Shown here: positions 1 to 64,000 of the stretch, one piece after another
Layout: the number at the start of each line of letters is the position of its first letter
Position numbering within the stretch: position 1 is the first letter of the stretch
NCBI GenBank assembly: GCA_029392475.1
Contig: CP113940.1
Location: forward strand, 372,001-436,000
Length of the DNA stretch: 64,000 nt
From: Streptococcaceae bacterium ESL0687
GTDB taxonomy: Bacteria > Bacillota > Bacilli > Lactobacillales > Streptococcaceae
Direction: 5' to 3'
Position numbers and translations under genes: made by a program
The notes under the pieces: model-generated
What the model saw: the letters and a program-made list of their open reading frames with translations, nothing else
The model's database searches: none
What the model was told of the DNA's origin: nothing

Positions 1-819
1 AAAACCTTAGACTGTCATTATTGTGGGTTCAAAGAAGCCATACCTCGTTTTTGTCCAAGTTGTAGGAGTAAAAACTTTAGGTATTATGGTTCTGGAACTC
101 AAAAAATCGAAGAAGAGCTTAAAGAATTAATCCCCCATGCTAAAATCCTTAGAATGGACGTTGATACAACCAAGAAGAAGGGAGCCCATGAAAGGATTTT
201 AGACCAATTTGAAAATCAAGAAGCCGATATCCTTCTTGGTACCCAGATGATAGCAAAGGGATTAGATTTTCCAAATGTTACCCTAGTTGGGGTCATCAAT
301 GCAGATACAGCCCTAAATTTACCTGATTTTAGAAGCAGTGAAAAAACCTTCCAACTTTTGACCCAGGTGGCAGGTCGTGCTGGGAGAGCTGACAAAGAAG
401 GCGAGGTTATCATCCAAACCTTTAACCCAGATCACTATGTAATACAGCTTGCCAAAGAGCATGACTATGAAGGCTTTTATAAAAAGGAAATGGAGTATAG
501 AAGGAGTCTAGGATACCCACCTTATTTCTATACAACTCAAATAATTCTTAGCCATAAGAAGGAAGATGAGGCTATTAAAAAGAGTTATGAGATTATGAGT
601 CATTTATCTAAAAATTTATCCCAAGGAGCAATAATTTTAGGTCCGACTCCCAAGCCGATTGCCCGGACACATAACTTGTATCACTACCAAATTTTAATTA
701 AATATCGTTTTGAGGATCACCTTACTCAAGCCCTAAATCAAGTTCTTGAAATGACTCAAGACAGAAGTAATAAGGATTTAAGGATTATTATAGATAGTGA
801 ACCACAGAATTTTATATAG
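1..819 (+). CDS. priA: Primosomal protein N' (PriA helicase), C-terminal part
   Basis: Open from the first base, so the N-terminus lies outside the window; 272 residues remain. PriA is the superfamily 2 DNA helicase that restarts stalled replication forks. The fragment begins in the zinc-binding module (CHYCG, then CPSC), followed by the second helicase lobe with the [17 protein letters not shown] segment and the QVAGRAGR motif VI. The family C-terminal domain ends the protein. The stop is only a few bases from fmt, so the two are co-transcribed in the order usual for streptococci and lactococci. Confidence 0.95.
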
Positions 820-830
820 GAGAGATGAAA

Positions 831-1769
831 TTGACAAAAATAATATTTATGGGAACCCCTGGATTTTCAGTTCCAGTTCTTGAAGGTTTAATTGCTGATG
901 AACGCTATGAATTGTTAGCAGTTGTAACCCAGCCTGACCGTGCCGTTGGTCGTAAAAAAGAAATCAAGATGACTCCAGTTAAAGAAGCTGCTTTAAAGCA
1001 TGGACTTAAGGTTCTTCAACCTGAAAAAATATCAGGTAGTCCTGAGATGGATGAACTTTTAGCCATGGATGCAGATCTTATTGTGACAGCTGCCTTTGGT
1101 CAGTTTTTACCTGATAAACTTTTAAAGGGTATAGGAAAAGCTGTAAATGTTCACGCAAGCCTTCTACCTAAGTACCGAGGAGGTGCACCGGTCCACTATT
1201 CAATTATCAATGGAGACGCAAAAACTGGTGTAACCATTATGGAGATGGTTAAGAAAATGGATGCTGGAGATATTATTAGCCAGGTTGAGGTAGCAATCAC
1301 AGATGCTGATAATGTTGGGACCATGTTTGACAAACTTAGCCTTGCTGGTCGTGATCTTTTACTTGATACCCTTCCTGGTTACCTGGACGGAAGTATCCTA
1401 CCGCAGGCTCAAGATGAGGAGCTTGTGAGCTATAGTCCAAATATTAGTCCTGAGGAAGAAAAAATTGACTGGAACAAGTCAGCTCGTGCCATCTTCAATC
1501 AAGTCCGTGGTATGTATCCATGGCCTGTGGCTCACACCTTCTTAAATGGTAATCGTTTCAAGATTTATGAAGCAAAACCTATCGAAGGGTCAGGAAAGCC
1601 TGGTGAGGTTTTAAGTCGCACCAAGAACTCTCTTGTTGTTGGAACAGGTGAGGGAGCCCTTGAATTAATTACAGTTCAACCGGCTGGAAAACCTAAGATG
1701 AAGGTTAATGATTTCTTAAACGGGGTAGGACGAGAGATCAAAGAAGGAGATTACTTTGGCCAAGAATAA
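831..1769 (+). CDS. fmt: Methionyl-tRNA formyltransferase
   Basis: Transfers a formyl group from 10-formyl-THF to initiator Met-tRNA. The N-terminal Rossmann-like catalytic domain shows [10 protein letters not shown] near the start, then [15 protein letters not shown] with the catalytic Asn and His, and the DAG segment with the catalytic Asp. The usual C-terminal OB-fold follows. I place the start at TTG 831, giving 312 residues and an [11 protein letters not shown]-terminus. The AGGAG at 818-822 is only 2 bases from the in-frame ATG at 825 but 8 from the TTG. It overlaps rsmB by 14 bases. Confidence 0.93.
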
Positions 1770-3072
1770 TAATCCAAGGGAATTAGCCCTACATGTCTTA
1801 AACCAAGTTTTTAATGAGGAGGCCTATGCTAATATTGCCTTAAATGAGGCCCTTAAAAACTCTCAGCTTTCAGCTCTTGATAAGGCTCTTGCAACCAATT
1901 TAGTTTACGGGACTATTAGCCACAAGTTAACCCTTGAATGGTATCTCAAACCTTTTGTTAAAAAGGCTAAAAAATGGGTCAAAAATCTGCTCATCCTTTC
2001 ACTTTATCAGATTGTTTACATGGACAAGATTCCTGATTCAGCAGCAGTTGATGAGGCCGTGAAAATTGCCAAACGTCAGGGAGACAAGCGCCTATCTGGT
2101 TTTGTAAATGGAGTTTTAAGAAACTTCCTCCGAACACCACGCGCTCAGTTTTCAGATATTAAGAAACCACTGGACCGCCTATCAATTGAGTACAGTGTGC
2201 CAGTCTTTTTAATTAAAAAGCTCCAAGATCAATTTGGCCAAGAGCGTACAAAAAACATTTTAGAAAGCCTAAATACTCCAAGTAAAAATAGCTTGCGGGT
2301 TAACCTGGCTAAGGTCGACTTTGATGAGGAGTACGAAGCTCTGTCTAAAATTTTTGAAATTGAAAAAAGTAGACTTGCAGCAACTGCCCTTCTAGCAAAG
2401 GGTGGGAATATTGCAGCTAGTAAGGACTTTAAAGACGGTAAAATTACTATTCAAGATGAGTCAAGCCAGTTGGTTGCGCCAACACTTGAAATTGAAGGTA
2501 GTGAAAAAATTCTTGATGCCTGTGCAGCCCCTGGGGGGAAAACAGTTCATATGGCTGAGTACCTGAAAGATGGTCATATTACAGCCCTTGATCTCTATGA
2601 CCACAAGCTTAAATTAATCAATGATAATGCTGAACGTCTGGGCCTATCTGATAAGATTATCACCCAAAAACTTGACGCCAGCAAGTCCTTTGAAGAATTT
2701 GGTCCTGAAGTATTTGATAAGGCGCTCGTTGATGCTCCTTGTAGCGGAATAGGTCTTATCAGAAGAAAGCCTGATATCAAGTACCGTAAGGAATTAGAGG
2801 ACTTTACAAGCCTTCAAGAGATCCAAGTTGCCATCCTTTCAAATGTTGGAAAAACCGTTAAAAAGAATGGTATAATGGTCTACAGTACATGTACTATTTT
2901 CGATGAAGAAAACTTCCAGGTAGTGGATAGATTCTTACAAGAAAATCAGGACTTTGAACAGGTGTTAATAGATAACGACAATACTAATATTGTTAAGGAC
3001 GGGTGTATTCTACTTACACCAGAACTTTATCATACAGATGGTTTCTTTATTGCTAAATTTAGAAAAAAATAA
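1756..3072 (+). CDS. rsmB: 16S rRNA m5C967 methyltransferase RsmB
   Basis: S-adenosylmethionine-dependent rRNA cytosine-C5 methyltransferase of the NOL1/NOP2/Sun family, 438 residues. An N-terminal NusB-like RNA-binding domain (about 1-135) precedes the Rossmann domain with the SAM loop CAAPGGKT near residue 256. It has the two family cysteines, Cys329 in DAPCSG and Cys379 in YSTCT. The start is TTG 1756, inside the end of fmt, with AAGGAG at 1744-1749 at good spacing. It lies between fmt and the phosphatase-kinase pair. Confidence 0.93.
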
Positions 3073-3098
3073 ACCATCTAAATCTGAAAGGAAAACTA

Positions 3099-3845
3099 AT
3101 GAAATTTACAGTACTTACGGATGTCGGCATTAAGCGTGTTACCAATCAAGATTTTGCTGACGTTTATACTAATAAGCAAGGACAAAAGATTTTTATATTA
3201 GCTGATGGAATGGGAGGCCACGCTGCAGGTAATGTGGCCAGCCGTCTTGCTGTTGAGGATTTAGGTAAATTATGGCAGGATACTAATTTTTCTAGTAATC
3301 ATGCTAGAGATGAAATTTCAGATTGGCTGGTTGAAAAAATATCAGTTGAAAATCAAAATATTGCAGACCTTGGTCGCCTAGATGACTTTAAGGGAATGGG
3401 AACAACGCTTGAAATTGTAATTGTTCTTGATTCTGATTTAATCTCAGCCCATGTAGGAGACAGTAGAACGCAAATTATTCGTGACAATCATTTGATTAAG
3501 GTTACAAGAGACCACTCTCTTGTTCAGGAGCTTTTAGATGCTGGAGAGCTTACTGAGGAAGAAGCTGAAAATCATCCCAATAAAAATATTGTAACTAAAA
3601 GTATTGGCCAGCAAACATTTTTAGAACCTGATATTAACATTGTACCTGTAGAAGCTGGCGACTACATTCTTTTGAGTAGTGACGGTTTGACTAACATGGT
3701 AGCAAAAGATGAGATCATTCAGGTGGTCGAAGGACCAGAAACCATTGAAAACAAGGCAGAGCATTTAATTGAGCTTGCAAATAATTATGGTGGGCATGAT
3801 AATGTTACTGTTATCCTGCTTGAGATTGATAAGGGGGCTTGTTAG
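3099..3845 (+). CDS. stp: PP2C-family Ser/Thr phosphatase (Stp/PppL)
   Basis: Metal-dependent protein phosphatase of 248 residues that reverses the action of the PASTA kinase encoded next to it. It has RVTNQD at residues 13-18, the metal-binding DGMGG at 36-40, a VGDSR segment and a C-terminal GGHDNVT, the standard PP2C motifs in order. A GGAAAA Shine-Dalgarno lies about 6 bases before the ATG. The stop TAG touches the ATG of the kinase, so the two are probably translationally coupled. Expected substrates are cell-wall and division proteins phosphorylated by the kinase; this is family knowledge. Confidence 0.94.
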   Translation: MKFTVLTDVGIKRVTNQDFADVYTNKQGQKIFILADGMGGHAAGNVASRLAVEDLGKLWQDTNFSSNHARDEISDWLVEKISVENQNIADLGRLDDFKGMGTTLEIVIVLDSDLISAHVGDSRTQIIRDNHLIKVTRDHSLVQELLDAGELTEEEAENHPNKNIVTKSIGQQTFLEPDINIVPVEAGDYILLSSDGLTNMVAKDEIIQVVEGPETIENKAEHLIELANNYGGHDNVTVILLEIDKGAC

Positions 3846-6011
3846 ATGATTCAAGTAGGCAAATTATTTGCTGAGCGCTATTTAGTAATGAAGGAAATCG
3901 GCCGTGGAGGGATGGCAAATGTCTACCTGGCCGAGGATACTTTTTTAGATAATCGGCTTGTAGCCATTAAAGTTCTAAGGTCTAACTTAGAAAATGATAG
4001 CATTGCTATCGCCCGCTTCCAAAGGGAAGCCTATGCCATGTCAGAATTAAATCACCCAAATATCGTTGGAATTAGTGACGTGGGTGATGTTGATGGCCAG
4101 CAGTACATCGTTATGGAATATGTTGACGGGGTAACTTTAAAACAGTACATTAAAGAACATGCTCCCCTTTCAAATGATGAGGCCATCCACTATATCAGCC
4201 AAATTTTATCGGCAATGAAACTTGCCCATGAGCGTGGTATTATCCACCGGGACCTTAAGCCTCAAAATATTTTGATAAGTAAAAGCGGTGATGCTAAAGT
4301 TACAGACTTTGGAATTGCCATGGCCTTTGCTGAAACAAGCCTTACTCAGACTAACAGTATGTTTGGAAGTATCCACTACCTATCACCTGAGCAGGCCCGT
4401 GGAGCTAAGGCAACCGTTCAAAGTGACATCTATGCCATGGGTATCATTTTATATGAAATGCTTACAGGTGATGTTCCCTTTGACGGAGACAGTGCAGTTA
4501 CTATTGCCCTGCAGCACTTCCAAAAACCTCTACCATCTATCATAAATATCAATAAAAATGTTCCCCAGGCCTTAGAAAATGTGGTTATCAAGGCTACAGC
4601 CAAGGACCTGTCGGACCGCTATCAAAATGTATCTGAAATGCTCAAAGATGTAGCAACTTCGACCTCTTTGGACCGTAAGGATGAAAAGAAATTAGTCTTT
4701 ACCAAGGAAGAGGAAGAGGATGAAACCAAGGTTCTACCTAAAATGGTGATTGATAAGAGCGATACTGAGGAATTGGTTAAAAAGGTTAGTACAGATACTA
4801 ATAAGGTCAAGGCTCAGGAAGAGGCAGCACCTGCTTCAAGGGCCAAAGGTAAGAAGAAAACTGGCTGGATTATTGGTTCTGTTGCAGCTGCAATTTTGGC
4901 TCTGATTATTGGTCTTGTAATTTTTACAACACCAAAGGACATTAAGATTCCTCAGGTTAGCGGAATGACTGTTGATCAGGCCAAGGAGGCCATCAGTAAG
5001 TCAGGTCTTAAGGTGGGTAATATCAAAGAAGAGCCTAATGATAGCTATGATAAAAATCAGGTTATCAGAACCAATCCTACTATTGGAACAACTAAAAAAG
5101 AAGGTTCATCAGTAGATATCTATGTATCTCTAGGTAAGGGAATCATTGAAATGCCTGACTATGTTTCAAAAGGTTTTACCTATGATGATGCAGTAGCAGA
5201 TCTTGCCCGCTTGGGGATTTCTGAGTCGCGCATTATTAAAAAATCTGTAACTAGTGACAAGGATGAAGATGTAATTATCAGCCAAAATCCTACCAAGGGT
5301 GGTTACTTTGATAAAAATTCAAGTGATTCAATAACCCTTGAGGTAAGTAATGGTGGTAAAACTTCAAATATGGTAGGTCTTGTTGAAAAGTCGCTCTCGG
5401 AGGCTAAAAAATTGCTTATTACTATGGGAGTACCAGAAGCTAATATCCAATTAGTAGAAATTAAAACTATTAATCCAAAAGATACTTCAAATCCTGTTAC
5501 CTACCAAAGTATTGATGTAGGTACACCTTTCAATCCGAAGAAGGTTAAGATTGAACTTCATTATAATAGTTATGATGCGCAAGCTGCAGCGGAAGCTGAG
5601 AAAAAGGCCAAGGAAGAAGCGGCTAAAAAAGAGCTTGAAGATGCTAAAGAAGCAGCCAAGACTACTATAAATGGCCTAAGTAATTTAAGTGATGCAGAAA
5701 AGAATAACTTTATTTCTTCAGTCGATAAGGCGACATCAACCGGTGATGTTGATTCTGCCCTTAAAGAGGCTCAGAAAAAAGATGATGATTACAAGAAAAA
5801 AGATGATGAAGCAAAACTTGCAAGTGCCAAGGTGGCAGCTAAATCAACAATTGATGGCTTAAGTAACCTATCAGCTGCTGAAAAAACAAGCTTTAAGGTT
5901 TCAGTTGATAATGCGAAAACTACTGATACCATTGATTCAGTAGTTAAAGATGCCCAAGCAGCCAATGCCAAGGCAAATACAAACACAAGTTCTAGTTCTT
6001 CTAATAACTAG
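3846..6011 (+). CDS. pknB: PASTA-domain Ser/Thr protein kinase with a GA-like repeat tail
   Basis: Membrane kinase that senses muropeptides or lipid II and controls wall synthesis and division. The cytoplasmic kinase domain (about 1-275) has a GRGGMANVY loop, Lys42, HRDLKPQN with catalytic Asp136, and DFG at 154-156. A single membrane helix follows at about 341-363. Three PASTA domains span roughly 368-575. After a charged helix come two related ~45-residue repeats (about 603-648 and 663-708), each with an NGLSNLS or DGLSNLS core, and an Asn/Ser-rich end. The repeats resemble GA/FIVAR-type three-helix modules of surface proteins. This makes the protein longer (721 residues) than typical homologues, which stop after the PASTA array. 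A strong terminator follows. Confidence 0.93.
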
Positions 6012-6015
6012 TTAG

Positions 6016-6048
6016 AAAAAAGGTGTGATTTAAAATCACACCTTTTTT
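6016..6048 (+). terminator. Terminator of the priA-pknB operon
   Basis: AAAAAAGGTGTGAT at 6016-6029 pairs perfectly with ATCACACCTTTTTT at 6035-6048, giving a hairpin ending in a T run just after the pknB stop. Confidence 0.9.
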
Positions 6049-6053
6049 GTCTG

Positions 6054-6076
6054 CAAAAAAGACAGGTTGACCTGTC
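6054..6076 (-). terminator. Terminator of the small membrane protein gene
   Basis: GACAGG and CCTGTC (6061-6076) form a hairpin with a 4-base loop. On the minus strand it is followed by a run of T, just after the stop of the 87-residue gene. Confidence 0.8.
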
Positions 6077-6081
6077 CTTTC

Positions 6082-6345
6082 TTAAGCAAGGATAAAAGCA
6101 ATCACATATAGAGCCATTAAAGCTATCAGTAAAATCATCCAGGCTTTTTCAAGTCTGCTAGCTTTTTTCCAAGAGTATTTCCTATCTCCCTTAAAGCCTA
6201 AATAACCGAGTGACAGGGCCGATAGGGTCAACCACATGCTATCAACTTTCCCCTGTATTAGTTGGCCTTGAATCATAACCACTAGGAATACGATTGCAAC
6301 AGCTCCAGCAATATAATCATAAACTTTTTCATTTCTAGCTTCCAT
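6082..6345 (-). CDS. Small membrane protein, unknown function
   Basis: 87 residues with three predicted membrane segments (about 11-29, 33-50 and 68-87) separated by a basic loop with GDRKYSWKK. I do not recognise the family. AAGGAG sits just upstream of the ATG and a terminator follows the stop, so it appears to be a genuine single-gene unit. It lies between lysS and the end of the kinase operon, facing the kinase. Confidence 0.75.
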   Translation of the reverse strand: MEARNEKVYDYIAGAVAIVFLVVMIQGQLIQGKVDSMWLTLSALSLGYLGFKGDRKYSWKKASRLEKAWMILLIALMALYVIAFILA

Positions 6346-6465
6346 TCTCTACTCCTTATCTTATATGGGTTCATACAAGATAAATCTATCACAAACTTTT
6401 AAATTAATAAAGTAAAATATATGCTTGAAATAAATTTAGCCTAGTTAGCTGATTGATTTAGGCGC

Positions 6466-6488
6466 AAAAAAACAGACCCCAAGGTCTG
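6466..6488 (-). terminator. lysS terminator
   Basis: CAGACC (6473-6478) and GGTCTG (6483-6488) form the stem. The A run at 6466-6472 reads as T after the hairpin on the minus strand. Confidence 0.85.
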
Positions 6489-6498
6489 TCTGATTTTA

Positions 6499-8022
<1,524 letters not shown>

Positions 8023-8125
8023 TTATCATGAATAAGGGAATTATTAAAGGATTATTGAAAAAGTGGCTCCGCAAATTATCTTAGAAATTATCTAAGTAAG
8101 AATAAAGATAATTTTCTAAAAATTG

Positions 8126-8154
8126 TTGACAATAATAAATATTTGTTATATTAT
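8126..8154 (+). promoter_or_regulatory. leu operon promoter
   Basis: TTGACA at 8126-8131 and TATTAT at 8149-8154 with a 17-base spacer. The predicted transcript starts near 8161, just before the leader peptide. Confidence 0.8.
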
Positions 8155-8183
8155 TGTGAAAAATAATTTAAAGGAAAATTCAA

Positions 8184-8249
8184 ATGACTAAGCCAAATTT
8201 CAATTTATTATTATTAAATGAGGACTCGCAGTATACTATTAAGGTATAA
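8184..8249 (+). CDS. Leucine-rich leader peptide of the leu attenuator (21 residues)
   Basis: A 21-codon frame (ATG 8184 to TAA 8247) preceded by AAAGGAAA at 8170-8177. It contains four consecutive leucine codons, all TTA, at 8205-8216. It overlaps the first arm of the hairpin at 8221-8263. This is the layout of an amino-acid attenuator in which ribosome stalling at leucine codons reports leucyl-tRNA shortage. The lactococcal leu operon is known to have such a leader; the assignment here rests on the sequence. Confidence 0.85.
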   Translation: MTKPNFNLLLLNEDSQYTIKV

Positions 8250-8324
8250 GATGTGCGAGTCCTGTTTGGCGTAAGTCAAGATGGGGCAAGTAAACGTCCC
8301 ATCGTTTGGGACGTTTTTCTTTTA
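8221..8324 (+). promoter_or_regulatory. Attenuator structures and terminator before leuA
   Basis: AGGACTCGCA (8221-8230) pairs with TGCGAGTCCT (8254-8263), 10 perfect base pairs starting inside the leader peptide. The terminator is AAACGTCCCA (8292-8301) with TGGGACGTTT (8307-8316) and a T-rich tail. GATGGG at 8280-8285 can pair instead with CCCATC at 8298-8303, which takes the terminator's 5' arm and could serve as part of an antiterminator. The exact switching order needs a folding calculation. Confidence 0.8.
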
Positions 8325-8344
8325 AAAAAATTAAGGAGAGTTTT

Positions 8345-9871
8345 ATGAAAAAAATTGAATTTCTTGATACCAGTCTTAGGGACGGTGAGCAGACACCTGG
8401 GGTAAATTTTTCAATTGATGAAAAAATTAATATTGCCAAGCAACTTGAAAAATGGGGTGTTTCAGCTATTGAGGCAGGTTTTCCAGCAGCAAGTCCTGAT
8501 AGTTTTGAGGCTGTGTCTCAGATAGCAAAAATCATGACCAAAACAGCAGTTACAGGTCTTGCCCGCTGTGTTAAAGGGGACATTGACCGAGCAGCAGAAG
8601 CCCTAAAAGATGCTAAGTACCCTCAAGTCCATGTCTTTATTGCGACAAGTCCTGTTCATATGGAATACAAACTAAAGATGACAGAAGATGAGGTTATTAA
8701 AAGTATTGCCCATCACGTAAGTTACGCAAGGACACTTTTTGATGTTGTAGAATTCTCTCCTGAAGATGCTACAAGGACAGAGAGGGACTTTCTTCTAAGG
8801 GCAGTCCAGACGGCAGTCGATAATGGAGCAACCTACATTAATATTCCAGATACAGTCGGCTATACTGTTCCAGAGGAATTTGGTGAAATTTTTAAATACC
8901 TGATTGAAAATATCAAGTCTGACCGAAAAATCATCTTTAGCCCTCATTGTCATGATGACCTTGGGATGGCTACAGCCAATACACTTGCAGCAGTTAAGAA
9001 CGGGGCTGGTCGTGTTGAAGGAACAGTTAACGGAATTGGTGAGAGGGCAGGGAATGCAGCCCTTGAAGAGGTGGCAGTTGCCCTACATATTAGATCAGAC
9101 TATTATCAAGCTACCAGTGATATTGTCCTAAGTAGAACCAAGGCCACAAGTGACATGGTAGCAAGTTATTCAGGACTTTCAGTTCCTAAGAACAAGGCTG
9201 TAATTGGTGGTAATGCCTTTGCCCATGAAAGTGGTATCCACCAGGACGGAGTCCTAAAAAATCCTGAGACTTATGAAATCATTACACCAGAACTTGTTGG
9301 AATTAAATTTAACTCACTACCTCTTGGAAAACTGTCAGGACGTCATGCCTTTAAGGAAAAACTTAAGGAACTTGAATTTGACTTTACAGAAGAAGAACTT
9401 ACAGGATATTTTGCAGACTTTAAAAAACTTGCTGATAAGAAAAAAGAAATTACTGATGAGGATATCAGAGCCCTAATCCTTGGTCAAAGTTTAGCTGATA
9501 ATGAAATTATTCTTGAAGATATTGAGCTTAACTATGAATCAAATGGAAGACAGGATGTTAAAATTTCTCTTTTCGACAAGGAAAATGATCAAAAGGCTGA
9601 GGTTAAAGCCCAAGGTCTAGGAAGTATTGAAGCTATCTTTAATGCTATTGACAAGTACTTTGGTCAAAAAATGTTCCTAGAGTCTTATGAAATTGAAGCC
9701 ATAACAAGTGGTCGTGATGCCCAGGCTGAAGTTCAAGTTAATGTTAAAAATCCAAGAACAGGAGATTACTTCTCATCTAAGGGAATTGACTATGATGTTT
9801 TGAAGGCAAGTGCCCAAGCATATATTAGGGCTAGCTCTTTTGTAAGGGATGAGAAAGTTAAGGGGGCATAA
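8345..9871 (+). CDS. leuA: 2-isopropylmalate synthase
   Basis: Condenses acetyl-CoA with 2-ketoisovalerate, the first committed step of leucine synthesis. 508 residues with the HMGL-type TIM barrel ([10 protein letters not shown] near the N-terminus; HCHDDLG metal site) and the C-terminal LeuA regulatory domain that binds leucine. The start is ATG 8345 after AAGGAGAG; an upstream in-frame start at 8306 lies inside the attenuator terminator and lacks a ribosome-binding site. First structural gene of a leuABCD operon controlled by the attenuator upstream. Confidence 0.96.
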
Positions 9872-9878
9872 GAGATTG

Positions 9879-10916
9879 ATGAAAAAGAAAATAGCAGTTT
9901 TAGCAGGGGACGGAATTGGACCTGAAATCATGGCAGCAGGGCTTGAGGTATTAGAAGCAGTTGCCCAAAGAAATGATTTTAACTACCAACTTGAAGATCT
10001 TGATTTTGGGGGAGCAGCCATTGATAAGACAGGAGACCCACTACCCCAAGAAACTCTTGATAGCTTAAAGGAAGTGGATGCGATTTTACTTGCAGCCATC
10101 GGTCATCCCAAATATAATGATGCAAAAATTCGTCCAGAGCAGGGACTTTTAAAGCTCAGACAGGATCTTGGTCTATTTGCAAACATCAGGCCAGTTAAAA
10201 TTTTTGAAGAACTTAAAAGATTGTCACCACTAAAGGCTGAAATCATTGAAGGAGTTGATTTCACAGTGGTAAGAGAGCTTACTGGAGGAATTTACTTTGG
10301 TGAGCACAAGCTTGAAGAAAATGAAGCGCGTGATGTTAATGAATATACGGCTGATGAAATTAGAAGAATCATGAAGGTGGCCTTTGAAATGGCTGAAAAA
10401 CGCGGTGGTCTTGTAACCAGTGTTGACAAGCAAAATGTGCTAGCAACCAGTAAACTTTGGCGAAAGGTTGCTGATGAGGTAGCCTTAGACTATCCCCAGG
10501 TAAGATTAGAGCATCAATTGGTCGACAGCTTGGCCATGCTGATGATTACAAATCCCAGCAAATTTGATGTCATTGTGACTGAAAATCTTTTTGGAGATAT
10601 TCTATCTGATGAGGCTAGTGTTCTGCCAGGAAGCTTAGGAGTTATGCCTTCAGCCAGCCATTCAGAAAAGGGACCAAGTCTTTATGAACCGATACACGGA
10701 AGTGCACCAGATATAGCAGGTCTTGGTCTTGCCAATCCAGTAAGTATGATTTTATCAGTTGCTATGATGCTTGATGAATCCTTTGGTCTTAAGGATGCGG
10801 CAGCTGATATTGAAAAAGCAGTCGAAAAAACTTTCGCACAAGGAATCTTCACAAGGGACTTGGGCGGTCATGCTTCGACAGAAGAGATGACAACAGCAAT
10901 TATTAGTAATTTATGA
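9879..10916 (+). CDS. leuB: 3-isopropylmalate dehydrogenase
   Basis: NAD-dependent oxidative decarboxylase of the isocitrate/isopropylmalate dehydrogenase family, 345 residues. It has the N-terminal AGDGIGPEI, the Arg-containing LRQDLGLFANIRPVK substrate segment and the metal-binding Asp cluster near DILSDEASVLPGSLG. ATG 9879 gives the family-like MKKKIAVLAGDG. TTG 9876 is adjacent and in frame, and the G-rich Shine-Dalgarno at 9861-9866 fits it slightly better, so the start is uncertain by one codon. The gap to leuA is 7 bases. Confidence 0.95.
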   Translation: MKKKIAVLAGDGIGPEIMAAGLEVLEAVAQRNDFNYQLEDLDFGGAAIDKTGDPLPQETLDSLKEVDAILLAAIGHPKYNDAKIRPEQGLLKLRQDLGLFANIRPVKIFEELKRLSPLKAEIIEGVDFTVVRELTGGIYFGEHKLEENEARDVNEYTADEIRRIMKVAFEMAEKRGGLVTSVDKQNVLATSKLWRKVADEVALDYPQVRLEHQLVDSLAMLMITNPSKFDVIVTENLFGDILSDEASVLPGSLGVMPSASHSEKGPSLYEPIHGSAPDIAGLGLANPVSMILSVAMMLDESFGLKDAAADIEKAVEKTFAQGIFTRDLGGHASTEEMTTAIISNL

Positions 10917-10925
10917 GGTAGAAAA

Positions 10926-12296
10926 ATGGGACAAGCAATATTTGATAAACTATGGGACAGACATGTGATTACAGGGGAAGTCGGTGAACCTCAACTTCTT
11001 TATGTGGACCAACATTTTATCCATGAGGTTACAAGTCCTCAGGCCTTTTCAGGAATGAGGGAAAACGGGCGTAAATTGAGAAGGCCAGAGCTGACCTTTG
11101 GAACAACCGACCACAATGTACCAACCGTTGATATTTTTAACATTCAAGATTTGATTTCTAAAAATCAGATTGAAACTTTTGCCAAAAATGTTGAAGATTT
11201 TGGTGTTGATGCAGCTGTCCACGGTAGTAAACTTCAAGGGATTGTCCACATGGTAGGACCTGAAACAGGCCGCAGTCAACCAGGAAAGATTGTAGTTTGC
11301 GGGGATTCTCATACAGCAACCCACGGAGCCTTTGGAGCCATTGCCTTTGGTATTGGAACTAGTGAGGTTGAACATGTCTTTGCCACTCAAACCATCTGGC
11401 AGGTGAAACCTAAAAAGATGAAAATTGAATTTACCGGAAAAGCTCCTAAAGGAATTTATGCCAAGGACTATATTCTAGCTCTTATTGCCCGTTACGGTGT
11501 TGATGCAGGTGTTGGTTATGCCGTGGAGTTTGCTGGTGAGGCAATTTCAGACCTTGAAATGGAAGAGCGAATGACCATCTGTAACATGGCCATTGAGTTT
11601 GGGGCAAAAATCGGCCTAATGAATCCTGATGCTAAAACTTATGCCTATGTAGCTGGTAGGGAAAAGGCCCCTCAAAATATGGATGCAGCCATTGCTGACT
11701 GGGAAACTCTAGTTAGTGATCCAGATGCAAGTTACGACAAGGTAATTACAATTGAGGTTGATAAACTTGCTCCTATGGTAACTTGGGGTACAAATCCTGA
11801 GATGGCTGTTGAGTATACAGAAGCTCTACCAGAGGTTCTCGATTTTAATGATGAGCGTGCTTATTCATACATGGATCTAAATCCTGGGCAAAAGGTAAGT
11901 GATATTGATCTTGGTTATGTTTTTATAGGTTCTTGTACCAATGCCAGACTATCTGACTTGATCCTAGCAGCAAATATTGTTAAAGGTAAGAAGGTAGCTG
12001 ATAAACTTACAGCCATTGTGGTGCCAGGAAGTCGTCCTGTTAAGAAGGCTGCAGAGGAAATGGGACTTGATAAGATTTTTATGGATGCAGGCTTTGAATG
12101 GAGGGAACCAGGTTGTTCTATGTGTCTGGGAATGAATCCCGACCATGTTCCCCAAGGAGTACACTGTGCAAGTACAAGTAATAGGAACTTTGAAGGTCGT
12201 CAGGGTCACGGAGCTAGGACTCACCTTTGTAGTCCAGCCATGGCAGCCCTAGCTGCCCTTAACGGAAAATTTGTTGATGCAAGGGAGGCAATCTAA
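10926..12296 (+). CDS. leuC: 3-isopropylmalate dehydratase large subunit
   Basis: Aconitase-family isomerase subunit, 456 residues, carrying the [4Fe-4S] cluster. The cluster cysteines are visible in GSCTNAR and in [22 protein letters not shown] is the family substrate and cluster motif. It works with LeuD, whose ATG overlaps the leuC stop by one base, so translation of the two subunits is coupled. Confidence 0.96.
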
Positions 12297-12898
12297 TGGA
12301 TAAATTTACAGTCTATACGGGAAAAACAGTTCCTCTTATGAATGATAATATTGATACTGACCAGATCATTCCCAAACAATTTTTGAAGGCTACTGATAAG
12401 GTTGGTTTTGGTAAAAATATGTTCTTTGAATGGCGTTATCTTGAAGATGGCAAAAGGGAAAATCCTGACTTTATCCTAAACCAGCCAGACTATAAGGAAG
12501 CAAGTATTTTAATTACAGGGGATAACTTTGGTTCTGGATCAAGTCGTGAGCATGCGGCTTGGGCCATTAAGGATTACGGCTTCCAGGTAATTGTGGCAGG
12601 TTCTTACTCAGATATTTTCTATAATAATGCCCTGAAAAATGGAATTCTACCGATTGTTTTGGATTTAGATAGCCGTAAGGAATTGGCTGGAATCACAAGT
12701 TCCACAGAGCTTGTAGTTGATTTGCCCCAGCAAAAAATTATTCTAGGAGACAAGGAATTCACTTTTGATATCGATGCTGAGTGGAAACGAAAACTTGTTA
12801 ACGGTTTGGATGACATTGGTCTTACCCTTGAGTATGAGGATTTAATTAGCCAGTATGAAAAAAATAGGCCAAGTTACTGGGTTGAAGCAGGTATTTAA
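12296..12898 (+). CDS. leuD: 3-isopropylmalate dehydratase small subunit
   Basis: Swivel-domain subunit of isopropylmalate isomerase, 200 residues, the usual length. The active-site segment [13 protein letters not shown] is intact. Last gene of the operon: no ilv genes follow, unlike the lactococcal leu-ilv cluster, and a terminator comes straight after. The operon therefore makes leucine from 2-ketoisovalerate but valine/isoleucine genes, if any, are elsewhere. Confidence 0.96.
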
Positions 12899-12919
12899 AA
12901 AATTATTAGCTAGTAAGTA

Positions 12920-12954
12920 AAAGAGAGGGACAGCCCAGCTGGCCTTCTTTTTTT
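12920..12954 (+). terminator. leuD terminator
   Basis: AAGAGAGGGACAGC pairs with GCTGGCCTTCTTT around a CCA loop, with one mismatch and wobble pairs, then a T run. Confidence 0.75.
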
Positions 12955-13042
12955 GCCTAATATTGTTAAGCGTATGACAATTATTAAAGTAACTGTTACA
13001 ACAAACAAGGTGAACTTTATTTTTAAAGGATTTTATTTTAGT

Positions 13043-13105
13043 AAACGTTTGACATTTTGCAAAAATATTGTATTATACTAATAGAGGAATGGAAAAGCGT
13101 TTTCA
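13043..13105 (+). promoter_or_regulatory. scrA promoter with LacI-type operator and cre-like site
   Basis: TTGACA at 13049-13054 and TATTAT at 13071-13076 (16-base spacer). The palindrome AAACGTTT (13043-13050) overlaps the -35 box and matches the operators near scrB and scrK, so it is the likely ScrR site. TGGAAAAGCGTTTTCA at 13090-13105, just after the expected start point, fits a CcpA cre at most positions. This implies sucrose induction plus catabolite repression; inference from motifs. Confidence 0.7.
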
Positions 13106-13125
13106 TAATAAATAAGGAGATATAT

Positions 13126-15087
13126 ATGGATTACAAAAAAGTTGCTGAAGATATAAATCTTGCCCTGGGTGAGAATAATATTCAAGCTGTTGCCCACTGT
13201 GCGACTAGGCTGCGTTTGGTGCTTAAGGACCCGTCAAGAGTGGATCAGGAGGCCCTTGACAATAATGATGATATCAAAGGTACCTTCAAGGCCAACGGTC
13301 AGTTCCAGATAATTATTGGGCCTGGTGATGTTAATAATGTCTACGATGAATTATTAAAGGTCGCAAAAATTAGTGCAGCTACCAAGGAAGAACTTAAGGA
13401 ACTTTCAGAAGGTGGGAAGAAAAATCCAATAATGGACTTAGTTAAAGTTCTTTCGGACATCTTTGTACCAATGCTTCCAGCCCTAGTTGCTGGAGGTCTT
13501 CTAATGGCCCTTAACAATGTTTTAACGGCTGAGGATTTATTTGGTCCTCAATCAATTATTGAAAGAGTTCCAGCCCTTGCTGATTTCGCAAGTATCGTAA
13601 ATCTACTAGCTACAGCACCTTTTGCCTTTCTGCCAATCTTAGTTGGATTCTCAGCTACCAAACGATTTGGTGGGAATGCCTATCTAGGAGCTGCCATGGG
13701 TATGGCCATGGTAATGCCAAGCCTAGTTAATGGTTACGGAGTAGCAGAAGCAATTAGCAATGGGACTATGCCTTATTGGGATGTCTTTGGTTTACAGGTA
13801 GCTCAAGCTGGTTACCAGGGTTCAGTTCTACCAATCGTTGCTGTGGCTTGGATTTTAGCCAAGCTTGAAAAATTCTTCCATAAGAAGATTCCAACAGCCC
13901 TAGACTTTACCTTTACCCCTATGCTTGCCATCATTATTACAGGATTTTTAACCTTCATTCTTGTAGGTCCTGTTATGAGGTCTGTCTCAGATGCCCTAAC
14001 TAATGGTCTTATCTGGCTTTATACAACAACTGGAGCTCTAGGATTATCAGTCTTTGGATTCTTCTATTCACCAATTGTTATTACAGGACTCCACCAAACC
14101 TTCCCAGCTATTGAAACAACCCTTCTAGCTGACATTGCTAAAACAGGTGGAAGCTTTATCTTTCCAGTAGCTTCAATGGCAAACATTGCCCAAGGTGCAG
14201 CGGCTCTTGCAATCGCTGTTATTAGTAAAAACCAAAAACAAAAGAGCCTTGCTGGATCAGCCAGCCTATCAGCCCTTCTAGGAATTACAGAACCTGCCAT
14301 CTTTGGGGTCAACTTAAAACTTAAATTCCCATTCTTCTGTGCGATGATTGCAGCAGCAATTGGTAGCCTTATGCTTGGATTCTTTAAAGTTTTAGCTGTG
14401 GCTCTAGGTGCTGCAAGTGTTATTGGATTCATTTCAATTGCCCCTAAATCAATTCCTGAATTTATCCTTTCAGGAGCAGTTACCATGGTTGTAGCCTTTG
14501 TTCTTACATACGTTTACGGTAAGAAAACTATGGATTTATCAGTAGCTGATACTGACGAAAAAGTTTCTGAATCAGAAGCTGCTGTAGCCATTAACGAAGA
14601 CCCACAAGTAGAAGCTGAAGGACCACAAGATGAACTAATTTCTGCAGCTGTAAGTGGTCAAATTGTACCCCTAAAAGACGTTAATGACCCAGTCTTCTCA
14701 TCAGAAATGATGGGTAAAGGAGTTGCCATTAAACCAAATGGTAGCGAGGTTTATGCACCAGTTAGTGGTGAGCTGACAATCGTTTATGATTCAAAACATG
14801 CCTACGGTATAAAATCTGATAAAGGAGCTGAGGTTCTTATCCATATTGGAATTGACACTGTTAACATGGATGGTCAAGGTTTCTCTACCGATAAAAAAAC
14901 TGGAGAGCACGTGGTTAAAGGAGAACTCCTTGGAAGCTTCGACAGCCAAGCGATTGAAAAAGCAGGATATGATGATACTGTAATGATGATTATTACCAAT
15001 ACAGGATCATACGCAGAAGTTGAAACTCTAGCTAGCGGAAATATTGCTGCCGGTGAAAAACTTCTTAACCTGGAAGAAACATACTAA
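13126..15087 (+). CDS. scrA: Sucrose-specific PTS enzyme II (EIIBCA)
   Basis: Imports sucrose as sucrose-6-phosphate. The 653-residue fusion has an N-terminal EIIB domain with phosphocysteine Cys25 (HCATRLR), a multi-span EIIC membrane domain (about 105-470), and a C-terminal EIIA domain with phosphohistidine His573 in LIHIGIDTV. The start is ATG 13126 after AAGGAG; a longer in-frame TTG start at 13057 lies within the promoter. Sucrose specificity is inferred from the scrB/scrR/scrK neighbours. A trehalose or other beta-glucoside-type enzyme II is the alternative but is not supported by context. Confidence 0.92.
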
Positions 15088-15118
15088 AAACTTATTAGAG
15101 ATTAAATTTAATAAATAT

Positions 15119-15150
15119 AAAAAACCAGTTAGAAATCTAACTGGTTTTGT
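15119..15150. terminator. Bidirectional terminator between scrA and scrR
   Basis: AAAACCAGTTAGA (15121-15133) and TCTAACTGGTTTT (15136-15148) form a 13-bp arm hairpin with A/T runs on both sides, serving the convergent scrA and scrB-scrR transcripts. Confidence 0.9.
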
Positions 15151-15151
15151 T

Positions 15152-16090
15152 TTAGCTATTTTGCTGGAATTTAATGGGAAGTACGATTTCTAGGTCAAAT
15201 TCCTGCTTGTTTATCTTGTTTAAGAGGGCTGTGATTAAAGCATCAGCAAGTTCTGGTATGGGTTGAACGATGGTTGAAAGTTGTGGATACAAGCTTTGAA
15301 TTAACTTGGTACCATCATAACCTATGATATTAACATCAGTAAATTCCATGCAAAGAACGGCAGTTATGTCATCTGTACAGAAGATTCCCTCGAAGTTATT
15401 GGCTTCAATGAAATTTTTGATGCGATTTTTTTTGATATCAAGGATGACATCTGGATCAAGTTCCAGGTGCTTGACAGGGATTCCCTCCTGGTTGGCTACC
15501 TGGATAAAGGCTTGAGACCTTAGGTCAGTAGGGCTTCCACTTTTACTAGCACCAGATATTAGACCAAGACTTTTAGCGCCGCGATCAATTAAATTTTGGG
15601 CAGCTAGTTGTCCACCTGCCTGGTTGTTACTTGATACGGTAGCAATCTTTGGACTAAGCAAGCGGTCAAAACTTACGATAGGAAGATCAATTCGCTCATA
15701 TTCTTCAATACCTAGATTGTGGCTACTTGAAATAATTCCATCTACCTGGTTGGCAGCAAGCATCTGCAGGTAATTTTTTTCCTTACCTGGATTACTCTGG
15801 CTATTGCAGATAATTACCTTGTAGCCAAGATTAAAGAGCTTTATTTCAAGCTCTTCAATGAGTTCGGCATAGAAGGGGTTTCTGATTGACGGGATAATTA
15901 AGCCAATAAGCATGGTCTTTTTACCTTGGAGGCTGCGGGCTAAATTATTTGGTTGATAATTTAGCTCCTCCATGGCCTTATGGACCTTATCAATTGTTTT
16001 TTGACTAAGGGACCCGTAATTATTAATTACCCGGCTGACTGTAGTGGGACTTACGCCAGCAAGTTTTGCGACATCAGTAAGTTTTGCCAT
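15152..16090 (-). CDS. scrR: LacI-family sucrose regulon repressor
   Basis: 312-residue LacI/GalR repressor. The N-terminal helix-turn-helix (residues 4-25, LTDVAKLAGVSPTTVSRVI) precedes a hinge helix and a periplasmic-binding-protein-like effector domain. Its ATG overlaps the scrB stop by one base (TAATG), so it is co-expressed with the hydrolase it controls. TAAACGTTTA-like palindromes overlap the scrA and scrB promoters, with one upstream of scrK, and are its likely operators. The likely effector is a phosphorylated or free sugar. Confidence 0.9.
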   Translation of the reverse strand: MAKLTDVAKLAGVSPTTVSRVINNYGSLSQKTIDKVHKAMEELNYQPNNLARSLQGKKTMLIGLIIPSIRNPFYAELIEELEIKLFNLGYKVIICNSQSNPGKEKNYLQMLAANQVDGIISSSHNLGIEEYERIDLPIVSFDRLLSPKIATVSSNNQAGGQLAAQNLIDRGAKSLGLISGASKSGSPTDLRSQAFIQVANQEGIPVKHLELDPDVILDIKKNRIKNFIEANNFEGIFCTDDITAVLCMEFTDVNIIGYDGTKLIQSLYPQLSTIVQPIPELADALITALLNKINKQEFDLEIVLPIKFQQNS

Positions 16091-17514
16091 TACATTTCAT
16101 ACAAGGCTACCTGAGTAGCTCCTTTCACCTGGAATTTTGTTTGCCCCTCTCCTGGGAAAACGCGACTTGAAAGGACATATTCCCCGTCATTGATAAAGAT
16201 TTCAATAACACTTGTATCAACAAAGGCATTGACCTTAACTTGGTCGCTAGAAATATTAGTTATTGATCTAGTAACTCCAAAGTCTTCAGCAAAGATTGGT
16301 CCAAGCTCACTACGGTCAAGTTTAATTTCACCATTTGCAATAGTAAGTTTTAGAGCTTCCTTATTATCGTCACTAGCATAGAAGGAAACCTCAGCACCCT
16401 CTTTCATGTCAACTGTAAATTCAGCCTCATAGGTATTTTTATCAAATACATGCTCGCTTGCTTGAATCTCTTTTTTACGGAGTTCTTTGATTTCTTCGAC
16501 TGGATATTGATATAATTTCCCGTCCTTAAGGCTAAGTTCTTTAACCAGACTAAGTGAACCTTGGTATCCTAAATCATTTGTTGGGTAATCAATCTCAGGA
16601 AGTCCTAGCCATGAAACAGATAAAACTCGTCCATCAGGTGCATTAAAGGCTTGAGTAGCATAAACATCAAAACCATAGTCAAGGTTTTCAATTGCTCCTG
16701 GATTTGTAAGTTTAGCCCCTTCAGCATCAAATTCCTCAGCCACAATATAGCTTTGCGGGTAAATATTTTCTGAGTAAACTTCTTCCATTCCTTGAGGGCA
16801 GAAGAGAAGAACTGGACGTCCGTCTACAAAGACAAGGTTTGGACACTCAACCATAAACCCAAGATCAAGGTCACTGAAGTGTAGGTCATCAATTTTTTGC
16901 CAGTTTTCAAGATTATTGTCAACAGCCTTATAAAGGACAACATGCCCCTTAAGGTCTAAATCCTGGGCTCCAATTACTGTGTAAAATTGTCCCTTGTCCT
17001 TGAAAATCATCGGATCACGGAAGTGGGCTGTATAACCTGCTTCATCAGAGATTACAGGGCGTTCACTTTTGACAATTTCACCTTCTTTATTCATAAGGGC
17101 TGTCATTTGGTAGGCACTACGGTTCCAGTCCTTATCGCGGTAGTTACCAGTGTAGAAAAGGAATAGGTCATCACCAACAGGATATGCACTTCCTGAGTAA
17201 ACTCCGTGGCTATCAAAGTCAGAACCAGGTAAAAGTTTAATATCATCAATTTCCCAGTTAACCAGATCAAGAGATGTAGCATGAGACCATGATTTTAGAC
17301 CATGCACAGCCCCAAATGGGAAGTGCTGGAAGAAAAGATGCCATTTTCCGTCAAAGTAAGAAAAACCATTAGGGTCATTTAATAATCCACTTTGAGGTTC
17401 CAAGTGGAAGTGGTTTTTCCAGATGGAATTTTCCTTTTTGAAGATAAGATCTTGGATGTAATCTTTATCCCAGTCACCATAGTTTTTGTATCTTAATTCA
17501 GTTGTCCATTTCAT
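16090..17514 (-). CDS. scrB: Sucrose-6-phosphate hydrolase (GH32)
   Basis: Cleaves the sucrose-6-phosphate made by ScrA into glucose-6-phosphate and fructose. 474 residues: a five-bladed beta-propeller with nucleophile Asp47 in LLNDPNG, the transition-state stabiliser in FRDPMIF and the acid/base Glu in VECPNLV, then the C-terminal beta-sandwich. A strong AAGGAGG lies about 13 bases before the ATG. It is transcribed with scrR and diverges from scrK. A second, more distant GH32 gene begins at 62574. Confidence 0.94.
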   Translation of the reverse strand: MKWTTELRYKNYGDWDKDYIQDLIFKKENSIWKNHFHLEPQSGLLNDPNGFSYFDGKWHLFFQHFPFGAVHGLKSWSHATSLDLVNWEIDDIKLLPGSDFDSHGVYSGSAYPVGDDLFLFYTGNYRDKDWNRSAYQMTALMNKEGEIVKSERPVISDEAGYTAHFRDPMIFKDKGQFYTVIGAQDLDLKGHVVLYKAVDNNLENWQKIDDLHFSDLDLGFMVECPNLVFVDGRPVLLFCPQGMEEVYSENIYPQSYIVAEEFDAEGAKLTNPGAIENLDYGFDVYATQAFNAPDGRVLSVSWLGLPEIDYPTNDLGYQGSLSLVKELSLKDGKLYQYPVEEIKELRKKEIQASEHVFDKNTYEAEFTVDMKEGAEVSFYASDDNKEALKLTIANGEIKLDRSELGPIFAEDFGVTRSITNISSDQVKVNAFVDTSVIEIFINDGEYVLSSRVFPGEGQTKFQVKGATQVALYEM

Positions 17515-17545
17515 TTGTATTACCTAACCTCCTTAGTTTGCCTTA

Positions 17546-17581
17546 ATGTTATGATAAAAATGTCAAATTGTCAAACGCTTA
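17546..17581 (-). promoter_or_regulatory. scrB promoter with operator
   Basis: On the minus strand TTGACA (17569-17574) and TAACAT (17546-17551) are 17 bases apart. The operator-like TAAGCGTTTGA (17571-17581) overlaps the -35 box exactly as at scrA. Confidence 0.7.
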
Positions 17582-17628
17582 CGCCCTTGTAAAATGGTAA
17601 CTTTTTTGAAAAATATTACAATTTATGA

Positions 17629-17730
17629 TAAACGTTTAACATATTTGAAAAAACTTTATAAGATTGTAATAAAAACACTTACAATTTTTATAAAAATACA
17701 ATTGTCCCAGGCCTTTAATCGTGGTAGAAT
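17629..17730 (+). promoter_or_regulatory. Operator palindrome and scrK promoter
   Basis: TAAACGTTTA (17629-17638) is a perfect palindrome between the divergent genes. The scrK promoter is TTGTCC (17702-17707), 17 bases, then TAGAAT (17725-17730) with an upstream TGG extended -10. The 160-base leader that follows contains inverted segments (TTAGG and CCTAA; GATA and TATC) but no class I can name. Confidence 0.7.
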
Positions 17731-17890
17731 AGTAAAGGTTCTTAGATTAGGTGATATTTTATCATAGACCTTGCCTAAGACTTTGGGTTGTTAGTTGAAT
17801 TTAATAGCTTGAATGGCTAATCTATTAGATTCCATTAATTATCCGAGGTAGAAAAATATAAAAGTATAAATAAGGAAGTGAAGTAAAGTA

Positions 17891-18751
17891 ATGAAATTAT
17901 TTGGTAGTGTAGAAGCTGGTGGAACAAAATTTGTCTGTGCCGTTGGAAATGAAGATCTAGAGATTTTAGAAACTTACCAATTCCCAACAACAGGTCCAGA
18001 TGATGCCCTTGAAAAAGTTATCGAGTTCTTTAAAGACAAAAATATTGAAGCCCTAGCTCTTGGAAGCTTTGGACCAATTGATATTGACAGAGACAGCGAA
18101 ACTTATGGATATGTTTTAAGTACACCAAAAGCTGGTTGGTCTAATGCTGACTTAGTATCACCAATTGAAAAGGCCTTAAATGTGCCAGTTTATTTCACTA
18201 CTGATGTCAATTCAAGCGCTTACGGTGAAATGCTTTTAAATGATTGTAAAAATCTAACTTACTTCACAGTAGGTACAGGTATCGGTGCTGGATCTCTTCA
18301 AAACGGAGAATTCATCGGTGGAATCGGTCACCCTGAAATGGGTCACCAACTTATGAAACGTCATAAAGATGATTTAGACTTTGAAGGAAACTGTCCTTTC
18401 CACGGTGACTGTCTAGAAGGTGTTGCTGCTGGTCCAAGTCTTGAAGCTCGTCTTGGAATTCGCGGAGAAAACATTCCTGAAGATCACGATGTTTGGGATA
18501 TCCAAGCCTACTACATTGCTCAAGCACTTGTAAATGCAACTGTTTGCCTTCGTCCTGATAAGATTGTTGTTGGTGGTGGAGTTATGGCTCAAGATCACAT
18601 GCTTGACCGCATTAAAGAAAACTTCGTAAACCTTCTAAGTGACTACCTACCAATCCCATCAATCGACGAGTACATCCTTGCTCCAAGTATTGAAAACAAT
18701 GGTAGCGCAACAGTTGGAAACTTTGCCCTAGCAAAAACTTTAGTAGACTAA
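17891..18751 (+). CDS. scrK: Fructokinase (ROK family)
   Basis: Phosphorylates the fructose released by ScrB. 286 residues with the N-terminal phosphate loop EAGGTKF, a VGTGIGAG segment and the ROK zinc-site region (EMGH, then CPFHGDCLEG). It diverges from scrB and ends at its own terminator, completing the sucrose regulon. Fructose specificity is inferred from context and from the fructokinase-like length. Confidence 0.93.
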   Translation: MKLFGSVEAGGTKFVCAVGNEDLEILETYQFPTTGPDDALEKVIEFFKDKNIEALALGSFGPIDIDRDSETYGYVLSTPKAGWSNADLVSPIEKALNVPVYFTTDVNSSAYGEMLLNDCKNLTYFTVGTGIGAGSLQNGEFIGGIGHPEMGHQLMKRHKDDLDFEGNCPFHGDCLEGVAAGPSLEARLGIRGENIPEDHDVWDIQAYYIAQALVNATVCLRPDKIVVGGGVMAQDHMLDRIKENFVNLLSDYLPIPSIDEYILAPSIENNGSATVGNFALAKTLVD

Positions 18752-18753
18752 TT

Positions 18754-18780
18754 AAAGAGAGCACTTAGTGCTCTTTTTGT
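18754..18780 (+). terminator. scrK terminator
   Basis: AGAGCAC and GTGCTCT around a TTA loop, followed by a T run. Confidence 0.88.
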
Positions 18781-18901
18781 TTTATCCTACTAATTTGTTT
18801 ACTAGTTTATTATAAGTTTTCAGACAAGCTGAGCTAATTACCTTAGTAATTCAGCCTAAATTATTGTAAAATATAAGGAAAGAACAAAAGGAGGCACAAG
18901 C

Positions 18902-19435
18902 ATGCAGTGGGCTTTAAATGAAATAAAAAAAAGGGAAATCATTAATTTTGATGAAACCCTTAATTTAGAGGCTGGTTTAAAAAGACGTTTTGAAGAAATA
19001 ATCGGTCTAACACCAGTCCATGTGGTAGGTTTTGTATCCTATGAGGATGGTCTGTACCTATTAAATTACAAGGCAACTTATACCTTAAGTTACCCATCAA
19101 CAAGAAGCTTGAAGGAGGTTGAGCTTAAGTCAGAAATTGACGTAGCCGAAGCTTTTACAACAGAAGCCTACCTGCAAGAAGCGCGTGATTTGGTAAGTGA
19201 TGATAATATTTTTGTCCTTGAAAAAGACATTATAAACCTTGACGAATCTGTGGCTGATAACATCATCCTAAGTATTCCAACCCGTGTTTTAACCCCAGAA
19301 GAACTTGAAGCAGATAGTATGCCAAGTGGTCAAGGTTGGCAGATTATGTCAGAAACTGACTTTGAGAATCTTGAGCCAGAAGTTCCAGATGAGAAAAAAT
19401 CACCCTTTGCAGGGCTTGATGGCCTCTTTGATTAA
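18902..19435 (+). CDS. YceD/DUF177-family protein
   Basis: 177-residue acidic protein matching the DUF177 family, including the LNLEAGLKRRFEEI start, a VGFVSYEDGLYLLNY core and the DPR/FAGLDGLFD-type C-terminus. Family members are linked to 23S rRNA accumulation and usually precede rpmF; here rpmF does not follow. An AGGAGG-like site (AAAGGAGGC) precedes the ATG. Function in this organism is inferred only from the family. Confidence 0.8.
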   Translation: MQWALNEIKKREIINFDETLNLEAGLKRRFEEIIGLTPVHVVGFVSYEDGLYLLNYKATYTLSYPSTRSLKEVELKSEIDVAEAFTTEAYLQEARDLVSDDNIFVLEKDIINLDESVADNIILSIPTRVLTPEELEADSMPSGQGWQIMSETDFENLEPEVPDEKKSPFAGLDGLFD

Positions 19436-19456
19436 TTGACCAAGCCTTTTGGTAAA

Positions 19457-19484
19457 TTGCTTTTTGGGCCAAAAGTGCTATAAT
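19457..19484 (+). promoter_or_regulatory. gnd promoter
   Basis: TATAAT at 19479-19484 with an extended TGC directly upstream, and a weak TTGCTT at 19457-19462. Confidence 0.65.
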
Positions 19485-19527
19485 TTAAAGAATAATATAA
19501 AAAAATCTAATAACTAGGAGAATGTAG

Positions 19528-20955
19528 ATGACACAAGCAAACTTTGGTGTAGTTGGTATGGCCGTTATGGGTCGTAACCTTGCCTTAAATATTGAATCAC
19601 GTGGCTATAATGTTGCGATCTATAACCGTAGCGCAGAAAAAACTGAGGATGTAGTTAAGAGCTACCCTGAAAAAAACTTTGTACCAAGCTATGACATTGA
19701 GTCATTTGTAAAATCAATTGAAAAACCACGCCGCATTATGCTTATGGTGCAAGCAGGTTTTGCAACTGATGCAACTATCCAAAGCCTTCTTCCATTCTTA
19801 GACAAGGGAGATATTCTAATTGACGGTGGTAACACTTACTACAAAGACACAATCCGCCGTAACAATGAACTTGCTGACTCAGGAATCAACTTCATCGGTA
19901 CAGGTGTATCTGGTGGGGAAAAAGGAGCCCTTGAAGGTCCTTCAATCATGCCAGGTGGACAACGCGAAGCTTACGATTTAATCGCTCCGGTCTTTGAAGA
20001 AATCTCAGCTAAGGCTCCTGAAGACGGAAAACCTTGTGTTACTTACATCGGCCCTGATGGAGCTGGTCACTATGTTAAGATGGTTCATAACGGAATCGAA
20101 TACGGTGACATGCAGCTTATTGCTGAATCATATGATCTAATGAAGCACTTACTAGATCTTGATGCTAGCGAAATGGCTGAAATCTTTACAGAGTGGAACA
20201 AGGGTGAGCTTGATTCATACCTAATTGAAATCACAGCTGACATTCTTACTCGTAAGGATGATGAAGGAGAGAAAGGTCCAGTTGTTGACTATATCCTTGA
20301 TGCTGCTGGTAACAAGGGAACAGGTAAATGGACTAGCCAATCTGCTCTTGATTTAGGTGTTCCACTACCACTAATCACAGAATCAGTATTTGCCCGTTAC
20401 ATCTCAGCTTATAAAGATGAACGTGTTAAGGCAAGTGAGATCTTACCAAAGGCAGATGCTCCTAAGTTTTCTGGCGACAAGGCAGAGCTTGTTGAAAAAA
20501 TTCGTCAAGCCCTATACTTCTCAAAAATTATGAGCTATGCTCAAGGATTTGCTCAACTTAGATCAGCAAGTAAGGAATATGACTGGGATCTTCCATTTGG
20601 TGATATCGCAAGCATCTGGCGTGCTGGATGTATCATCCGTGCTCGTTTCCTACAAAAAATTACTGATGCTTACGACCGTAACGCTGACCTTGAAAACCTT
20701 CTTCTTGATGAATACTTCGTTGAAATCACTAAGAAATACCAACAGTCAGTTCGTGACGTTGTAGCCCTTGCAGTTCAAGCAGGAGTGCCAGTACCAACCT
20801 TCTCAAGTGCTATTGCCTACTTTGATAGCTACAGAAGTGCAGTCCTTCCAGCCAACCTAATCCAGGCTCAACGTGACTACTTCGGTGCCCATACATACAA
20901 ACGTACCGACCGTGAAGGAACCTTCCACTACGACTGGTATAGTGAAGATAAATAA
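19528..20955 (+). CDS. gnd: 6-phosphogluconate dehydrogenase, decarboxylating
   Basis: Converts 6-phosphogluconate to ribulose-5-phosphate with NADP reduction (oxidative pentose phosphate pathway). 475 residues: an N-terminal Rossmann domain with [10 protein letters not shown], the [19 protein letters not shown] substrate segment, and [10 protein letters not shown] with the catalytic Lys nearby. The all-helical C-terminal domain ends in a normal basic tail. It has its own promoter and terminator; the accessory islet begins directly after it. Confidence 0.96.
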
Positions 20956-20964
20956 TAAACAAAG

Positions 20965-20990
20965 AAAAACCTAGGAAACTAGGTTTTTTT
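20965..20990 (+). terminator. gnd terminator
   Basis: AAAAACCTAG (20965-20974) and CTAGGTTTTT (20979-20988) with a GAAA loop and T run. Confidence 0.9.
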
Positions 20991-20995
20991 CAATA

Positions 20996-21024
20996 TTGTG
21001 AACTTAAAATCTATATGATAAAAT
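20996..21024 (+). promoter_or_regulatory. Promoter of the Abi-like gene
   Basis: TTGTGA (20996-21001), 17 bases, TAAAAT (21019-21024) with an extended TGA. It covers the upstream in-frame ATG at 21023, which is why I start the gene at 21056. Confidence 0.65.
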
Positions 21025-21055
21025 GAGTCTTATCAATAGAAACTTGAGGAACTTA

Positions 21056-22033
21056 ATGAAAGAAAAAGGGAAGTCAACCAATTCTTTAATGAAACATATT
21101 AGAAATGACCACGGTATAAATATAGGGATAGGTCACTCTAGGGATAAAAGAGATCTCCTGAATATGGGCTATTTCCATTCGTACAAGGCTTATAGGTTTG
21201 TTAAAAAAATAAATAATCCTCTCGACATCCAGGAATTTAGTGAGATTAGGGACATTTATGATTTGGATAATGACCTTAAGGAGCTTTTGTATCCGGCAGT
21301 TATGAAAATTGAAACGGCCACTAAAAATTACACAATTGATTGTGTAGTTAGTGGTGGGCCGACAGATTTGCAGTCGATATATGAAACAAAAGCTAATCAT
21401 TACAGAGACTTCGAACCTGGGACTCCGGAACATAGAAGAGAGATAAAGAGTTTTTTGGAACTTAAAAAGAATATAGATGGTATTATTGCACGTAATTATA
21501 CTAAAAGTGACATAATACAACACTATGTTCATGAGAATCAGCCAGTTCCAGTATGGGCAGTTTTTGAATTAACTACATTAGGAGATCTTGGGTATTTTAT
21601 TGGTAGGTTGAACAATGACACCAGAGAAATATTAAGCAAAAATATTGGGATTTATGATAGACGTTATGACACTGCAAATAAAATTATTTCAAAACACCTT
21701 TATATAATTAAAGACTTGAGAAATGCTATAGCTCATAATAATCCAATTTTTGATTGCCGGTTTAAAACGGGGAAAGTTGATAAGGTAGTTATTAAACATC
21801 TAGAAGGGAATACAGGAGCTTCTAATATAAACTTTAATACGATAACGGATTATGTCTTACTGGTGGCTTACTATATGAGGTGTTTTCAATTTACTAGGAC
21901 AGAAATTAAGGCATTTTTAAGAGGATACGAAAGAATAATTAGTCAATACCAAGAAAAAGCTAATAACTCTAAAAATTATCGGATGATTTTTGATGTTGAT
22001 AGTACTTCTAAAATGCGTAAATTTAGGTTTTAA
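21056..22033 (+). CDS. Abi_2-family (AbiD/AbiF-like) abortive infection protein
   Basis: 325 residues from ATG 21056, which has GAGGA at 5-base spacing. The Abi_2 signature is visible: an N-terminal GYFHSYKAYRF segment and a C-terminal KDLRNAIAHNNPIFDC. The latter is an R-X4-H motif (Arg222, His227) of the HEPN RNase superfamily to which Abi_2 proteins belong. Lactococcal AbiD/AbiF proteins of this family stop phage growth by killing or arresting the infected cell. There is no terminator between this gene and the small RNA just downstream. Base composition is more AT-rich than gnd, suggesting acquisition. The subfamily assignment is by motif, so AbiD versus AbiF cannot be decided. Confidence 0.8.
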   Translation: MKEKGKSTNSLMKHIRNDHGINIGIGHSRDKRDLLNMGYFHSYKAYRFVKKINNPLDIQEFSEIRDIYDLDNDLKELLYPAVMKIETATKNYTIDCVVSGGPTDLQSIYETKANHYRDFEPGTPEHRREIKSFLELKKNIDGIIARNYTKSDIIQHYVHENQPVPVWAVFELTTLGDLGYFIGRLNNDTREILSKNIGIYDRRYDTANKIISKHLYIIKDLRNAIAHNNPIFDCRFKTGKVDKVVIKHLEGNTGASNINFNTITDYVLLVAYYMRCFQFTRTEIKAFLRGYERIISQYQEKANNSKNYRMIFDVDSTSKMRKFRF

Positions 22034-22035
22034 TA

Positions 22036-22063
22036 TTGCATATTACATAAAAAGTGTTATAAT
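22036..22063 (+). promoter_or_regulatory. Promoter of the small RNA after the Abi gene
   Basis: TTGCAT (22036-22041), 16 bases, consensus TATAAT (22058-22063) preceded by an extended TGT. It begins 3 bases after the Abi stop codon. Confidence 0.8.
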
Positions 22064-22069
22064 AGTCTT

Positions 22070-22134
22070 ACTAATAGCGGTGTTGCTTTGCGGAGCGCAT
22101 CTGAAGGCAGTGGATTCGTTCACTGCTTTTTTTG
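22070..22134 (+). ncRNA. Small RNA of about 65 nt linked to the Abi_2 gene (abiF-RNA-like)
   Basis: A compact transcript from about 22070 to the T run at 22127-22133. Stem 1 is TGTTGCT with AGCGCA (one bulged T). Stem 2 is the terminator GCAGTGGA-TTCG-TTCACTGC, 8 pairs with a UUCG loop, then seven T. It has no plausible open frame. A conserved RNA motif named abiF RNA has been reported beside abiF-type genes; position and size agree, but the consensus was not compared. It could be an antitoxin-like RNA for the HEPN protein or a guide/sensor RNA. Confidence 0.7.
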
Positions 22135-22304
22135 TGTTTATTTTAAAAATAAGGAATCATCTTCATCCAGCTTTATACAAATATTCATCTAAAATTGATA
22201 TAATAGCTATAATATAGAAGATATGTGAAGTTATTTTAGATAAATAATCCTTGAAGGAGCTTATATTAATTTCTGAGTTGATTGGTCAAAATATATTTTT
22301 GGAA

Positions 22305-22333
22305 TTGACTGGCAACTTTATTAAAAATATAGT
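22305..22333 (+). promoter_or_regulatory. Promoter of the TIR gene
   Basis: TTGACT (22305-22310), 17 bases, TATAGT (22328-22333). The TIR gene is therefore probably a separate transcript from the Abi gene. In 22134-22304 I see nothing but AT-rich sequence. Confidence 0.65.
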
Positions 22334-22387
22334 TTAAGTTAAGAAGAAATTGACCTCATAGAAGAGAAAGTGGAGGAGATGGGATAG

Positions 22388-23359
22388 TTGAAGAAAAGAG
22401 TATTTATTTCTTACGCATGGGAAGAACAAACTGAGGCTGATAAAAAAGTAAAAGCATTTGTTGATGGACTGGCAATTTTTTTAAAAACTTTTGATTTGGA
22501 CGTGTTGCTTGATAGATATGAAAATCATCCGGGTTCTAATCTTGATAAATTCATGTCAGAAGGTATTGATTCCTCAAATTTTGTAATATGTGTATGTACA
22601 GAAACTTATATTAAAAAAATGAAAAATCAAAATTCAGGAGTTTATAACGAGATTACATTATTAAGTAAAATGTCAGATAGCCCTTTTATAATTCCAATTA
22701 TTGAAATAGGATATTTTATTGATTTACCAGAATTTTTTAAAGGTAAATTTGTTAGTCAATTATTTCTAAACGACTTTAGGTCTCCTGAAAATAAGTCTCC
22801 ACTATATGAATTAATAAATACCTTGATGGGTAAGAATCTATCTATTAAAGATGTGGTTCCTAAAATAAGAATCGAAAATTATTATGAATCGTCAAAAGAT
22901 TTGCAATTATACGGAGATGTAACAGAGTTAATGAGGTTTGAGAATGAGATGGAGAAGACTGTTTATTTTCAATATTCACTGGATGAAGGGAAAATTGATA
23001 TTGGAATTCCACCGATGAATTTTGCAACTGAATGGACTGAACGTGATGAAAGCAGTATCTATGTTTACAAAAATGTTCAAAAAATGTTTTATATTAATAA
23101 TTTTAAAAATTTTGAAGAAGTACACTCGCCTGGATATTTAAATGAAAATAGAGATGATTTAATGTCGATTAAGCGGGTTACTGATTTAGTGGTCGGAGAT
23201 GGTATTGTGTGGATAAATGACAGTAATCATGTTGCGATTGGTAAAATATTAGATATTAAATTTAGTAGAGAACGAGAAAATAGATCTAAAAATATAGTTA
23301 CATTTAAGTATAGAATTTTAAATCCAATTGACTTAACTGAAGATTTCAAGGAAGAATAA
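22388..23359 (+). CDS. TIR-domain protein with an unknown C-terminal half
   Basis: 323 residues from TTG 22388, with GGAGGAG at 22372-22378. The N-terminal ~130 residues are a bacterial TIR/SEFIR-type domain: RVFISYAW at 4-11, a DRYENHPGSNLDKFM loop, VICVCTETY at 66-74, and GVYNEITLL with Glu88 in the position expected of the NADase glutamate. The C-terminal half (about 165-323) has no motif I recognise and no membrane segment. Bacterial TIR proteins usually degrade NAD or make signalling nucleotides during phage infection. The gene is very AT-rich compared with its flanks. Fusion partner and trigger are unknown. Confidence 0.8.
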   Translation: MKKRVFISYAWEEQTEADKKVKAFVDGLAIFLKTFDLDVLLDRYENHPGSNLDKFMSEGIDSSNFVICVCTETYIKKMKNQNSGVYNEITLLSKMSDSPFIIPIIEIGYFIDLPEFFKGKFVSQLFLNDFRSPENKSPLYELINTLMGKNLSIKDVVPKIRIENYYESSKDLQLYGDVTELMRFENEMEKTVYFQYSLDEGKIDIGIPPMNFATEWTERDESSIYVYKNVQKMFYINNFKNFEEVHSPGYLNENRDDLMSIKRVTDLVVGDGIVWINDSNHVAIGKILDIKFSRERENRSKNIVTFKYRILNPIDLTEDFKEE

Positions 23360-23382
23360 AATTTTGTAGATATTATTTAATT

Positions 23383-23570
23383 CCCCAAATATCGGTCTCA
23401 GGTCTGATGTTCCAATTTTTGTTCTGGGGTATTATATACACATGGAAGCGGGTGATGGCTTCAAGGTTTTACTAACTTAGTCAAAACCGTGATTCAATTA
23501 TTCTCTTCCGTCGATAGTTTGTATTGACTGTCTTATTCCTAGCCTCATGTCGGGTGATATTTGGTTAGGG
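23383..23570 (+). ncRNA. Rod-like structured RNA candidate, resembling 6S RNA
   Basis: No open frame, but strong pairing potential centred on one apical hairpin. CCAAATATC (23385-23393) is complementary to GATATTTGG (23556-23564). GGT/AGG (23394-23402) can pair with CCTAGCC (23538-23544). GGAAG (23444-23448) pairs with CTTCC (23505-23509), enclosing a mostly paired arm that ends in GGTTTT (23465-23470) and AAAACC (23483-23488). The unpaired middle is about 23410-23440 opposite 23512-23530. A long rod with a central bubble and about 190 nt is the shape of 6S RNA. A TATTAT at 23371-23376 is placed for a start near 23383. No homology was checked. Confidence 0.45.
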
Positions 23571-23596
23571 TGTAAAACTTTTTTCATAAAACTCCA

Positions 23597-23675
23597 TAAG
23601 TTCTTAGAACTTATAAAAAACTCCTTAAAAATAAAAAAACTCCTAAGAAAAACCGAGACTCCACTCGGTTTTTTT
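23597..23675 (+). terminator. Hairpins and terminator after the structured RNA
   Basis: ATAAGTTC and GAACTTAT (23597-23615) form a perfect 8-bp stem. A second hairpin, AAACCGAG (23650-23657) with CTCGGTTT (23664-23671), is followed by a T run and works as a terminator in either direction. ACTCC occurs four times in 23590-23662. Confidence 0.65.
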
Positions 23676-23804
23676 CCTGTTTATGAATACTTTTAGATTT
23701 TATGTATTTTCTGTTTAATTTTTATTCCCAGATAACCCGTTGTCCATTCTGTCATCCAAAACAAGTTTTGGGACAGAAGTGGCACTCGTTTTTTTCCTGT
23801 TTAT
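23662..23804. repeat. Direct repeat pair of 22-23 bp
   Basis: CACTCGG, seven T, CCTGTTTAT at 23662-23684 recurs at 23783-23804 with one G missing. The copies lie 121 bp apart and bracket the inverted repeat at 23749-23776. No transposase frame is present. Confidence 0.75.
23749..23776. repeat. Inverted repeat (12-bp interrupted stem)
   Basis: CTGTC, then CCAAAAC, pairs with GTTTTGG, then GACAG, across an AA loop with a 2-base bulge. It has no T run, so it is not a normal terminator; it looks like a small mobile-element remnant or RNA stem. Confidence 0.6.
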
Positions 23805-23823
23805 ATTAAACTTTCATCCCAAC

Positions 23824-23845
23824 AAAAAAAGAAGGGCTGGCCTTC
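23824..23845 (-). terminator. Terminator of the thioredoxin-fold gene
   Basis: GAAGG (23831-23835) and CCTTC (23841-23845) with the A run at 23824-23830 giving a T tail on the minus strand. Confidence 0.75.
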
Positions 23846-23850
23846 TCTTT

Positions 23851-24363
23851 TTATGATCTGATATATTCTTCAAGGGTTTCCTTGTCGATGTTTTCGTCAA
23901 AGATGTAGTCGTCCATGATGACTGTTGGAACAAAGAAGACATTTGCTTCTTGGGCTTCCTTGACAATGCTTGCAGCATCTCTTTTGTCGTCGTGGTAGCT
24001 TAGACCGAGTTCATTTTTTGCGAATTCAGCGATTCCTTCGTCATCTAATGGTTCCCAGGCTTCTTGGCTTGAAAAAACTTTTGCGATATCACGAAGAGCT
24101 TTTTCAGGATCAAGAGGATCAATAAAAGCGTGCATGATATTTCCTTTGACCAAATGTCCCTTTTGCTTGTCAAAGAGCTTGATTAGACGTCTAACTCGTC
24201 CCTCTTCAACCTCTTTTTTTAGGAAGTTCTCAGATTCTTCAAACCACAGTCTGCTGAAAGGACAAGCCAGGTTTATGAATTCCTTCATAAGTTTACCTTC
24301 TTCTCCAATATGAATACCATTAACTGAGTTGGTTTTATCTACCCTGATTTCGCTTGTGTCCAT
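23851..24363 (-). CDS. DsbA/thioredoxin-fold protein with a CxxS active site
   Basis: 170-residue cytoplasmic protein (no signal peptide) of the DsbA-like thioredoxin group common in streptococci. FINLACPFSRLWFEESE places a single cysteine, Cys34, in a CPFS site. The cis-proline segment is FFVPTVI near the C-terminus, then a YIFDE strand. Streptococcal homologues as I remember them keep a CxxC; here the second cysteine is serine, which suggests a monothiol reductase or a non-redox role. AAAGGAG precedes the ATG. Own terminator. Confidence 0.75.
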   Translation of the reverse strand: MDTSEIRVDKTNSVNGIHIGEEGKLMKEFINLACPFSRLWFEESENFLKKEVEEGRVRRLIKLFDKQKGHLVKGNIMHAFIDPLDPEKALRDIAKVFSSQEAWEPLDDEGIAEFAKNELGLSYHDDKRDAASIVKEAQEANVFFVPTVIMDDYIFDENIDKETLEEYIRS

Positions 24364-24479
24364 CTTGTTACTCCTTTATTCTATTTTTTTATAATTTTAC
24401 CACGAATTAATTTTTTCAGCAATTAAGAGACCTAGGCTTAAGCCCTTTCTTACTTTTTTATGACTTTCTTGAAAATGAA

Positions 24480-24508
24480 GTGAAAATAGTAACAAGATAT
24501 GATATACT
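24480..24508 (+). promoter_or_regulatory. pnuC promoter
   Basis: GTGAAA (24480-24485), 17 bases, TATACT (24503-24508) with extended TGA. Predicted start near 24515. Confidence 0.65.
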
Positions 24509-24517
24509 AGCCAAGGC

Positions 24518-24579
24518 GAGAATCTAAGTTTAGGTTCTCAAAATAGGGTTGATTTGGATTCAACCATAAAAATAGGAGA
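24518..24579 (+). promoter_or_regulatory. Structured pnuC leader, possible riboswitch
   Basis: Hairpin 1 pairs GAGAATCTA (24518-24526) with TAGGTTCTC (24531-24539). Hairpin 2 pairs GGTTGA (24547-24552) with TCAACC (24560-24565). The ribosome-binding site AGGAGA (24574-24579) follows 8 bases later. Two hairpins in a 70-base leader of a nicotinamide riboside transporter gene suggest a translational riboswitch. NAD+-II riboswitches are known upstream of pnuC in streptococci, but I could not match that consensus. Confidence 0.45.
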
Positions 24580-24586
24580 TTTTATT

Positions 24587-25447
24587 TTGAGTTATGTAGG
24601 AAAAAGCTGGACAAATTTTGTAAATCTTGTTCAGGAAAAGTTTAAGGCGCTAGGTGCCCAGGCACGTATTTTGCCAAAGAATCTAAAGATGATTTTTGAT
24701 AAAGCCCGCAAGCTTGGGTTTGTAGGTCTTATCAAGTTAGTCTTTGCGGACATCTTTTTAGGTCGCAGCCTGCTCGGTTGGCTTTATTTGATTGCCCTTT
24801 GTTCGGTTCAAATCATTGCCTACATCTTGCGTCCTGACTCACTTATGGGGATGATTGCAGGTCTTACAGGAATTATCTGCGTTATCTTTGTTAACGAGAA
24901 AAGAGCCAGTAACTACCTTTTCGGTTTTATCAATGCCTTAATTTACTTTGATATGAGCCTGCAGTCAAACTTTTATGGTGAGGTTCTAACAACAAGCTTC
25001 TTTACTATTATGCAGCCGATTGGGCTTTATATGTGGCTTGTGGCTGATCTTAAACCGCATGATGATTTTGAAGAGGCGCCCCTTGCTAACAAGTTGAGCC
25101 TTGCTGGTTGGTTGAAGAGTCTGGTTCTGATTTTCTTTGTTTGGCTTGGTATGGGTTACGCCAATAAGTCAATCGGAGCAAGTCGTCCTTTCAGGGATAG
25201 TGTGGCAGTAGGAAGCAATGTTACAGGTCAGGTCCTTATGAGCGGGGGATATGCTGAGCAGTGGATTTTCTGGGGTCTAACTAATATCTTTTCAATCTAT
25301 CTTTGGTGGGGTCAATCCTTTGAGATTGTCATCATGTTCTGGGTTTACCTACTAAATAGTATCGTTGGTTGGGTCAACTGGACCATGGACGTCAAACACC
25401 TTAAAGGACGCCCAGTAAACGAAGTTGTAAAAGGCCTTTTTTCATAG
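24587..25447 (+). CDS. pnuC: Nicotinamide riboside transporter PnuC
   Basis: 286-residue membrane protein with about seven or eight helices and the family C-terminal signature IYLWWGQS and NSIVGWVNW. It brings nicotinamide riboside into the cell for NAD synthesis. The start is TTG 24587, with AGGAGA at 7-base spacing. The longer frame from 24554 would begin inside the second leader hairpin. A long N-terminal helical extension (about 1-60) precedes the first membrane span. It is close to the coiled-coil gene downstream (26 bases). Confidence 0.85.
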   Translation: MSYVGKSWTNFVNLVQEKFKALGAQARILPKNLKMIFDKARKLGFVGLIKLVFADIFLGRSLLGWLYLIALCSVQIIAYILRPDSLMGMIAGLTGIICVIFVNEKRASNYLFGFINALIYFDMSLQSNFYGEVLTTSFFTIMQPIGLYMWLVADLKPHDDFEEAPLANKLSLAGWLKSLVLIFFVWLGMGYANKSIGASRPFRDSVAVGSNVTGQVLMSGGYAEQWIFWGLTNIFSIYLWWGQSFEIVIMFWVYLLNSIVGWVNWTMDVKHLKGRPVNEVVKGLFS

Positions 25448-25473
25448 GAATTATTTTAGGAGTAGAGTAAAGT

Positions 25474-26100
25474 ATGAAGAAAAAATGGAGTAGCTTAAGT
25501 AAGTGGAAAAGAATTAGTATCTTAGTTGCCCTTCTTTTTGCGACAGTTGTTATAGTTCCAAGTTGTAGTTCAAGTGAATCGACTGCGAGTAAACGGATTT
25601 TAGAATTAAAATCTGAGTTAAAGAAAGTATCGCAAGAAAAAGATGAGGCTGTAAAAAGTGCCCAGGCGGCAGAGAAAAGAGCTACTGAAGCTGAAAACAA
25701 GCTGAAAGAAGCTGAGGACGCCAAAAAGGCTGAAGAAGCTAAAAAAGTTGAAGAAGCCAAAAAGGCCGAAGAAGCCAAGAAGGCTGAAGAAGCCAAGAAG
25801 GCTGAAGAAGCCAAGAAGGCTGAAGAAGCCAAGAAGGCTGAAGAAGCCAAAAAGGCCGAAGAAGCCAAGAAGGCTGAAGAAGCTAAAAAGGCTGAAGAAG
25901 CAAGACAAGCTGAAGAAGCGAGGCAAGCTCAAGAAGCCGCTGCAGCTCAGGCAGCTCAAGTACAACCCCAAACTCAGTCTCAGACCCAGGTTCCAGCCTC
26001 GGCAGGAGGTTATACAAAGGATGCCAAAGGTAGATGGCATAGATCAAATGGACAATACGCTTCAAAAGCTGAAATCGCAGCAGCAGGCCTAGCCTGGTAA
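25474..26100 (+). CDS. Cell-envelope coiled-coil protein with KKAEEA repeats
   Basis: 208 residues. A basic N-terminus and one hydrophobic segment (about 13-30) end in VPSCSSS, a poor lipobox candidate or an anchor. A charged coiled coil (40-155) follows, including twelve tandem hexapeptides of AKKAEE type. Then a Gln-rich linker leads to a C-terminal GRWHRSNGQYASKAEI motif seen at the ends of other Firmicutes proteins. I infer an envelope-anchored stalk displaying or tethering the C-terminal motif. Function unknown. A terminator follows. Confidence 0.75.
   Translation: MKKKWSSLSKWKRISILVALLFATVVIVPSCSSSESTASKRILELKSELKKVSQEKDEAVKSAQAAEKRATEAENKLKEAEDAKKAEEAKKVEEAKKAEEAKKAEEAKKAEEAKKAEEAKKAEEAKKAEEAKKAEEAKKAEEARQAEEARQAQEAAAAQAAQVQPQTQSQTQVPASAGGYTKDAKGRWHRSNGQYASKAEIAAAGLAW
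25720..25935 (+). repeat. Twelve tandem 18-bp coding repeats
   Basis: Twelve in-frame 18-base units coding AKKAEE or close variants; the central ones are identical or nearly so (GCCAAGAAGGCTGAAGAA). Such near-identical units change copy number easily by slippage. Confidence 0.9.
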
Positions 26101-26126
26101 AAAAAGCCATCTTAGATGGCTTTTTT
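26101..26126 (+). terminator. Terminator after the coiled-coil gene
   Basis: AAAAAGCCATC with GATGGCTTTTTT around a TTA loop. Confidence 0.9.
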
Positions 26127-26171
26127 GCTGGTGAAATTCTTGTAAATTTACTAGCAAAAAGTTGATAATTC

Positions 26172-26180
26172 TGCTATAAT
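26172..26180 (+). promoter_or_regulatory. tRNA-Arg promoter (extended -10)
   Basis: TGCTATAAT, a consensus extended -10 about 12 bases before the expected transcript start; no clear -35. Confidence 0.65.
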
Positions 26181-26198
26181 TATTTCTTGTAGTGGTTG

Positions 26199-26270
26199 GA
26201 CCCCTTAGTTAAATGGATATAACAAGTTCCTCCTAAGAATTAGTTGCTGGTTCGATTCCGGCAGGGGTCA
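26199..26270 (+). tRNA. tRNA-Arg (anticodon CCT)
   Basis: Acceptor stem GACCCCT with AGGGGTC, D arm GTTA/TAAC, anticodon arm AGTTC/GAATT with loop CTCCTAA and anticodon CCT at 26232-26234. Variable loop AGTT and T arm GCTGG-TTCGATT-CCGGC. The discriminator is A and CCA is not encoded. It reads AGG codons. Confidence 0.93.
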
Positions 26271-26295
26271 TTTTTGAAGACTTAAAGAAAATTTA

Positions 26296-26340
26296 AAAAC
26301 TGTCAAATCCTTAAAATAAAAGGGTTTAGGCAGTTTTTTT
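26296..26340 (+). terminator. tRNA-Arg terminator
   Basis: AAACTG...AAATCC pairs with GGGTTT...CAGTTT, then a T run. From 26341 to 26506 I see only AT-rich sequence. Confidence 0.75.
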
Positions 26341-26506
26341 ATTTGTATAAATTTATTTGAAAAAATATTTTTTTTGACCAATTATTTGTCATGATAATAG
26401 TTAATAAAGTTTTGTATATAGTTTAGTGCATTGAATTTATTTTTATTATGAATTATAATGGCTCTTATGAATCAATAGTTGTTTTAATTTTTGAATTTTA
26501 TATTTG

Positions 26507-26535
26507 TTGACTATATTAGATGACTCACTTATGAT
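26507..26535 (+). promoter_or_regulatory. Adhesin promoter
   Basis: TTGACT (26507-26512), 17 bases, TATGAT (26530-26535); about 48 bases of leader before AGGAG and ATG. Confidence 0.65.
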
Positions 26536-26589
26536 GCATCACAAAAAATTTTAAGCAACTATTATATTATAGTTTGTTAGGAGTTGAAA

Positions 26590-29055
26590 ATGGATATTTT
26601 GCAAAAAGAAGATTTTAAAATTTTGAGCAAATTAAATAAAAAGAGAGCTGCTATAGCTTTGATTTCTTTTACATCGTTTTTATGTTGTAGTAGCTATAAT
26701 GTTACTACGGTAATGGGGGACTCAAGTGTGAGTAGTCCAACAATTGTTATGCCTGATACAGGAGAGATTACTGATATCAAAGTCCTAATTGGTGTAAATA
26801 ATAGTGTAATGAGTTCCGGAGACTCTATTCAATTACCTGGGCAGAATTTTCAGATCAGCTCAATTAAATTATCGTTTATGTTAACTCAAAAAGGAACTTT
26901 AAAACCAAATACAGTTCTAAGGATTCCGGTATCTTTAACCAATAATTCTAACCCATTACCTAAGACATTATTAAGTTCTGGGGGAATACTTAATATTTTG
27001 GACGATAATATGAATGTAGGTACTATACAGTATGTGTCAGAAGATAGATTTGGTAACTCTGGATACTACAAGATAGTTTTATCCAGTGAGTTCGAATTGG
27101 AGGATGGAGAATCTGCTTCTGTATCAGTTAATTTTTCCCCGTCTAGCTCTTCTTTTATTACTGCTTTTAATAGCACAGAACCTATAATTTTAACTATAGA
27201 TAGAAGTGCATTTTCTTTTGTTCCTAAAAGGAGAATATATGAAAAAGATAGTGGATGGTATAATACAAATGATTTTGCATACAGTCCCAGTGCAAGTCAA
27301 ATTAATATCGGTACAGCAATTAAAGATCCTGATTATCTAAATAATGCCCTATCGCTTTCAGCTGATACAAATTCAGATACAGGTATTCCTGATGGAGATG
27401 TGATAAATATTGAGAGGGTAACTGTTAAAGGATCACCTGTAATTGGAATTTCTATTGATGATTATTTAGGAAATCATACTTTAAAACTCAGTGAAGATGG
27501 TACTTATCTGATTAAAAATGATAATTCAGGAGATGTGAATTTTCCAATTGGAACAGGTGTTACAAATCTTATTACCTTACCTAGCGGGTTGTCAGATGAG
27601 GCTATATTGGAGGCATTGCATCAAAGCGGGAAAAATAGTGGAGCTATTATTGATGAGGGGAACGGACATTATATAATTGCTTACAATTTTGGAAGATTGA
27701 TTGGTCCAGGGGCCTATACATATCACGATTTATTTCCAAATGATGACGGTGCAACCATATCTAATAACCTTCAGGAAGTAAAGAGGAGTGAGTCAGTTAC
27801 AGAAGACCTAAATAAAAAGTTATCTAGTCTCTATGCTTTTCATAGTTCGGAGTTACAAACATCGATTAATTTTAGTGACTCTAGTATATCAAATAGTATT
27901 TCAGGAGTTGGAACACAATATGATGTAAACGATACTAGTATAATTAAGATTAATGTTTCAAATTATAACTCTAATACAACACCATCTAGTGCCCGTTCTG
28001 AGGATCAGAGTAAGATAACTGTTCATTATGTTGATGAAGATGGTAAAGAGTTAGCCCTACAGTCTTATTCTTACGGGTATCCTATGGAATATGGAGGTAT
28101 TGAAGCATCACTAAATTATTTGGCAGATAAAAAGGCAATCCCTGGTTATACTCTTGTTACTACTAGCAGTCCCATTTCAGAAATTTCAGGAATTCAATTA
28201 ACTAATTCTGAGTCAATACCATTTCTTGAGAATGATCAGGTATATTACTATGTGTACAAAAAGGATGAACCGATAATTACAACTGAGTCAAGTACAGTTA
28301 ATGAAACGATTCACTACCAATTTCTAGATGGATCCCAAGCGGCTAATACTTACACAAGAGGGATAACTTTCATACGTTCAGTCTCAATAGATGCGGTTAC
28401 AGGTGAAAAAAATTATGGCTCGTGGAGTCCTGATCAAAGTTTTATACCAGTTGTAAGTCCAATTTTGAAAGGTTATACTGCAGATAAAACAGAAATTAAT
28501 TCTGAAACGGTTAGCGGTTATTCAAATGATTTGGCCTACACAGTAGTTTATACTAAGGACGATCCGATTATGACTACTGAATCAAAAACAGTAAAAGAAA
28601 CCATCCAATATAAATATTCAGATGGAAGTCAAGCATCTATGACTTATACCAAAGTTTTGACTTTTACTCGCTCAGTTTCGATAGATGAAACAAGTGGTGA
28701 AAAAACTTACGGGCAATGGAGTGAGGATCAAGCCTTTGATTATGTGGAAAGTCCTAAGCTTGAAGGATATACTGCGGATAAGACATCGATTGCCTCTCAG
28801 GTAGTAAGTGGAGATTCAAGTGATTTAAACTATATTGTTACTTATACAAGGAATTCAGTACCTAGTTTAAACAATGACAAATTGGGTACACCCGAAGCAG
28901 ATCCAAGGTATGTATCTGCGGACTTACCAGAGACAGGTATTAATACAGCCAGTGAAAACAGCAGAATAATTGTAATAGTTTCTGCACCTGCGGCTTTGTT
29001 AGTCATGTTGTTCGTCTATATGCACACCAAAAAGAAAAATGAGAGTGATAAATAA
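26590..29055 (+). CDS. LPXTG-anchored mucin-binding-type adhesin
   Basis: 821 residues from ATG 26590, which has AGGAG at 6-base spacing (a TTG at 26584 has none). A signal peptide spans about 1-45. The large N-terminal region (to about 470) is of unknown fold. A MucBP-like unit starts at ITVHYVDEDGKEL, then come two ~95-residue Muc_B2-like repeats, each with an ETI(H/Q)Y start, a TRSVSID segment and a GYTADKT end. The wall-sorting signal is LPETG, a hydrophobic stretch and a KKK tail. It is expected to be linked to peptidoglycan by sortase A and to bind host or plant glycans. AT-rich relative to flanks and next to a tRNA gene, suggesting acquisition. Confidence 0.88.
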   Translation: MDILQKEDFKILSKLNKKRAAIALISFTSFLCCSSYNVTTVMGDSSVSSPTIVMPDTGEITDIKVLIGVNNSVMSSGDSIQLPGQNFQISSIKLSFMLTQKGTLKPNTVLRIPVSLTNNSNPLPKTLLSSGGILNILDDNMNVGTIQYVSEDRFGNSGYYKIVLSSEFELEDGESASVSVNFSPSSSSFITAFNSTEPIILTIDRSAFSFVPKRRIYEKDSGWYNTNDFAYSPSASQINIGTAIKDPDYLNNALSLSADTNSDTGIPDGDVINIERVTVKGSPVIGISIDDYLGNHTLKLSEDGTYLIKNDNSGDVNFPIGTGVTNLITLPSGLSDEAILEALHQSGKNSGAIIDEGNGHYIIAYNFGRLIGPGAYTYHDLFPNDDGATISNNLQEVKRSESVTEDLNKKLSSLYAFHSSELQTSINFSDSSISNSISGVGTQYDVNDTSIIKINVSNYNSNTTPSSARSEDQSKITVHYVDEDGKELALQSYSYGYPMEYGGIEASLNYLADKKAIPGYTLVTTSSPISEISGIQLTNSESIPFLENDQVYYYVYKKDEPIITTESSTVNETIHYQFLDGSQAANTYTRGITFIRSVSIDAVTGEKNYGSWSPDQSFIPVVSPILKGYTADKTEINSETVSGYSNDLAYTVVYTKDDPIMTTESKTVKETIQYKYSDGSQASMTYTKVLTFTRSVSIDETSGEKTYGQWSEDQAFDYVESPKLEGYTADKTSIASQVVSGDSSDLNYIVTYTRNSVPSLNNDKLGTPEADPRYVSADLPETGINTASENSRIIVIVSAPAALLVMLFVYMHTKKKNESDK

Positions 29056-29068
29056 TTTTTCTTAGAGT

Positions 29069-29106
29069 AACCTAGTAGTTTTACCAAACCTACTAGGTTT
29101 TTTATT
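29069..29106 (+). terminator. Adhesin terminator
   Basis: AACCTAGTAG (29069-29078) pairs with CTACTAGGTT (29090-29099), then a T run. Confidence 0.88.
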
Positions 29107-29205
29107 ATTATGCGGCTTAAATTAATTTTTGTTACAGCTAATAATTGTTTAAACCATTAAAAAAATATACAATTTGTAGGAGTATAAAAATATGAGGGAG
29201 ATAGT

Positions 29206-29772
29206 ATGGCTGCAAAGATAGATAATTTTTCCGCTGAGGAATCAAAGATTGATGGTTTAAAAATCATAAAAACCAAAACTGCAAAAGATGAAAGAGGGAC
29301 GGTCAGAGAGCTTTACAGGGCAAGTGCCTATTCTGAGGTTTTACCTGAGACCATAAGACCCTGGCAGCAGATTAATCTAACAAGGACTAAAAAAGGTGCT
29401 ATTCGTGGACTCCACGGGGAAGCCATGGCTAAATTGGTTACAGTAGCTTACGGTAGTGCCTTTGGGGTATATGTTGATACAAGACCAGCCAGTAAGACTC
29501 TTGGACAGGTTGTAACGGTTGAGCTTAAGCCAGGTGTACAAGTTTTTGTGCCCCAGGGTGTTTGTAATGGATTCCAAGCCCTAGATGATGAGACAGAATA
29601 CCTGTACTTTTTTGATAATGAATGGAAGCCAGGAATGGCAGGTGTTGCCCTAACTCCCCTGGACAAGGACTTAAATATTGACTGGCCCATTCCAGTTTCA
29701 ACAGATAATTTTGATCAGGTTTCAGAAAAGGACTTCAATGCTCCGACCTTGAAGGAAGTTTTAGGTAAGTAA
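29206..29772 (+). CDS. dTDP-4-dehydrorhamnose 3,5-epimerase-like cupin
   Basis: 188 residues of the RmlC cupin family: RGLHGE with the catalytic His, a YVDTRPASKTLG segment, VFVPQGVCNGFQAL and YLYFFDNEW. Homologues make dTDP-rhamnose precursors or related deoxysugars. The gene stands alone with its own terminator, away from rmlA, rmlB and rmlD, so its sugar product is uncertain. GGGAG lies before ATG 29206. I give no gene symbol because rmlC proper is usually in the rml cluster. Confidence 0.8.
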   Translation: MAAKIDNFSAEESKIDGLKIIKTKTAKDERGTVRELYRASAYSEVLPETIRPWQQINLTRTKKGAIRGLHGEAMAKLVTVAYGSAFGVYVDTRPASKTLGQVVTVELKPGVQVFVPQGVCNGFQALDDETEYLYFFDNEWKPGMAGVALTPLDKDLNIDWPIPVSTDNFDQVSEKDFNAPTLKEVLGK

Positions 29773-29776
29773 TAGC

Positions 29777-29805
29777 AAAAAAAGAGGACCCTCAGGTCTT
29801 CTTTT
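29777..29805. terminator. Bidirectional terminator between the epimerase and helicase genes
   Basis: GAGGACC (29784-29790) pairs with GGTCTTC (29795-29801), flanked by A and T runs suitable for both directions. Confidence 0.8.
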
Positions 29806-30915
29806 TTATTTTTTATCAACAAATTTTTGGTTTTTAAGAATCTTTTCACTGGCTGTCGTCAGACGTTTCAGGTCCTTTTTCTCGATTGGGTTAGAAATCA
29901 TAGTAAGCACAGTTCCCTCTTTCCCCATCCGTCCAGTACGACCGGCACGGTGAACATAAGATTCTTCAGTGACTGGTACGTCAAAGTTGATTACATAGTC
30001 CAGATTTTCGATATCAATCCCGCGGGCCAAAAGATCTGTCGCAAGAAGTAGAGTAATATCCCCATTCTTGAACTTCTCAAGAAGGACCTTACGGAAACGA
30101 CCACCAACGTCACTAGCAAGACTTGCTGCATTAATACCTTGGTATTGAAGTTTTTCTTCAGCATTTCCTAGATCATCAAGCTTGTTGAAGAAGACCAAAC
30201 CGCGCATTCCTGGTAAGTGGGCCAGCTGGCGTAAAAAATCAACCTTACGGCGTCTTTCAACCTCAGTAAAGATGTGGTCAACACGAGATTCAGTAGAATT
30301 GATGTTGATTTCAACCAGGTTTTTCAGTTTTGAGCTTGCAATCTCTTGGATTTTATCTAGTTGTGAATTTGCTGTAGCTGAATAAAAGGCAAACTGGTAG
30401 TCTTTAGGAGTTCTGTTAATAATTGGTTTTACAAAGTTGAATTGACCTGCCTCAACCAGTTGGTCAACCTCGTCAAGGACGATTGTATTGATGGCAGTCA
30501 TCTTTATTTTTTTGTCCTTAACAAGCTCTAGAGCACGCCCTGGTGTTGCCACGACAATTTCAGGAGCCTTCTTAAGTCTTTCAATCTGTCTTTTAAGACT
30601 TGCCCCAGCAATTACTAAGGAGCTTTTCAGTCCCAGTGGTTCAGCCCAAGTTTTAGTAACTTCAAAGATTTGACCTGCAAGTTCGCTGTTAGGTGCTAAG
30701 ATTAGAAGTTGTTGGCCACGTCCCTTTTGGACATTTAAAAGTAGCGGTAGAAGATAGGCTAAAGTCTTACCGGTTCCTGTAGGACTTGTCGCCACCACAT
30801 TTAGGCCGTCTTTTAGGGGCTCAAAGCTTTCTTCCTGGATTTCTGTAAAGTTTTCAAAGCCAAGCTCCGTAAGTTGTTTCTGCCAGACTTCTGGTAAATT
30901 ATTTTTGTCAATCAT
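29806..30915 (-). CDS. DEAD-box RNA helicase
   Basis: 369 residues from ATG 30915 with GAGG at 9-base spacing (an in-frame TTG at 30930 gives 374). Q motif near FTEIQEESF, Walker A SPTGTGKT, motif Ia, DEVD in place of the classical DEAD, SAT (YSATA), then ATDLLARGIDI and HRAGRTGR. Cold-growth and ribosome-assembly helicases are of this type. It overlaps the upstream oxidoreductase gene by 8 bases. The DEVD variant is still in the family range. Confidence 0.88.
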   Translation of the reverse strand: MIDKNNLPEVWQKQLTELGFENFTEIQEESFEPLKDGLNVVATSPTGTGKTLAYLLPLLLNVQKGRGQQLLILAPNSELAGQIFEVTKTWAEPLGLKSSLVIAGASLKRQIERLKKAPEIVVATPGRALELVKDKKIKMTAINTIVLDEVDQLVEAGQFNFVKPIINRTPKDYQFAFYSATANSQLDKIQEIASSKLKNLVEININSTESRVDHIFTEVERRRKVDFLRQLAHLPGMRGLVFFNKLDDLGNAEEKLQYQGINAASLASDVGGRFRKVLLEKFKNGDITLLLATDLLARGIDIENLDYVINFDVPVTEESYVHRAGRTGRMGKEGTVLTMISNPIEKKDLKRLTTASEKILKNQKFVDKK

Positions 30916-31900
30916 GTTTATCTGCCTCAAATTTTATTCCAGCATCTAGCCTCATCTCATAGCTTGTTTGAGCTACAATTTGGGCCAGTTGCAGTAGTTT
31001 TTTATAGTTGTTGTCTTCCAGCCTGTCAGCTGAAAGAATATGCGCGAAATCATAAGCCTCTTCAAGCATGGGATTTTCAGTTGAAGTTATATCCAAATCA
31101 AAGCTTTGACCGGTATGGTAGGTAAATTTTGCTTCCTTGATGGCATTTACACCATCAAGAGTCAAAGTCCCCTCGCTCGTATAGATTTCACTTGTAAGTT
31201 TGCTGCTAATATTTTTCCCGGTTTTAAGGGCCAGGTTAAACCCTTCATATGATAAAATGCCGATTCCGTTAAGATCAATTCCATCCTTTGTCTTTATAGC
31301 CTGATAGCTGGCATGTTTGGGCCGACCGAAAAGATAGCTTGCCGCATAAAGAAGGTAGACTCCAAGGTCCGCAAGGGCACCTCCAGAAAATTTACTAGAA
31401 AAGATATTGGGTACTTCTCCCTCAAGAAGCTTGGGCATCTTGGAAGAATACTTGGCATAGGTAAAATCAGCACCCCAAATTTCCTTATCATCTAAAAATT
31501 CCTTGATAAGAGAAAGAGACTTTTCATGGATGTTTCTTGCTGCCTCAAATAGATAAACTTCCTTAACCCTTGCCAGTTCAATGATTTCCTCTAATTCCTG
31601 GGGATTTGAGCAGGCTGGTTTTTCAAGGATTACATTTTTTTGGGCACTAAGGGCACCCTTGGCCTGGGGGAAATGCAGGGAATTAGGGCTTGCAATATAG
31701 ACTGTATCAAAGTCTGCCTGATAGAAGGCAGCTAAATCGTCAAAAAGTTCAATGGGTCCTTTGAAATCTTGAGTAAATTCAAGGGCTCTCTCAAGCTTAC
31801 GTGAGTAGAAGGCTGTAAATTCATACTTTCCAGTAGCAAGAGCTGCCTCGATGAACTGCTTACTAATCCAGCTGCTACCAATAACACCAAGTTTTATCAT
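30908..31900 (-). CDS. Gfo/Idh/MocA-family oxidoreductase
   Basis: 330 residues. An N-terminal NAD(P)-binding Rossmann fold (LGVIGSSWISKQFI) is followed by the family EKPACSNPQE motif with the catalytic Lys near residue 95, and the GGALADLGVYLLY substrate-domain segment. The sugar or polyol substrate cannot be told from sequence. It shares a transcript with the DEAD-box helicase, an arrangement seen in streptococci and lactococci. GGGAGA precedes the ATG. Confidence 0.88.
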   Translation of the reverse strand: MIKLGVIGSSWISKQFIEAALATGKYEFTAFYSRKLERALEFTQDFKGPIELFDDLAAFYQADFDTVYIASPNSLHFPQAKGALSAQKNVILEKPACSNPQELEEIIELARVKEVYLFEAARNIHEKSLSLIKEFLDDKEIWGADFTYAKYSSKMPKLLEGEVPNIFSSKFSGGALADLGVYLLYAASYLFGRPKHASYQAIKTKDGIDLNGIGILSYEGFNLALKTGKNISSKLTSEIYTSEGTLTLDGVNAIKEAKFTYHTGQSFDLDITSTENPMLEEAYDFAHILSADRLEDNNYKKLLQLAQIVAQTSYEMRLDAGIKFEADKHD

Positions 31901-31929
31901 ATATTCTCCCGTCTAATAAAAGCTACCTT

Positions 31930-31958
31930 ATTATAACACAAGCTAGACTTTCAGTCAG
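31930..31958 (-). promoter_or_regulatory. Promoter of the oxidoreductase-helicase operon
   Basis: On the minus strand CTGACT (31953-31958), 17 bases, TATAAT (31930-31935). Confidence 0.7.
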
Positions 31959-31961
31959 ATA

Positions 31962-31986
31962 GAAAAAAACTGCCCGTAGGCAGTTT
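31962..31986 (-). terminator. Terminator of the ECF operon
   Basis: ACTGCC and GGCAGT around CGTA, with the A run at 31962-31968 reading as T on the minus strand. Confidence 0.88.
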
Positions 31987-32808
31987 TTAGGCAAAAGGAT
32001 TATAGAAGCGTCCGCCATTAACCTTAAATAATAGAACTGTGAGAACTAAAATAATAAGGGCAAGGGCAAGAACTAGGTAATCACTGTTTTTAAAGGGCTT
32101 GTAAGAATACCAAGTTCTTTTTTTCTGACTACCAAACCTTCTAAGTTCCATGGCTGTTGATACCTTTTCAATCCTATCTAAGCTTGAGAAGATTAGAGGT
32201 AGGATCAGCTGAACGTTAACCTTAATTTTTTGGGTCAACTTAGCCTTAGATGAAAGATCAATTCCACGCGCCTGTTGGCTAATTTTAATATTGTTGAAGT
32301 CATTTTGCACATCAGGAATGTATCTTAGGGCAAGACTTACCGCATAAGAAATCCTATAGCTCACACCAATTTTATTAAGGGAGCTTGCAAACTGGCTAGG
32401 GTCTGTTGTCATCAAAAAGATAAGAGCCAGAGGAACTGTACAGAAGTACTTAAGTGCCAGGTTTAGCAGGTAGAAAAGCTCCTCGTAGCTTACAAAGGCA
32501 AACATAATTGTTTTTGAACCATAAAGTCTTGGCCCGTAGTTTGGATCAAAGAGAAAGACAATGACCAAATTTAGGAGGGAGAAGATAATAATAAAGTTCA
32601 TAACAAATGAAATTTGCTTCCATTTGATATCAGACATTTTAAAGAGGACAAGGGAACCAAGACCTACAGCCAGTAAAAGTCTTGTATCATAAGAAATCAT
32701 GCAGGCAACCGTTACAATTACGAAAAATAGTAATTTAGCTGTGGCATTTAACTTATGAATAAAGGTTTTCCCAGGTTTGTACCCGATGATTTGTTGGTTG
32801 TTATTCAT
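31987..32808 (-). CDS. ECF transporter transmembrane subunit (EcfT/CbiQ family)
   Basis: Membrane coupling component of an energy-coupling-factor vitamin transporter, 273 residues from ATG 32808 after GGAGGG. It has about five or six helices and both cytoplasmic coupling motifs, ARGID and the MELRRFG variant of the second Ala-Arg-Gly motif. It overlaps the ATPase gene by 8 bases and pairs with it and with the S component upstream. Confidence 0.88.
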
Positions 32809-34507
32809 GGCTGGCCCTCCTAGATTTCTCAAGGCTTATAAAGTTTTGGATGAAGGACTCAGCATCATCAATACCTGCCATTTGAGCTAGCTTAAAGAGG
32901 CTAGTTTTCTTTAAGTGAACCTTCTTAATTAATTCCTCATTGGTTAAAAGTTCTGCAGGCTTTTTATCTGCCAGAAGCCCTTGGTCACCAATAACTAAGG
33001 TTCTATCGCTATATTCCATCATCTGGTGCATGTCGTGGGTGATAGAGATGATAGTAGTACCCTCCCTATTTAAACGGTCCAAGAAGTCCATAAATTCAGA
33101 ATAGTGTTCAAAGTCCTGTCCAGCTGTTGGCTCATCTAGGATGATTAGGCTTGGTTTTAGGACTAAGATTGAAGCTATGGTTACACGTTTTTTCTGACCG
33201 TAGCTAAGAGCTGAAATCGGCCAATTTCTAAATTGGTAGAGGCCACAAATTTTAAGGGTTTCCTCAACTTGCTTTCTGATCTCATCTTCTGGAACTTTTC
33301 TTAATTTAAGACCCAGGGCAACTTCATCAAAAATCATTGACTGACTGATCATATGATTTGGATTTTGCATAACAAAGCCGATCTTTTCAGCTCTTTCAGC
33401 AATATTTTCCTGGGTGATGTCTTCTTTCTTCCAAAAGACCTTACCTTCAGAGTTAATAAAGTTACAGATGGCCTTAACTAGGGTTGATTTTCCGGCCCCG
33501 TTACGACCAACAATTGAGATTCGCTCACCTTGATTGATGGTTACATTAACATCTTTTAGGATTAAATCATCGCTGTAACCAACAGATAGGTTTTCCAGTC
33601 TAAGAAGTTCCTCAGGATGGGCCACTTCTTTTTTATGGTTAAGCTTACTAGCCCAGTCCCTAAGTTTTCCACTTTCTTTTTCGGTAAGCTCAAGGCGGCT
33701 AATGTTTTCAAGATTTTTAACTTCCTTAATGTCAATGCCTGCATATTTCAAGGCACTTACATAAAGGGGCTCACGAAGGCCATTTTCTTCCAGTAAATCA
33801 GAATTAAGAAGCTCTTCTGGACTCTCGTCGAAGAGTATTTGACCATTGTTGACAAGTACTATTCGGTCCACATCAGCTAAGAGAACATCTTCTAGGCGGT
33901 GCTCAATGATGATGCTTGTGGCATCAGTCTTTTTATGGATGCGGTCAATCAATTCAATGGTATCCTCACCTGCCTTGGGATCAAGGTTGGCCAGGGGCTC
34001 ATCAAAAAGAAGGATTGGTGATTCATCAATTAGGACACCAGCTAGAGTTACCCTTTGTTTTTGTCCCCCAGAAAGTTCCTGAGGTTTTTTATTTAAAAAT
34101 TTTCCAAGATCAACAGCGCTAGCCCAGTAGCTAACAGCTTTTTTCATTTCTTCTTGGTTGACCTGATCATTTTCAAGGGCAAAGGCAATATCCTCACCAA
34201 CAGTAAGTCCAATAAACTGATCATCAGTATCCTGTAGGACTGTACTAATTGATTTTGAAAGATCAAAGATAGAAGAGCCAAAAGGCAAGTTGTTAATTAA
34301 CAAATTGCCTTTTGCTTCCCCTTTATGTAGGTTTGGGATAATCCCATTTAATGTTTGCCCTAAGGTCGATTTTCCTGAACCACTAGGTCCGATAATAAGA
34401 ACTTTTTCACCTTTTTTAATATCCAAGTTGATATCCTTTAAAGTAGGTTCATTTTGGCTACTATAGCGGAAGGAAAAATTTTCTATATCTATAATTTTTT
34501 CTTGCAT
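32801..34507 (-). CDS. ECF transporter ATPase, tandem fused domains
   Basis: 568 residues with two ABC ATPase domains in one chain. Domain 1 has [18 protein letters not shown] and LLFDEP. Domain 2 begins near 297 with [19 protein letters not shown] and [11 protein letters not shown]. This fused form (YkoD type) drives dedicated ECF transporters, in contrast to the separate EcfA1/EcfA2 housekeeping pair. It lies 8 bases from the S-component gene. Confidence 0.9.
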
Positions 34508-34515
34508 AAGATTTC

Positions 34516-35061
34516 CTAATCTTTTGTTAAGCTACCTTCTTTAGTACGGCTTTTGGCGTAAAGAACAAGAAGAAGTGTTCCACCAATTCCGATTGTAAGG
34601 CTATTTGAAATTACAGCAATAACACCTTGGGTAAAGACCTTATTACTTGGTTCACTGTAAATAAGTACATCTCCTAATGGTGCTAGAAGACCCCAGATAA
34701 CAATGTTTCCAATAACTTGGATGACATTAAAACGAATAATTTGAGCTTTGCCAAAATTTCCGTTTTCAAGATCACTTGCCTTAGCAGCGTATCCTAGAAC
34801 AATTCCTAGAAGTCCACTAGCAAGAGACCAAGTCCACCAAGGGGCACCGTAGGCGATAGAATCTTTTAAGGTATGACCGATAAATCCAATGAGAAAACCA
34901 GGGATGGGTCCAAATAAACCACTGAATAAAGTTAAAACAGCATATTGGAGTTGGATATCAGTATTTGGGAAAAGGGGAATACGGATATATAGGGCAACAA
35001 TAACGAATAAAGCTGCACCGATACCAGTTGCTACAACACTTTTAATTGAAAGTTTTTTCAT
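34516..35061 (-). CDS. ECF transporter substrate-binding S component (UPF0397 family)
   Basis: 181-residue membrane protein with five or six helices. The N-terminus has a conserved small-residue helix ([12 protein letters not shown]), and the [20 protein letters not shown] and GHTLKD segments match the UPF0397 group. Databases often label the group a riboflavin-type ECF S component, but the substrate is not settled. Co-transcription with a SAM-degrading enzyme hints at a purine- or SAM-related substrate. AGGAGG precedes ATG 35061. Confidence 0.8.
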
Positions 35062-35073
35062 TGAATTTACCTC

Positions 35074-35934
35074 CTAATATTCAAAGATTACTTTTGGAGC
35101 TTTACGGATTTCGATAATCCAGTTATTACCAGTACCGATGTGGTAAAGGTCACTGAATGAATCTTGGTTTACGGCAATACCGATATTTACAAGTGAGTTT
35201 ACATAAGCTAGAGGTTCACCAACATTTACATCAGCAAAGCTTCTAGCAAAGACCATTGTATTTTGGTAAACTTTTCTGTTTTCGTGGTAGATTGTAATTT
35301 GAACTTGGTCATCTTGATCGATGTTTTCTTCTTTAGCAAAAGCAAGAGGAATGTTTGTCCATAATGAACCAAAACGAACGTCAAGAACGTCAATTGATCC
35401 GCGAAGGATGTGGTTTTCTCTTGTTGCATCAACAATGTCAAGTTTTTCAACGCTATCAAGGCTGATTACTTCACCTAATTCTTCAAAAGTAACTTCTTGA
35501 CCAGCAAGGCGAGCACCGTTATAAGCATAGATGTCACGTCCGTGGAAAGTGTGGCTTTCTTCAGAGTGTGGTAAACGGCTTTTAACCTCGTCAATAGCAC
35601 GGATTTCAGCGATTCCATCATAGTGGGCAATGTGTGAGATTGATCCATTATCAGGTGTAATGATGTAGTGACCACTTAAAGTTTTAACGGCAATACTGCG
35701 GCGGTCGCTTCCAACACCAGGGTCAACAACACTTACAAAAACAGATCCTTCTTTCCAGTATTTAACTGTTTGGTAAAGACGGTAGCTAGCCACCCAGATA
35801 TCATATGGTGGGATTTCGTGGGTTAAATCAGCGACTGTAATATCATCACTTACTGAATGGGCAACCCCACGCATTGCAGAAACTGCTCCATCACCAAGAC
35901 CAAAGTCGGTCTGTAAAACTAAATATTTACTCAT
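35074..35934 (-). CDS. SAM hydroxide adenosyltransferase family protein (DUF62)
   Basis: 286 residues with the two-domain DUF62 fold: N-terminal LQTDFGLGDG with the SAM-binding Asp, VVDPGVGSDRR, TPDNGS, and a C-terminal barrel. Family enzymes hydrolyse S-adenosylmethionine to adenosine and methionine. First gene of the ECF operon, 12 bases before the S component, which suggests enzyme and transporter serve one nucleoside or methionine route. The role is family knowledge plus inference. AAGGAG precedes the ATG. Confidence 0.88.
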   Translation of the reverse strand: MSKYLVLQTDFGLGDGAVSAMRGVAHSVSDDITVADLTHEIPPYDIWVASYRLYQTVKYWKEGSVFVSVVDPGVGSDRRSIAVKTLSGHYIITPDNGSISHIAHYDGIAEIRAIDEVKSRLPHSEESHTFHGRDIYAYNGARLAGQEVTFEELGEVISLDSVEKLDIVDATRENHILRGSIDVLDVRFGSLWTNIPLAFAKEENIDQDDQVQITIYHENRKVYQNTMVFARSFADVNVGEPLAYVNSLVNIGIAVNQDSFSDLYHIGTGNNWIIEIRKAPKVIFEY

Positions 35935-35964
35935 TTTTTCTCCTTAAAATTCGTTATATGAATA

Positions 35965-35973
35965 ATTCTAGCA
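35965..35973 (-). promoter_or_regulatory. Promoter of the SAM-enzyme/ECF operon (extended -10)
   Basis: TGCTAGAAT on the minus strand; the -35 region (TATTCA, 35988-35993) is weak. Confidence 0.5.
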
Positions 35974-36033
35974 AAAATTTTTACTCATGAATATAAAAAT
36001 TTTTTAATCTAGCCATAATTTTTTTGAATCATG

Positions 36034-36042
36034 TGTTAGAAT
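36034..36042 (+). promoter_or_regulatory. udk promoter (extended -10)
   Basis: TGTTAGAAT at 36034-36042, transcript start expected near 36049; no convincing -35. Confidence 0.5.
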
Positions 36043-36078
36043 AAGGTGATATTAAATATTATGGAGTAATAATCTACA

Positions 36079-36714
36079 ATGAGTAAAAGACCAATCATAA
36101 TCGGTGTAACTGGTGGAAGTGCCAGTGGTAAAACAAGTGTCTCAAGAGCAATCCTTGACAATTTTAAAAATGAAAAAATTGCCATGATTGAGCACGATTC
36201 TTATTATAAAGATCAAGGTCATCTAGAGTTTTCAGAGCGTTTAAATACCAACTATGACCATCCCCTAGCCTTTGATACAGACTTTTTAATTGAACAACTA
36301 AAAGAACTATCAGAAGGTCTTGCTGTTGATATCCCTATCTATGACTACGAAAAACATACAAGAAGTGATAGAACCTACCGTCAAGAACCACAAGATGTAA
36401 TCATTGTTGAAGGAATTTTAGTTCTTGATGATGTTCGCCTGCGTGACATGATGGATATTAAAATCTTCGTTGATACAGATGATGATGTAAGAATTATCAG
36501 GAGGATCAAACGTGATATTGATGAGCGCGGTCGTACTCTTGATAGCGTAATTGATCAGTATCTTTCAGCTGTTAAACCAATGTACCACCAGTTCATTGAA
36601 CCTACTAAGAGATATGCCGATGTTATTATTCCGGAAGGAGTAAGCAATACAGTAGGTGTTGATATCATCAATACAAAGATTGCAAGTATTTTAGAAAATT
36701 CAACTGACAAATAA
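36079..36714 (+). CDS. udk: Uridine kinase
   Basis: Phosphorylates uridine and cytidine in pyrimidine salvage. 211 residues with [12 protein letters not shown] Walker A, the DHPLAFD-type base-binding region ([10 protein letters not shown]), a Tyr-rich YDYEKHTR segment and VEGILVLDD. Twelve bases before ung, so the two are a salvage/repair pair. Confidence 0.94.
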
Positions 36715-36726
36715 GAGGACAAGCCT

Positions 36727-37368
36727 ATGAAATTTCACGGAAGTTGGGAGCCTTTCTTTAATCAGGAGAGAGCTAAGGACTACTATAAAAAACTTGAGGA
36801 AAATGTAAAAAATGCCTATGAAAAAGAGTTAGTCTATCCGGCTTTAGCTGATATTTTTAGGGCTTACGACCTAACACCTTTAGATGATGTTAAGGTAGTG
36901 ATTTTGGGCCAAGATCCCTATCATAATGGGCAGGCAACAGGGCTTGCCTTTTCTGTTCACCAAGGAGAGAAGCTTCCTCCTAGCTTAAGAAATATCTTTA
37001 AGGAACTCTATGATGACCTGGGTATTGTAAGGGAAAACGGAGACCTAACTGATTGGGCCCGTCAAGGGGTCTTCCTCCTTAATACCTCCTTAACTGTTTT
37101 AGCCCATAAACCTGCCAGTCACGCAAATATTGGCTGGACTCCTTTTGTTGAAAATACTATCAAGTATTTAAATAGTAGAAATAAAAATATTATTTGGGTT
37201 TTATGGGGGAAACATGCTGAGAAATATGAGACTTTTATGGACGGAGTAATTATAAAATCAGCCCATCCTAGTCCCTTCTCAGCCAGACGAGGATTTTTTG
37301 GTAGTCATCCATTTTCACAAATTAATAATATCCTTAAAGCCAATAAATGTGAGGAAATTCACTTTTAG
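36727..37368 (+). CDS. ung: Uracil-DNA glycosylase
   Basis: Removes uracil from DNA. 213 residues with the catalytic water-activating GQDPYHNG, GVFLLNTSLTV and the minor-groove intercalation loop HPSPFSARRGF. Normal family-1 length. It follows udk closely; AGAGGACA precedes the ATG. Confidence 0.96.
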   Translation: MKFHGSWEPFFNQERAKDYYKKLEENVKNAYEKELVYPALADIFRAYDLTPLDDVKVVILGQDPYHNGQATGLAFSVHQGEKLPPSLRNIFKELYDDLGIVRENGDLTDWARQGVFLLNTSLTVLAHKPASHANIGWTPFVENTIKYLNSRNKNIIWVLWGKHAEKYETFMDGVIIKSAHPSPFSARRGFFGSHPFSQINNILKANKCEEIHF

Positions 37369-37442
37369 TAATCGTTTACATTTGTGAAGTAATTTTATAT
37401 AATTAATCTGACATTATTATATGGAAGAGCGGAGGAAATGAA

Positions 37443-38420
37443 ATGGATTTATTTGAATCACTTAAGAAAAAAGTTTACGGTAAAAATATCAAAATCGTCT
37501 TCCCAGAAGCTACAGATCCGAGGGTTTTGGGAGCAGTCAACAGGTTAAGAGCAGAAGGGCATATTGTTCCAGTCCTTGTTGGGAATAAGGAAGAAATTGC
37601 TGCAAACTTTATGGACAGCGGGATTATCAATGAGGGTTATGAGGCCTATGACCCTAAAAATTGTGGTCGCTTTGAGGAATTTGTCCAAGCTCTAATGGAG
37701 CGCCGTAAGGGTAAGATTACAGAGGCAGAAGCTAGGGAGCTTTTACTTGATGAGAACTACTTTGGAATCATGTTAGTTTACATGGGAGTGGCTGATGGTT
37801 TTGTTAGTGGAGCCATTCATTCAACTGCAGACACAGTGCGACCTGCCTTGCAGATTATCAAGACAAAACCTGGTATTTCAAGGACAAGTGGAGCCTTTCT
37901 ACTTTTAAGGGGACGTGACCAGGAGAGGTACGTATTTAGTGATTGTGCCATCAATATAAATCCTGATGCTCAAACACTGGCTGATATTGCAGTGGCGTCT
38001 GCTGAAACTGCAAAACTTTTTGATATTGATCCAGTTGTTGGGATGCTATCATTTTCAACCAAGGGAAGTGCTAAGTCTCCTGAGGTTGATAAGGTTGTTG
38101 AAGCGACAAGGCTTGCTCAAGAGGCTCGCCCTGATCTTGCCATTGACGGAGAACTTCAGTTTGACGCAGCTTACGATGCAAGCGTTGGAAGCTTGAAGGC
38201 TCCAGAAAGCAAGGTTGCCGGTAAGGCTACGGTCTTTGTCTTTCCAGACCTTGAATCAGGAAATATTGGCTACAAGGTAGCCCAACGTCTGGGTAATTAT
38301 GAAGCTGTTGGCCCTATTTTACAAGGTCTAAACAAGCCGGTATCAGATCTTTCACGTGGATGTTCAACGGATGAGGTTTATAAATTAGCTTTAATCACAG
38401 CAGCTCAGACCTTAATGTAA
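37443..38420 (+). CDS. pta: Phosphate acetyltransferase
   Basis: Interconverts acetyl-CoA and acetyl phosphate. 325 residues of the short Pta class: FPEATDPRVLGA, MGVADGFVSGAIHSTADTVRPAL, and C-terminal VFVFPDLESGNIGYK with the substrate loop. It stands between ung and nifJ. Its product, acetyl phosphate, can feed ATP production from the acetyl-CoA made by the pyruvate oxidoreductase encoded next. GAGCGGAGGAA provides the ribosome-binding site. Confidence 0.95.
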   Translation: MDLFESLKKKVYGKNIKIVFPEATDPRVLGAVNRLRAEGHIVPVLVGNKEEIAANFMDSGIINEGYEAYDPKNCGRFEEFVQALMERRKGKITEAEARELLLDENYFGIMLVYMGVADGFVSGAIHSTADTVRPALQIIKTKPGISRTSGAFLLLRGRDQERYVFSDCAININPDAQTLADIAVASAETAKLFDIDPVVGMLSFSTKGSAKSPEVDKVVEATRLAQEARPDLAIDGELQFDAAYDASVGSLKAPESKVAGKATVFVFPDLESGNIGYKVAQRLGNYEAVGPILQGLNKPVSDLSRGCSTDEVYKLALITAAQTLM

Positions 38421-38423
38421 GTA

Positions 38424-38449
38424 AAAAACAGGGGGAACCCTGTTTTTTT
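38424..38449 (+). terminator. pta terminator
   Basis: AAAAACAGGG with CCCTGTTTTT around a GGAA loop, then a T run. Confidence 0.9.
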
Positions 38450-38454
38450 GTGTC

Positions 38455-38558
38455 AAAAAGATTAAAAGTCGGTCATTTTTTTATCTTTTTACAGATTTAA
38501 CACCCAAAAAGATTAAAAAGTGATAAAATATAGGAGATTGTTAATTCTTTATTAACAA
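38455..38558 (+). promoter_or_regulatory. nifJ control region: repeats and inverted repeat
   Basis: CAAAAAGATTAAAA occurs directly at 38456-38469 and again at 38505-38518, with an inverted ATCTTTTT at 38483-38490. The extended -10 TGATAAAAT (38521-38529) follows. Just downstream TTGTTAAT (38538-38545) and ATTAACAA (38551-38558) form a perfect inverted repeat with a 5-base spacer. The half-sites match the clostridial Rex consensus but the spacing is 3 bases too long, so the regulator is uncertain. Confidence 0.55.
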
Positions 38559-38618
38559 TGATAATAATCCAATAGACTATAAAAAAAGAAAAAACCAACC
38601 TCTGAAGGAGGAAATTCA

Positions 38619-41600
38619 ATGAAAAAAACAATGGATGGGAATATGGCAGCAGCTCATATTGCCTATGCCTTTTCTGAAATATCAGCAATATATCCAATAA
38701 CACCAAGTTCTCCAATGGCAGAATATACCGACGAATGGTCAGCTAAGGGCCTTGAAAACCTTTGGGGTCAGCCTGTAAAAATAACTGAGATGCAAAGTGA
38801 AGCGGGAGCTGCAGGAGCAGTCCACGGAGCCCTTAAAGCAGGAGCTCTTGCTACAACTTATACAGCCAGCCAGGGACTTCTTCTGATGATTCCAAGCATG
38901 TTTAAGATTGCAGGGGAGCTTTTACCTAGTGTAATCCACGTGGCAGCCCGTGCCGTAACAACCAATGCCCTAAATATCTTCGGGGATCATACCGACGTTA
39001 TGGCAGCCAGAACTACAGGTTATGTTATGCTTGCTGAGTCAAGTGTTCAAGAGGTTATGGATCTATCAGCAGTAGCCCACCTCGCAACTCTTGAAGCAAG
39101 TGTTCCCTTTTTAAACTTCTTTGATGGTTTTAGGACCAGTCATGAGCTTCAAAAAATTGATGTTATTGACTACAAGGATTTAAAGGGTCTAATCAACCAG
39201 GAAAAACTGGATGAATTTAGAAACCGTGCCATGAATCCTGATCATCCGTCTGTTTCAGGAAGTAACCAAAACCCTGATATCCACTTCCAACAAAGGGAAA
39301 CAATCAACGGTTACTATGAAAAAACACCGGCTATTGTTCAAAAGTACATGAGAAAAATCAATGAGCTCAGGGGTACAGATTACGATCTTGTGAACTATTA
39401 TGGTCATCCTGAAGCTACTGAGATCATTGTTTCAATCGGAAGTGTTGGTCAAACCATTGAAGAAACAGTTGATCATCTTAACAGTCAAGAACGTAAGGTT
39501 GGTTTCTTAAATATCCACCTTTATCGACCTTTCCCAGTTGAAAACTTCCTTGAAAAACTACCAAAAACTGCTACAAGTATTGCCGTTCTTGACCGTACCA
39601 AAGAACCCGGTAGTGGCGGGGAACCTTTATTTTTAGATGTTCAAAATGCCTTATTCAATTACGATATTAAGGTGATTGGTGGCCGTTATGGTATCGGAAG
39701 TAAGGATACAACTCCTCAGCAGATTGTTGCCGTTTATAATGAACTACAAAAATCCGACAGTAAAAAACAATTTACCATTGGGATAAAAGATGATGTAAGT
39801 AATCTATCTTTAGACTTAGGTGAGGTTATTGACCTTACTCCTGAATCAACCTACCAGGCTAAATTCTGGGGCTTTGGTAGTGACGGAACAGTTGGGGCTA
39901 ATAAATCAGCAATTAAAATTATTGGGAATAACACAAACAAGTATGTTCAGGGAGCCTTCTCCTATGATTCTAAAAAATCAGGTGGACTTACTGTAAGTCA
40001 CCTGCGTTTTGGTGATACACCGATAAAATCAACTTATTTAATCCAAAAGGCTGATTTTATTGCTGTTCATGCACCAAACTACCTCCACCAATACGACGTC
40101 TTAAAGGGGCTTAAAAAAGGAGGAACCTTCCTTCTAAATACCCTGTGGGATGATAACCAACTTGACAAACACCTGCCAAGTAAATTTAAAAAATATATCG
40201 CAGAAAATGACATTAAATTTTATACCCTAAACGCTGTTGATATCGCCCGTGAGGTAGGTCTTGGTCGAAGGATTAATACAGCCATGCAGGTTGCCTTCTT
40301 TAAGCTAACTAACATTATGCCCTTTGAAGAAGTTTTAGACATTCTGAAAAAGGATGCCCATAAGTCTTATGCTAGAAAATCAATGAAAATTGTTGAAAGT
40401 AATTTCAAGGCCATGGACTTAGCAGCTGAAAGGGTGCATAAGGTCGAGGTTCCAGAAAGCTGGAAGGAAGCATCAGCACCTAAAAAAGAGCAAGCTGACA
40501 AGGGTGAAAACAGGTATGTTTTCCAAATTGTAAATCAGGTTAATGCCCAGGAGGGTGATGACCTATCAGTTGGTGATTTAGTAGCTAATGATATGACTGA
40601 CGGACGAATTCCTCTAGGAGCTGCAGCCTTTGAAAAACGCGGGGTAGCCCTTGAAGTTCCAATCTGGAACAATGAGGCCTGCATTTCATGTAACCAATGT
40701 AGCTTTGTCTGTCCTCATGCAGCCATTAGACCGTTTTTGGCTGACGAAAGTGAGATGGATCAAGCTCCTGAAGGATTTATTACCAAGGACTTTAAAGGAA
40801 AAGACGGCCTAAAATACCGTATTCAAGTATCTGTTGAAGACTGTACAGGTTGTGGACTTTGTGTGGAAGCTTGTCCTGCTAAGGATAAGGGCGCACTTGT
40901 CATGAAGCCTTATGAAAAAGTTCGTGATGAAGCAGTTAACTGGGCCTTTGCCATGACCTTGCGCCACAAGGAAAATCCGGTCAAAGGAAGTTCAGTTTTA
41001 GCCAGCCAGTTTAACAAGCCCCTTCTTGAATTCTCAGGTGCTTGTTCAGGCTGCGGAGAAACTCCTTATGTTAAGCTTCTAACTCAGATGTATGGTGACC
41101 GAATGATGATTGCTAATGCAACAGGATGTTCATCTATCTGGGGAGGGGCTGCTCCTGCAACTCCTTATACAACAAATGATCAGGGACAAGGACCAGCTTG
41201 GTCAAACTCTCTTTTAGAAGACAATGCTGAATATGGTTACGGTATGTGGCTTGCTAGTGTGGCAAGACGTGATAAGCTTGCTAGTCAAATGGAAGAGCTC
41301 CTAACAGATGCGCCAGAAGATTTGGCCCTTCTTATGAAAGATTGGATTGAGCATAGGTTTGAATCTGATGGCACTCGTCAGCGGGCAGAAAAATTAAAGG
41401 CAGCCCTAGCTGATGTAGCTCAAGATCCTAAATTTGCAAGTATTCTTGAAGCAAAAGATCAATTTGTTAAACCAAGCCAGTGGATAATTGGTGGTGACGG
41501 TTGGGCTTACGACATTGGTTACGGGGGAATTGACCATGTTATTGCAAGTGGAGCCGATGTAAACCTTCTTGTTATGGATAATGAGGTCTATGCCAACACA

Positions 41601-42329
41601 GGTGGTCAGGTTTCAAAAGCGACTCCAGCCTCAGCTATTGAAAAATTCTCAGCAGCAGGTAAAGAAGCAGCCAAGAAGGACCTTGGATTTATGGCCATGA
41701 CTTACGGAAATGTTTATGTAGCGCAAATTGCAAGTGGGGCCAACCAAATGCAGACCATAAAAGCCTTTGAAGAGGCTGAGCGTCACAACGGACCATCAAT
41801 TATTATTGCCTATACTCCGTGTATTTCACACGGTCTAAAAGGAGGGCTAGGCCAAAGTCTTAAGGAAGCCAAAGAAGCTGTAGAGTCAGGTTACTGGCAA
41901 CTTTACCGCTATAATCCAGATTTGGAAGAGCGTGGTAAAAACCCTCTAACCCTAGACTTTAAGAAACCTAATTTTGATTCAATGGTTGACTTTATGCTTA
42001 AGCAGGTCAGATTTACAAGTCTTAAGGCAGTAAATCCAGACAAGGCAGATGAACTTTTTGATAAAACAAAAGAAGATGCCCGTCGTAAGTTCTTGCGTTA
42101 CGCTAGGATGTCAGGTGATGCTGAAAAATTCCTTGCCAGAGAAGAAAAAGCTAAGGCTAAAGATGTCCCAGCAGATGCTAAAGAAGAAGCACCAAAAGCT
42201 AGGGTCAGGGAAAAGCGTGTACGCGTAGTTGATCCAGAAGCAGAAGCTAAAAAGGCTCAAAGGCGTGCTGAAAGAGCTGCTAAGAGAAAGCAAGCTCAAG
42301 AAGAACAACTTCTTAAGTCCTCTAAATAA
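38619..42329 (+). CDS. nifJ: Pyruvate:ferredoxin/flavodoxin oxidoreductase with basic tail
   Basis: Single-chain enzyme (1236 residues) converting pyruvate and CoA to acetyl-CoA, CO2 and reduced ferredoxin or flavodoxin. In order: the pyrimidine-binding domain with YPITPSSPMAE, the transketolase-C-like and gamma-type domains, and two [4Fe-4S] motifs (CISCNQCSFVCP and CTGCGLCVEACP). GACSGCGETPY and the TPP site GDGWAYDIGYGG follow. The last ~65 residues are an unusual Lys/Arg/Glu/Ala-rich tail not needed for the enzyme. AAGGAGGAA precedes the ATG. An oxygen-sensitive enzyme in a lactic acid bacterium implies an anaerobic or electron-rich role. Confidence 0.93.
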   Translation: MKKTMDGNMAAAHIAYAFSEISAIYPITPSSPMAEYTDEWSAKGLENLWGQPVKITEMQSEAGAAGAVHGALKAGALATTYTASQGLLLMIPSMFKIAGELLPSVIHVAARAVTTNALNIFGDHTDVMAARTTGYVMLAESSVQEVMDLSAVAHLATLEASVPFLNFFDGFRTSHELQKIDVIDYKDLKGLINQEKLDEFRNRAMNPDHPSVSGSNQNPDIHFQQRETINGYYEKTPAIVQKYMRKINELRGTDYDLVNYYGHPEATEIIVSIGSVGQTIEETVDHLNSQERKVGFLNIHLYRPFPVENFLEKLPKTATSIAVLDRTKEPGSGGEPLFLDVQNALFNYDIKVIGGRYGIGSKDTTPQQIVAVYNELQKSDSKKQFTIGIKDDVSNLSLDLGEVIDLTPESTYQAKFWGFGSDGTVGANKSAIKIIGNNTNKYVQGAFSYDSKKSGGLTVSHLRFGDTPIKSTYLIQKADFIAVHAPNYLHQYDVLKGLKKGGTFLLNTLWDDNQLDKHLPSKFKKYIAENDIKFYTLNAVDIAREVGLGRRINTAMQVAFFKLTNIMPFEEVLDILKKDAHKSYARKSMKIVESNFKAMDLAAERVHKVEVPESWKEASAPKKEQADKGENRYVFQIVNQVNAQEGDDLSVGDLVANDMTDGRIPLGAAAFEKRGVALEVPIWNNEACISCNQCSFVCPHAAIRPFLADESEMDQAPEGFITKDFKGKDGLKYRIQVSVEDCTGCGLCVEACPAKDKGALVMKPYEKVRDEAVNWAFAMTLRHKENPVKGSSVLASQFNKPLLEFSGACSGCGETPYVKLLTQMYGDRMMIANATGCSSIWGGAAPATPYTTNDQGQGPAWSNSLLEDNAEYGYGMWLASVARRDKLASQMEELLTDAPEDLALLMKDWIEHRFESDGTRQRAEKLKAALADVAQDPKFASILEAKDQFVKPSQWIIGGDGWAYDIGYGGIDHVIASGADVNLLVMDNEVYANTGGQVSKATPASAIEKFSAAGKEAAKKDLGFMAMTYGNVYVAQIASGANQMQTIKAFEEAERHNGPSIIIAYTPCISHGLKGGLGQSLKEAKEAVESGYWQLYRYNPDLEERGKNPLTLDFKKPNFDSMVDFMLKQVRFTSLKAVNPDKADELFDKTKEDARRKFLRYARMSGDAEKFLAREEKAKAKDVPADAKEEAPKARVREKRVRVVDPEAEAKKAQRRAERAAKRKQAQEEQLLKSSK

Positions 42330-42347
42330 GAAAAGAAGGGGGACTGT

Positions 42348-43214
42348 ATGAATGAAATAAATCAAATATTTAACCCAGAATTTTGGACTGAAATAATCCA
42401 GCTTAATATGACCCCGTGGAGACTGGCCATGTCGATTATTGATATTACCCTTGTCACCTACTTTATCTATCGAATTATGCGTTATGTTCAAGGAAGCAAG
42501 GTTATAACTCTTGTAAGAGGTGTGCTTCTTTTCGTCCTAATAAGAATTGTAAGTGAAATAATGGGGCTTACAACAGTAACCTGGCTACTAAACCAGGTTA
42601 TTACTTACGGGGTAATTGCTGGGATCATTATCTTTCAACCGGAAATCAGAAGGGCCCTTGAGCAACTAGGTCGTTCGACAAATATTCTCAGGCCTTATGT
42701 ACCTGAGGAACCTACTAAAAATCACATCCAGGCCTATGAAAAAGCCTTGGACTACATGGCTAAAAGGAAAATTGGAGCCCTCATATCCATTGCTAAAAAT
42801 CAAAATCTTGATGAATTCTCAACTACGGGAATTCCTCTTGATTCTGATATTTCTGCCGAACTTTTAATCAATATTTTTATACCTAACACTCCTCTCCATG
42901 ACGGAGCTGTTATTATTGAGGGCGATAAGATTACTGCTGCCTGTGCCTACTTACCTTTGACTGAAAAGAGTACCATTCCTAAATCCTTTGGGACCCGTCA
43001 TAGAGCAGCCATTGGTATGAGTGAAGCGACCGATGCCCTAACCCTAGTTGTTTCTGAGGAAACAGGAGGGATAAGTGTAACCTATAATGGCGAATTTTAT
43101 GCCGATATTTCAAAGGAAGAGCTTGATGAAATTCTTCAAAAGGAGCTTTACCAAAAAGAAAAGGTTCCAGAAAATTTCCTTGAAAAATTAAAGCTTAAAT
43201 GGAGGAAAAAATGA
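42348..43214 (+). CDS. cdaA: Diadenylate cyclase CdaA
   Basis: Makes c-di-AMP from two ATP. 288 residues: three N-terminal membrane helices (to about 85), then the DAC domain with PLHDGAVII and the FGTRHRAAIG (RHR) motif, both required for catalysis. First gene of cdaA-cdaR-glmM, whose products form a known complex at the membrane. Its stop overlaps the cdaR start (ATGA). GGGGGACTG precedes the ATG. Confidence 0.95.
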   Translation: MNEINQIFNPEFWTEIIQLNMTPWRLAMSIIDITLVTYFIYRIMRYVQGSKVITLVRGVLLFVLIRIVSEIMGLTTVTWLLNQVITYGVIAGIIIFQPEIRRALEQLGRSTNILRPYVPEEPTKNHIQAYEKALDYMAKRKIGALISIAKNQNLDEFSTTGIPLDSDISAELLINIFIPNTPLHDGAVIIEGDKITAACAYLPLTEKSTIPKSFGTRHRAAIGMSEATDALTLVVSEETGGISVTYNGEFYADISKEELDEILQKELYQKEKVPENFLEKLKLKWRKK

Positions 43215-44173
43215 AGCGACTGAAGAAAATGTCATACAATAAAAATTTCTATGTCCTTGTGAGCCTTCTTTTTGCCCTGATTTTATTTTTTAATGCAAGT
43301 TCTATTCAGTTAAAAAATAGTGGAAAAAATTTGACCAATATGAGGACCTATAGTGTAACCCTACAAGATGTTCCCATCCAGGTTAAATATGATTCTGACA
43401 AGTACTTTATAAGTGGTTTTGATAATTTAGCAACAGTATATTTGACCAGCTACAACCAGGTAAGGCTTGATGCTGAAAAATCGAAGGATACCAGAACCTT
43501 TACCTTGGTTGCTGATCTTACAAATGTTACTGAAGGAACAATGGATGTTCCCATAAAAATTCAAGAGCTTGCTAGTGGTGTAAATGGTCAAGTTGATCCA
43601 AATTCAGTCACAATAACCATCGAGAAAAAGGCATCAAAGACTTTTCCTGTGACTGCTAAGGTTGATGAAAAATTAATACCCGATGGCTATAAGCTTGTAA
43701 GTACAGAACTTGATAAAAGCCAGGTAACTGTAACCAGTGGCGCAGACACCCTTGCTAAAATTGATAAGGTTGTAGCTGCTGTACCAAGTGATACAATTTT
43801 AAGTGAAAGCTACAAGGATAAGGTTACCTTGCAGGCTGTAGATAAGGATGGAAAAATCTTAGCTGCGACCATTAAGCCTGATACAGCAACGCTTAGTGTA
43901 AATATTAAAAAGCCAAGCAAGCAGGTTCCTATAACTGGTAAGATAACAGGAACCATTGAAAAACCATTTACAGGGTTCACTTTTGAAATTGATGAAAAAA
44001 ATGCTACAATATCTGGTGATTATGAATATCTGAATAGTATAAATCAAATTCCTGTTTCGATTGATGTTTCAGGTATTACTAAGGAAAAAACAATTGAAAT
44101 CCCATTAACCATGGATAATGTTTCAATTACACCGACAAAAGTCAATGTTAAGGTGACACCTATAAAAGAGTAA
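43211..44173 (+). CDS. cdaR: CdaA regulatory protein CdaR (YbbR domains)
   Basis: 320 residues from ATG 43211, with GGAGG at 43201-43205; an upstream ATG at 43199 has no ribosome-binding site. One membrane helix near the N-terminus, then extracellular YbbR repeats (several ~80-residue beta units; YLTSYNQVRLDAEK, LVSTELDKSQVTVTSG). Family members modulate the adjacent cyclase. Confidence 0.92.
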   Translation: MKRLKKMSYNKNFYVLVSLLFALILFFNASSIQLKNSGKNLTNMRTYSVTLQDVPIQVKYDSDKYFISGFDNLATVYLTSYNQVRLDAEKSKDTRTFTLVADLTNVTEGTMDVPIKIQELASGVNGQVDPNSVTITIEKKASKTFPVTAKVDEKLIPDGYKLVSTELDKSQVTVTSGADTLAKIDKVVAAVPSDTILSESYKDKVTLQAVDKDGKILAATIKPDTATLSVNIKKPSKQVPITGKITGTIEKPFTGFTFEIDEKNATISGDYEYLNSINQIPVSIDVSGITKEKTIEIPLTMDNVSITPTKVNVKVTPIKE

Positions 44174-44199
44174 ATTATTAATTAAGGAGATATAGTTAA

Positions 44200-45552
44200 A
44201 TGGGCAAGTATTTTGGGACTGACGGAGTCCGCGGAGAAGCAAATGTTGAACTAACGCCAGAATTAGCATTTAAATTAGGGCGTTTTGGGGGTTATGTCCT
44301 TAGTCAACATGAGGAAGAGACACCTAAGGTTTATGTAGCGCGTGATACTAGAATCTCTGGACAAATGCTTGAAAGCGCCCTTGTTGCTGGTCTTTTAAGT
44401 GTAGGTATTGAGGTTTATACCTTAGGAGTAATTGCAACTCCTGGTGTTGCCTATCTAGTTAAAAAGGAGGGAGCATCAGCTGGTGTTATGATTTCAGCCA
44501 GCCATAACCCAGCCCTAGACAACGGGATCAAGTTCTTTGGTGCAGACGGTTTTAAACTTGAAGATGATCAAGAACTTGAAATCGAAGCCCTACTGGATGC
44601 AGATGAGGATAAATTACCTCGTCCTTCAGCCAAGGGACTAGGGAAACTTCACGATTACAGCGAAGCAGTCCGTAAATATGACGAATTTTTAGTGAAAACG
44701 GGAGACGGTAGCTATACTGGCATGAAGGTTGCCCTTGATGCTGCAAATGGTGCCACATCAACAAGTGTTCGTAATGTCTTTTCAGACCTCGATACAGACT
44801 TTGTGGTTATTGGAGAAAGTCCAAACGGCTTAAATATCAATGACGGTGTTGGTTCAACTCATCCGGAAAACTTAGCTGAGAAAGTTCTTGAAACAGGATC
44901 AGATTTAGGACTTGCCTTTGATGGAGACGGAGATCGTTTGATTGCCGTTGATGAGCTCGGTCAGATTGTTGACGGGGACAAGATTATGTATATTGTTGGT
45001 AAATACCTATTTGAGGCAGGAAAACTTGCTCAAGATACGATTGTTACTACAGTTATGAGTAATCTTGGTTTCCACAAGGCCTTAGAGGACAATAAAATCA
45101 CAAGTGTTGTTACCTCGGTTGGAGACCGTTATGTTGTTGAGGAGATGAAGAAAAATGCTTACAACTTTGGTGGTGAACAAAGCGGTCATATGATCTTCCT
45201 CGACTACAATACAACTGGAGACGGCATGCTTTCAGCCATTCAACTTATGAAAGTTATGCGTGATACTGGTAAATCTCTTAGCCAATTAGCTGGTGAGCTT
45301 ACAATTTATCCACAAAAACTAGTTAATATTCGTGTTGAAAATTCTATGAAAAATAAGGCCATGGAAGTTCCAGCCATTGCTCAAATTATTGCTCAGATGG
45401 AAGAAAAAATGGCAGGTAATGGTCGTATTTTAGTTCGTCCAAGTGGAACTGAACCCCTTCTTCGTGTTATGGCTGAGGCCCCAACTGATGAAGAAGTTGA
45501 TTACTATGTCGATACCATTGCAGATGTAGTTAAAAAAGAGATTGGAATTTAA
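44200..45552 (+). CDS. glmM: Phosphoglucosamine mutase
   Basis: Converts glucosamine-6-phosphate to glucosamine-1-phosphate for UDP-GlcNAc. 450 residues: [10 protein letters not shown] start, phosphoserine in [12 protein letters not shown], the metal loop AFDGDGDR and the sugar-phosphate loop [10 protein letters not shown]. Third gene of the c-di-AMP operon; GlmM is a known inhibitor partner of CdaA. Terminator follows. Confidence 0.97.
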
Positions 45553-45582
45553 GCTGGTCAAGCAGTAAAAGTTGATAGAAAG

Positions 45583-45623
45583 TCTGTTAGTCAAGTTAAA
45601 AATTTTGACTGACAGATTTTTTT
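45583..45623 (+). terminator. cdaA-cdaR-glmM terminator
   Basis: TCTGTTAGTCAA (45583-45594) pairs with TTGACTGACAGA (45605-45616), with one G-T wobble, then seven T. Confidence 0.9.
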
Positions 45624-45699
45624 ATGTTTTCATAAGACTTTTGCAGGCTTTAGTCATGATTTCTTAATGATTCTCTGGGCTGAGAACTTATAGAAATTA

Positions 45700-45708
45700 T
45701 GGTATAAT
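45700..45708 (+). promoter_or_regulatory. obg promoter (extended -10)
   Basis: TGGTATAAT, a consensus extended -10; CTGAGA at 45680-45685 is a weak -35 at 17-base spacing. Confidence 0.7.
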
Positions 45709-45740
45709 AGGGTAATTATAAGATTTAGAGGAAAATGTAC

Positions 45741-47057
45741 ATGTCAATGTTTTTAGATACAGCAAGAGTAGATGTAAAAGGTGGAAATGGTGGTAACGGG
45801 ATGGTTGCCTTCCGCCGCGAAAAATACGTACCAGATGGGGGACCTGCTGGTGGTGATGGAGGTCATGGGGGAAATGTAATCTTCAAAGTAAATGAAGGTT
45901 TAAGAACCCTTATGGACTTTAGGTACAACCGTAACTTCCGTGCCAAAGCCGGAGAAAATGGGATGAACAAGGGAATGCACGGACGCGGTTCTGCAGACCT
46001 CATCGTTTCAGTGCCTCAAGGTACAACAGTTAAGGATCCAGAAACTGGAAAAATCCTAGCCGATCTTCTTGAAAATGGCCAAGAGTTTGTAGCAGCAAAA
46101 GGTGGCCGTGGAGGACGTGGGAATATTCGTTTTGCAACCCCAAGAAACCCAGCGCCAGAAGTTGCTGAAAATGGTGAACCTGGTGAAGATCGTAGCCTTT
46201 TATTAGAGCTTCGCGTCTTAGCTGACGTAGGTCTCGTTGGTTTCCCGTCAGTTGGTAAATCAACTTTATTATCAGTTATTTCAAATGCCCGTCCAAAAAT
46301 TGGTGCCTACCACTTTACAACCCTAGTACCAAATATCGGTATGGTTCGTGTTGGTGACGGAGAAAGCTTCGTTGTGGCCGACATGCCAGGACTTATTGAA
46401 GGTGCTAGCCAAGGTATCGGACTTGGAACTCAGTTCCTCCGTCACATTGAAAGAACCCGTGTTCTTCTTCATGTTATCGATATGTCTGGAATGGAAGGAC
46501 GCGATCCTTACGAGGACTACAAGGCCATCAATGAAGAGCTTGAAACTTACAACCTTCGTCTGCTTGAACGTCCACAAATTATTGTGGCTAACAAGATGGA
46601 TATGCCTGATTCAGAAGAAAACCTTAAGGAATTCAAGGAAAAACTTTATGCTGAGTTCGACGAGTTTGAAGACAAGCCAATGATCTTCCCGGTTTCAGGA
46701 ATTACCCGTCAAGGTCTTCAACCAATGCTTGAAGCAACTGCAGAACTTCTTGAAACAACTCCAGAGTTCCCAGTTTATGACGAAGCGGACTTTGCGGTTG
46801 AAGAAGAAGCCTACTACGGATTCAATGAAGATGAGCCAGAATTTGAAATCACTCGTGATGACGATGCCTCTTGGATTCTTTCAGGTGACAAGCTTGAAAA
46901 ACTATTCCGCATGACTAATCTCGATCACGACGAATCAGTTATGAAGTTTGCCCGCCAGCTTCGTGGTATGGGAATTGATGAAGCCCTTCGTGCGCGCGGA
47001 GCCCGCGACGGCGACATCGTAAGAATCGGCAAGTTTGAATTCGAATTCGTTGACTAA
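45741..47057 (+). CDS. obg: GTPase Obg/CgtA
   Basis: Essential GTPase of 50S ribosome assembly and stress signalling. 438 residues: glycine-rich OBG fold (to about 158), G domain with [18 protein letters not shown] and NKMD, and a C-terminal OCT domain typical of Firmicutes. Three in-frame ATGs occur at 45735, 45741 and 45747; I choose 45741 (MSMFLDTAR) because GAGG at 45728-45731 then has 9-base spacing. Confidence 0.95.
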
Positions 47058-47097
47058 TAGCTGAATAAACAAGTAAATTAATAATACGAGGTGAAAT

Positions 47098-47265
47098 GTG
47101 GCCTTTAAAATTATTTCCAACCGAGATAAGGACGGGAACTTTGTCGTAAGTAGTGACGCCTGGACCAAGGAAAAAATTGAGGAACTTTTTGATCGCTATA
47201 ATCCTAACCGCAAGTTAAGATTGGAAAGAGAAGAAAGTTTAAAAAAGCAAACAGATACAAAATAA
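47098..47265 (+). CDS. Small conserved-type protein after obg (55 residues)
   Basis: GTG start at 47098 with GAGGTG just upstream. The 55-residue frame begins MAFKIISNRDKDG, has a SSDAWTKEKIEELFDRYNP core and a charged Lys/Arg/Glu C-terminal helix. Small proteins of this kind follow obg in streptococci, possibly the DUF4649 group, though I am unsure of the name. It sits between obg and phoH with good spacing, so I treat it as real. Confidence 0.65.
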   Translation: MAFKIISNRDKDGNFVVSSDAWTKEKIEELFDRYNPNRKLRLEREESLKKQTDTK

Positions 47266-47286
47266 CAGACATGATGGAGGTGAAAA

Positions 47287-48252
47287 ATGGAAGAAATCTC
47301 ATATGAAATTAATCTCAACCACCCAGACGAGGGCATGGTTCTCTCTGGGGCCCATGACAAGCATTTAAAATATCTTGAGGATGCATCTGGCGTGAAGATT
47401 CACTATAGGAGTGAAAAAATCCAGATTTTAGGTGGAGTTGAAGACGTTGAAAATGTAGCCCATGCCATAGAAGCCCTTCTCATTTTAGTAAGAAGGGGTA
47501 TGCAAGTTCACACTCCGGATGTTATTACGGCCTATACTATGGCTAAAAATGATGAAATAAATAATTTCATTTCCCTTTATGAGGAAGAAATTATTAGAGA
47601 TGCCCAAGGTAAGGCCATCCGTGTTAAAAACATGGGTCAAAAAATTTATCTTGAGGCTGTTAAAAATCATGATATCACCTTTGGAATTGGTCCAGCTGGG
47701 ACTGGTAAAACTTTTCTAGCAGTTGTTTTAGCCGTCCAGGCCCTTAAACGTGGTCATGTTAAAAGAATTGTTTTAACTAGACCTGCAGTTGAAGCCGGAG
47801 AAAATTTAGGTTTTCTTCCAGGTGATTTGCAGGAAAAAGTTGACCCATACCTGCGTCCTGTTTACGATGCCCTTTACCAAATTTTAGGTAAGGAGACGAC
47901 AACTAGGATGATGGACCGCGGAACCATTGAGATTGCTCCCTTGGCCTATATGAGGGGAAGAACCTTGGATGACGCCTTTGTAATCCTTGATGAAGCGCAA
48001 AACACAACTATCATGCAGATGAAAATGTTCCTAACCCGTTTAGGATTTAATTCAAAAATGATTGTTAACGGGGATGTAAGTCAGATTGACCTCCCAAGAA
48101 ATGCTAAATCAGGTTTGATTGATGCAGAGCATAAGTTAAGAAAGATTAAGGCAATTGATTTTGTCTACTTTACAGCCAAGGATGTTGTAAGACACCCTGT
48201 GGTAGCAAGAATTATCGAAGCCTATGAGGAAGAACCTAAAGGGGAATCTTAA
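47287..48252 (+). CDS. phoH: PhoH-like ATPase
   Basis: 321 residues with an N-terminal KH-like domain (to about 100), then a P-loop ATPase: GPAGTGKTFLAV Walker A, VILDEAQNT Walker B and GDVSQIDLP. Family members act in RNA metabolism and often pair with YbeY, as here. GGAGGTG precedes the ATG. Confidence 0.93.
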   Translation: MEEISYEINLNHPDEGMVLSGAHDKHLKYLEDASGVKIHYRSEKIQILGGVEDVENVAHAIEALLILVRRGMQVHTPDVITAYTMAKNDEINNFISLYEEEIIRDAQGKAIRVKNMGQKIYLEAVKNHDITFGIGPAGTGKTFLAVVLAVQALKRGHVKRIVLTRPAVEAGENLGFLPGDLQEKVDPYLRPVYDALYQILGKETTTRMMDRGTIEIAPLAYMRGRTLDDAFVILDEAQNTTIMQMKMFLTRLGFNSKMIVNGDVSQIDLPRNAKSGLIDAEHKLRKIKAIDFVYFTAKDVVRHPVVARIIEAYEEEPKGES

Positions 48253-48311
48253 ACCTCAAAGAATAACCTATCCTTTGGTTTGTTAAAGGAATTTAGATGA
48301 GATAGCGAGAA

Positions 48312-48821
48312 ATGAAAATGTACGTTGAAATGCTTGATGAAACTGGACAAGTTTCAAAAGAGATGCAAGAAGATGTTGTAAAATTACTGGGAAGTGCAGC
48401 CCAAAAACTTGATCTTTCCGAAGAAAAGGAAATGATGATAACCTTTGTTGATAATGAAAAGATTAGAGAAATTAATCATTATTACAGGGATAAGGATGCG
48501 CCAACTGATGTTGTAAGCTTAGAATATAAGCCTGAAGAAATTTCATTTGGAGAAGACTTTGATCTAGATGGATTTGAGGATTTTGACAGTTCTGAGCTTA
48601 TGAATGAATTTGATTCATACATTGGAGAATTATATATTTCTGTTGACAAGGCCCATGAGCAGGCAGAAGAGTATGGGCATAGTTTTGAAAGGGAGATGGG
48701 ATTCTTAGCCGTCCACGGATTTTTACACATCAACGGCTATGATCACTATACCCCTGAGGATGAAAAGGAAATGTTTGGTCTCCAAGAGGAGATTCTAACA
48801 GCCCATGGCCTCAAGAGATAA
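48312..48821 (+). CDS. ybeY: Endoribonuclease YbeY
   Basis: 16S rRNA maturation and ribosome quality-control RNase, 169 residues. The zinc triad motif [11 protein letters not shown] is intact near residue 136. [13 protein letters not shown] is the usual substrate-cleft segment. It precedes dgkA, with which it overlaps by 17 bases. Confidence 0.94.
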
Positions 48822-49206
48822 GAGGCGCTGGAAGAATGTAACCTTCATCAATTCCTTAGAATTTGCTTGGTCGGGTATTATAACGGCCTTTAAAGAGGAG
48901 AGAAATTTAAGGAGTCACCTGTTATCAGCTATAGCTGTGACCCTTTTAGGAATCCTTTTTAGAATTTCAAAGGTTGAATGGTTGTTTATTTTCCTGAGTG
49001 TCTTTCTAGTAATTGCAGCTGAGTTGATAAATTCTGCCATTGAAAATGTTGTGGACTTGGCAAGTGATTACCACTTTAATATGCTGGCTAAAAAATCGAA
49101 AGATATGGCAGCAGGAGCAGTTTTGGTTTTATCAATATTTGCTATGGTTGTGGGTCTATTTGTTTTTCTACCTAGACTTTTTGACCTAGTAGCAAAGTTA
49201 TTCTAA
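48805..49206 (+). CDS. dgkA: Diacylglycerol/undecaprenol kinase
   Basis: 133-residue membrane kinase with three helices: [23 protein letters not shown], the [15 protein letters not shown] signature with the catalytic Glu, and a [11 protein letters not shown] segment. In Gram-positives this family phosphorylates undecaprenol, recycling the wall lipid carrier. The start at ATG 48805 overlaps the ybeY end. Confidence 0.9.
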
Positions 49207-49233
49207 GATATTTTGAAAATGGAGGAAATTTTT

Positions 49234-49683
49234 ATGTCAGACTATAACAAATTTACCGATCAAGATTTACGTAACAGATTAACTAAAGAAGAATATGAAG
49301 TAACTCAAAATTCAGCTACAGAAAGAGCTTTTACAGGCAAGTATGACGACTTTTTCGACAAGGGTTTGTATGTCGATGTTGTAAGTGGTGAACCCCTATT
49401 TACCTCAGAAGACAAATACAACTCAGGTTGTGGTTGGCCAGCCTTTACAAAACCAATTGAAAAATCAAGTGTCAAGGAAAAAAGGGACAGATCTTATGGT
49501 ATGGAACGAGTTGAGGTTAGAAGTAGTGATGCTGATTCTCATCTAGGACATGTCTTTACAGATGGTCCAAGGGAACTAGGAGGCCTAAGGTATTGTATCA
49601 ACTCTGCTGCTCTGAAATTTATTCCCTATGACAAGCTTGATCAAGAAGGTTACGGCGACTACAAGAAACTTTTTAAAAATTAA
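49234..49683 (+). CDS. msrB: Peptide-methionine (R)-S-oxide reductase MsrB
   Basis: 149 residues from ATG 49234 after GGAGG. GCGWPAF, HLGHVF and the catalytic Cys in RYCINS identify MsrB. The usual zinc-binding CxxC pairs are absent, so this is the zinc-free type. It repairs oxidised methionine. Confidence 0.94.
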
Positions 49684-49715
49684 CAAAAGAAGATCAATAT
49701 ATAAGAAGGAGATTT

Positions 49716-50615
49716 ATGACATTTAAATCAGGATTTGTTGCAATTGTCGGCCGTCCAAACGTTGGTAAATCAACATTTATGAACCATGTGATGGGCCAAA
49801 AGATTGCAATTATGAGTGACAAGGCTCAAACCACAAGAAATAAAATCCAAGGTATTTACACAACAGACAAGGAGCAGATTGTTTTCATTGATACCCCAGG
49901 TATCCATAAACCCAAAACTGCCCTTGGAGACTACATGGTCGAAGCAGCTTACAGTGCCCTACGCGAAGTTGACGTGATTATTTTCATGGTTGCAGCTGAT
50001 GAGGAGCGTGGTAAGGGTGACGACATGATTATCGAGCGCCTAAAACAAAGCAAGACACCTGTTGTTCTTGTTATCAACAAGATTGATAAAATTCATCCAG
50101 ACCAACTCTTCAAGGTAATTGAAGATTATTCAAGTCAAATGGATTTTGCTGACGTTATTCCAATTTCAGCCCTTCAAGGAAACAATACAAGTCGCCTACT
50201 AGATTTACTTGCTGACAAGCTTGATGAAGGACCTCAATACTTCCCAGAAGACATGATTACTGACCACCCTGAACGCTTTTTAGTTAGTGAGATGATTCGT
50301 GAAAAAGTTCTTCAACTAACCCGTGAGGAAGTGCCTCATTCAGTGGCTGTTGTGACTGACTCAATGCGCCACGAGGAAGAGGGAGCAAAACTTCATATCA
50401 TGGCAACAGTTGTCGTTGAAAGAAAGAGCCAAAAGGGTATTATCATTGGAAAAAATGGCTCAATGCTTAAAAAAGTTGGAACTTTAGCTCGTAAGGATAT
50501 TGAGGCTATGCTTGGTGAAAAAGTCTACCTTGAACTTTGGGTTAAGGTTAAAAAGGACTGGCGTGATAAACGTTTTGATCTCCAAGACTTTGGATATAGA
50601 AATGACGATTATTAA
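49716..50615 (+). CDS. era: GTPase Era
   Basis: Ribosome-assembly GTPase, 299 residues: [22 protein letters not shown] and SALQGNN, then a C-terminal KH domain with [17 protein letters not shown] precedes the ATG. Ends at a terminator. Confidence 0.96.
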
Positions 50616-50641
50616 ATTCTAGGTTTCCTAGAATTTTTTCT
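50614..50641 (+). terminator. era terminator
   Basis: AAATTCTAGG (50614-50623) pairs with CCTAGAATTT (50627-50636), then a T run; the arm begins in the stop codon. Confidence 0.88.
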
Positions 50642-50702
50642 ATTAGTAATTAGTTAATTGGATAATTAGGATAATTAGATAGTAATTAAGGGGAAAATAA
50701 AG

Positions 50703-51548
50703 ATGCCAGAATTACCAGAAGTTGAAAATGTACGCAGGGGTCTAGAAAGACTAGTTAAGGGTAAAAAAATCACATCTGTAGAGGTTGCCTATCCTAGAAT
50801 GGTTTTGACAGGAGCTGAGGAGTTTGAACAAGCCCTTCTTGGTCAGGTTGTTGAATCAGTAGGGCGTAGGGGGAAATACCTTATCCTAAAATTAAGTAAT
50901 GATGTTGTTATTAGCCATCTGAGAATGGAAGGTAAGTACAATTTGTATCAAGGCGAGGTTCCTTCGAACAAGCACTATCATGTCTTCATTGGTTTTGATG
51001 ATGGATCAACCTTGGTCTACCAAGATGTCAGGAAGTTTGGAACCATGGAACTTATGAAAGAGCAGGCCCTTGATGGCTACTTTATATCAAAAAAGATAGG
51101 TCCCGAACCTACCCAGACAGACTTTGATTTGGCTGATTTTTACCAAAGCCTCCATAAGTCAAAAAAAATCATCAAACCATATTTACTAGACCAAACCCTC
51201 GTGGCAGGTCTTGGAAATATCTATGTAGATGAGGTTCTTTGGCTGGCTAAAATCTTCCCAGGGGATCCTGCAAATCTTATTCCCTATGAAAAAATTGCAG
51301 TCCTTCGGGATGCAATTATTGATGTCTTAGAAGATTCTATTGCAAGCGGTGGAAGTAGCATTAGAACTTATAAGAACGCTTTGGGTGATAAGGGAAGTTA
51401 TCAGGATAAATTAAGAGTTTACGGAAAAGTCGGTGTCCCTTGCCCCCGCTGTGGCACTCCCATTGAAAAATTCAAACTCTCAGGCCGAGGGACTCATTTT
51501 TGTCCTTACTGCCAGCCTAGCCTGAAGGAAGGTGATTTGAATGACTAA
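50703..51548 (+). CDS. mutM: Formamidopyrimidine-DNA glycosylase (MutM/Fpg)
   Basis: Removes 8-oxoguanine and related lesions. 281 residues: catalytic N-terminal Pro2 and Glu3 in MPELPEVENV, the helix-two-turn-helix, and the C-terminal zinc finger CPRCG and CPYC. Overlaps coaE by 8 bases. Own start region after the era terminator, with AGGGG before the ATG. Confidence 0.96.
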   Translation: MPELPEVENVRRGLERLVKGKKITSVEVAYPRMVLTGAEEFEQALLGQVVESVGRRGKYLILKLSNDVVISHLRMEGKYNLYQGEVPSNKHYHVFIGFDDGSTLVYQDVRKFGTMELMKEQALDGYFISKKIGPEPTQTDFDLADFYQSLHKSKKIIKPYLLDQTLVAGLGNIYVDEVLWLAKIFPGDPANLIPYEKIAVLRDAIIDVLEDSIASGGSSIRTYKNALGDKGSYQDKLRVYGKVGVPCPRCGTPIEKFKLSGRGTHFCPYCQPSLKEGDLND

Positions 51549-52161
51549 TGTTATTGGTCTGACCGGAGGTATAGCTTCTGGCAAATCGACAGTAACTAAT
51601 TTTTTAAGGGATAAAGGATACCAAGTCATTGATGCCGATCAGGTGGTTCATGACCTGCAAAAAAAGGGCCAACCTCTTTACCAGATAATAGAAAAAGAGT
51701 TAGGTCCATCATTTATTCAAGAAGATGGCGAGCTTGATCGTAAAAAAATTGCCAGCTATGTATTTGCAGATAAGAAACTACTGGAAAAAATATCCCTTAT
51801 CCAAAATAAGGTTATTAGGGAATCCCTAGCCCAAAAAAGAAGGGAACTCTTACAGGCAGATTTTAGAAAGAATAAAGGTCAGGGTATCATTTTTATGGAT
51901 ATTCCCTTACTTTTTGAAGGAAAATATGATTATTTTGACCAAGTTTGGTTGGTCTATGTCCCTCAAGAGATTCAGCTTGCAAGACTTATGAAGAGAAATA
52001 ACTTAAGTGCAGCTGAAGCCCAAAAAAGAATCGATAGTCAAATGCCACTTGAGGAAAAAAGAGAGCTTGCAGATAGAATTATTGATAATTCTACTACAAG
52101 AGAGGCCACTAAGGAGCAGGTTGAAAATCTGCTGGAGGCCCTTCTGGCTGATAAAAAATAA
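51541..52161 (+). CDS. coaE: Dephospho-CoA kinase
   Basis: Last step of coenzyme A synthesis. 206 residues: GLTGGIASGKST Walker A, DADQVVHDL and the MDIPLLFE motif. Translationally coupled to mutM by an 8-base overlap. Confidence 0.95.
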   Translation: MTNVIGLTGGIASGKSTVTNFLRDKGYQVIDADQVVHDLQKKGQPLYQIIEKELGPSFIQEDGELDRKKIASYVFADKKLLEKISLIQNKVIRESLAQKRRELLQADFRKNKGQGIIFMDIPLLFEGKYDYFDQVWLVYVPQEIQLARLMKRNNLSAAEAQKRIDSQMPLEEKRELADRIIDNSTTREATKEQVENLLEALLADKK

Positions 52162-52246
52162 GTTATTTAGGTAAATTATTTAGATCATAGTCGAAATTTA
52201 TAGGTGTAGGATACATTTTAGTAATTATTGGAAAAAGAGATTTTAA

Positions 52247-52393
52247 ATGCGTGTAAAAATAAATTTAAGGTGTGGTGAATGTGGTAGTAAAAACTATATT
52301 ACCAGCAAAAATAAGCGTAACCACCCAGAAAAAGTTAAGGTATTAAAATATTGCCCTAAGGAAAGAAAGGTTACCATGCATGAGGAGGCCTAG
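52247..52393 (+). CDS. rpmG: 50S ribosomal protein L33
   Basis: 48 residues, [20 protein letters not shown] start and [10 protein letters not shown] end. It keeps the first cysteine pair (CGEC) but only one of the second pair, as in the streptococcal CPKERK paralogue. A complex terminator follows. Confidence 0.9.
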
Positions 52394-52406
52394 TTAAATT
52401 CCTAAG

Positions 52407-52446
52407 GACCAAAAAAGAAGGATGGAAAAGCTTCTTTTTTTTGGTC
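52407..52446 (+). terminator. rpmG terminator
   Basis: GACCAAAAAAGAAG pairs with CTTCTTTTTTTTGGTC around a purine-rich loop, giving a long A/T-rich stem with T run inside. Confidence 0.75.
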
Positions 52447-52505
52447 TTAAAAAGTGGTACAATTGAAAGCAGTTATTTTATAATAAGATATAAACCGAGG
52501 TTCTA

Positions 52506-53750
52506 ATGAAAACCGTATTAAAGAAAAGTAATTTTTTAAATTATTCGATTCTAATCCCCTACTTTGTTCTATCAATTATTGGATTAGTCGTTGTATATTC
52601 AACCACAGCACCCCTGCAGGTTGACGCAGGAGGGAACCCAGCAGCACAGGTTATCTCCCAAACCATCTTCTGGATACTTAGTTTGATTGTAATCTATGTC
52701 CTCTACCATATGAAACTTAGTTTCTTGCGAAATACTAGGTTTATCAGGGGAATCATGTGGATTGAAATCATGCTTTTAGCCGCCGCCAGATTCTTGGCCC
52801 CTGAGGTTAATGGGGCCCACGGCTGGATTTTCATTGGAAAATTCTCAGTCCAGCCAGTTGAGTATCTGAAAATATTAATCGTCTGGCAGCTGGCTGCAAC
52901 CTTTGCCAAAAATCAAGACGAAATCTACAAGGAAGACATTAAAGGTGTTTGGAAGGGGGGCTGGCTCAGTCAGTTTCTACTAAGTGCCATCCTAATTGGA
53001 ATGATGCCCGACATGGGTAACCTAATCCTAATCTTAGGGATTGTAGCTGTTATGATTTTTTCAAGCGGTATTAGTAAGGGTTGGTTCAACCTAGCATTTT
53101 TACTAGGAGTTTGTAGCCTCTTCTTTGGTTACCTTCTCCTTAAACTTACAGGTGGAAATCTCTTTGGGGGTCCTCTAGCCCGTTTTTCATATATCAATAA
53201 ACGTCTAGTTGCCTTTTTAAACCCCTTTGAGGACTTAAGTGATGCCGGTCACCAAATGGCCAACAGTTACTATGCCATAAGCAATGGTGGTTGGTTTGGC
53301 CGGGGACTAGGAAATAGCGTCCAGAAAAAAGGTTACCTACCTGAAGCCTCAACTGACTTTGTTTATTCAATCGTTATTGAAGAGTTTGGAGTAATTCTAG
53401 CCATTGTAATCTTAGCCCTATTGTTCTTTTTAATCTTAAGAATTATGCAGGTTGGTATTAAATCAAAGGATCCTTTCAACTCGATGATGTGTATTGGAGT
53501 AGCAGCGCTCTTTTTGATGCAAGTATTTGTTAATGTTGGTGGTTTATCAGGTTTAATTCCAGAAACAGGAGTAACCTTCCCCTTCCTATCGCAAGGGGGG
53601 AACAGTCTTTTAATCCTATCCGTCGGTGTAGGTTTTGTCTTAAATATTAGTGCCGATGAGAAAAGGAGGGAGCTTGTCACTCTTGCTGAACAATATGAGA
53701 TGCAGGAAGAGCTCTTGACTGAAATAGAATTTGAAGAAAGAGAATCTTAG
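52506..53750 (+). CDS. ftsW: FtsW/RodA/SpoVE-family lipid II polymerase (FtsW-like)
   Basis: 414 residues with ten membrane helices, an early VVYSTTAP segment, WIFIGKFSVQPVEYLKI and the extracellular catalytic region near NPFEDLSDAGHQ. GLIPETGVTFPFLSQGG closes the family signature. It polymerises peptidoglycan strands with a partner class B PBP. The N-terminal match to streptococcal FtsW makes ftsW more likely than rodA. Confidence 0.9.
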   Translation: MKTVLKKSNFLNYSILIPYFVLSIIGLVVVYSTTAPLQVDAGGNPAAQVISQTIFWILSLIVIYVLYHMKLSFLRNTRFIRGIMWIEIMLLAAARFLAPEVNGAHGWIFIGKFSVQPVEYLKILIVWQLAATFAKNQDEIYKEDIKGVWKGGWLSQFLLSAILIGMMPDMGNLILILGIVAVMIFSSGISKGWFNLAFLLGVCSLFFGYLLLKLTGGNLFGGPLARFSYINKRLVAFLNPFEDLSDAGHQMANSYYAISNGGWFGRGLGNSVQKKGYLPEASTDFVYSIVIEEFGVILAIVILALLFFLILRIMQVGIKSKDPFNSMMCIGVAALFLMQVFVNVGGLSGLIPETGVTFPFLSQGGNSLLILSVGVGFVLNISADEKRRELVTLAEQYEMQEELLTEIEFEERES

Positions 53751-53840
53751 TAGAGATTTTCTTTTTTATTGCAAGTGAGATTTCTTGAATTTTTAACCAA
53801 TAATCGCTAAAATAAGTTTTTCGAACATAAGAGGAATAAA

Positions 53841-54818
53841 ATGAAAATTAAACATATAACCCCTATGGGGTACTGCTACGGAGTGATTGATGCTATGGTT
53901 ATTGCTAAAAATGTAGCCATGGATGAAAGTTTGCCTCGTCCGATTTACATCTTAGGAATGATTGTCCATAATGCCCATGTTACAAGTGCCTTTGAAAGTA
54001 TCGGGATTAAAACAATTGATGGTCATAATCGTTTAGAAATAGTAGATAAAATTGATTCAGGGACCGTTATTTTTACAGCCCACGGGGTTAGTGATCAGGT
54101 TAGAAAAAAAGCTGACGAAAAAGGCCTGGTAACAATTGATGCTAGTTGTCCAGATGTTTTAATAACCCATGAAATTGTCCGAAAGAAAATTGAGGACGGC
54201 AAGACCGTGATTTATATTGGTAAAGAAGGTCATCCTGAACCAGAAGGTGTTTTAGGTATTTCTGATACAAAAATACATTTGATATCCAAGGAAGCACAAA
54301 TCAATGACTTAAGGATTGAAGGCGATATTTTTGTGACTAATCAGACGACTATGAGCATGTGGGATGTTGAAGATATCATGAATGCCATTTTAAAAAAATA
54401 TCCCCAGGCTGAAATTCATAGGGATATCTGCCAGGCCACCAATGAACGCCAGCAGGCTGTTGCTGAGCAAGCTGTGGGCTGTGATCTAACAATAGTTGTT
54501 GGCGATCCAAGAAGTAATAATAGTAATCGCCTGGCCCAGGTTTCTGAGGAGCAGGCAGGAGTCAAGGCCTACAGGGTGGCTGATGTTGGTGAGATTAAAT
54601 TAGAATGGCTTGAAAATGTGACAACTGTAGCTGTAACGGCCGGAGCATCAACCCCTACGGCAGTTGTCCGAGAGGTCATAAACTTCCTTGATAACTATGA
54701 TGGCCACAAGCAGCAAAGTAAGGTTGAATCAGAGGATATTCTCCCTCGTGGTGGTGTCAGAGACCTTACTAAAAAAAGACAAAGAAGGCTTGAAAAACTA
54801 AGGGAACAAAATCAATAA
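53841..54818 (+). CDS. ispH: 4-hydroxy-3-methylbut-2-enyl diphosphate reductase
   Basis: Final step of the MEP isoprenoid pathway, an Fe-S reductase. 325 residues with the three cluster cysteines in MGYCYGV, DASCPDV and [11 protein letters not shown] short basic C-terminal tail ([10 protein letters not shown]) is additional. Having IspH implies MEP-type isoprenoid synthesis, which is unusual for streptococci and lactococci that normally use mevalonate. Confidence 0.93.
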
Positions 54819-54825
54819 TTAATAG

Positions 54826-54866
54826 TAAGTTAATCTTTCAAACTAGGGAGGATTAACTTATTTTTT
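54826..54866 (+). terminator. ispH terminator
   Basis: TAAGTTAATC (54826-54835) pairs with GATTAACTTA (54851-54860), then six T. Confidence 0.85.
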
Positions 54867-54889
54867 AAATCAAGTTTAGGATATTTTTC

Positions 54890-54917
54890 TTTACTAACTT
54901 TAATTTTGTGGTACAAT
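54890..54917 (+). promoter_or_regulatory. dnaG-rpoD promoter
   Basis: TTTACT (54890-54895), 16 bases, TACAAT (54912-54917) with an extended TGG. Confidence 0.6.
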
Positions 54918-54963
54918 AAGACTTGGTTATTTGCGCCCTTTTTTTGGTTTGGAGGTGATAAAT

Positions 54964-56775
54964 ATGGCAAAACTTGACCGAGAAGAGATTGCTGTCATTA
55001 AGTCTAGCGTTAATATTGTAGATGTTATCTCCCAATATATAGCTCTGACCAAGACAGGAAGGAACTATCTAGGTCTCTGTCCCTTTCATGGTGAAAAAAC
55101 TCCAAGTTTTAATGTAAATTCAGACAAGCAGTTTTACCACTGTTTTGGTTGTGGTAAGTCTGGAGATGTAATAAAATTTTTAGAAGACTATAAGCAAATA
55201 AGTTTTTTAGATAGCGTAAAAGAAGTTGCAGCATATGCAGGAATAAACTTAGAAATTGATGAAGGTCCCAAACGGGAAAATCCCCATCAGAGTTTATTTG
55301 ATATTCACGCCCAGGCCAGTAAGTTTTATCATATGGTCTTAACCTCAACAGAGCTTGGGAAAAAGGCCAAGGAATATCTTTATGCCCGGGGGATTGATGA
55401 TCAGATAATTGAACAATTCGGGATTGGCTTAGCCCCTGATGAACCTGATATCTTGTACCAGTTTCTAGCAAACAAGTTTGAAGAGAAGGTCTTATCTGAA
55501 TCAGGTCTTTTTACTTTTACGGAGAATAAAATCTTTGATTCCTTTAGGAACCGGATAATGTTCCCCCTAGCTAATGAGCATAATCATATCATTGCCTTTT
55601 CCGGTCGTATTTGGACTGAGCAGGCAATCTATAAGAAGGAAGCCAAGTATAAGAATTCACCGGCGACCCCCATTTTTAATAAAAGCTATGAGCTCTATAA
55701 TTTAAATAGAGCCAAGGCAGTAGCCAGTAAGTCAAAGGAAGTTTATTTGATGGAAGGCTTCATGGATGTTATAGCTGCCTATAAGGCTGGTGTGACTAAT
55801 GTTGTAGCAACCATGGGAACAGCTCTTACAAGCCACCATGTTAAGAAGTTAGCGAGAATTGTTAATAATTTCATCCTCCTTTATGACGGGGATAAGGCAG
55901 GGCAGAATGCAGCCTATAAGTCACTTTCTCTTTTGGCTGGTAAAAAAGTTCAAATCGTTCAGGTGCCTGATAATCTTGACCCTGATGAGTATGAAAAAAA
56001 ATATCCAGGTACCCTCAAAACACTGATGGAAAGAGGGAGGGTAAGTGAGACTGAGTTCTTAATTGACTACTTAAAACCTTTACCCAATGCAAATCTCGAA
56101 GAGGAAAGTAATTATTTAGATAAAATTATTCCCCTAATAGCTAGTGAATTAAGTACGGCAAGACAAAGTGCCTACCTTAATAAGCTAGAAGGTCTTCTGC
56201 CAACCTTCACCTACCAAAAACTTGAGGAATTGGTTAGAAGGCAGGAAAATACAAATCAAATTAATCAGGAGGTGCAAGCAGACTGGGAGCCTAATTTTAA
56301 CAGGCAGCCGGTGCATGCTCCAGTGAGAATTGTGCAGGAGGAATACTCTCCCAAACTCTCCCGATTAGAAAAAACAGAACAGTATTTGCTTCAAAGGTTA
56401 ATCTCCCATCCTTATTTATTAAATGAAATAATGGATGATGAAGACTTTTCCTTTAGGCATAAAAATTACCAGAGGCTTTTTGAAGCAGTCCTTCTCCAGT
56501 ATATGTCCCTTGAAAGGATAGATGAAACCCAGTTGGTTCATAGCCTACCAGAGGATTTATCCAATCTGTGGTATCAGATGAAATCCCTTAACTTACCCAA
56601 ACAACTTGCCAAGGAGGAAATAAAAGATGTCCTTAAGGCATTTGTTAGGGAAAATAAGCTTTTGAAGCTTGAGGATTTAAAAAAACAGCTGGATGTTGCC
56701 AAAAAGACTGGTAATTTAGAAAAAGAAATGGAACTTACCCTAGAGTTTATAAAACAAAAGAAACTTTTAGACTAA
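54964..56775 (+). CDS. dnaG: DNA primase
   Basis: 603 residues from ATG 54964 after GGAGGTG; an in-frame start at 54931 is upstream of that site. N-terminal CHC2 zinc ribbon ([19 protein letters not shown]), the RNA polymerase/TOPRIM domain with YLMEGFMDV and DGDKAGQNA, and the C-terminal helicase-binding domain. Forms the macromolecular-synthesis pair with rpoD. Confidence 0.96.
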
Positions 56776-56785
56776 GGAGATAAAT

Positions 56786-57901
56786 TTGACAACTAAGAAA
56801 AATGTAAAAAAAGATGTAACAAGTGTTGATATTGCTATCGCAAACTTTATCCGAGCTCACAAGGCTGAAGGAATAGTTGTTGATGATGTCCTAACTAAAG
56901 ATTTAGTAGCAAGTCTAGAACTTGAAGCTGATAAAATTGATGATGTCCTTCAAAGGGTTCAGGACGCTGGAATTTCAATCGTTGATAAGGACGGAAATCC
57001 AAGTTCAATGGCTCTTAAGGATGATCCAAATCTTGGTCAAGAATCAGATGAGGATTTAACAGCAGCAGCTGGTGTTAAAATCGATGACCCAGTTCGTATG
57101 TACCTTAAGGAAATCGGACGAGTTTCCCTTCTAACTATGGAAGAAGAAACAGCTCTAGCTGAAGCTATTGTGGCAGGTGATGAATTTGCCAAACAAAGCC
57201 TGGCTGAAGCCAACCTTCGTCTGGTTGTAAGTATCGCTAAACGTTATGTAGGACGCGGTATGCAGTTCCTTGATTTGATCCAAGAAGGTAACATGGGTCT
57301 TATGAAGGCTGTTGAAAAATTTGACCATACTAAGGGATTCAAGTTTTCAACTTATGCGACTTGGTGGATTCGTCAGGCCATTACTCGTGCCATTGCCGAC
57401 CAGGCTCGTACCATCCGTATCCCAGTTCACATGGTTGAAACAATCAACAAATTAATCCGTATCCAACGTCAACTACTTCAAGACCTTGGCCGCGAACCAA
57501 CCCCAGAAGAAATTGGTGAGCAAATGGATATGGCGCCAGACAAGGTTCGTGAAATCCTCAAAATCGCCCAAGAGCCAGTTAGTCTAGAAACTCCAATCGG
57601 AGAAGAAGACGACAGCCGCCTTGGTGACTTCATTGAAGATGAGGTTATTGAAAACCCTGTTGACCATACAACTCGTGTTATCTTGCGCGAGCAACTTGAC
57701 GAAGTTCTAGATACTCTAACTGACCGTGAAGAAAATGTTCTTCGCCTGCGTTTTGGTATCGATGACGGTAAAATGCGTACCCTTGAAGAAGTGGGTAAGG
57801 TCTTTGATGTAACCCGTGAGCGTATCCGCCAAATCGAGGCTAAAGCCCTTCGTAAACTACGCCACCCAAGCCGCAGCAAACGTCTGAAAGACTTCCTATA
57901 A
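56786..57901 (+). CDS. rpoD: RNA polymerase primary sigma factor
   Basis: 371 residues from TTG 56786 with AAGGAG at good spacing. Region 1.1 is short. Region 1.2-2 has [11 protein letters not shown], region 2.4 [14 protein letters not shown], region 3 PVHMVE and region 4 [24 protein letters not shown]. It directs housekeeping transcription. It follows dnaG by 10 bases. Confidence 0.97.
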
Positions 57902-57942
57902 TTTTTACCTGATAAAGGCTATAATCCAAAGGAGAAAATAAA

Positions 57943-58275
57943 ATGGCTGATAAATATACTACAGAAGAAGTTGAAGCAATCAAGGATAAAATCCTTACTG
58001 CCCTTGAATCAGTAATTGACCCAGAGCTTGGGGTTGATATTATCAACCTAGGCCTTGTATACGAAATTTCTTTTGAAGACAACGGCTTCACAGAAATCAA
58101 GATGACCCTAACAACTATGGGTTGCCCTCTGGCTGATATCCTAACTGATCAAATTCATGACGCCCTAAAAGAAGTACCAGAAGTTACCGAATCAGAAGTA
58201 AAACTAGTTTGGTATCCAGCCTGGACTGTAGACAAGATGAGCCGTTACGCTCGTATTGCTCTTGGAATTAGATAA
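57943..58275 (+). CDS. DUF59/MIP18-family metal-sulfur cluster protein
   Basis: 110 residues with the family core SVIDPELGVDIINLGLVYE and LTTMGCPLADIL, including the conserved cysteine in MGCPL. Such proteins (SufT/PaaD type) help assemble Fe-S clusters. It follows rpoD in many streptococci, with its own AAGGAG. Terminator follows. Confidence 0.88.
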   Translation: MADKYTTEEVEAIKDKILTALESVIDPELGVDIINLGLVYEISFEDNGFTEIKMTLTTMGCPLADILTDQIHDALKEVPEVTESEVKLVWYPAWTVDKMSRYARIALGIR

Positions 58276-58282
58276 ATATAAG

Positions 58283-58324
58283 AAGAACACCGCTATTTAT
58301 ATTAAAAAGTAGTGGTGTTTTTCT
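58283..58324 (+). terminator. Terminator after the DUF59 gene
   Basis: AACACCGCTA (58286-58295) pairs with TAGTGGTGTT (58310-58319), then a T run. Confidence 0.85.
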
Positions 58325-58353
58325 TATTGTAATAATTATTATTGGAGGATTTT

Positions 58354-59178
58354 ATGTCATTTACTACCTACTATATGAATGAAAAGAAGGTTTATGAGCT
58401 AGCTTTATTAATTAATAATAAGCGTACTACCGAAGAGCGTACTACTGAAGATAAGAGCAATGGGGCCAAGGGAAGTGGAAATGCTGATATTCAATTCCAA
58501 GTACCATTCCTTGGGAATTTGGGCCCAAAAGTGAAAGGAGAGGGCGAAATAACACGCTCATCGGGACAACGAAGGGAGGAGTTATCTAAAATAATCTATT
58601 CTCAATCAATTCTTCTGCGCGAAGTAGTGAATAAATCCGTTGAAAAACGTAACTTGTCCGAAGCACATGAAGGAGATCTTGTAAAAATTAGAAATGTGGA
58701 AATAAGTCTTACTAACGCTAATGATATTACAGGAATCAATATTCTAACTGCAGGTGTGCTTAGTAACCTCAATGAAAGTATAGATATAAACAAAATCTTA
58801 GAGGTATTTTTAAAAGATAGTTCCTATGTTTTTGAGGGATCTTCCTCAACTGAAAAAATAATGTTCAATATTCCTCTCACACTTGAAGGAGAACTGGAAA
58901 ATAATCATCATATGTCTGAATTGGAATTGGGAAGATTCACTCTTGTAGGAATATATAAGGGAAAATATCAAAAGAAGCGTATTGAAGAGAAATTGAATAG
59001 AATTTCGTATTTGAATAGTCTAAATCAACAAAATTTTTCACAGGATAAGGCGGCTAACGTGCAAATAGAAAAAGAGAGCGATTGGAAAACCAATCAGCAT
59101 GAAATTTCCTCTGGGGAGGAAGAAGTACATTATCTAGATATAATTTCAGTAATTCAAGAGAGCAAATTTTTAAAATAG
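58354..59178 (+). CDS. DUF6414-like protein, partner of a Clp-type ATPase
   Basis: 274 residues from ATG 58354 (GGAGG upstream). It has no catalytic motif that I recognise. The N-terminus (TYYMNEKKVYELALLIN), then a Gly/Lys-rich linker with PFLGNLGPKVKGEGE, and IIYSQSILLREVV look like DUF6414-type proteins of unknown function. A central beta-rich part (GDLVKIRNVEI, EGELENN) and a Gln/Asn/Glu-rich C-terminus follow. Encoded 9 bases before the AAA+ gene and co-transcribed with it. AT-rich compared with rpoD. Confidence 0.6.
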   Translation: MSFTTYYMNEKKVYELALLINNKRTTEERTTEDKSNGAKGSGNADIQFQVPFLGNLGPKVKGEGEITRSSGQRREELSKIIYSQSILLREVVNKSVEKRNLSEAHEGDLVKIRNVEISLTNANDITGINILTAGVLSNLNESIDINKILEVFLKDSSYVFEGSSSTEKIMFNIPLTLEGELENNHHMSELELGRFTLVGIYKGKYQKKRIEEKLNRISYLNSLNQQNFSQDKAANVQIEKESDWKTNQHEISSGEEEVHYLDIISVIQESKFLK

Positions 59179-59187
59179 GGGACAATT

Positions 59188-60330
59188 TTGAAAAAGATAT
59201 TTGGATATAGTAAAATAAATCGCAAAAAAGCAATTTCGCAGTTAGAGGGAGATTTAGATAGGCCGATTGAATATTTAAAAATTGATAACTTGAGCCAAAA
59301 TGTCATAGAGACTCTCGATTTAGATTACATAGTTTATGACCTAAGTAGTTTAATAGTGGAGTCCAGCCAAAGCTGTGAAATAATTGAGACTTTTCTGCAA
59401 TTGCTCCAGAGTGATGAACAATATGTATTTGTGGTGGAGCGCTTAATTTTTGATAAATTGAAATATTCCTTAAAAGGGGAAGATATAGAGTTTGAAATCT
59501 TGGAAGAAAAACTTGGAATAAAAACATCTGGCAGAATTCTGGATCTCGGCGAGGCGCAGTTGGATGATTTGGAAAGTAAATTCAGTAAGTTATTGATAGG
59601 GCACCCATATTTTAAAAAACGATTATTTGAAGAACTTCGAAAGTTTAGATTATTCAATTTTATAGATGACCAGGATTTAGTTTCTTGTCTAATTTTAGGT
59701 GAAAGTGGGATAGGAAAAACTGAGGCAGGGCGAATTTTATCGAAAGAACTCAATCCGAATTCTGGGATAATAAAAATAAATTTGGGGAATTATAGTGGAC
59801 AAGAGTCTCTCTCTAGTTTAATTGGGAGTCCACGTGGTTATAAAGGAAGCGAAGAGGGAGAATTATCATCTAAAATTTTAAATAATAGTTCCTCTGTAAT
59901 TATTATTGATGAATTTGAAAAATCCAGTGGGGCGGTAAAAAATTTTTTCTTAGAACTCCTAGAAGACGGTAAATTCACGGATTCACTGGGAAGAGAATTC
60001 GATTTAAGCGGCTATATAATTATTTTTACCTCAAATTCCTCGGAAAATGAACTCTTAAAACATTTTTCTCCGGAGCTCCTTTCGAGATTTAACCTAATAT
60101 TTGAACTAACTCCTCTATCCTTAGAAGAAAAACAAAACTGGGGGATGAATTTTGAGAAGATTACTATTACTAAGATCATAGAAAAATATCCGGGTGCAAA
60201 ATTAAAGTACTCAGATTTATCTGTAATAGATGAAATAAATTGGTCCAGAGCTAATATTCGCAACTTGAAAAATGAAATAAAGAATAAAATAGCGGCTAAG
60301 TACTATGAAATAATAGATAAAGATAAATAG
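59188..60330 (+). CDS. Clp-type AAA+ ATPase of unknown function
   Basis: 380 residues from TTG 59188 with AGGGG upstream. An N-terminal ~150-residue region without recognisable domains precedes an AAA_2 domain like the C-terminal ATPase of ClpB/ClpA. It has GESGIGKT at 171-178, Walker B IIIDEFEK with Asp241-Glu242, sensor segment IIFTSNSS, and an arginine-finger candidate in LLSRF. No ClpP-binding loop or ClpB middle domain is seen, so it is a single-ring remodeller. It probably works with its operon partner. AT-rich and unlike flanking genes in codon use. Defence or stress roles are guesses. Confidence 0.75.
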   Translation: MKKIFGYSKINRKKAISQLEGDLDRPIEYLKIDNLSQNVIETLDLDYIVYDLSSLIVESSQSCEIIETFLQLLQSDEQYVFVVERLIFDKLKYSLKGEDIEFEILEEKLGIKTSGRILDLGEAQLDDLESKFSKLLIGHPYFKKRLFEELRKFRLFNFIDDQDLVSCLILGESGIGKTEAGRILSKELNPNSGIIKINLGNYSGQESLSSLIGSPRGYKGSEEGELSSKILNNSSSVIIIDEFEKSSGAVKNFFLELLEDGKFTDSLGREFDLSGYIIIFTSNSSENELLKHFSPELLSRFNLIFELTPLSLEEKQNWGMNFEKITITKIIEKYPGAKLKYSDLSVIDEINWSRANIRNLKNEIKNKIAAKYYEIIDKDK

Positions 60331-60583
60331 GAGGAGCTAATTTATTGTTTTTAGAATCCTATCTATAATATAACGGGAAGGTCTGCGTAAATTGCCCTTT
60401 GAGCATTATTTTTCCATCTCCTTTCAAAAACTCTTGAAATACTTCCTGAAAGCTTTTTCTGCAATAGTTTAGCCCTTCAAAATTACTCCAATCTGTAACC
60501 AAAAAGTAACTTACGAGGAAAATTTTTTTATGATAGACTGGCAAGGTTGTTTAAAGAATAAAAATTTTAAGGAGTTATTTTAT

Positions 60584-61039
60584 ATGCCAGAAAATAAAAA
60601 ACAAGGAATCTTTTTCACAGTTATCATGTGCCTTTTAATGGTTACAGGAATGAGTGTTTATAATTTACTTCTTCACGGGGACTTGTCGACCGGGAATTTT
60701 TTAAAGGGTCTTGTCCCAGGATTTATCGTGGCCTTTTTCTTGGATGTTGTAGTTGTGGGACCTATTGCTAAGAAAATAGCCTTCAGTTTACCTTTCGTTG
60801 ATAAAAATAAAAAAATCCAACTTATCCTTTCAATCTCAACCTGCATGGTTCTTGGAATGGTATCATTCATGTCTATTTTTGGGATTGTTATTGAAGCAGG
60901 ATTTTCGTCTCTAAATTTTAGCAGCTACCTTAAGGCTTGGGGAATGAACTTTATCATGGCCTTGCCCCTCCAACTGCTAGTAGTAGGGCCTATCTCACGC
61001 GCCCTACTTTCACAATTAAAAAGTAAAAATGTTTTGTAA
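60584..61039 (+). CDS. DUF2798-family membrane protein
   Basis: 151 residues from ATG 60584 with AAGGAG at 60569-60574. Four membrane helices in two related pairs; each pair ends in a VVVGPI or LVVGPI motif followed by a basic residue, as in DUF2798. Function unknown. The 250 bases upstream contain no convincing gene; two GTAAC copies (60495-60512) may be an operator. Confidence 0.75.
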   Translation: MPENKKQGIFFTVIMCLLMVTGMSVYNLLLHGDLSTGNFLKGLVPGFIVAFFLDVVVVGPIAKKIAFSLPFVDKNKKIQLILSISTCMVLGMVSFMSIFGIVIEAGFSSLNFSSYLKAWGMNFIMALPLQLLVVGPISRALLSQLKSKNVL

Positions 61040-61043
61040 GCCT

Positions 61044-61070
61044 AAAGGATCTTGAATGATCCTTTTTTTA
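61044..61070 (+). terminator. DUF2798 terminator
   Basis: AAAGGATC (61044-61051) pairs with GATCCTTT (61058-61065), then a T run. Confidence 0.9.
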
Positions 61071-61128
61071 TAGAAAAGAAAATTAATTAGTCTTGTAAAT
61101 TTAGTTAAATATTTTACAAAAATTTAAG

Positions 61129-61244
61129 TTAATCGGTTGACATGTTTATCCAAATAGTATATTCTATATTTAAGAAAACGTTTTCTTTAAAAATAATCAA
61201 CCAGGATAAATATTTTTTTGGCCTATATATTAATCGGTTGACAT
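61129..61244 (+). promoter_or_regulatory. Sucrose permease control region: twin operators and cre-like palindrome
   Basis: TTAATCGGTTGACAT occurs identically at 61129-61143 and 61230-61244, 101 bp apart; the TTAATCGGTTGA core is a LacI-type site (AAnCGnTT). Between them AAGAAAACGTTTTCTT (61172-61187) is a perfect 16-bp palindrome fitting cre. The first repeat carries TTGACA (61137-61142) with TATTCT 17 bases on (61160-61165), the likely promoter. A looped repressor is suggested. These operators differ from the TAAACGTTTA sites of the PTS regulon. Confidence 0.7.
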
Positions 61245-61265
61245 ACGTGAGGAAGTTTATTTATT

Positions 61266-62543
61266 ATGAAATCGTCGAAAAGTTTTAATCAACTGAAAAA
61301 TCCATCTTATTTACAGAGTTCGACTACCATGTTCCTATTTTTCGCATCATGGGGAATCTGGTGGAGCTTTTTCCAACTATGGTTAACATCTAAGAGTAAT
61401 GGTTTAGGGCTATCAGGAAGTCAGGTAGGTACCATTTTCTCAATCAACTCTGTTGCTAGTTTAACACTTATGTTCATCTACGGAACAATTCAGGATAAGC
61501 TCTTTATTAAAAGACATTTACTTATCTTTAACGCAGTTTTAGCAGCTCTTATAGCACCGTTTTTCATCTATGTCTACACTCCTTTGATTCAAGATCACTT
61601 CATGATTGGAGCTTGGGTAGGAGCAATCTTCTTATCAGCAGCCTATCTGTCTGCCGTGGGTATTTTAGAGGCAACAACAGAGCGTTTCTCTAGGGTCTTC
61701 GGTTTTGCTTATGGTCAAGCCCGTGCTTGGGGATCATTTGGATATGCCGTATCAGCCCTAGTTGCCGGTTTCTTATTTGTAAAAAATCCACAGCTTAACT
61801 TCTGGGGTGGATCAATTATTGGGGTAGGACTTCTTCTTGACTTAATCTTCTGGAGACCAAAGGAAGAAAGAGAAGCAGTTAAAGCCATTGATGAATTGAA
61901 AAATGATAATTCATCACCAAAACTTAAAGATACATTTGCTCTTTTAAAAATCCCAATGCTTTGGCAAGTCATTTTCTTTGTAATGTTCTCTTGGACTTTC
62001 TACAATGTATTTGACCAACAAATGTTCCCGGATTTCTACACCAACCTATTTTCTACTGATGCTATCGGTCAAAAAACTTACGGAACTCTTAACAGTATCC
62101 AGGTTTTCGTTGAAGCAATCATGCTAGGTCTTGTGCCAATCCTTATGAAAAAAGTTGGAGTAAGAAAAACTCTTCTTTTAGGAACTACAATCATGTTCCT
62201 ACGTATCGGTCTTTGCGGATTTGTAACTAACCCGATTGCCGTATCAGGAATCAAAATGCTTCACTCTTTAGAAGTACCATTATTTACCCTATCTATCTTT
62301 AGATATTTCACCCTCCACTTTAATACAAAACTATCAGCAACTCTTTATATGATTGGTTTCCAAGTGGCAGCCCAAATTGGACAAGTAATTCTATCGACTC
62401 CACTAGGTATGCTTAGAGACCACATTGGTTACAGTGGAACCTTTAAAATTATCTCACTAATTGTTTTAGTAGCCGCTATTTACGGATTCTTCATCCTAAA
62501 AGGTGATAATGAAGATGTTAATGGTCAACCTTTAGCAGATTAA
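61266..62543 (+). CDS. MFS oligosaccharide:H+ symporter, probable sucrose permease
   Basis: 425 residues with twelve helices of the LacY/CscB-like OHS family: FFASWGIWWSFFQLWL start, the YGQARAWGSFGYA segment and LHFNTKLSATLY with conserved charged residues. Directly upstream of a GH32 hydrolase, so sucrose or fructosyl-sugar uptake without phosphorylation is likely. It provides a route separate from ScrA. GAGGAAG is about 11 bases before the ATG. Confidence 0.85.
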   Translation: MKSSKSFNQLKNPSYLQSSTTMFLFFASWGIWWSFFQLWLTSKSNGLGLSGSQVGTIFSINSVASLTLMFIYGTIQDKLFIKRHLLIFNAVLAALIAPFFIYVYTPLIQDHFMIGAWVGAIFLSAAYLSAVGILEATTERFSRVFGFAYGQARAWGSFGYAVSALVAGFLFVKNPQLNFWGGSIIGVGLLLDLIFWRPKEEREAVKAIDELKNDNSSPKLKDTFALLKIPMLWQVIFFVMFSWTFYNVFDQQMFPDFYTNLFSTDAIGQKTYGTLNSIQVFVEAIMLGLVPILMKKVGVRKTLLLGTTIMFLRIGLCGFVTNPIAVSGIKMLHSLEVPLFTLSIFRYFTLHFNTKLSATLYMIGFQVAAQIGQVILSTPLGMLRDHIGYSGTFKIISLIVLVAAIYGFFILKGDNEDVNGQPLAD

Positions 62544-62573
62544 AAATTATAAGAAAAGAAAGAGGAAAAAATT

Positions 62574-64000
62574 ATGACAACAACTACAACAACTCAAGAA
62601 TTTGTACAAATTACTGACGAACGTTTCCGCCTAGGTTACCACGTAGCTGCAGCAAATGGTTGGATTAATGATCCAAATGGATTCTGCTACTTTAAAGGTT
62701 ACTACCACATTTTCTACCAACACCACCCATACTCAGAAAACTGGGGACCAATGCACTGGGGACATGCAAGGAGTAAAGATTTAATCCACTGGGAAACTCT
62801 TCCAATTGCGCTAGCTCCAGATACTGAAGGAATCGATGAAGGTGGATGCTTCTCAGGTTCAGCAATTGTTAAAGATGACAAACTTTACCTAGTTTACACT
62901 GGTCACCACTACTACGGAGACGGAGATCCTGAACACTTCTGGGAAAACCAAAACGTAGCCGTATCTGAAGACGGAATTAAATTTGAAAAAATTGCCCAGA
63001 ACCCAGTAATCTCATCAGCACCAGAAGATAGTACTCACCACTTCCGTGATCCTAAAGTTTGGCAAGAGGGCGAAGACTTCTACATGGTTCTTGGAAACCA
63101 AAACAAAAAAGGTCTTGGACGTGTAATCATTTACAAATCACAAGATTTAATCGACTGGACTTACCTAACAGACATTAGCTATGCTGAAAGTGTTGAAAAA
63201 GAAGGATTTATGTGGGAATGTCCTGACTTCTTTACAATTGACGGTAAAGACATCCTTCTAACATCTCCTCAAGGAATTAAGGCTCAAGATGAAAAATACC
63301 GTAACCTTTTCCAAACAGGATACTTCGTTGGTAAAATGGATGAAAACCACAAGTTTAACCGCGGTGAATTCACAGAACTTGACTTTGGTCATGACTTCTA
63401 TGCAACTCAAACAGCCCTTGCACCTGACGGACGCCGTTTAGTCTTTGCTTGGATGGCTATGTGGGAAAGTGACATGCCAGAAAAAGCTGACGGATGGGCT
63501 GGAGCTCTAACATTCCCAAGGGAATTAAGCCTTCACGGGGACAAACTATTCATGAAACCTGTTAGAGAAATTAAAGACCTAAGAACTGAAGAATTAGTTA
63601 AGGCTTCAATCAACTCAACAGAAGTTAACCTTCTTGAAGGACAAACGAATAGTGCTGAAATTAGAGCTGACTTTAAAACAGAAGGATCATTTGAGCTTAA
63701 TTTACAGGATGAGCAAGCAAATGTTCTAATGAACCTAAACTATGACCAAGCTAATGGTAAATTTACCCTTAAACGTGTTGACCGTGAAGGTGACGACCGT
63801 TTTGCAAATCTTGAAGTTAACAAAAATGAATATGACCTTCATATCCTAGTTGATACAAGTTCAGTTGAAATTTTCATTAACTCTGGTGAGGTTGTCTTTA
63901 CTGAACGCTTCTACATTGAAGGAAACCCAACAATTTCCCTAAAAGCTGCTACAGAGATTTCAGGTGAATACGTAACTTACCAACTAGATAACAAAGCAAT
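62574..64000 (+). CDS. GH32 beta-fructosidase / sucrose hydrolase, 3' end cut
   Basis: Open to the window end; 475 residues seen and the C-terminal beta-sandwich is nearly complete. ATG 62574 after AGAGGAA. Catalytic motifs are GWINDPNG (nucleophile), FRDPKV and WECPDFF (acid/base). It would hydrolyse unphosphorylated sucrose imported by the permease. It is distinct from scrB, with a different N-terminus and little identity outside the motifs, so it is not a recent duplicate. Confidence 0.9.
   Translation, partial: MTTTTTTQEFVQITDERFRLGYHVAAANGWINDPNGFCYFKGYYHIFYQHHPYSENWGPMHWGHARSKDLIHWETLPIALAPDTEGIDEGGCFSGSAIVKDDKLYLVYTGHHYYGDGDPEHFWENQNVAVSEDGIKFEKIAQNPVISSAPEDSTHHFRDPKVWQEGEDFYMVLGNQNKKGLGRVIIYKSQDLIDWTYLTDISYAESVEKEGFMWECPDFFTIDGKDILLTSPQGIKAQDEKYRNLFQTGYFVGKMDENHKFNRGEFTELDFGHDFYATQTALAPDGRRLVFAWMAMWESDMPEKADGWAGALTFPRELSLHGDKLFMKPVREIKDLRTEELVKASINSTEVNLLEGQTNSAEIRADFKTEGSFELNLQDEQANVLMNLNYDQANGKFTLKRVDREGDDRFANLEVNKNEYDLHILVDTSSVEIFINSGEVVFTERFYIEGNPTISLKAATEISGEYVTYQLDNKA

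Follow-up and report, generated by a model that had tools for sequence, protein, structure and literature searches.

RNA partners of AbiF-type proteins

The closest described relatives of the locus considered here are AbiF-type abortive-infection proteins paired with small structured RNAs. RCd22, an RNA of C. difficile, binds AbiF directly and thereby neutralises it, and changing the Arg and His of the AbiF motif abolishes toxicity (PMC12373285). The PbAbiF RNA, as summarised in a review, inhibits the PbAbiF RNase (PMC12737573). Given RCd22 and the structure of PbAbiF with its RNA (8vz6), the remark in a preliminary description of our locus that the mechanism of abiF RNA was little described is out of date. 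Phages, too, are known to carry such RNAs: the pseudo-ToxI of phage PhiTE is a tested precedent for a phage-borne mimic of an RNA antitoxin (PMC3475682), and a review mentions a cyanophage with an abiF sRNA of unknown role (PMC12197685).

The locus lies in a 64,000-nt stretch of contig CP113940.1 (Streptococcaceae bacterium ESL0687), hereafter ‘the window’. Its features, numbered from the first letter of the window, are as follows.

20994–22124, no strand assigned: exchangeable cassette of abi and RNA, bounded by two terminator T-runs; a relative of the same genus has a Fic gene in its place
20996–21024, plus strand: putative promoter-like site for abi, TTGTGA-N17-TAAAAT, with TG before the -10
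21056–22033, plus strand: abi gene, its predicted product a HEPN RNase-like toxin (325 aa) in the Abi_2/AbiD-F family; a second possible ATG is at 21023
21719–21736, plus strand: HEPN catalytic motif R222-NAIA-H227, with R222 and H227 invariant in two alignments
22036–22063, plus strand: RNA promoter read from the sequence, -35 TTGCAT at 22036–22041 and extended -10 TGT-TATAAT at 22055–22063, a layout shared by 70 loci
22071–22131, plus strand: RNA of ~61 nt, proposed antitoxin, of a class captured by covariance models R1 and R2
22079–22101, plus strand: hairpin 1, GGUGU/GCAUC and GCUU/GAGC helices with a UGCG loop (fold of the RNA alone; covariation)
22103–22133, plus strand: hairpin 2 (12 bp, UUCG loop) and T-run, forming the terminator (terminator scan; covariation; tip kept in phage copies)

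We think it likely that abi and this RNA together make up a two-part toxin–antitoxin or abortive-infection module, in which an RNase toxin is paired with a separately transcribed RNA antitoxin.

The abi gene and its protein

The assignment of abi to the Abi_2 family in the preliminary description is well founded: the protein matches Pfam Abi_2 (PF07751) with an E-value of 1.1e-27 and 97.9 bits (cut-off 25.6), its sole PADLOC match is AbiD (E 1.8e-27), and with translation starting at 21056 the R-X4-H motif falls at exactly the residues first given for it, 222–227. R222, N223 and H227 are invariant across 41 aligned sequences. The start at 21056 is preferred over the ATG at 21023 because the latter overlaps the -10 box of the promoter-like site (TTGTGA at 20996, TAAAAT ending at 21024) and because the later start is the usual one in most relatives; the promoter-like site is itself, taken alone, not above chance (9 such sites in the region versus 7.5 expected). 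The stop codon occupies 22031–22033.

An AlphaFold2 model of the protein (pLDDT 88) had 8vz6, the structure of PbAbiF with its RNA, as its sole Foldseek match at E ≤ 0.001 (E 1.9e-6), and a profile match to the same entry was obtained at E 2e-6. Model and structure align with a Z-score of 20.0 at 3.4 Å over 274 residues, including the HEPN Arg/His region. Foldseek matches ranked under 8vz6 were not significant, and the rows of intermediate Z are helical look-alikes. On the Pfam domain, the R-X4-H motif and the AbiF fold, the protein is a member of the Abi_2/AbiD-F HEPN family; motif, family and fold further suggest that it would be a dimeric HEPN ribonuclease toxin.

A conserved two-hairpin RNA with its own promoter

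Relatives of the Abi protein were gathered first, and the DNA 3′ of each gene was then read for RNA. The extended -10 promoter that had been proposed directly after abi is present: TTGCAT starts 3 bases past the abi stop codon and is separated by a 16-nt spacer from TATAAT, which is preceded by TGT. The layout recurs in 70 upstream regions (the window included), in which the -10 box usually ends 8–9 nt before the RNA and the first two -35 positions are T in 81% and 74% of cases. As for the transcript, first described as a ~65-nt RNA with two stems and a UUCG-loop terminator, the two hairpins and the terminator (paired part 22103–22130, T-run ending at 22133) stand, and the length is revised to ~61 nt. 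Hairpin 1 consists of two stacked helices preceded by a single-stranded AAUAGC, the AA of which is invariant, and hairpin 2 has a conserved, GGAU-NCG-UC-like tip. Among the relatives the shared features are an AAUWGCGG start, a UNCG-type-capped hairpin, a short linker reading URA, and a terminator hairpin with GGAUGCGUC as its common tip, from which the tip of the window RNA differs. Folded alone, the exact RNA yields the same two hairpins (-22.0 kcal/mol, z -3.0). In a longer stretch with flanks the minimum-energy fold mispairs hairpin 1, and the evidence for the RNA is therefore its conservation rather than its energy.

That conservation is extensive. In a set of 38 divergent copies and a 20-pair structure, 95% of cells are paired, 19 of the 20 pairs include double changes, and double-change cells number 156 as against 51 in shuffles, while structures slid by 1–3 columns see paired cells drop to 37–51%; the RNA first proposed from the window thus gains covariance support. 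Of the two models, R1 is the full model with the window copy included and R2 excludes that copy. A model built without any Lactobacillales matched nothing in the window but 22072–22132 (E 2.4e-14), and across the whole genome from which the window comes the full model scores 60.9 bits at this locus, the next best match reaching 21 bits.

These results bear directly on one alternative, namely that there is only a terminator beside a chance promoter and no functional RNA. Hairpin 2 is indeed a good intrinsic terminator, and hairpin 1 is absent from the minimum-energy fold with flanks, but hairpin 1 has double changes in eight of its nine pairs among relatives, which refutes this reading, the model lacking Lactobacillales finds the whole RNA, and phage copies keep hairpin 1 even though several have no T-run; we find the alternative scarcely credible. 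The conservation also speaks to the idea that the RNA guides the Abi protein to target RNAs, as a Cas13-like forerunner would. Cas13d is the second-ranked fold match of the Abi model after PbAbiF (Z 10.5), and Cas13 has been reported as a descendant of AbiF (PMC12737573), but from transcription start to terminator the RNA is all conserved sequence or covarying stem with no variable spacer, and AbiF is described as unguided, as far as the account in PMC12948488 goes. With the variable segment absent, we reject the guide reading as highly improbable.

The RNA is not the abiF RNA of Rfam (RF03085), with which the preliminary description had associated it. The RF03085 covariance model has no match in 20950–22400 even at E ≤ 10, and none at its gathering threshold in 40 homologous loci; among the loci tested, RF03085 and the R1/R2 class gave no matches in each other's loci. 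Placement differs as well, since RF03085 RNAs lie upstream of the Abi_2 genes of a different clade (as at the inspected loci L152, L183, L184 and L187) and ours lies downstream, and we rejected the identity. The RNA is real and conserved, and is a member of a widespread class, found in Bacillota, Actinomycetota and phages, that is missing from Rfam. The class is new relative to Rfam, although the 2025 Cell paper on AbiF may already contain it.

Linkage to one clade of Abi proteins

Linkage was counted over 102 distinct loci found by way of the protein, each followed by 120 nt or more of DNA; of these, 100 carry the RNA: 97 match R1 and three have divergent copies recognized by eye (L007, L008, L111). 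The two exceptions are L012, where the 3′-end is apparently disrupted by an insertion, and L136. All 123 R1 matches that adjoin an Abi gene are on the same strand as the gene, 122 of them downstream and one upstream, and 119 of the 122 lie 11–129 nt past the stop codon (median 46). In a protein tree the RNA-carrying Abi proteins form one clade (100/100 support) separate from the RF03085-linked and the other streptococcal Abi_2 proteins; as the loci were collected with Abi proteins of this very clade, it is partly defined by the search itself. This linkage is close to obligatory.

Two variants of the arrangement were seen. In a prophage contig (L121 2035–2095; L219 6639–6699) the RNA precedes the Abi gene, an order met in no other locus found, and in Vagococcus lutrae two tandem RNA copies follow one Abi gene (L044 3513–3571 and 3626–3686). 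Tandem copies occur only in Vagococcus (L044/L140), and the window has a single copy. Separately, matches to RF02589, the orphan S. pyogenes sRNA Spy779816, lie beyond the 3′ ends of divergent Abi_2 genes from streptococci, in convergent orientation (L021 2452–2534, L022 2420–2503, L029 2408–2489, L027 1052–1139), with only that at L022 exceeding the cut-off, and Spy392987 and Srn266 are present at L030. Orphan sRNAs may include more RNA classes that are linked to Abi_2 genes.

An apparently exchangeable cassette at a putative defence hotspot

Upstream of abi is gnd (6-phosphogluconate dehydrogenase), which has its own terminator. In a relative of the same genus, with a 99% identical gnd protein, a Fic gene stands in place of the segment that runs from the terminator of gnd to the RNA's T-run. 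Accordingly, abi and the RNA appear to travel as one unit, at a site that swaps defence or toxin–antitoxin genes. Directly after the module, at 22388–23359, the window has a bSEFIR (TIR/SEFIR-domain) defence gene, the slot of which is taken in the relative by restriction-modification genes (Eco57I/ResIII-type), and the region downstream of gnd looks like a defence hotspot. Farther along (25474–29055) we note an open reading frame with a long KAEEA repeat (25474–26100), a tRNA-Arg (26199–26270) and a large open reading frame (26584–29055) resembling a cell-wall-anchored surface protein.

Copies without a toxin in bacterial genomes

A scan of 398 genomes of the phylum (E ≤ 1e-6) gave 16 matches: the window, five beside intact Abi genes (one of these was read through a stop), one kept next to a 134-aa Abi remnant (L167), five solitary and four weaker. 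The five strong solitary copies (65–72 bits) are spread over four genomes (G670, G919 twice, G709, G623), in which no Abi gene of the RNA-linked type was found genome-wide and no trace of one in the examined flanks; draft genomes could conceal a toxin in a gap, which copies in complete phages cannot. Among the weaker matches (35–49 bits), L171 and L172 score 43–49 bits and have no Abi gene, while L173 and L175 (R1 35.5 bits) resemble ordinary terminators and were not counted. A putative DUF3800-like open reading frame, recognized by eye (L174 1614–2588, numbered in the orientation of the RNA), adjoins one of the two near-identical solitary copies in G919.

The RNA is thus kept where the toxin is truncated or absent, whereas intact toxins without the RNA are almost never seen, and this asymmetry is what would be expected of an antitoxin. 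It also weighs on the proposal that the RNA regulates the abi gene, as an attenuator or in an antisense-like manner, without binding the protein. RCd22 does act in cis as well, by terminating upstream of its gene (PMC12373285). In our case, however, the RNA follows the stop codon of abi and has a promoter and a terminator of its own, what is conserved is structure rather than complementarity to abi, and copies exist with no toxin gene to regulate, so that we judge such regulation distinctly improbable.

Copies in phages

Pattern scans of viral contigs recovered 15 copies of the RNA, 12 of them without an Abi gene. By BLAST, copies were located in complete and annotated genomes of Bacillus phages, among them SPβ (SPBc2), phi3T and SPR, the Bastillevirinae Goe3, Bp8p-C, phiAGATE, Bobb and BSP38 (with SIOphi, deposited as partial, as a further member) and the large phage KLEB27-3. 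BLAST of the window RNA itself against phages gave no match, and a pattern shaped on it matched no viral contig; the phage copies were found through other patterns, the covariance model, and BLAST with phage and Bacillaceae copies. Those in annotated phages score 58–67 bits, and in the eight annotated phage records searched whole there is no Abi_2 gene. Within 18 distinct phage copies 92% of cells are paired, with 54 double-change cells versus 18 in shuffles; because the structure still covaries, it is under selection in phages.

In these copies hairpin 2 usually lacks one of its pairs but retains its tip, and hairpin 1 is kept, which may point to the part that the Abi protein reads. Several lack the T-run yet keep hairpin 1, and a tRNA begins 0–10 nt past the end of the RNA in KLEB27-3, Bobb and contig L205, so that RNase P could make the 3′-end there. 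The terminator role is thus dispensable, the fold being kept, where a tRNA adjoins or the T-run is weak.

In SPβ the copy sits inside a 1.7-kb gene-free stretch between yonN and yonK. The same stretch has an Rfam DUF3800-VIII RNA (L221 3358–3423; 47.5 bits, above threshold), and no DUF3800 gene was found in SPβ, which suggests that decoy RNAs aimed at several RNA-antitoxin defences may be clustered in it. By analogy with PhiTE, the phage copies without a toxin are probably decoys against Abi. Taken in full, the proposal is that this is a second Abi_2-associated class of RNA antitoxin, whose sequence has no relation to that of abiF RNA and which has its own protein clade, and that Bacillus phages, both temperate SPβ-like ones and lytic Bastillevirinae, carry it as a decoy without the toxin; we regard the chances for and against this whole as evenly balanced.

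Proposed mechanism

We hypothesize that the Abi protein would act as a dimeric HEPN RNase toxin, and that the ~61-nt RNA, transcribed from its own strong promoter immediately after abi, would bind the protein directly through its two UNCG-type-capped hairpins and keep the RNase off. Phage infection would presumably upset the balance, for example if host transcription stopped or the RNA were degraded, and so free the RNase, while a phage-borne copy of the RNA would leave the toxin neutralised. An antitoxin is the most likely role for the RNA by analogy with RCd22 and the PbAbiF RNA. Of the roles first put forward for a partner of the Abi protein (antitoxin, substrate or trigger sensor), that of a dedicated, co-conserved partner holds, antitoxin is the likeliest of the three, and substrate and trigger sensor fit worse given the intact toxin-free copies.

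On a competing view, the RNA activates the Abi RNase or is a cofactor that the RNase requires, or else it is how a signal of infection reaches the protein; it would then not be an inhibitor. Obligate linkage and a conserved fold would suit any binding partner, and the phage copies might be taken for the thing that the host protein detects. An RNA that gave the phage away would however be expected to disappear, yet the structure covaries in the SPβ-like and Bastillevirinae copies; copies standing alone in bacteria, and the copy next to a truncated toxin, are expected of antitoxins; and RCd22 (PMC12373285) and, in the review's summary, the PbAbiF RNA (PMC12737573) inhibit homologous proteins. 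We therefore consider an activator unlikely.

Some points count against the antitoxin module. Canonical type III RNAs are upstream of the toxin, so that the two are transcribed together and their doses kept in balance; where the RNA is downstream and under a promoter of its own, that balance has to be struck in another way. In addition, the solitary copies could serve an unrelated purpose, and the tip of hairpin 2 in the window departs from the commonest form.

Significance and comparison with known systems

AbiF-type proteins have been reported as ancestors of Cas13 (PMC12737573), and the RNAs that accompany them mark the passage from antitoxin to guide. A second RNA class, different in structure and tied to another Abi_2 clade, offers an independent comparison. 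The phage copies make the role of the gene-free SPβ stretch testable in the best-known Gram-positive system, and bear on whether RNA decoys are a common anti-defence weapon. The class itself, present at more than 100 loci and absent from Rfam, can be annotated at once.

Among known systems, AbiF–RCd22 of C. difficile phi027/phiC2 (PMC12373285) shares with our locus a homologous Abi_2 HEPN protein, the R-X4-H motif and a small structured RNA adjoining the gene. RCd22, however, belongs to RF03085, has two abiF motifs, and is upstream of and co-transcribed with its gene, whereas the window RNA differs in sequence and fold (UNCG-type hairpins) and is downstream with its own promoter; the AbiF of RCd22 and our Abi protein also fall in separate clades. 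RF03085 abiF RNA is likewise a short structured RNA beside Abi_2 genes, but its consensus CCCGCCAAGCCUCUCAACGAUGCUCAAAUCGGCGGGU bears no resemblance to the window RNA. For PbAbiF–AbiFr (8vz6, Cell 2025; as covered in PMC12737573 and PMC12948488), the comparison concerns the proteins alone, which are alike at E 2e-6 and Z 20.0 with 14–16% identity. The likeness to AbiD/AbiD1 of Lactococcus comes from the PADLOC AbiD match. Finally, type III toxin–antitoxin systems such as ToxIN, with the PhiTE mimic (PMC3475682), resemble the module in having an RNase toxin (here predicted) with an RNA partner and antitoxin-like RNAs in phages. ToxI is a pseudoknot in tandem repeats upstream of a toxin of another family, whereas the window has a single two-hairpin RNA, downstream of the gene and with its own promoter.

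Follow-up and report, generated by a model that had tools for sequence, protein, structure and literature searches.

Organization of the locus

The window, by which we mean the whole stretch of 64,000 nucleotides that was analysed, belongs to a genome of 1.47 Mb held in a single contig. Two adjacent, co-directional genes, here called A and B, lie in it between an rpoD/DUF59 unit and the gene for a DUF2798 membrane protein, with the following features:

58279..58326, + strand: intrinsic terminator (hairpin) of the rpoD/DUF59 unit, directly 5' of the pair
58327..60491, no strand: inserted stretch missing from the sister genome G003, delimited by breaks in homology
58354..59178, + strand: gene A (PDC-M37A family), ATG start, stop codon ending at 59178, 274 aa
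59188..60330, + strand: gene B (PDC-M37B family), TTG start, stop codon ending at 60330, 380 aa

The two reading frames are separated by 9 nt. A ribosome-binding site (ggagga) stands directly 5' of the gene A start codon (58354), and the sequence aggggac sits 5' of the gene B start codon (59188). The upstream rpoD/DUF59 unit ends, as an earlier note on this sequence had claimed, at a terminator, which has a 20-bp stem, an 8-nt loop and a U-rich 3' side (-25.5 kcal/mol, z -9.8). The pair is also AT-rich, as the same note held, with a GC content of 0.342 for gene A and 0.323 for gene B against a mean of 0.391 across the 52 larger ORFs of the window, and in codon usage gene B is the most deviant of these 52. 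No Rfam RNA was found in the region, and promoter-like sites are no more frequent there than in shuffled sequence.

Comparison with the congeneric genome G003 (L132) reveals an empty site. Homology between the two ends at position 58278 and restarts at 60492, the left edge of the insert (58327) being approximate since the terminators of the two genomes differ in sequence. G003 keeps the order rpoD, DUF59, DUF2798 and LacY-type transporter without the pair, with 114 nt from DUF59 to the next ORF; in two further congeneric genomes (G001 and G002) the downstream gene is a different one. The insert measures about 2.2 kb, its content is genes A and B only, and neither integrase, transposase, recombinase or replicon ORFs within it nor long terminal repeats at its ends were found. 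The pair is thus a horizontally acquired cassette, inserted where the earlier note had placed it, between the rpoD/DUF59 unit and an unrelated membrane protein.

Assignment to the PDC-M37 family

Both products match PADLOC-DB profiles of the candidate system PDC-M37 over nearly their full length: gene A matches PDC-M37A (PDLC04604; E 1.2e-64, residues 3-271 on profile positions 5-287 of 289) and gene B matches PDC-M37B (PDLC04606; E 5.2e-103, residues 1-374 on profile positions 1-385 of 390). The PADLOC DolB profile gives a weaker match to gene B (E 5.1e-27), and the DolA profile gives none to gene A by itself. In Pfam, gene B carries AAA-type domains, the best being AAA_2 (E 3.5e-23), in agreement with the ClpB-like AAA_2 domain first ascribed to it; nothing reaches cut-off on gene A. 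As a direct genome probe the PDC-M37B profile matches every Clp ATPase and is uninformative by itself.

The pair therefore agrees with PDC-M37, a candidate of PADLOC-DB 2.0, in full-length matches, gene order and adjacency, shows no substantive difference from it, and is very probably a PDC-M37 cassette. It is a further instance of a catalogued candidate system and not a discovery. The suggestion that such a pair would be new does not hold, as it is already entered as PDC-M37 in PADLOC-DB and the same recipe has been published as Dodola (PMC11514479, PMC12322248). PMC11811056 attributes the PDC-x systems, as unpublished candidates, to Payne et al. 2021 and handled a locus named both Dodola and PDC-M37 as a duplicate; we found no published function or phage assay for PDC-M37 itself in the literature. 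What the window offers is a compact, 2.2-kb, laterally acquired example of the family with a clean empty site.

Pairing of the two genes

An M37A profile scan of 84,980 species genomes returned 66 loci, nearly all of them from Bacillota and Bacteroidota, with one fragment from Desulfovibrio. Addition of loci from genome searches and plasmids brought the total to 74 distinct loci (L035 and L052, both of 119,198 bases, are apparently one contig), of which three stop at a contig edge, leaving 71 that can be judged. An M37B-type ATPase lies immediately 3' of gene A in 67 of these 71, the two genes mostly overlapping or no more than 20 nt apart. In three to four loci A lacks an intact B (a remnant in L049, none in L068, L079 and L107), and in L058 the two are naturally fused in one frame of 675 codons. 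Pairwise distances among A and among B proteins correlate with r 0.93 over 41 loci, a value reached by none of 2000 permutations and one that includes a contribution from shared host ancestry. The survey for co-occurrence, in which the families might have turned up separately, found them paired in nearly all judgeable loci and, among sampled Bacillota, in the same genomes (below). The earlier view of a Clp-type remodeller dedicated to one obligate partner is upheld.

Several loci depart from the usual lengths. Four from genomes of the same family (L042, L043, L044 and L045) hold a divergent PDC-M37 type in which A is about 130 residues longer (about 404 aa), and B variants of about 490-520 aa, compared with about 390 aa in the others, occur in L055, L066, L072, L076, L078, L081, L085, L092 and more.

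Distribution and genomic context

The system is rare. M37A together with a high-scoring M37B occurs in the same 2 of 398 sampled Bacillota genomes, and in 5 of 196 genomes within the family. The pair occurs on plasmids of Priestia and Halobacillus as well, and no relative was matched in phage records or viral contigs. In L060 (2079-4241) the pair is preceded by a Tn7-like TnsB gene, which suggests that it is transposon cargo.

Carriage on plasmids and the TnsB neighbour, together with the commonness of OB-like folds (see below for gene A) among replication proteins, would suit a part in the stability, replication or transfer of plasmids and mobile elements in place of phage defence. Such a maintenance function appears improbable, given that most loci are chromosomal contigs, that the insert here has neither replicon nor recombinase beside its two genes, and that the families are missing from the phage and viral sequences searched.

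The proteins adjoining the pair bear on a defence role. Among 122 proteins flanking 25 M37 loci, an IIG enzyme and a methyltransferase neighbour L049, an IIG enzyme neighbours L050, a restriction enzyme neighbours L062 and PDC-S06 neighbours L069, whereas neither a methyltransferase nor a restriction enzyme was matched among 119 background proteins, drawn from 20 arbitrary stretches of Bacillota DNA. The search for defence genes near the pair, proposed at the outset, thus found restriction-modification or candidate defence genes at several loci; because the background set was not species-matched, these neighbours are moderate evidence in favour of a defence context. Matches to mads_3 near M37 loci were discarded, since the background set had them no less often.

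The same observations bear on whether the pair could be a stress or housekeeping module of protein quality control with a specialised adaptor, as the bona fide HSP100 character of its motor (next section) might suggest. The rare and patchy distribution, the absence from the same site in a congeneric genome, the carriage on plasmids, the restriction-modification genes beside several loci and the deviant composition all speak against such a module, which we hold to be quite improbable.

Gene B is a single-ring HSP100-type motor

The AlphaFold model of gene B (mean pLDDT 86.5) is composed of an α/β N-terminal domain of about 115 aa followed by an AAA+ ring of the HSP100 NBD2 type, which superimposes on NBD2 of ClpC and ClpB with Z of about 24 and 2.4-2.6 Å over about 255 residues. 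Walker A and B, sensor 1, the arginine finger and sensor 2 are all present, and the residues K177, D241, E242, N283, R300 and R358 are invariant in 60-61 of 61 homologues. The principal motifs map as follows:

59698..59727, + strand: Walker A, GESGIGKTEA (residues 171-180), Lys177 in 61 of 61 homologues
59830..59859, + strand: pore loop 1, PRGYKGSEEG (residues 215-224), G217 in 61 of 61 and an aromatic residue at 218 in 61 of 61
59896..59922, + strand: Walker B, VIIIDEFEK (residues 237-245), Asp241 and Glu242 in 61 of 61

At position 218 the aromatic residue is Tyr in 59 of these homologues and Phe in 2. It is well supported that gene B is a single-ring, NBD2-type HSP100 ATPase with intact motor residues.

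While gene B shares with the NBD2 of ClpB, ClpC and ClpE the fold, both Walker motifs, sensor 1, the arginine finger, sensor 2 and the GYxG pore loop, its 380 residues have no Clp N-domain, first ring (NBD1) or middle domain, and it possesses an N-terminal domain of its own. Residues 1-118 find no match in the Clp alignment, and the N-terminal domain bears a weak, collinear similarity to its counterpart in DolB. A degenerate NBD1 was considered for this domain and rejected, whole-length structural alignments with two-ring Clp proteins lying mostly at rmsd 11-15 Å and no Clp profile signal being present. The human protein Skd3 (CLPB) likewise has one NBD2-type ring, which gene B matches in sequence and structure, and works without ClpP; unlike Skd3, gene B is without an ankyrin domain and has a dedicated bacterial partner.

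In Clp ATPases the segment after sensor 1 bears the ClpP-binding loop. This segment, with its IGF/LGF-type loop, is absent from the aligned M37B proteins; the absence of ClpP-binding and middle-domain features noticed at first reading is confirmed. That B might unfold targets chosen by A for degradation by ClpP would be in keeping with an NBD2 core structurally closest to ClpC and ClpB; with the segment wholly missing, we consider this highly improbable.

In a maximum-likelihood tree of 100 NBD2 domains the M37B, DolB and Clp proteins form separate groups (support 100/98, 100/99 and 100/99), the tree being unrooted, with long joining branches, so that it does not tell which two groups are sisters. 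By score against the M37B profile, Clp proteins (131-158 bits) are nearer than DolB proteins (78-113 bits).

A possible OB-fold-like core in gene A

The AlphaFold model of gene A is only moderately confident (mean pLDDT 66.8; two plasmid-derived rows were left out of the alignment used for prediction). It comprises a β-α N-terminus, a disordered loop (residues 23-81) and a five-stranded core. The structural matches listed for this model are mostly OB folds (Ten1, the OB domain of AsnRS, RPA, PolD DP1 and MCM), with Z of 7.7 or less, below the caution line of Z 8, and a Foldseek E of 0.1 at best. The core is accordingly described as OB-fold-like, a weak match below the line of significance. No solved structure related to gene A by sequence was found, and the statement that the partner has no enzymatic motif stands in that we recognised neither a catalytic motif nor a toxin family match. 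Pfam matches of the A family to Selenium-binding (PF11524) and Tad5 were weak, fell below cut-offs and were set aside. A 15-nt tandem duplication within gene A (58421-58450) encodes RTTEERTTED in the predicted disordered loop.

Relation to Dodola

Dodola, composed of DolA (DUF6414) and the ClpB-like DolB, protects against phages in Bacillus and Streptococcus (PMC11514479, PMC12322248); its protection is strong, and how it works is given as unknown (PMC12322248). In a Streptococcus thermophilus study one Dodola protein gave weak structural matches to DNA- and RNA-binding proteins (PMC11514479). In the structural paragraph of that paper the names DolA and DolB are apparently swapped, its "DolA" matching a Clp ATPase.

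We asked how gene A relates to DolA by profile comparison. Pfam DUF6414 is matched by all nine DolA proteins used, and the plasmid relatives of DolA are annotated as DUF6414 by NCBI; in every record examined an AAA ATPase comes next. When a profile of the nine DolAs was run against 2136 ORFs from all loci, the nine DolAs were followed by M37A proteins without interruption (E from 2e-5 to 0.07, with the window protein at 0.005) until the first unrelated ORF. The PADLOC DolA profile is matched by 12 of 37 M37A proteins (best 1e-6), and profile-profile comparison aligns A and DolA collinearly along about 200 columns, at a probability that varied with the alignment used (83% vs 27%). A remote homology of gene A to DolA/DUF6414 is, on these sequence comparisons, probable but not proven. 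The label "DUF6414-like" given to the partner at first reading may therefore be kept in the sense of a very remote homology and not in that of a Pfam domain, none reaching cut-off.

The likeness between the two systems lies in two adjacent genes with the partner first, in the remote homology of A to DolA, and in the layout of DolB, an N-terminal domain of about 120 aa joined to an NBD2-type AAA+ ring as in gene B. They differ in that gene A reaches neither Pfam DUF6414 nor PADLOC DolA by itself, and in that gene B falls outside the DolB clade and retains pore loop 1. The G[Y/F] of this loop is present in 61 of 61 M37B homologues and is deleted in 7 of 7 DolB proteins examined. PDC-M37 would on this evidence be a distant cousin, at a remote level, of the proven Dodola system. 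The pore-loop difference, which we did not find described in the literature, is the interesting part, as it bears on whether these defences unfold proteins or use a switch free of threading. It is conceivable, if doubtful, that a single scheme of DUF6414-type adaptor and HSP100 motor has split mechanistically into PDC-M37, which threads and unfolds, and Dodola, whose ring acts as a non-threading switch or scaffold, the OB-fold adaptor recognising nucleic acid or nucleoprotein.

Integrated in S. thermophilus, Dodola caused a growth delay that was gone on knockout (PMC12322248), which raises the prospect that A is itself a harmful effector, such as an OB-fold nucleic-acid binder, which B folds, sequesters or releases in a phage-dependent manner, as in guard or toxin-antitoxin systems. 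The strict pairing, the short gaps or overlaps between the genes and the natural fusion would also be expected of such an arrangement. Against it, neither a catalytic motif nor a toxin family can be recognised in A, the intact threading pore loop is more in keeping with an unfoldase than with a simple holder, and A persists without B at L068 and L079, though possibly in decay; we judge it unlikely.

Proposed function

Defence is the most likely role of the pair because Dodola is active in Bacillus and Streptococcus (PMC11514479, PMC12322248), and we regard this role as likely. As for mechanism, the hexamer, the contact between A and B, the role of A and the phage target are all inferred from relatives. 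Gene A may serve as adaptor or sensor, its long disordered loop accompanying a core that resembles an OB fold. Gene B, like its HSP100 relatives, would form a hexamer with a single AAA+ ring, through whose central channel polypeptide is drawn by the Tyr218 pore loops. In an infected cell A would recognise a phage or replication-related complex and pass it to B, which would unfold or dismantle the delivered target at the expense of ATP and without ClpP. This adaptor-plus-unfoldase mechanism is tentative, somewhat short of evenly balanced, and the statement as a whole, that of a horizontally acquired PDC-M37 anti-phage candidate in which A selects the target and a ClpP-independent B unfolds it, has about an even chance of being correct. 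The earlier proposal of a remodeller acting with its adaptor or substrate, possibly in phage defence, survives as to the Clp-type motor, the obligate partner and the plausibility of defence, and fails as to novelty.

It weighs against defence that the pair is isolated in the window, about 35 kb from the closest other genes of defence type. A second low-GC patch is formed by 21023-22033 (+ strand) and 22388-23359 (+ strand), with GC contents of 0.32 and 0.28, and encodes an AbiD-type Abi_2 protein (PADLOC AbiD, E 1.8e-27) and a TIR/SEFIR protein (PADLOC bSEFIR, E 1e-31), both of known defence kinds. Elsewhere in the window, a putative lipoprotein or secreted protein of 208 aa with about ten KAEEA repeats (25474-26100, + strand) adjoins a PnuC-type NMN transporter (24554-25447).
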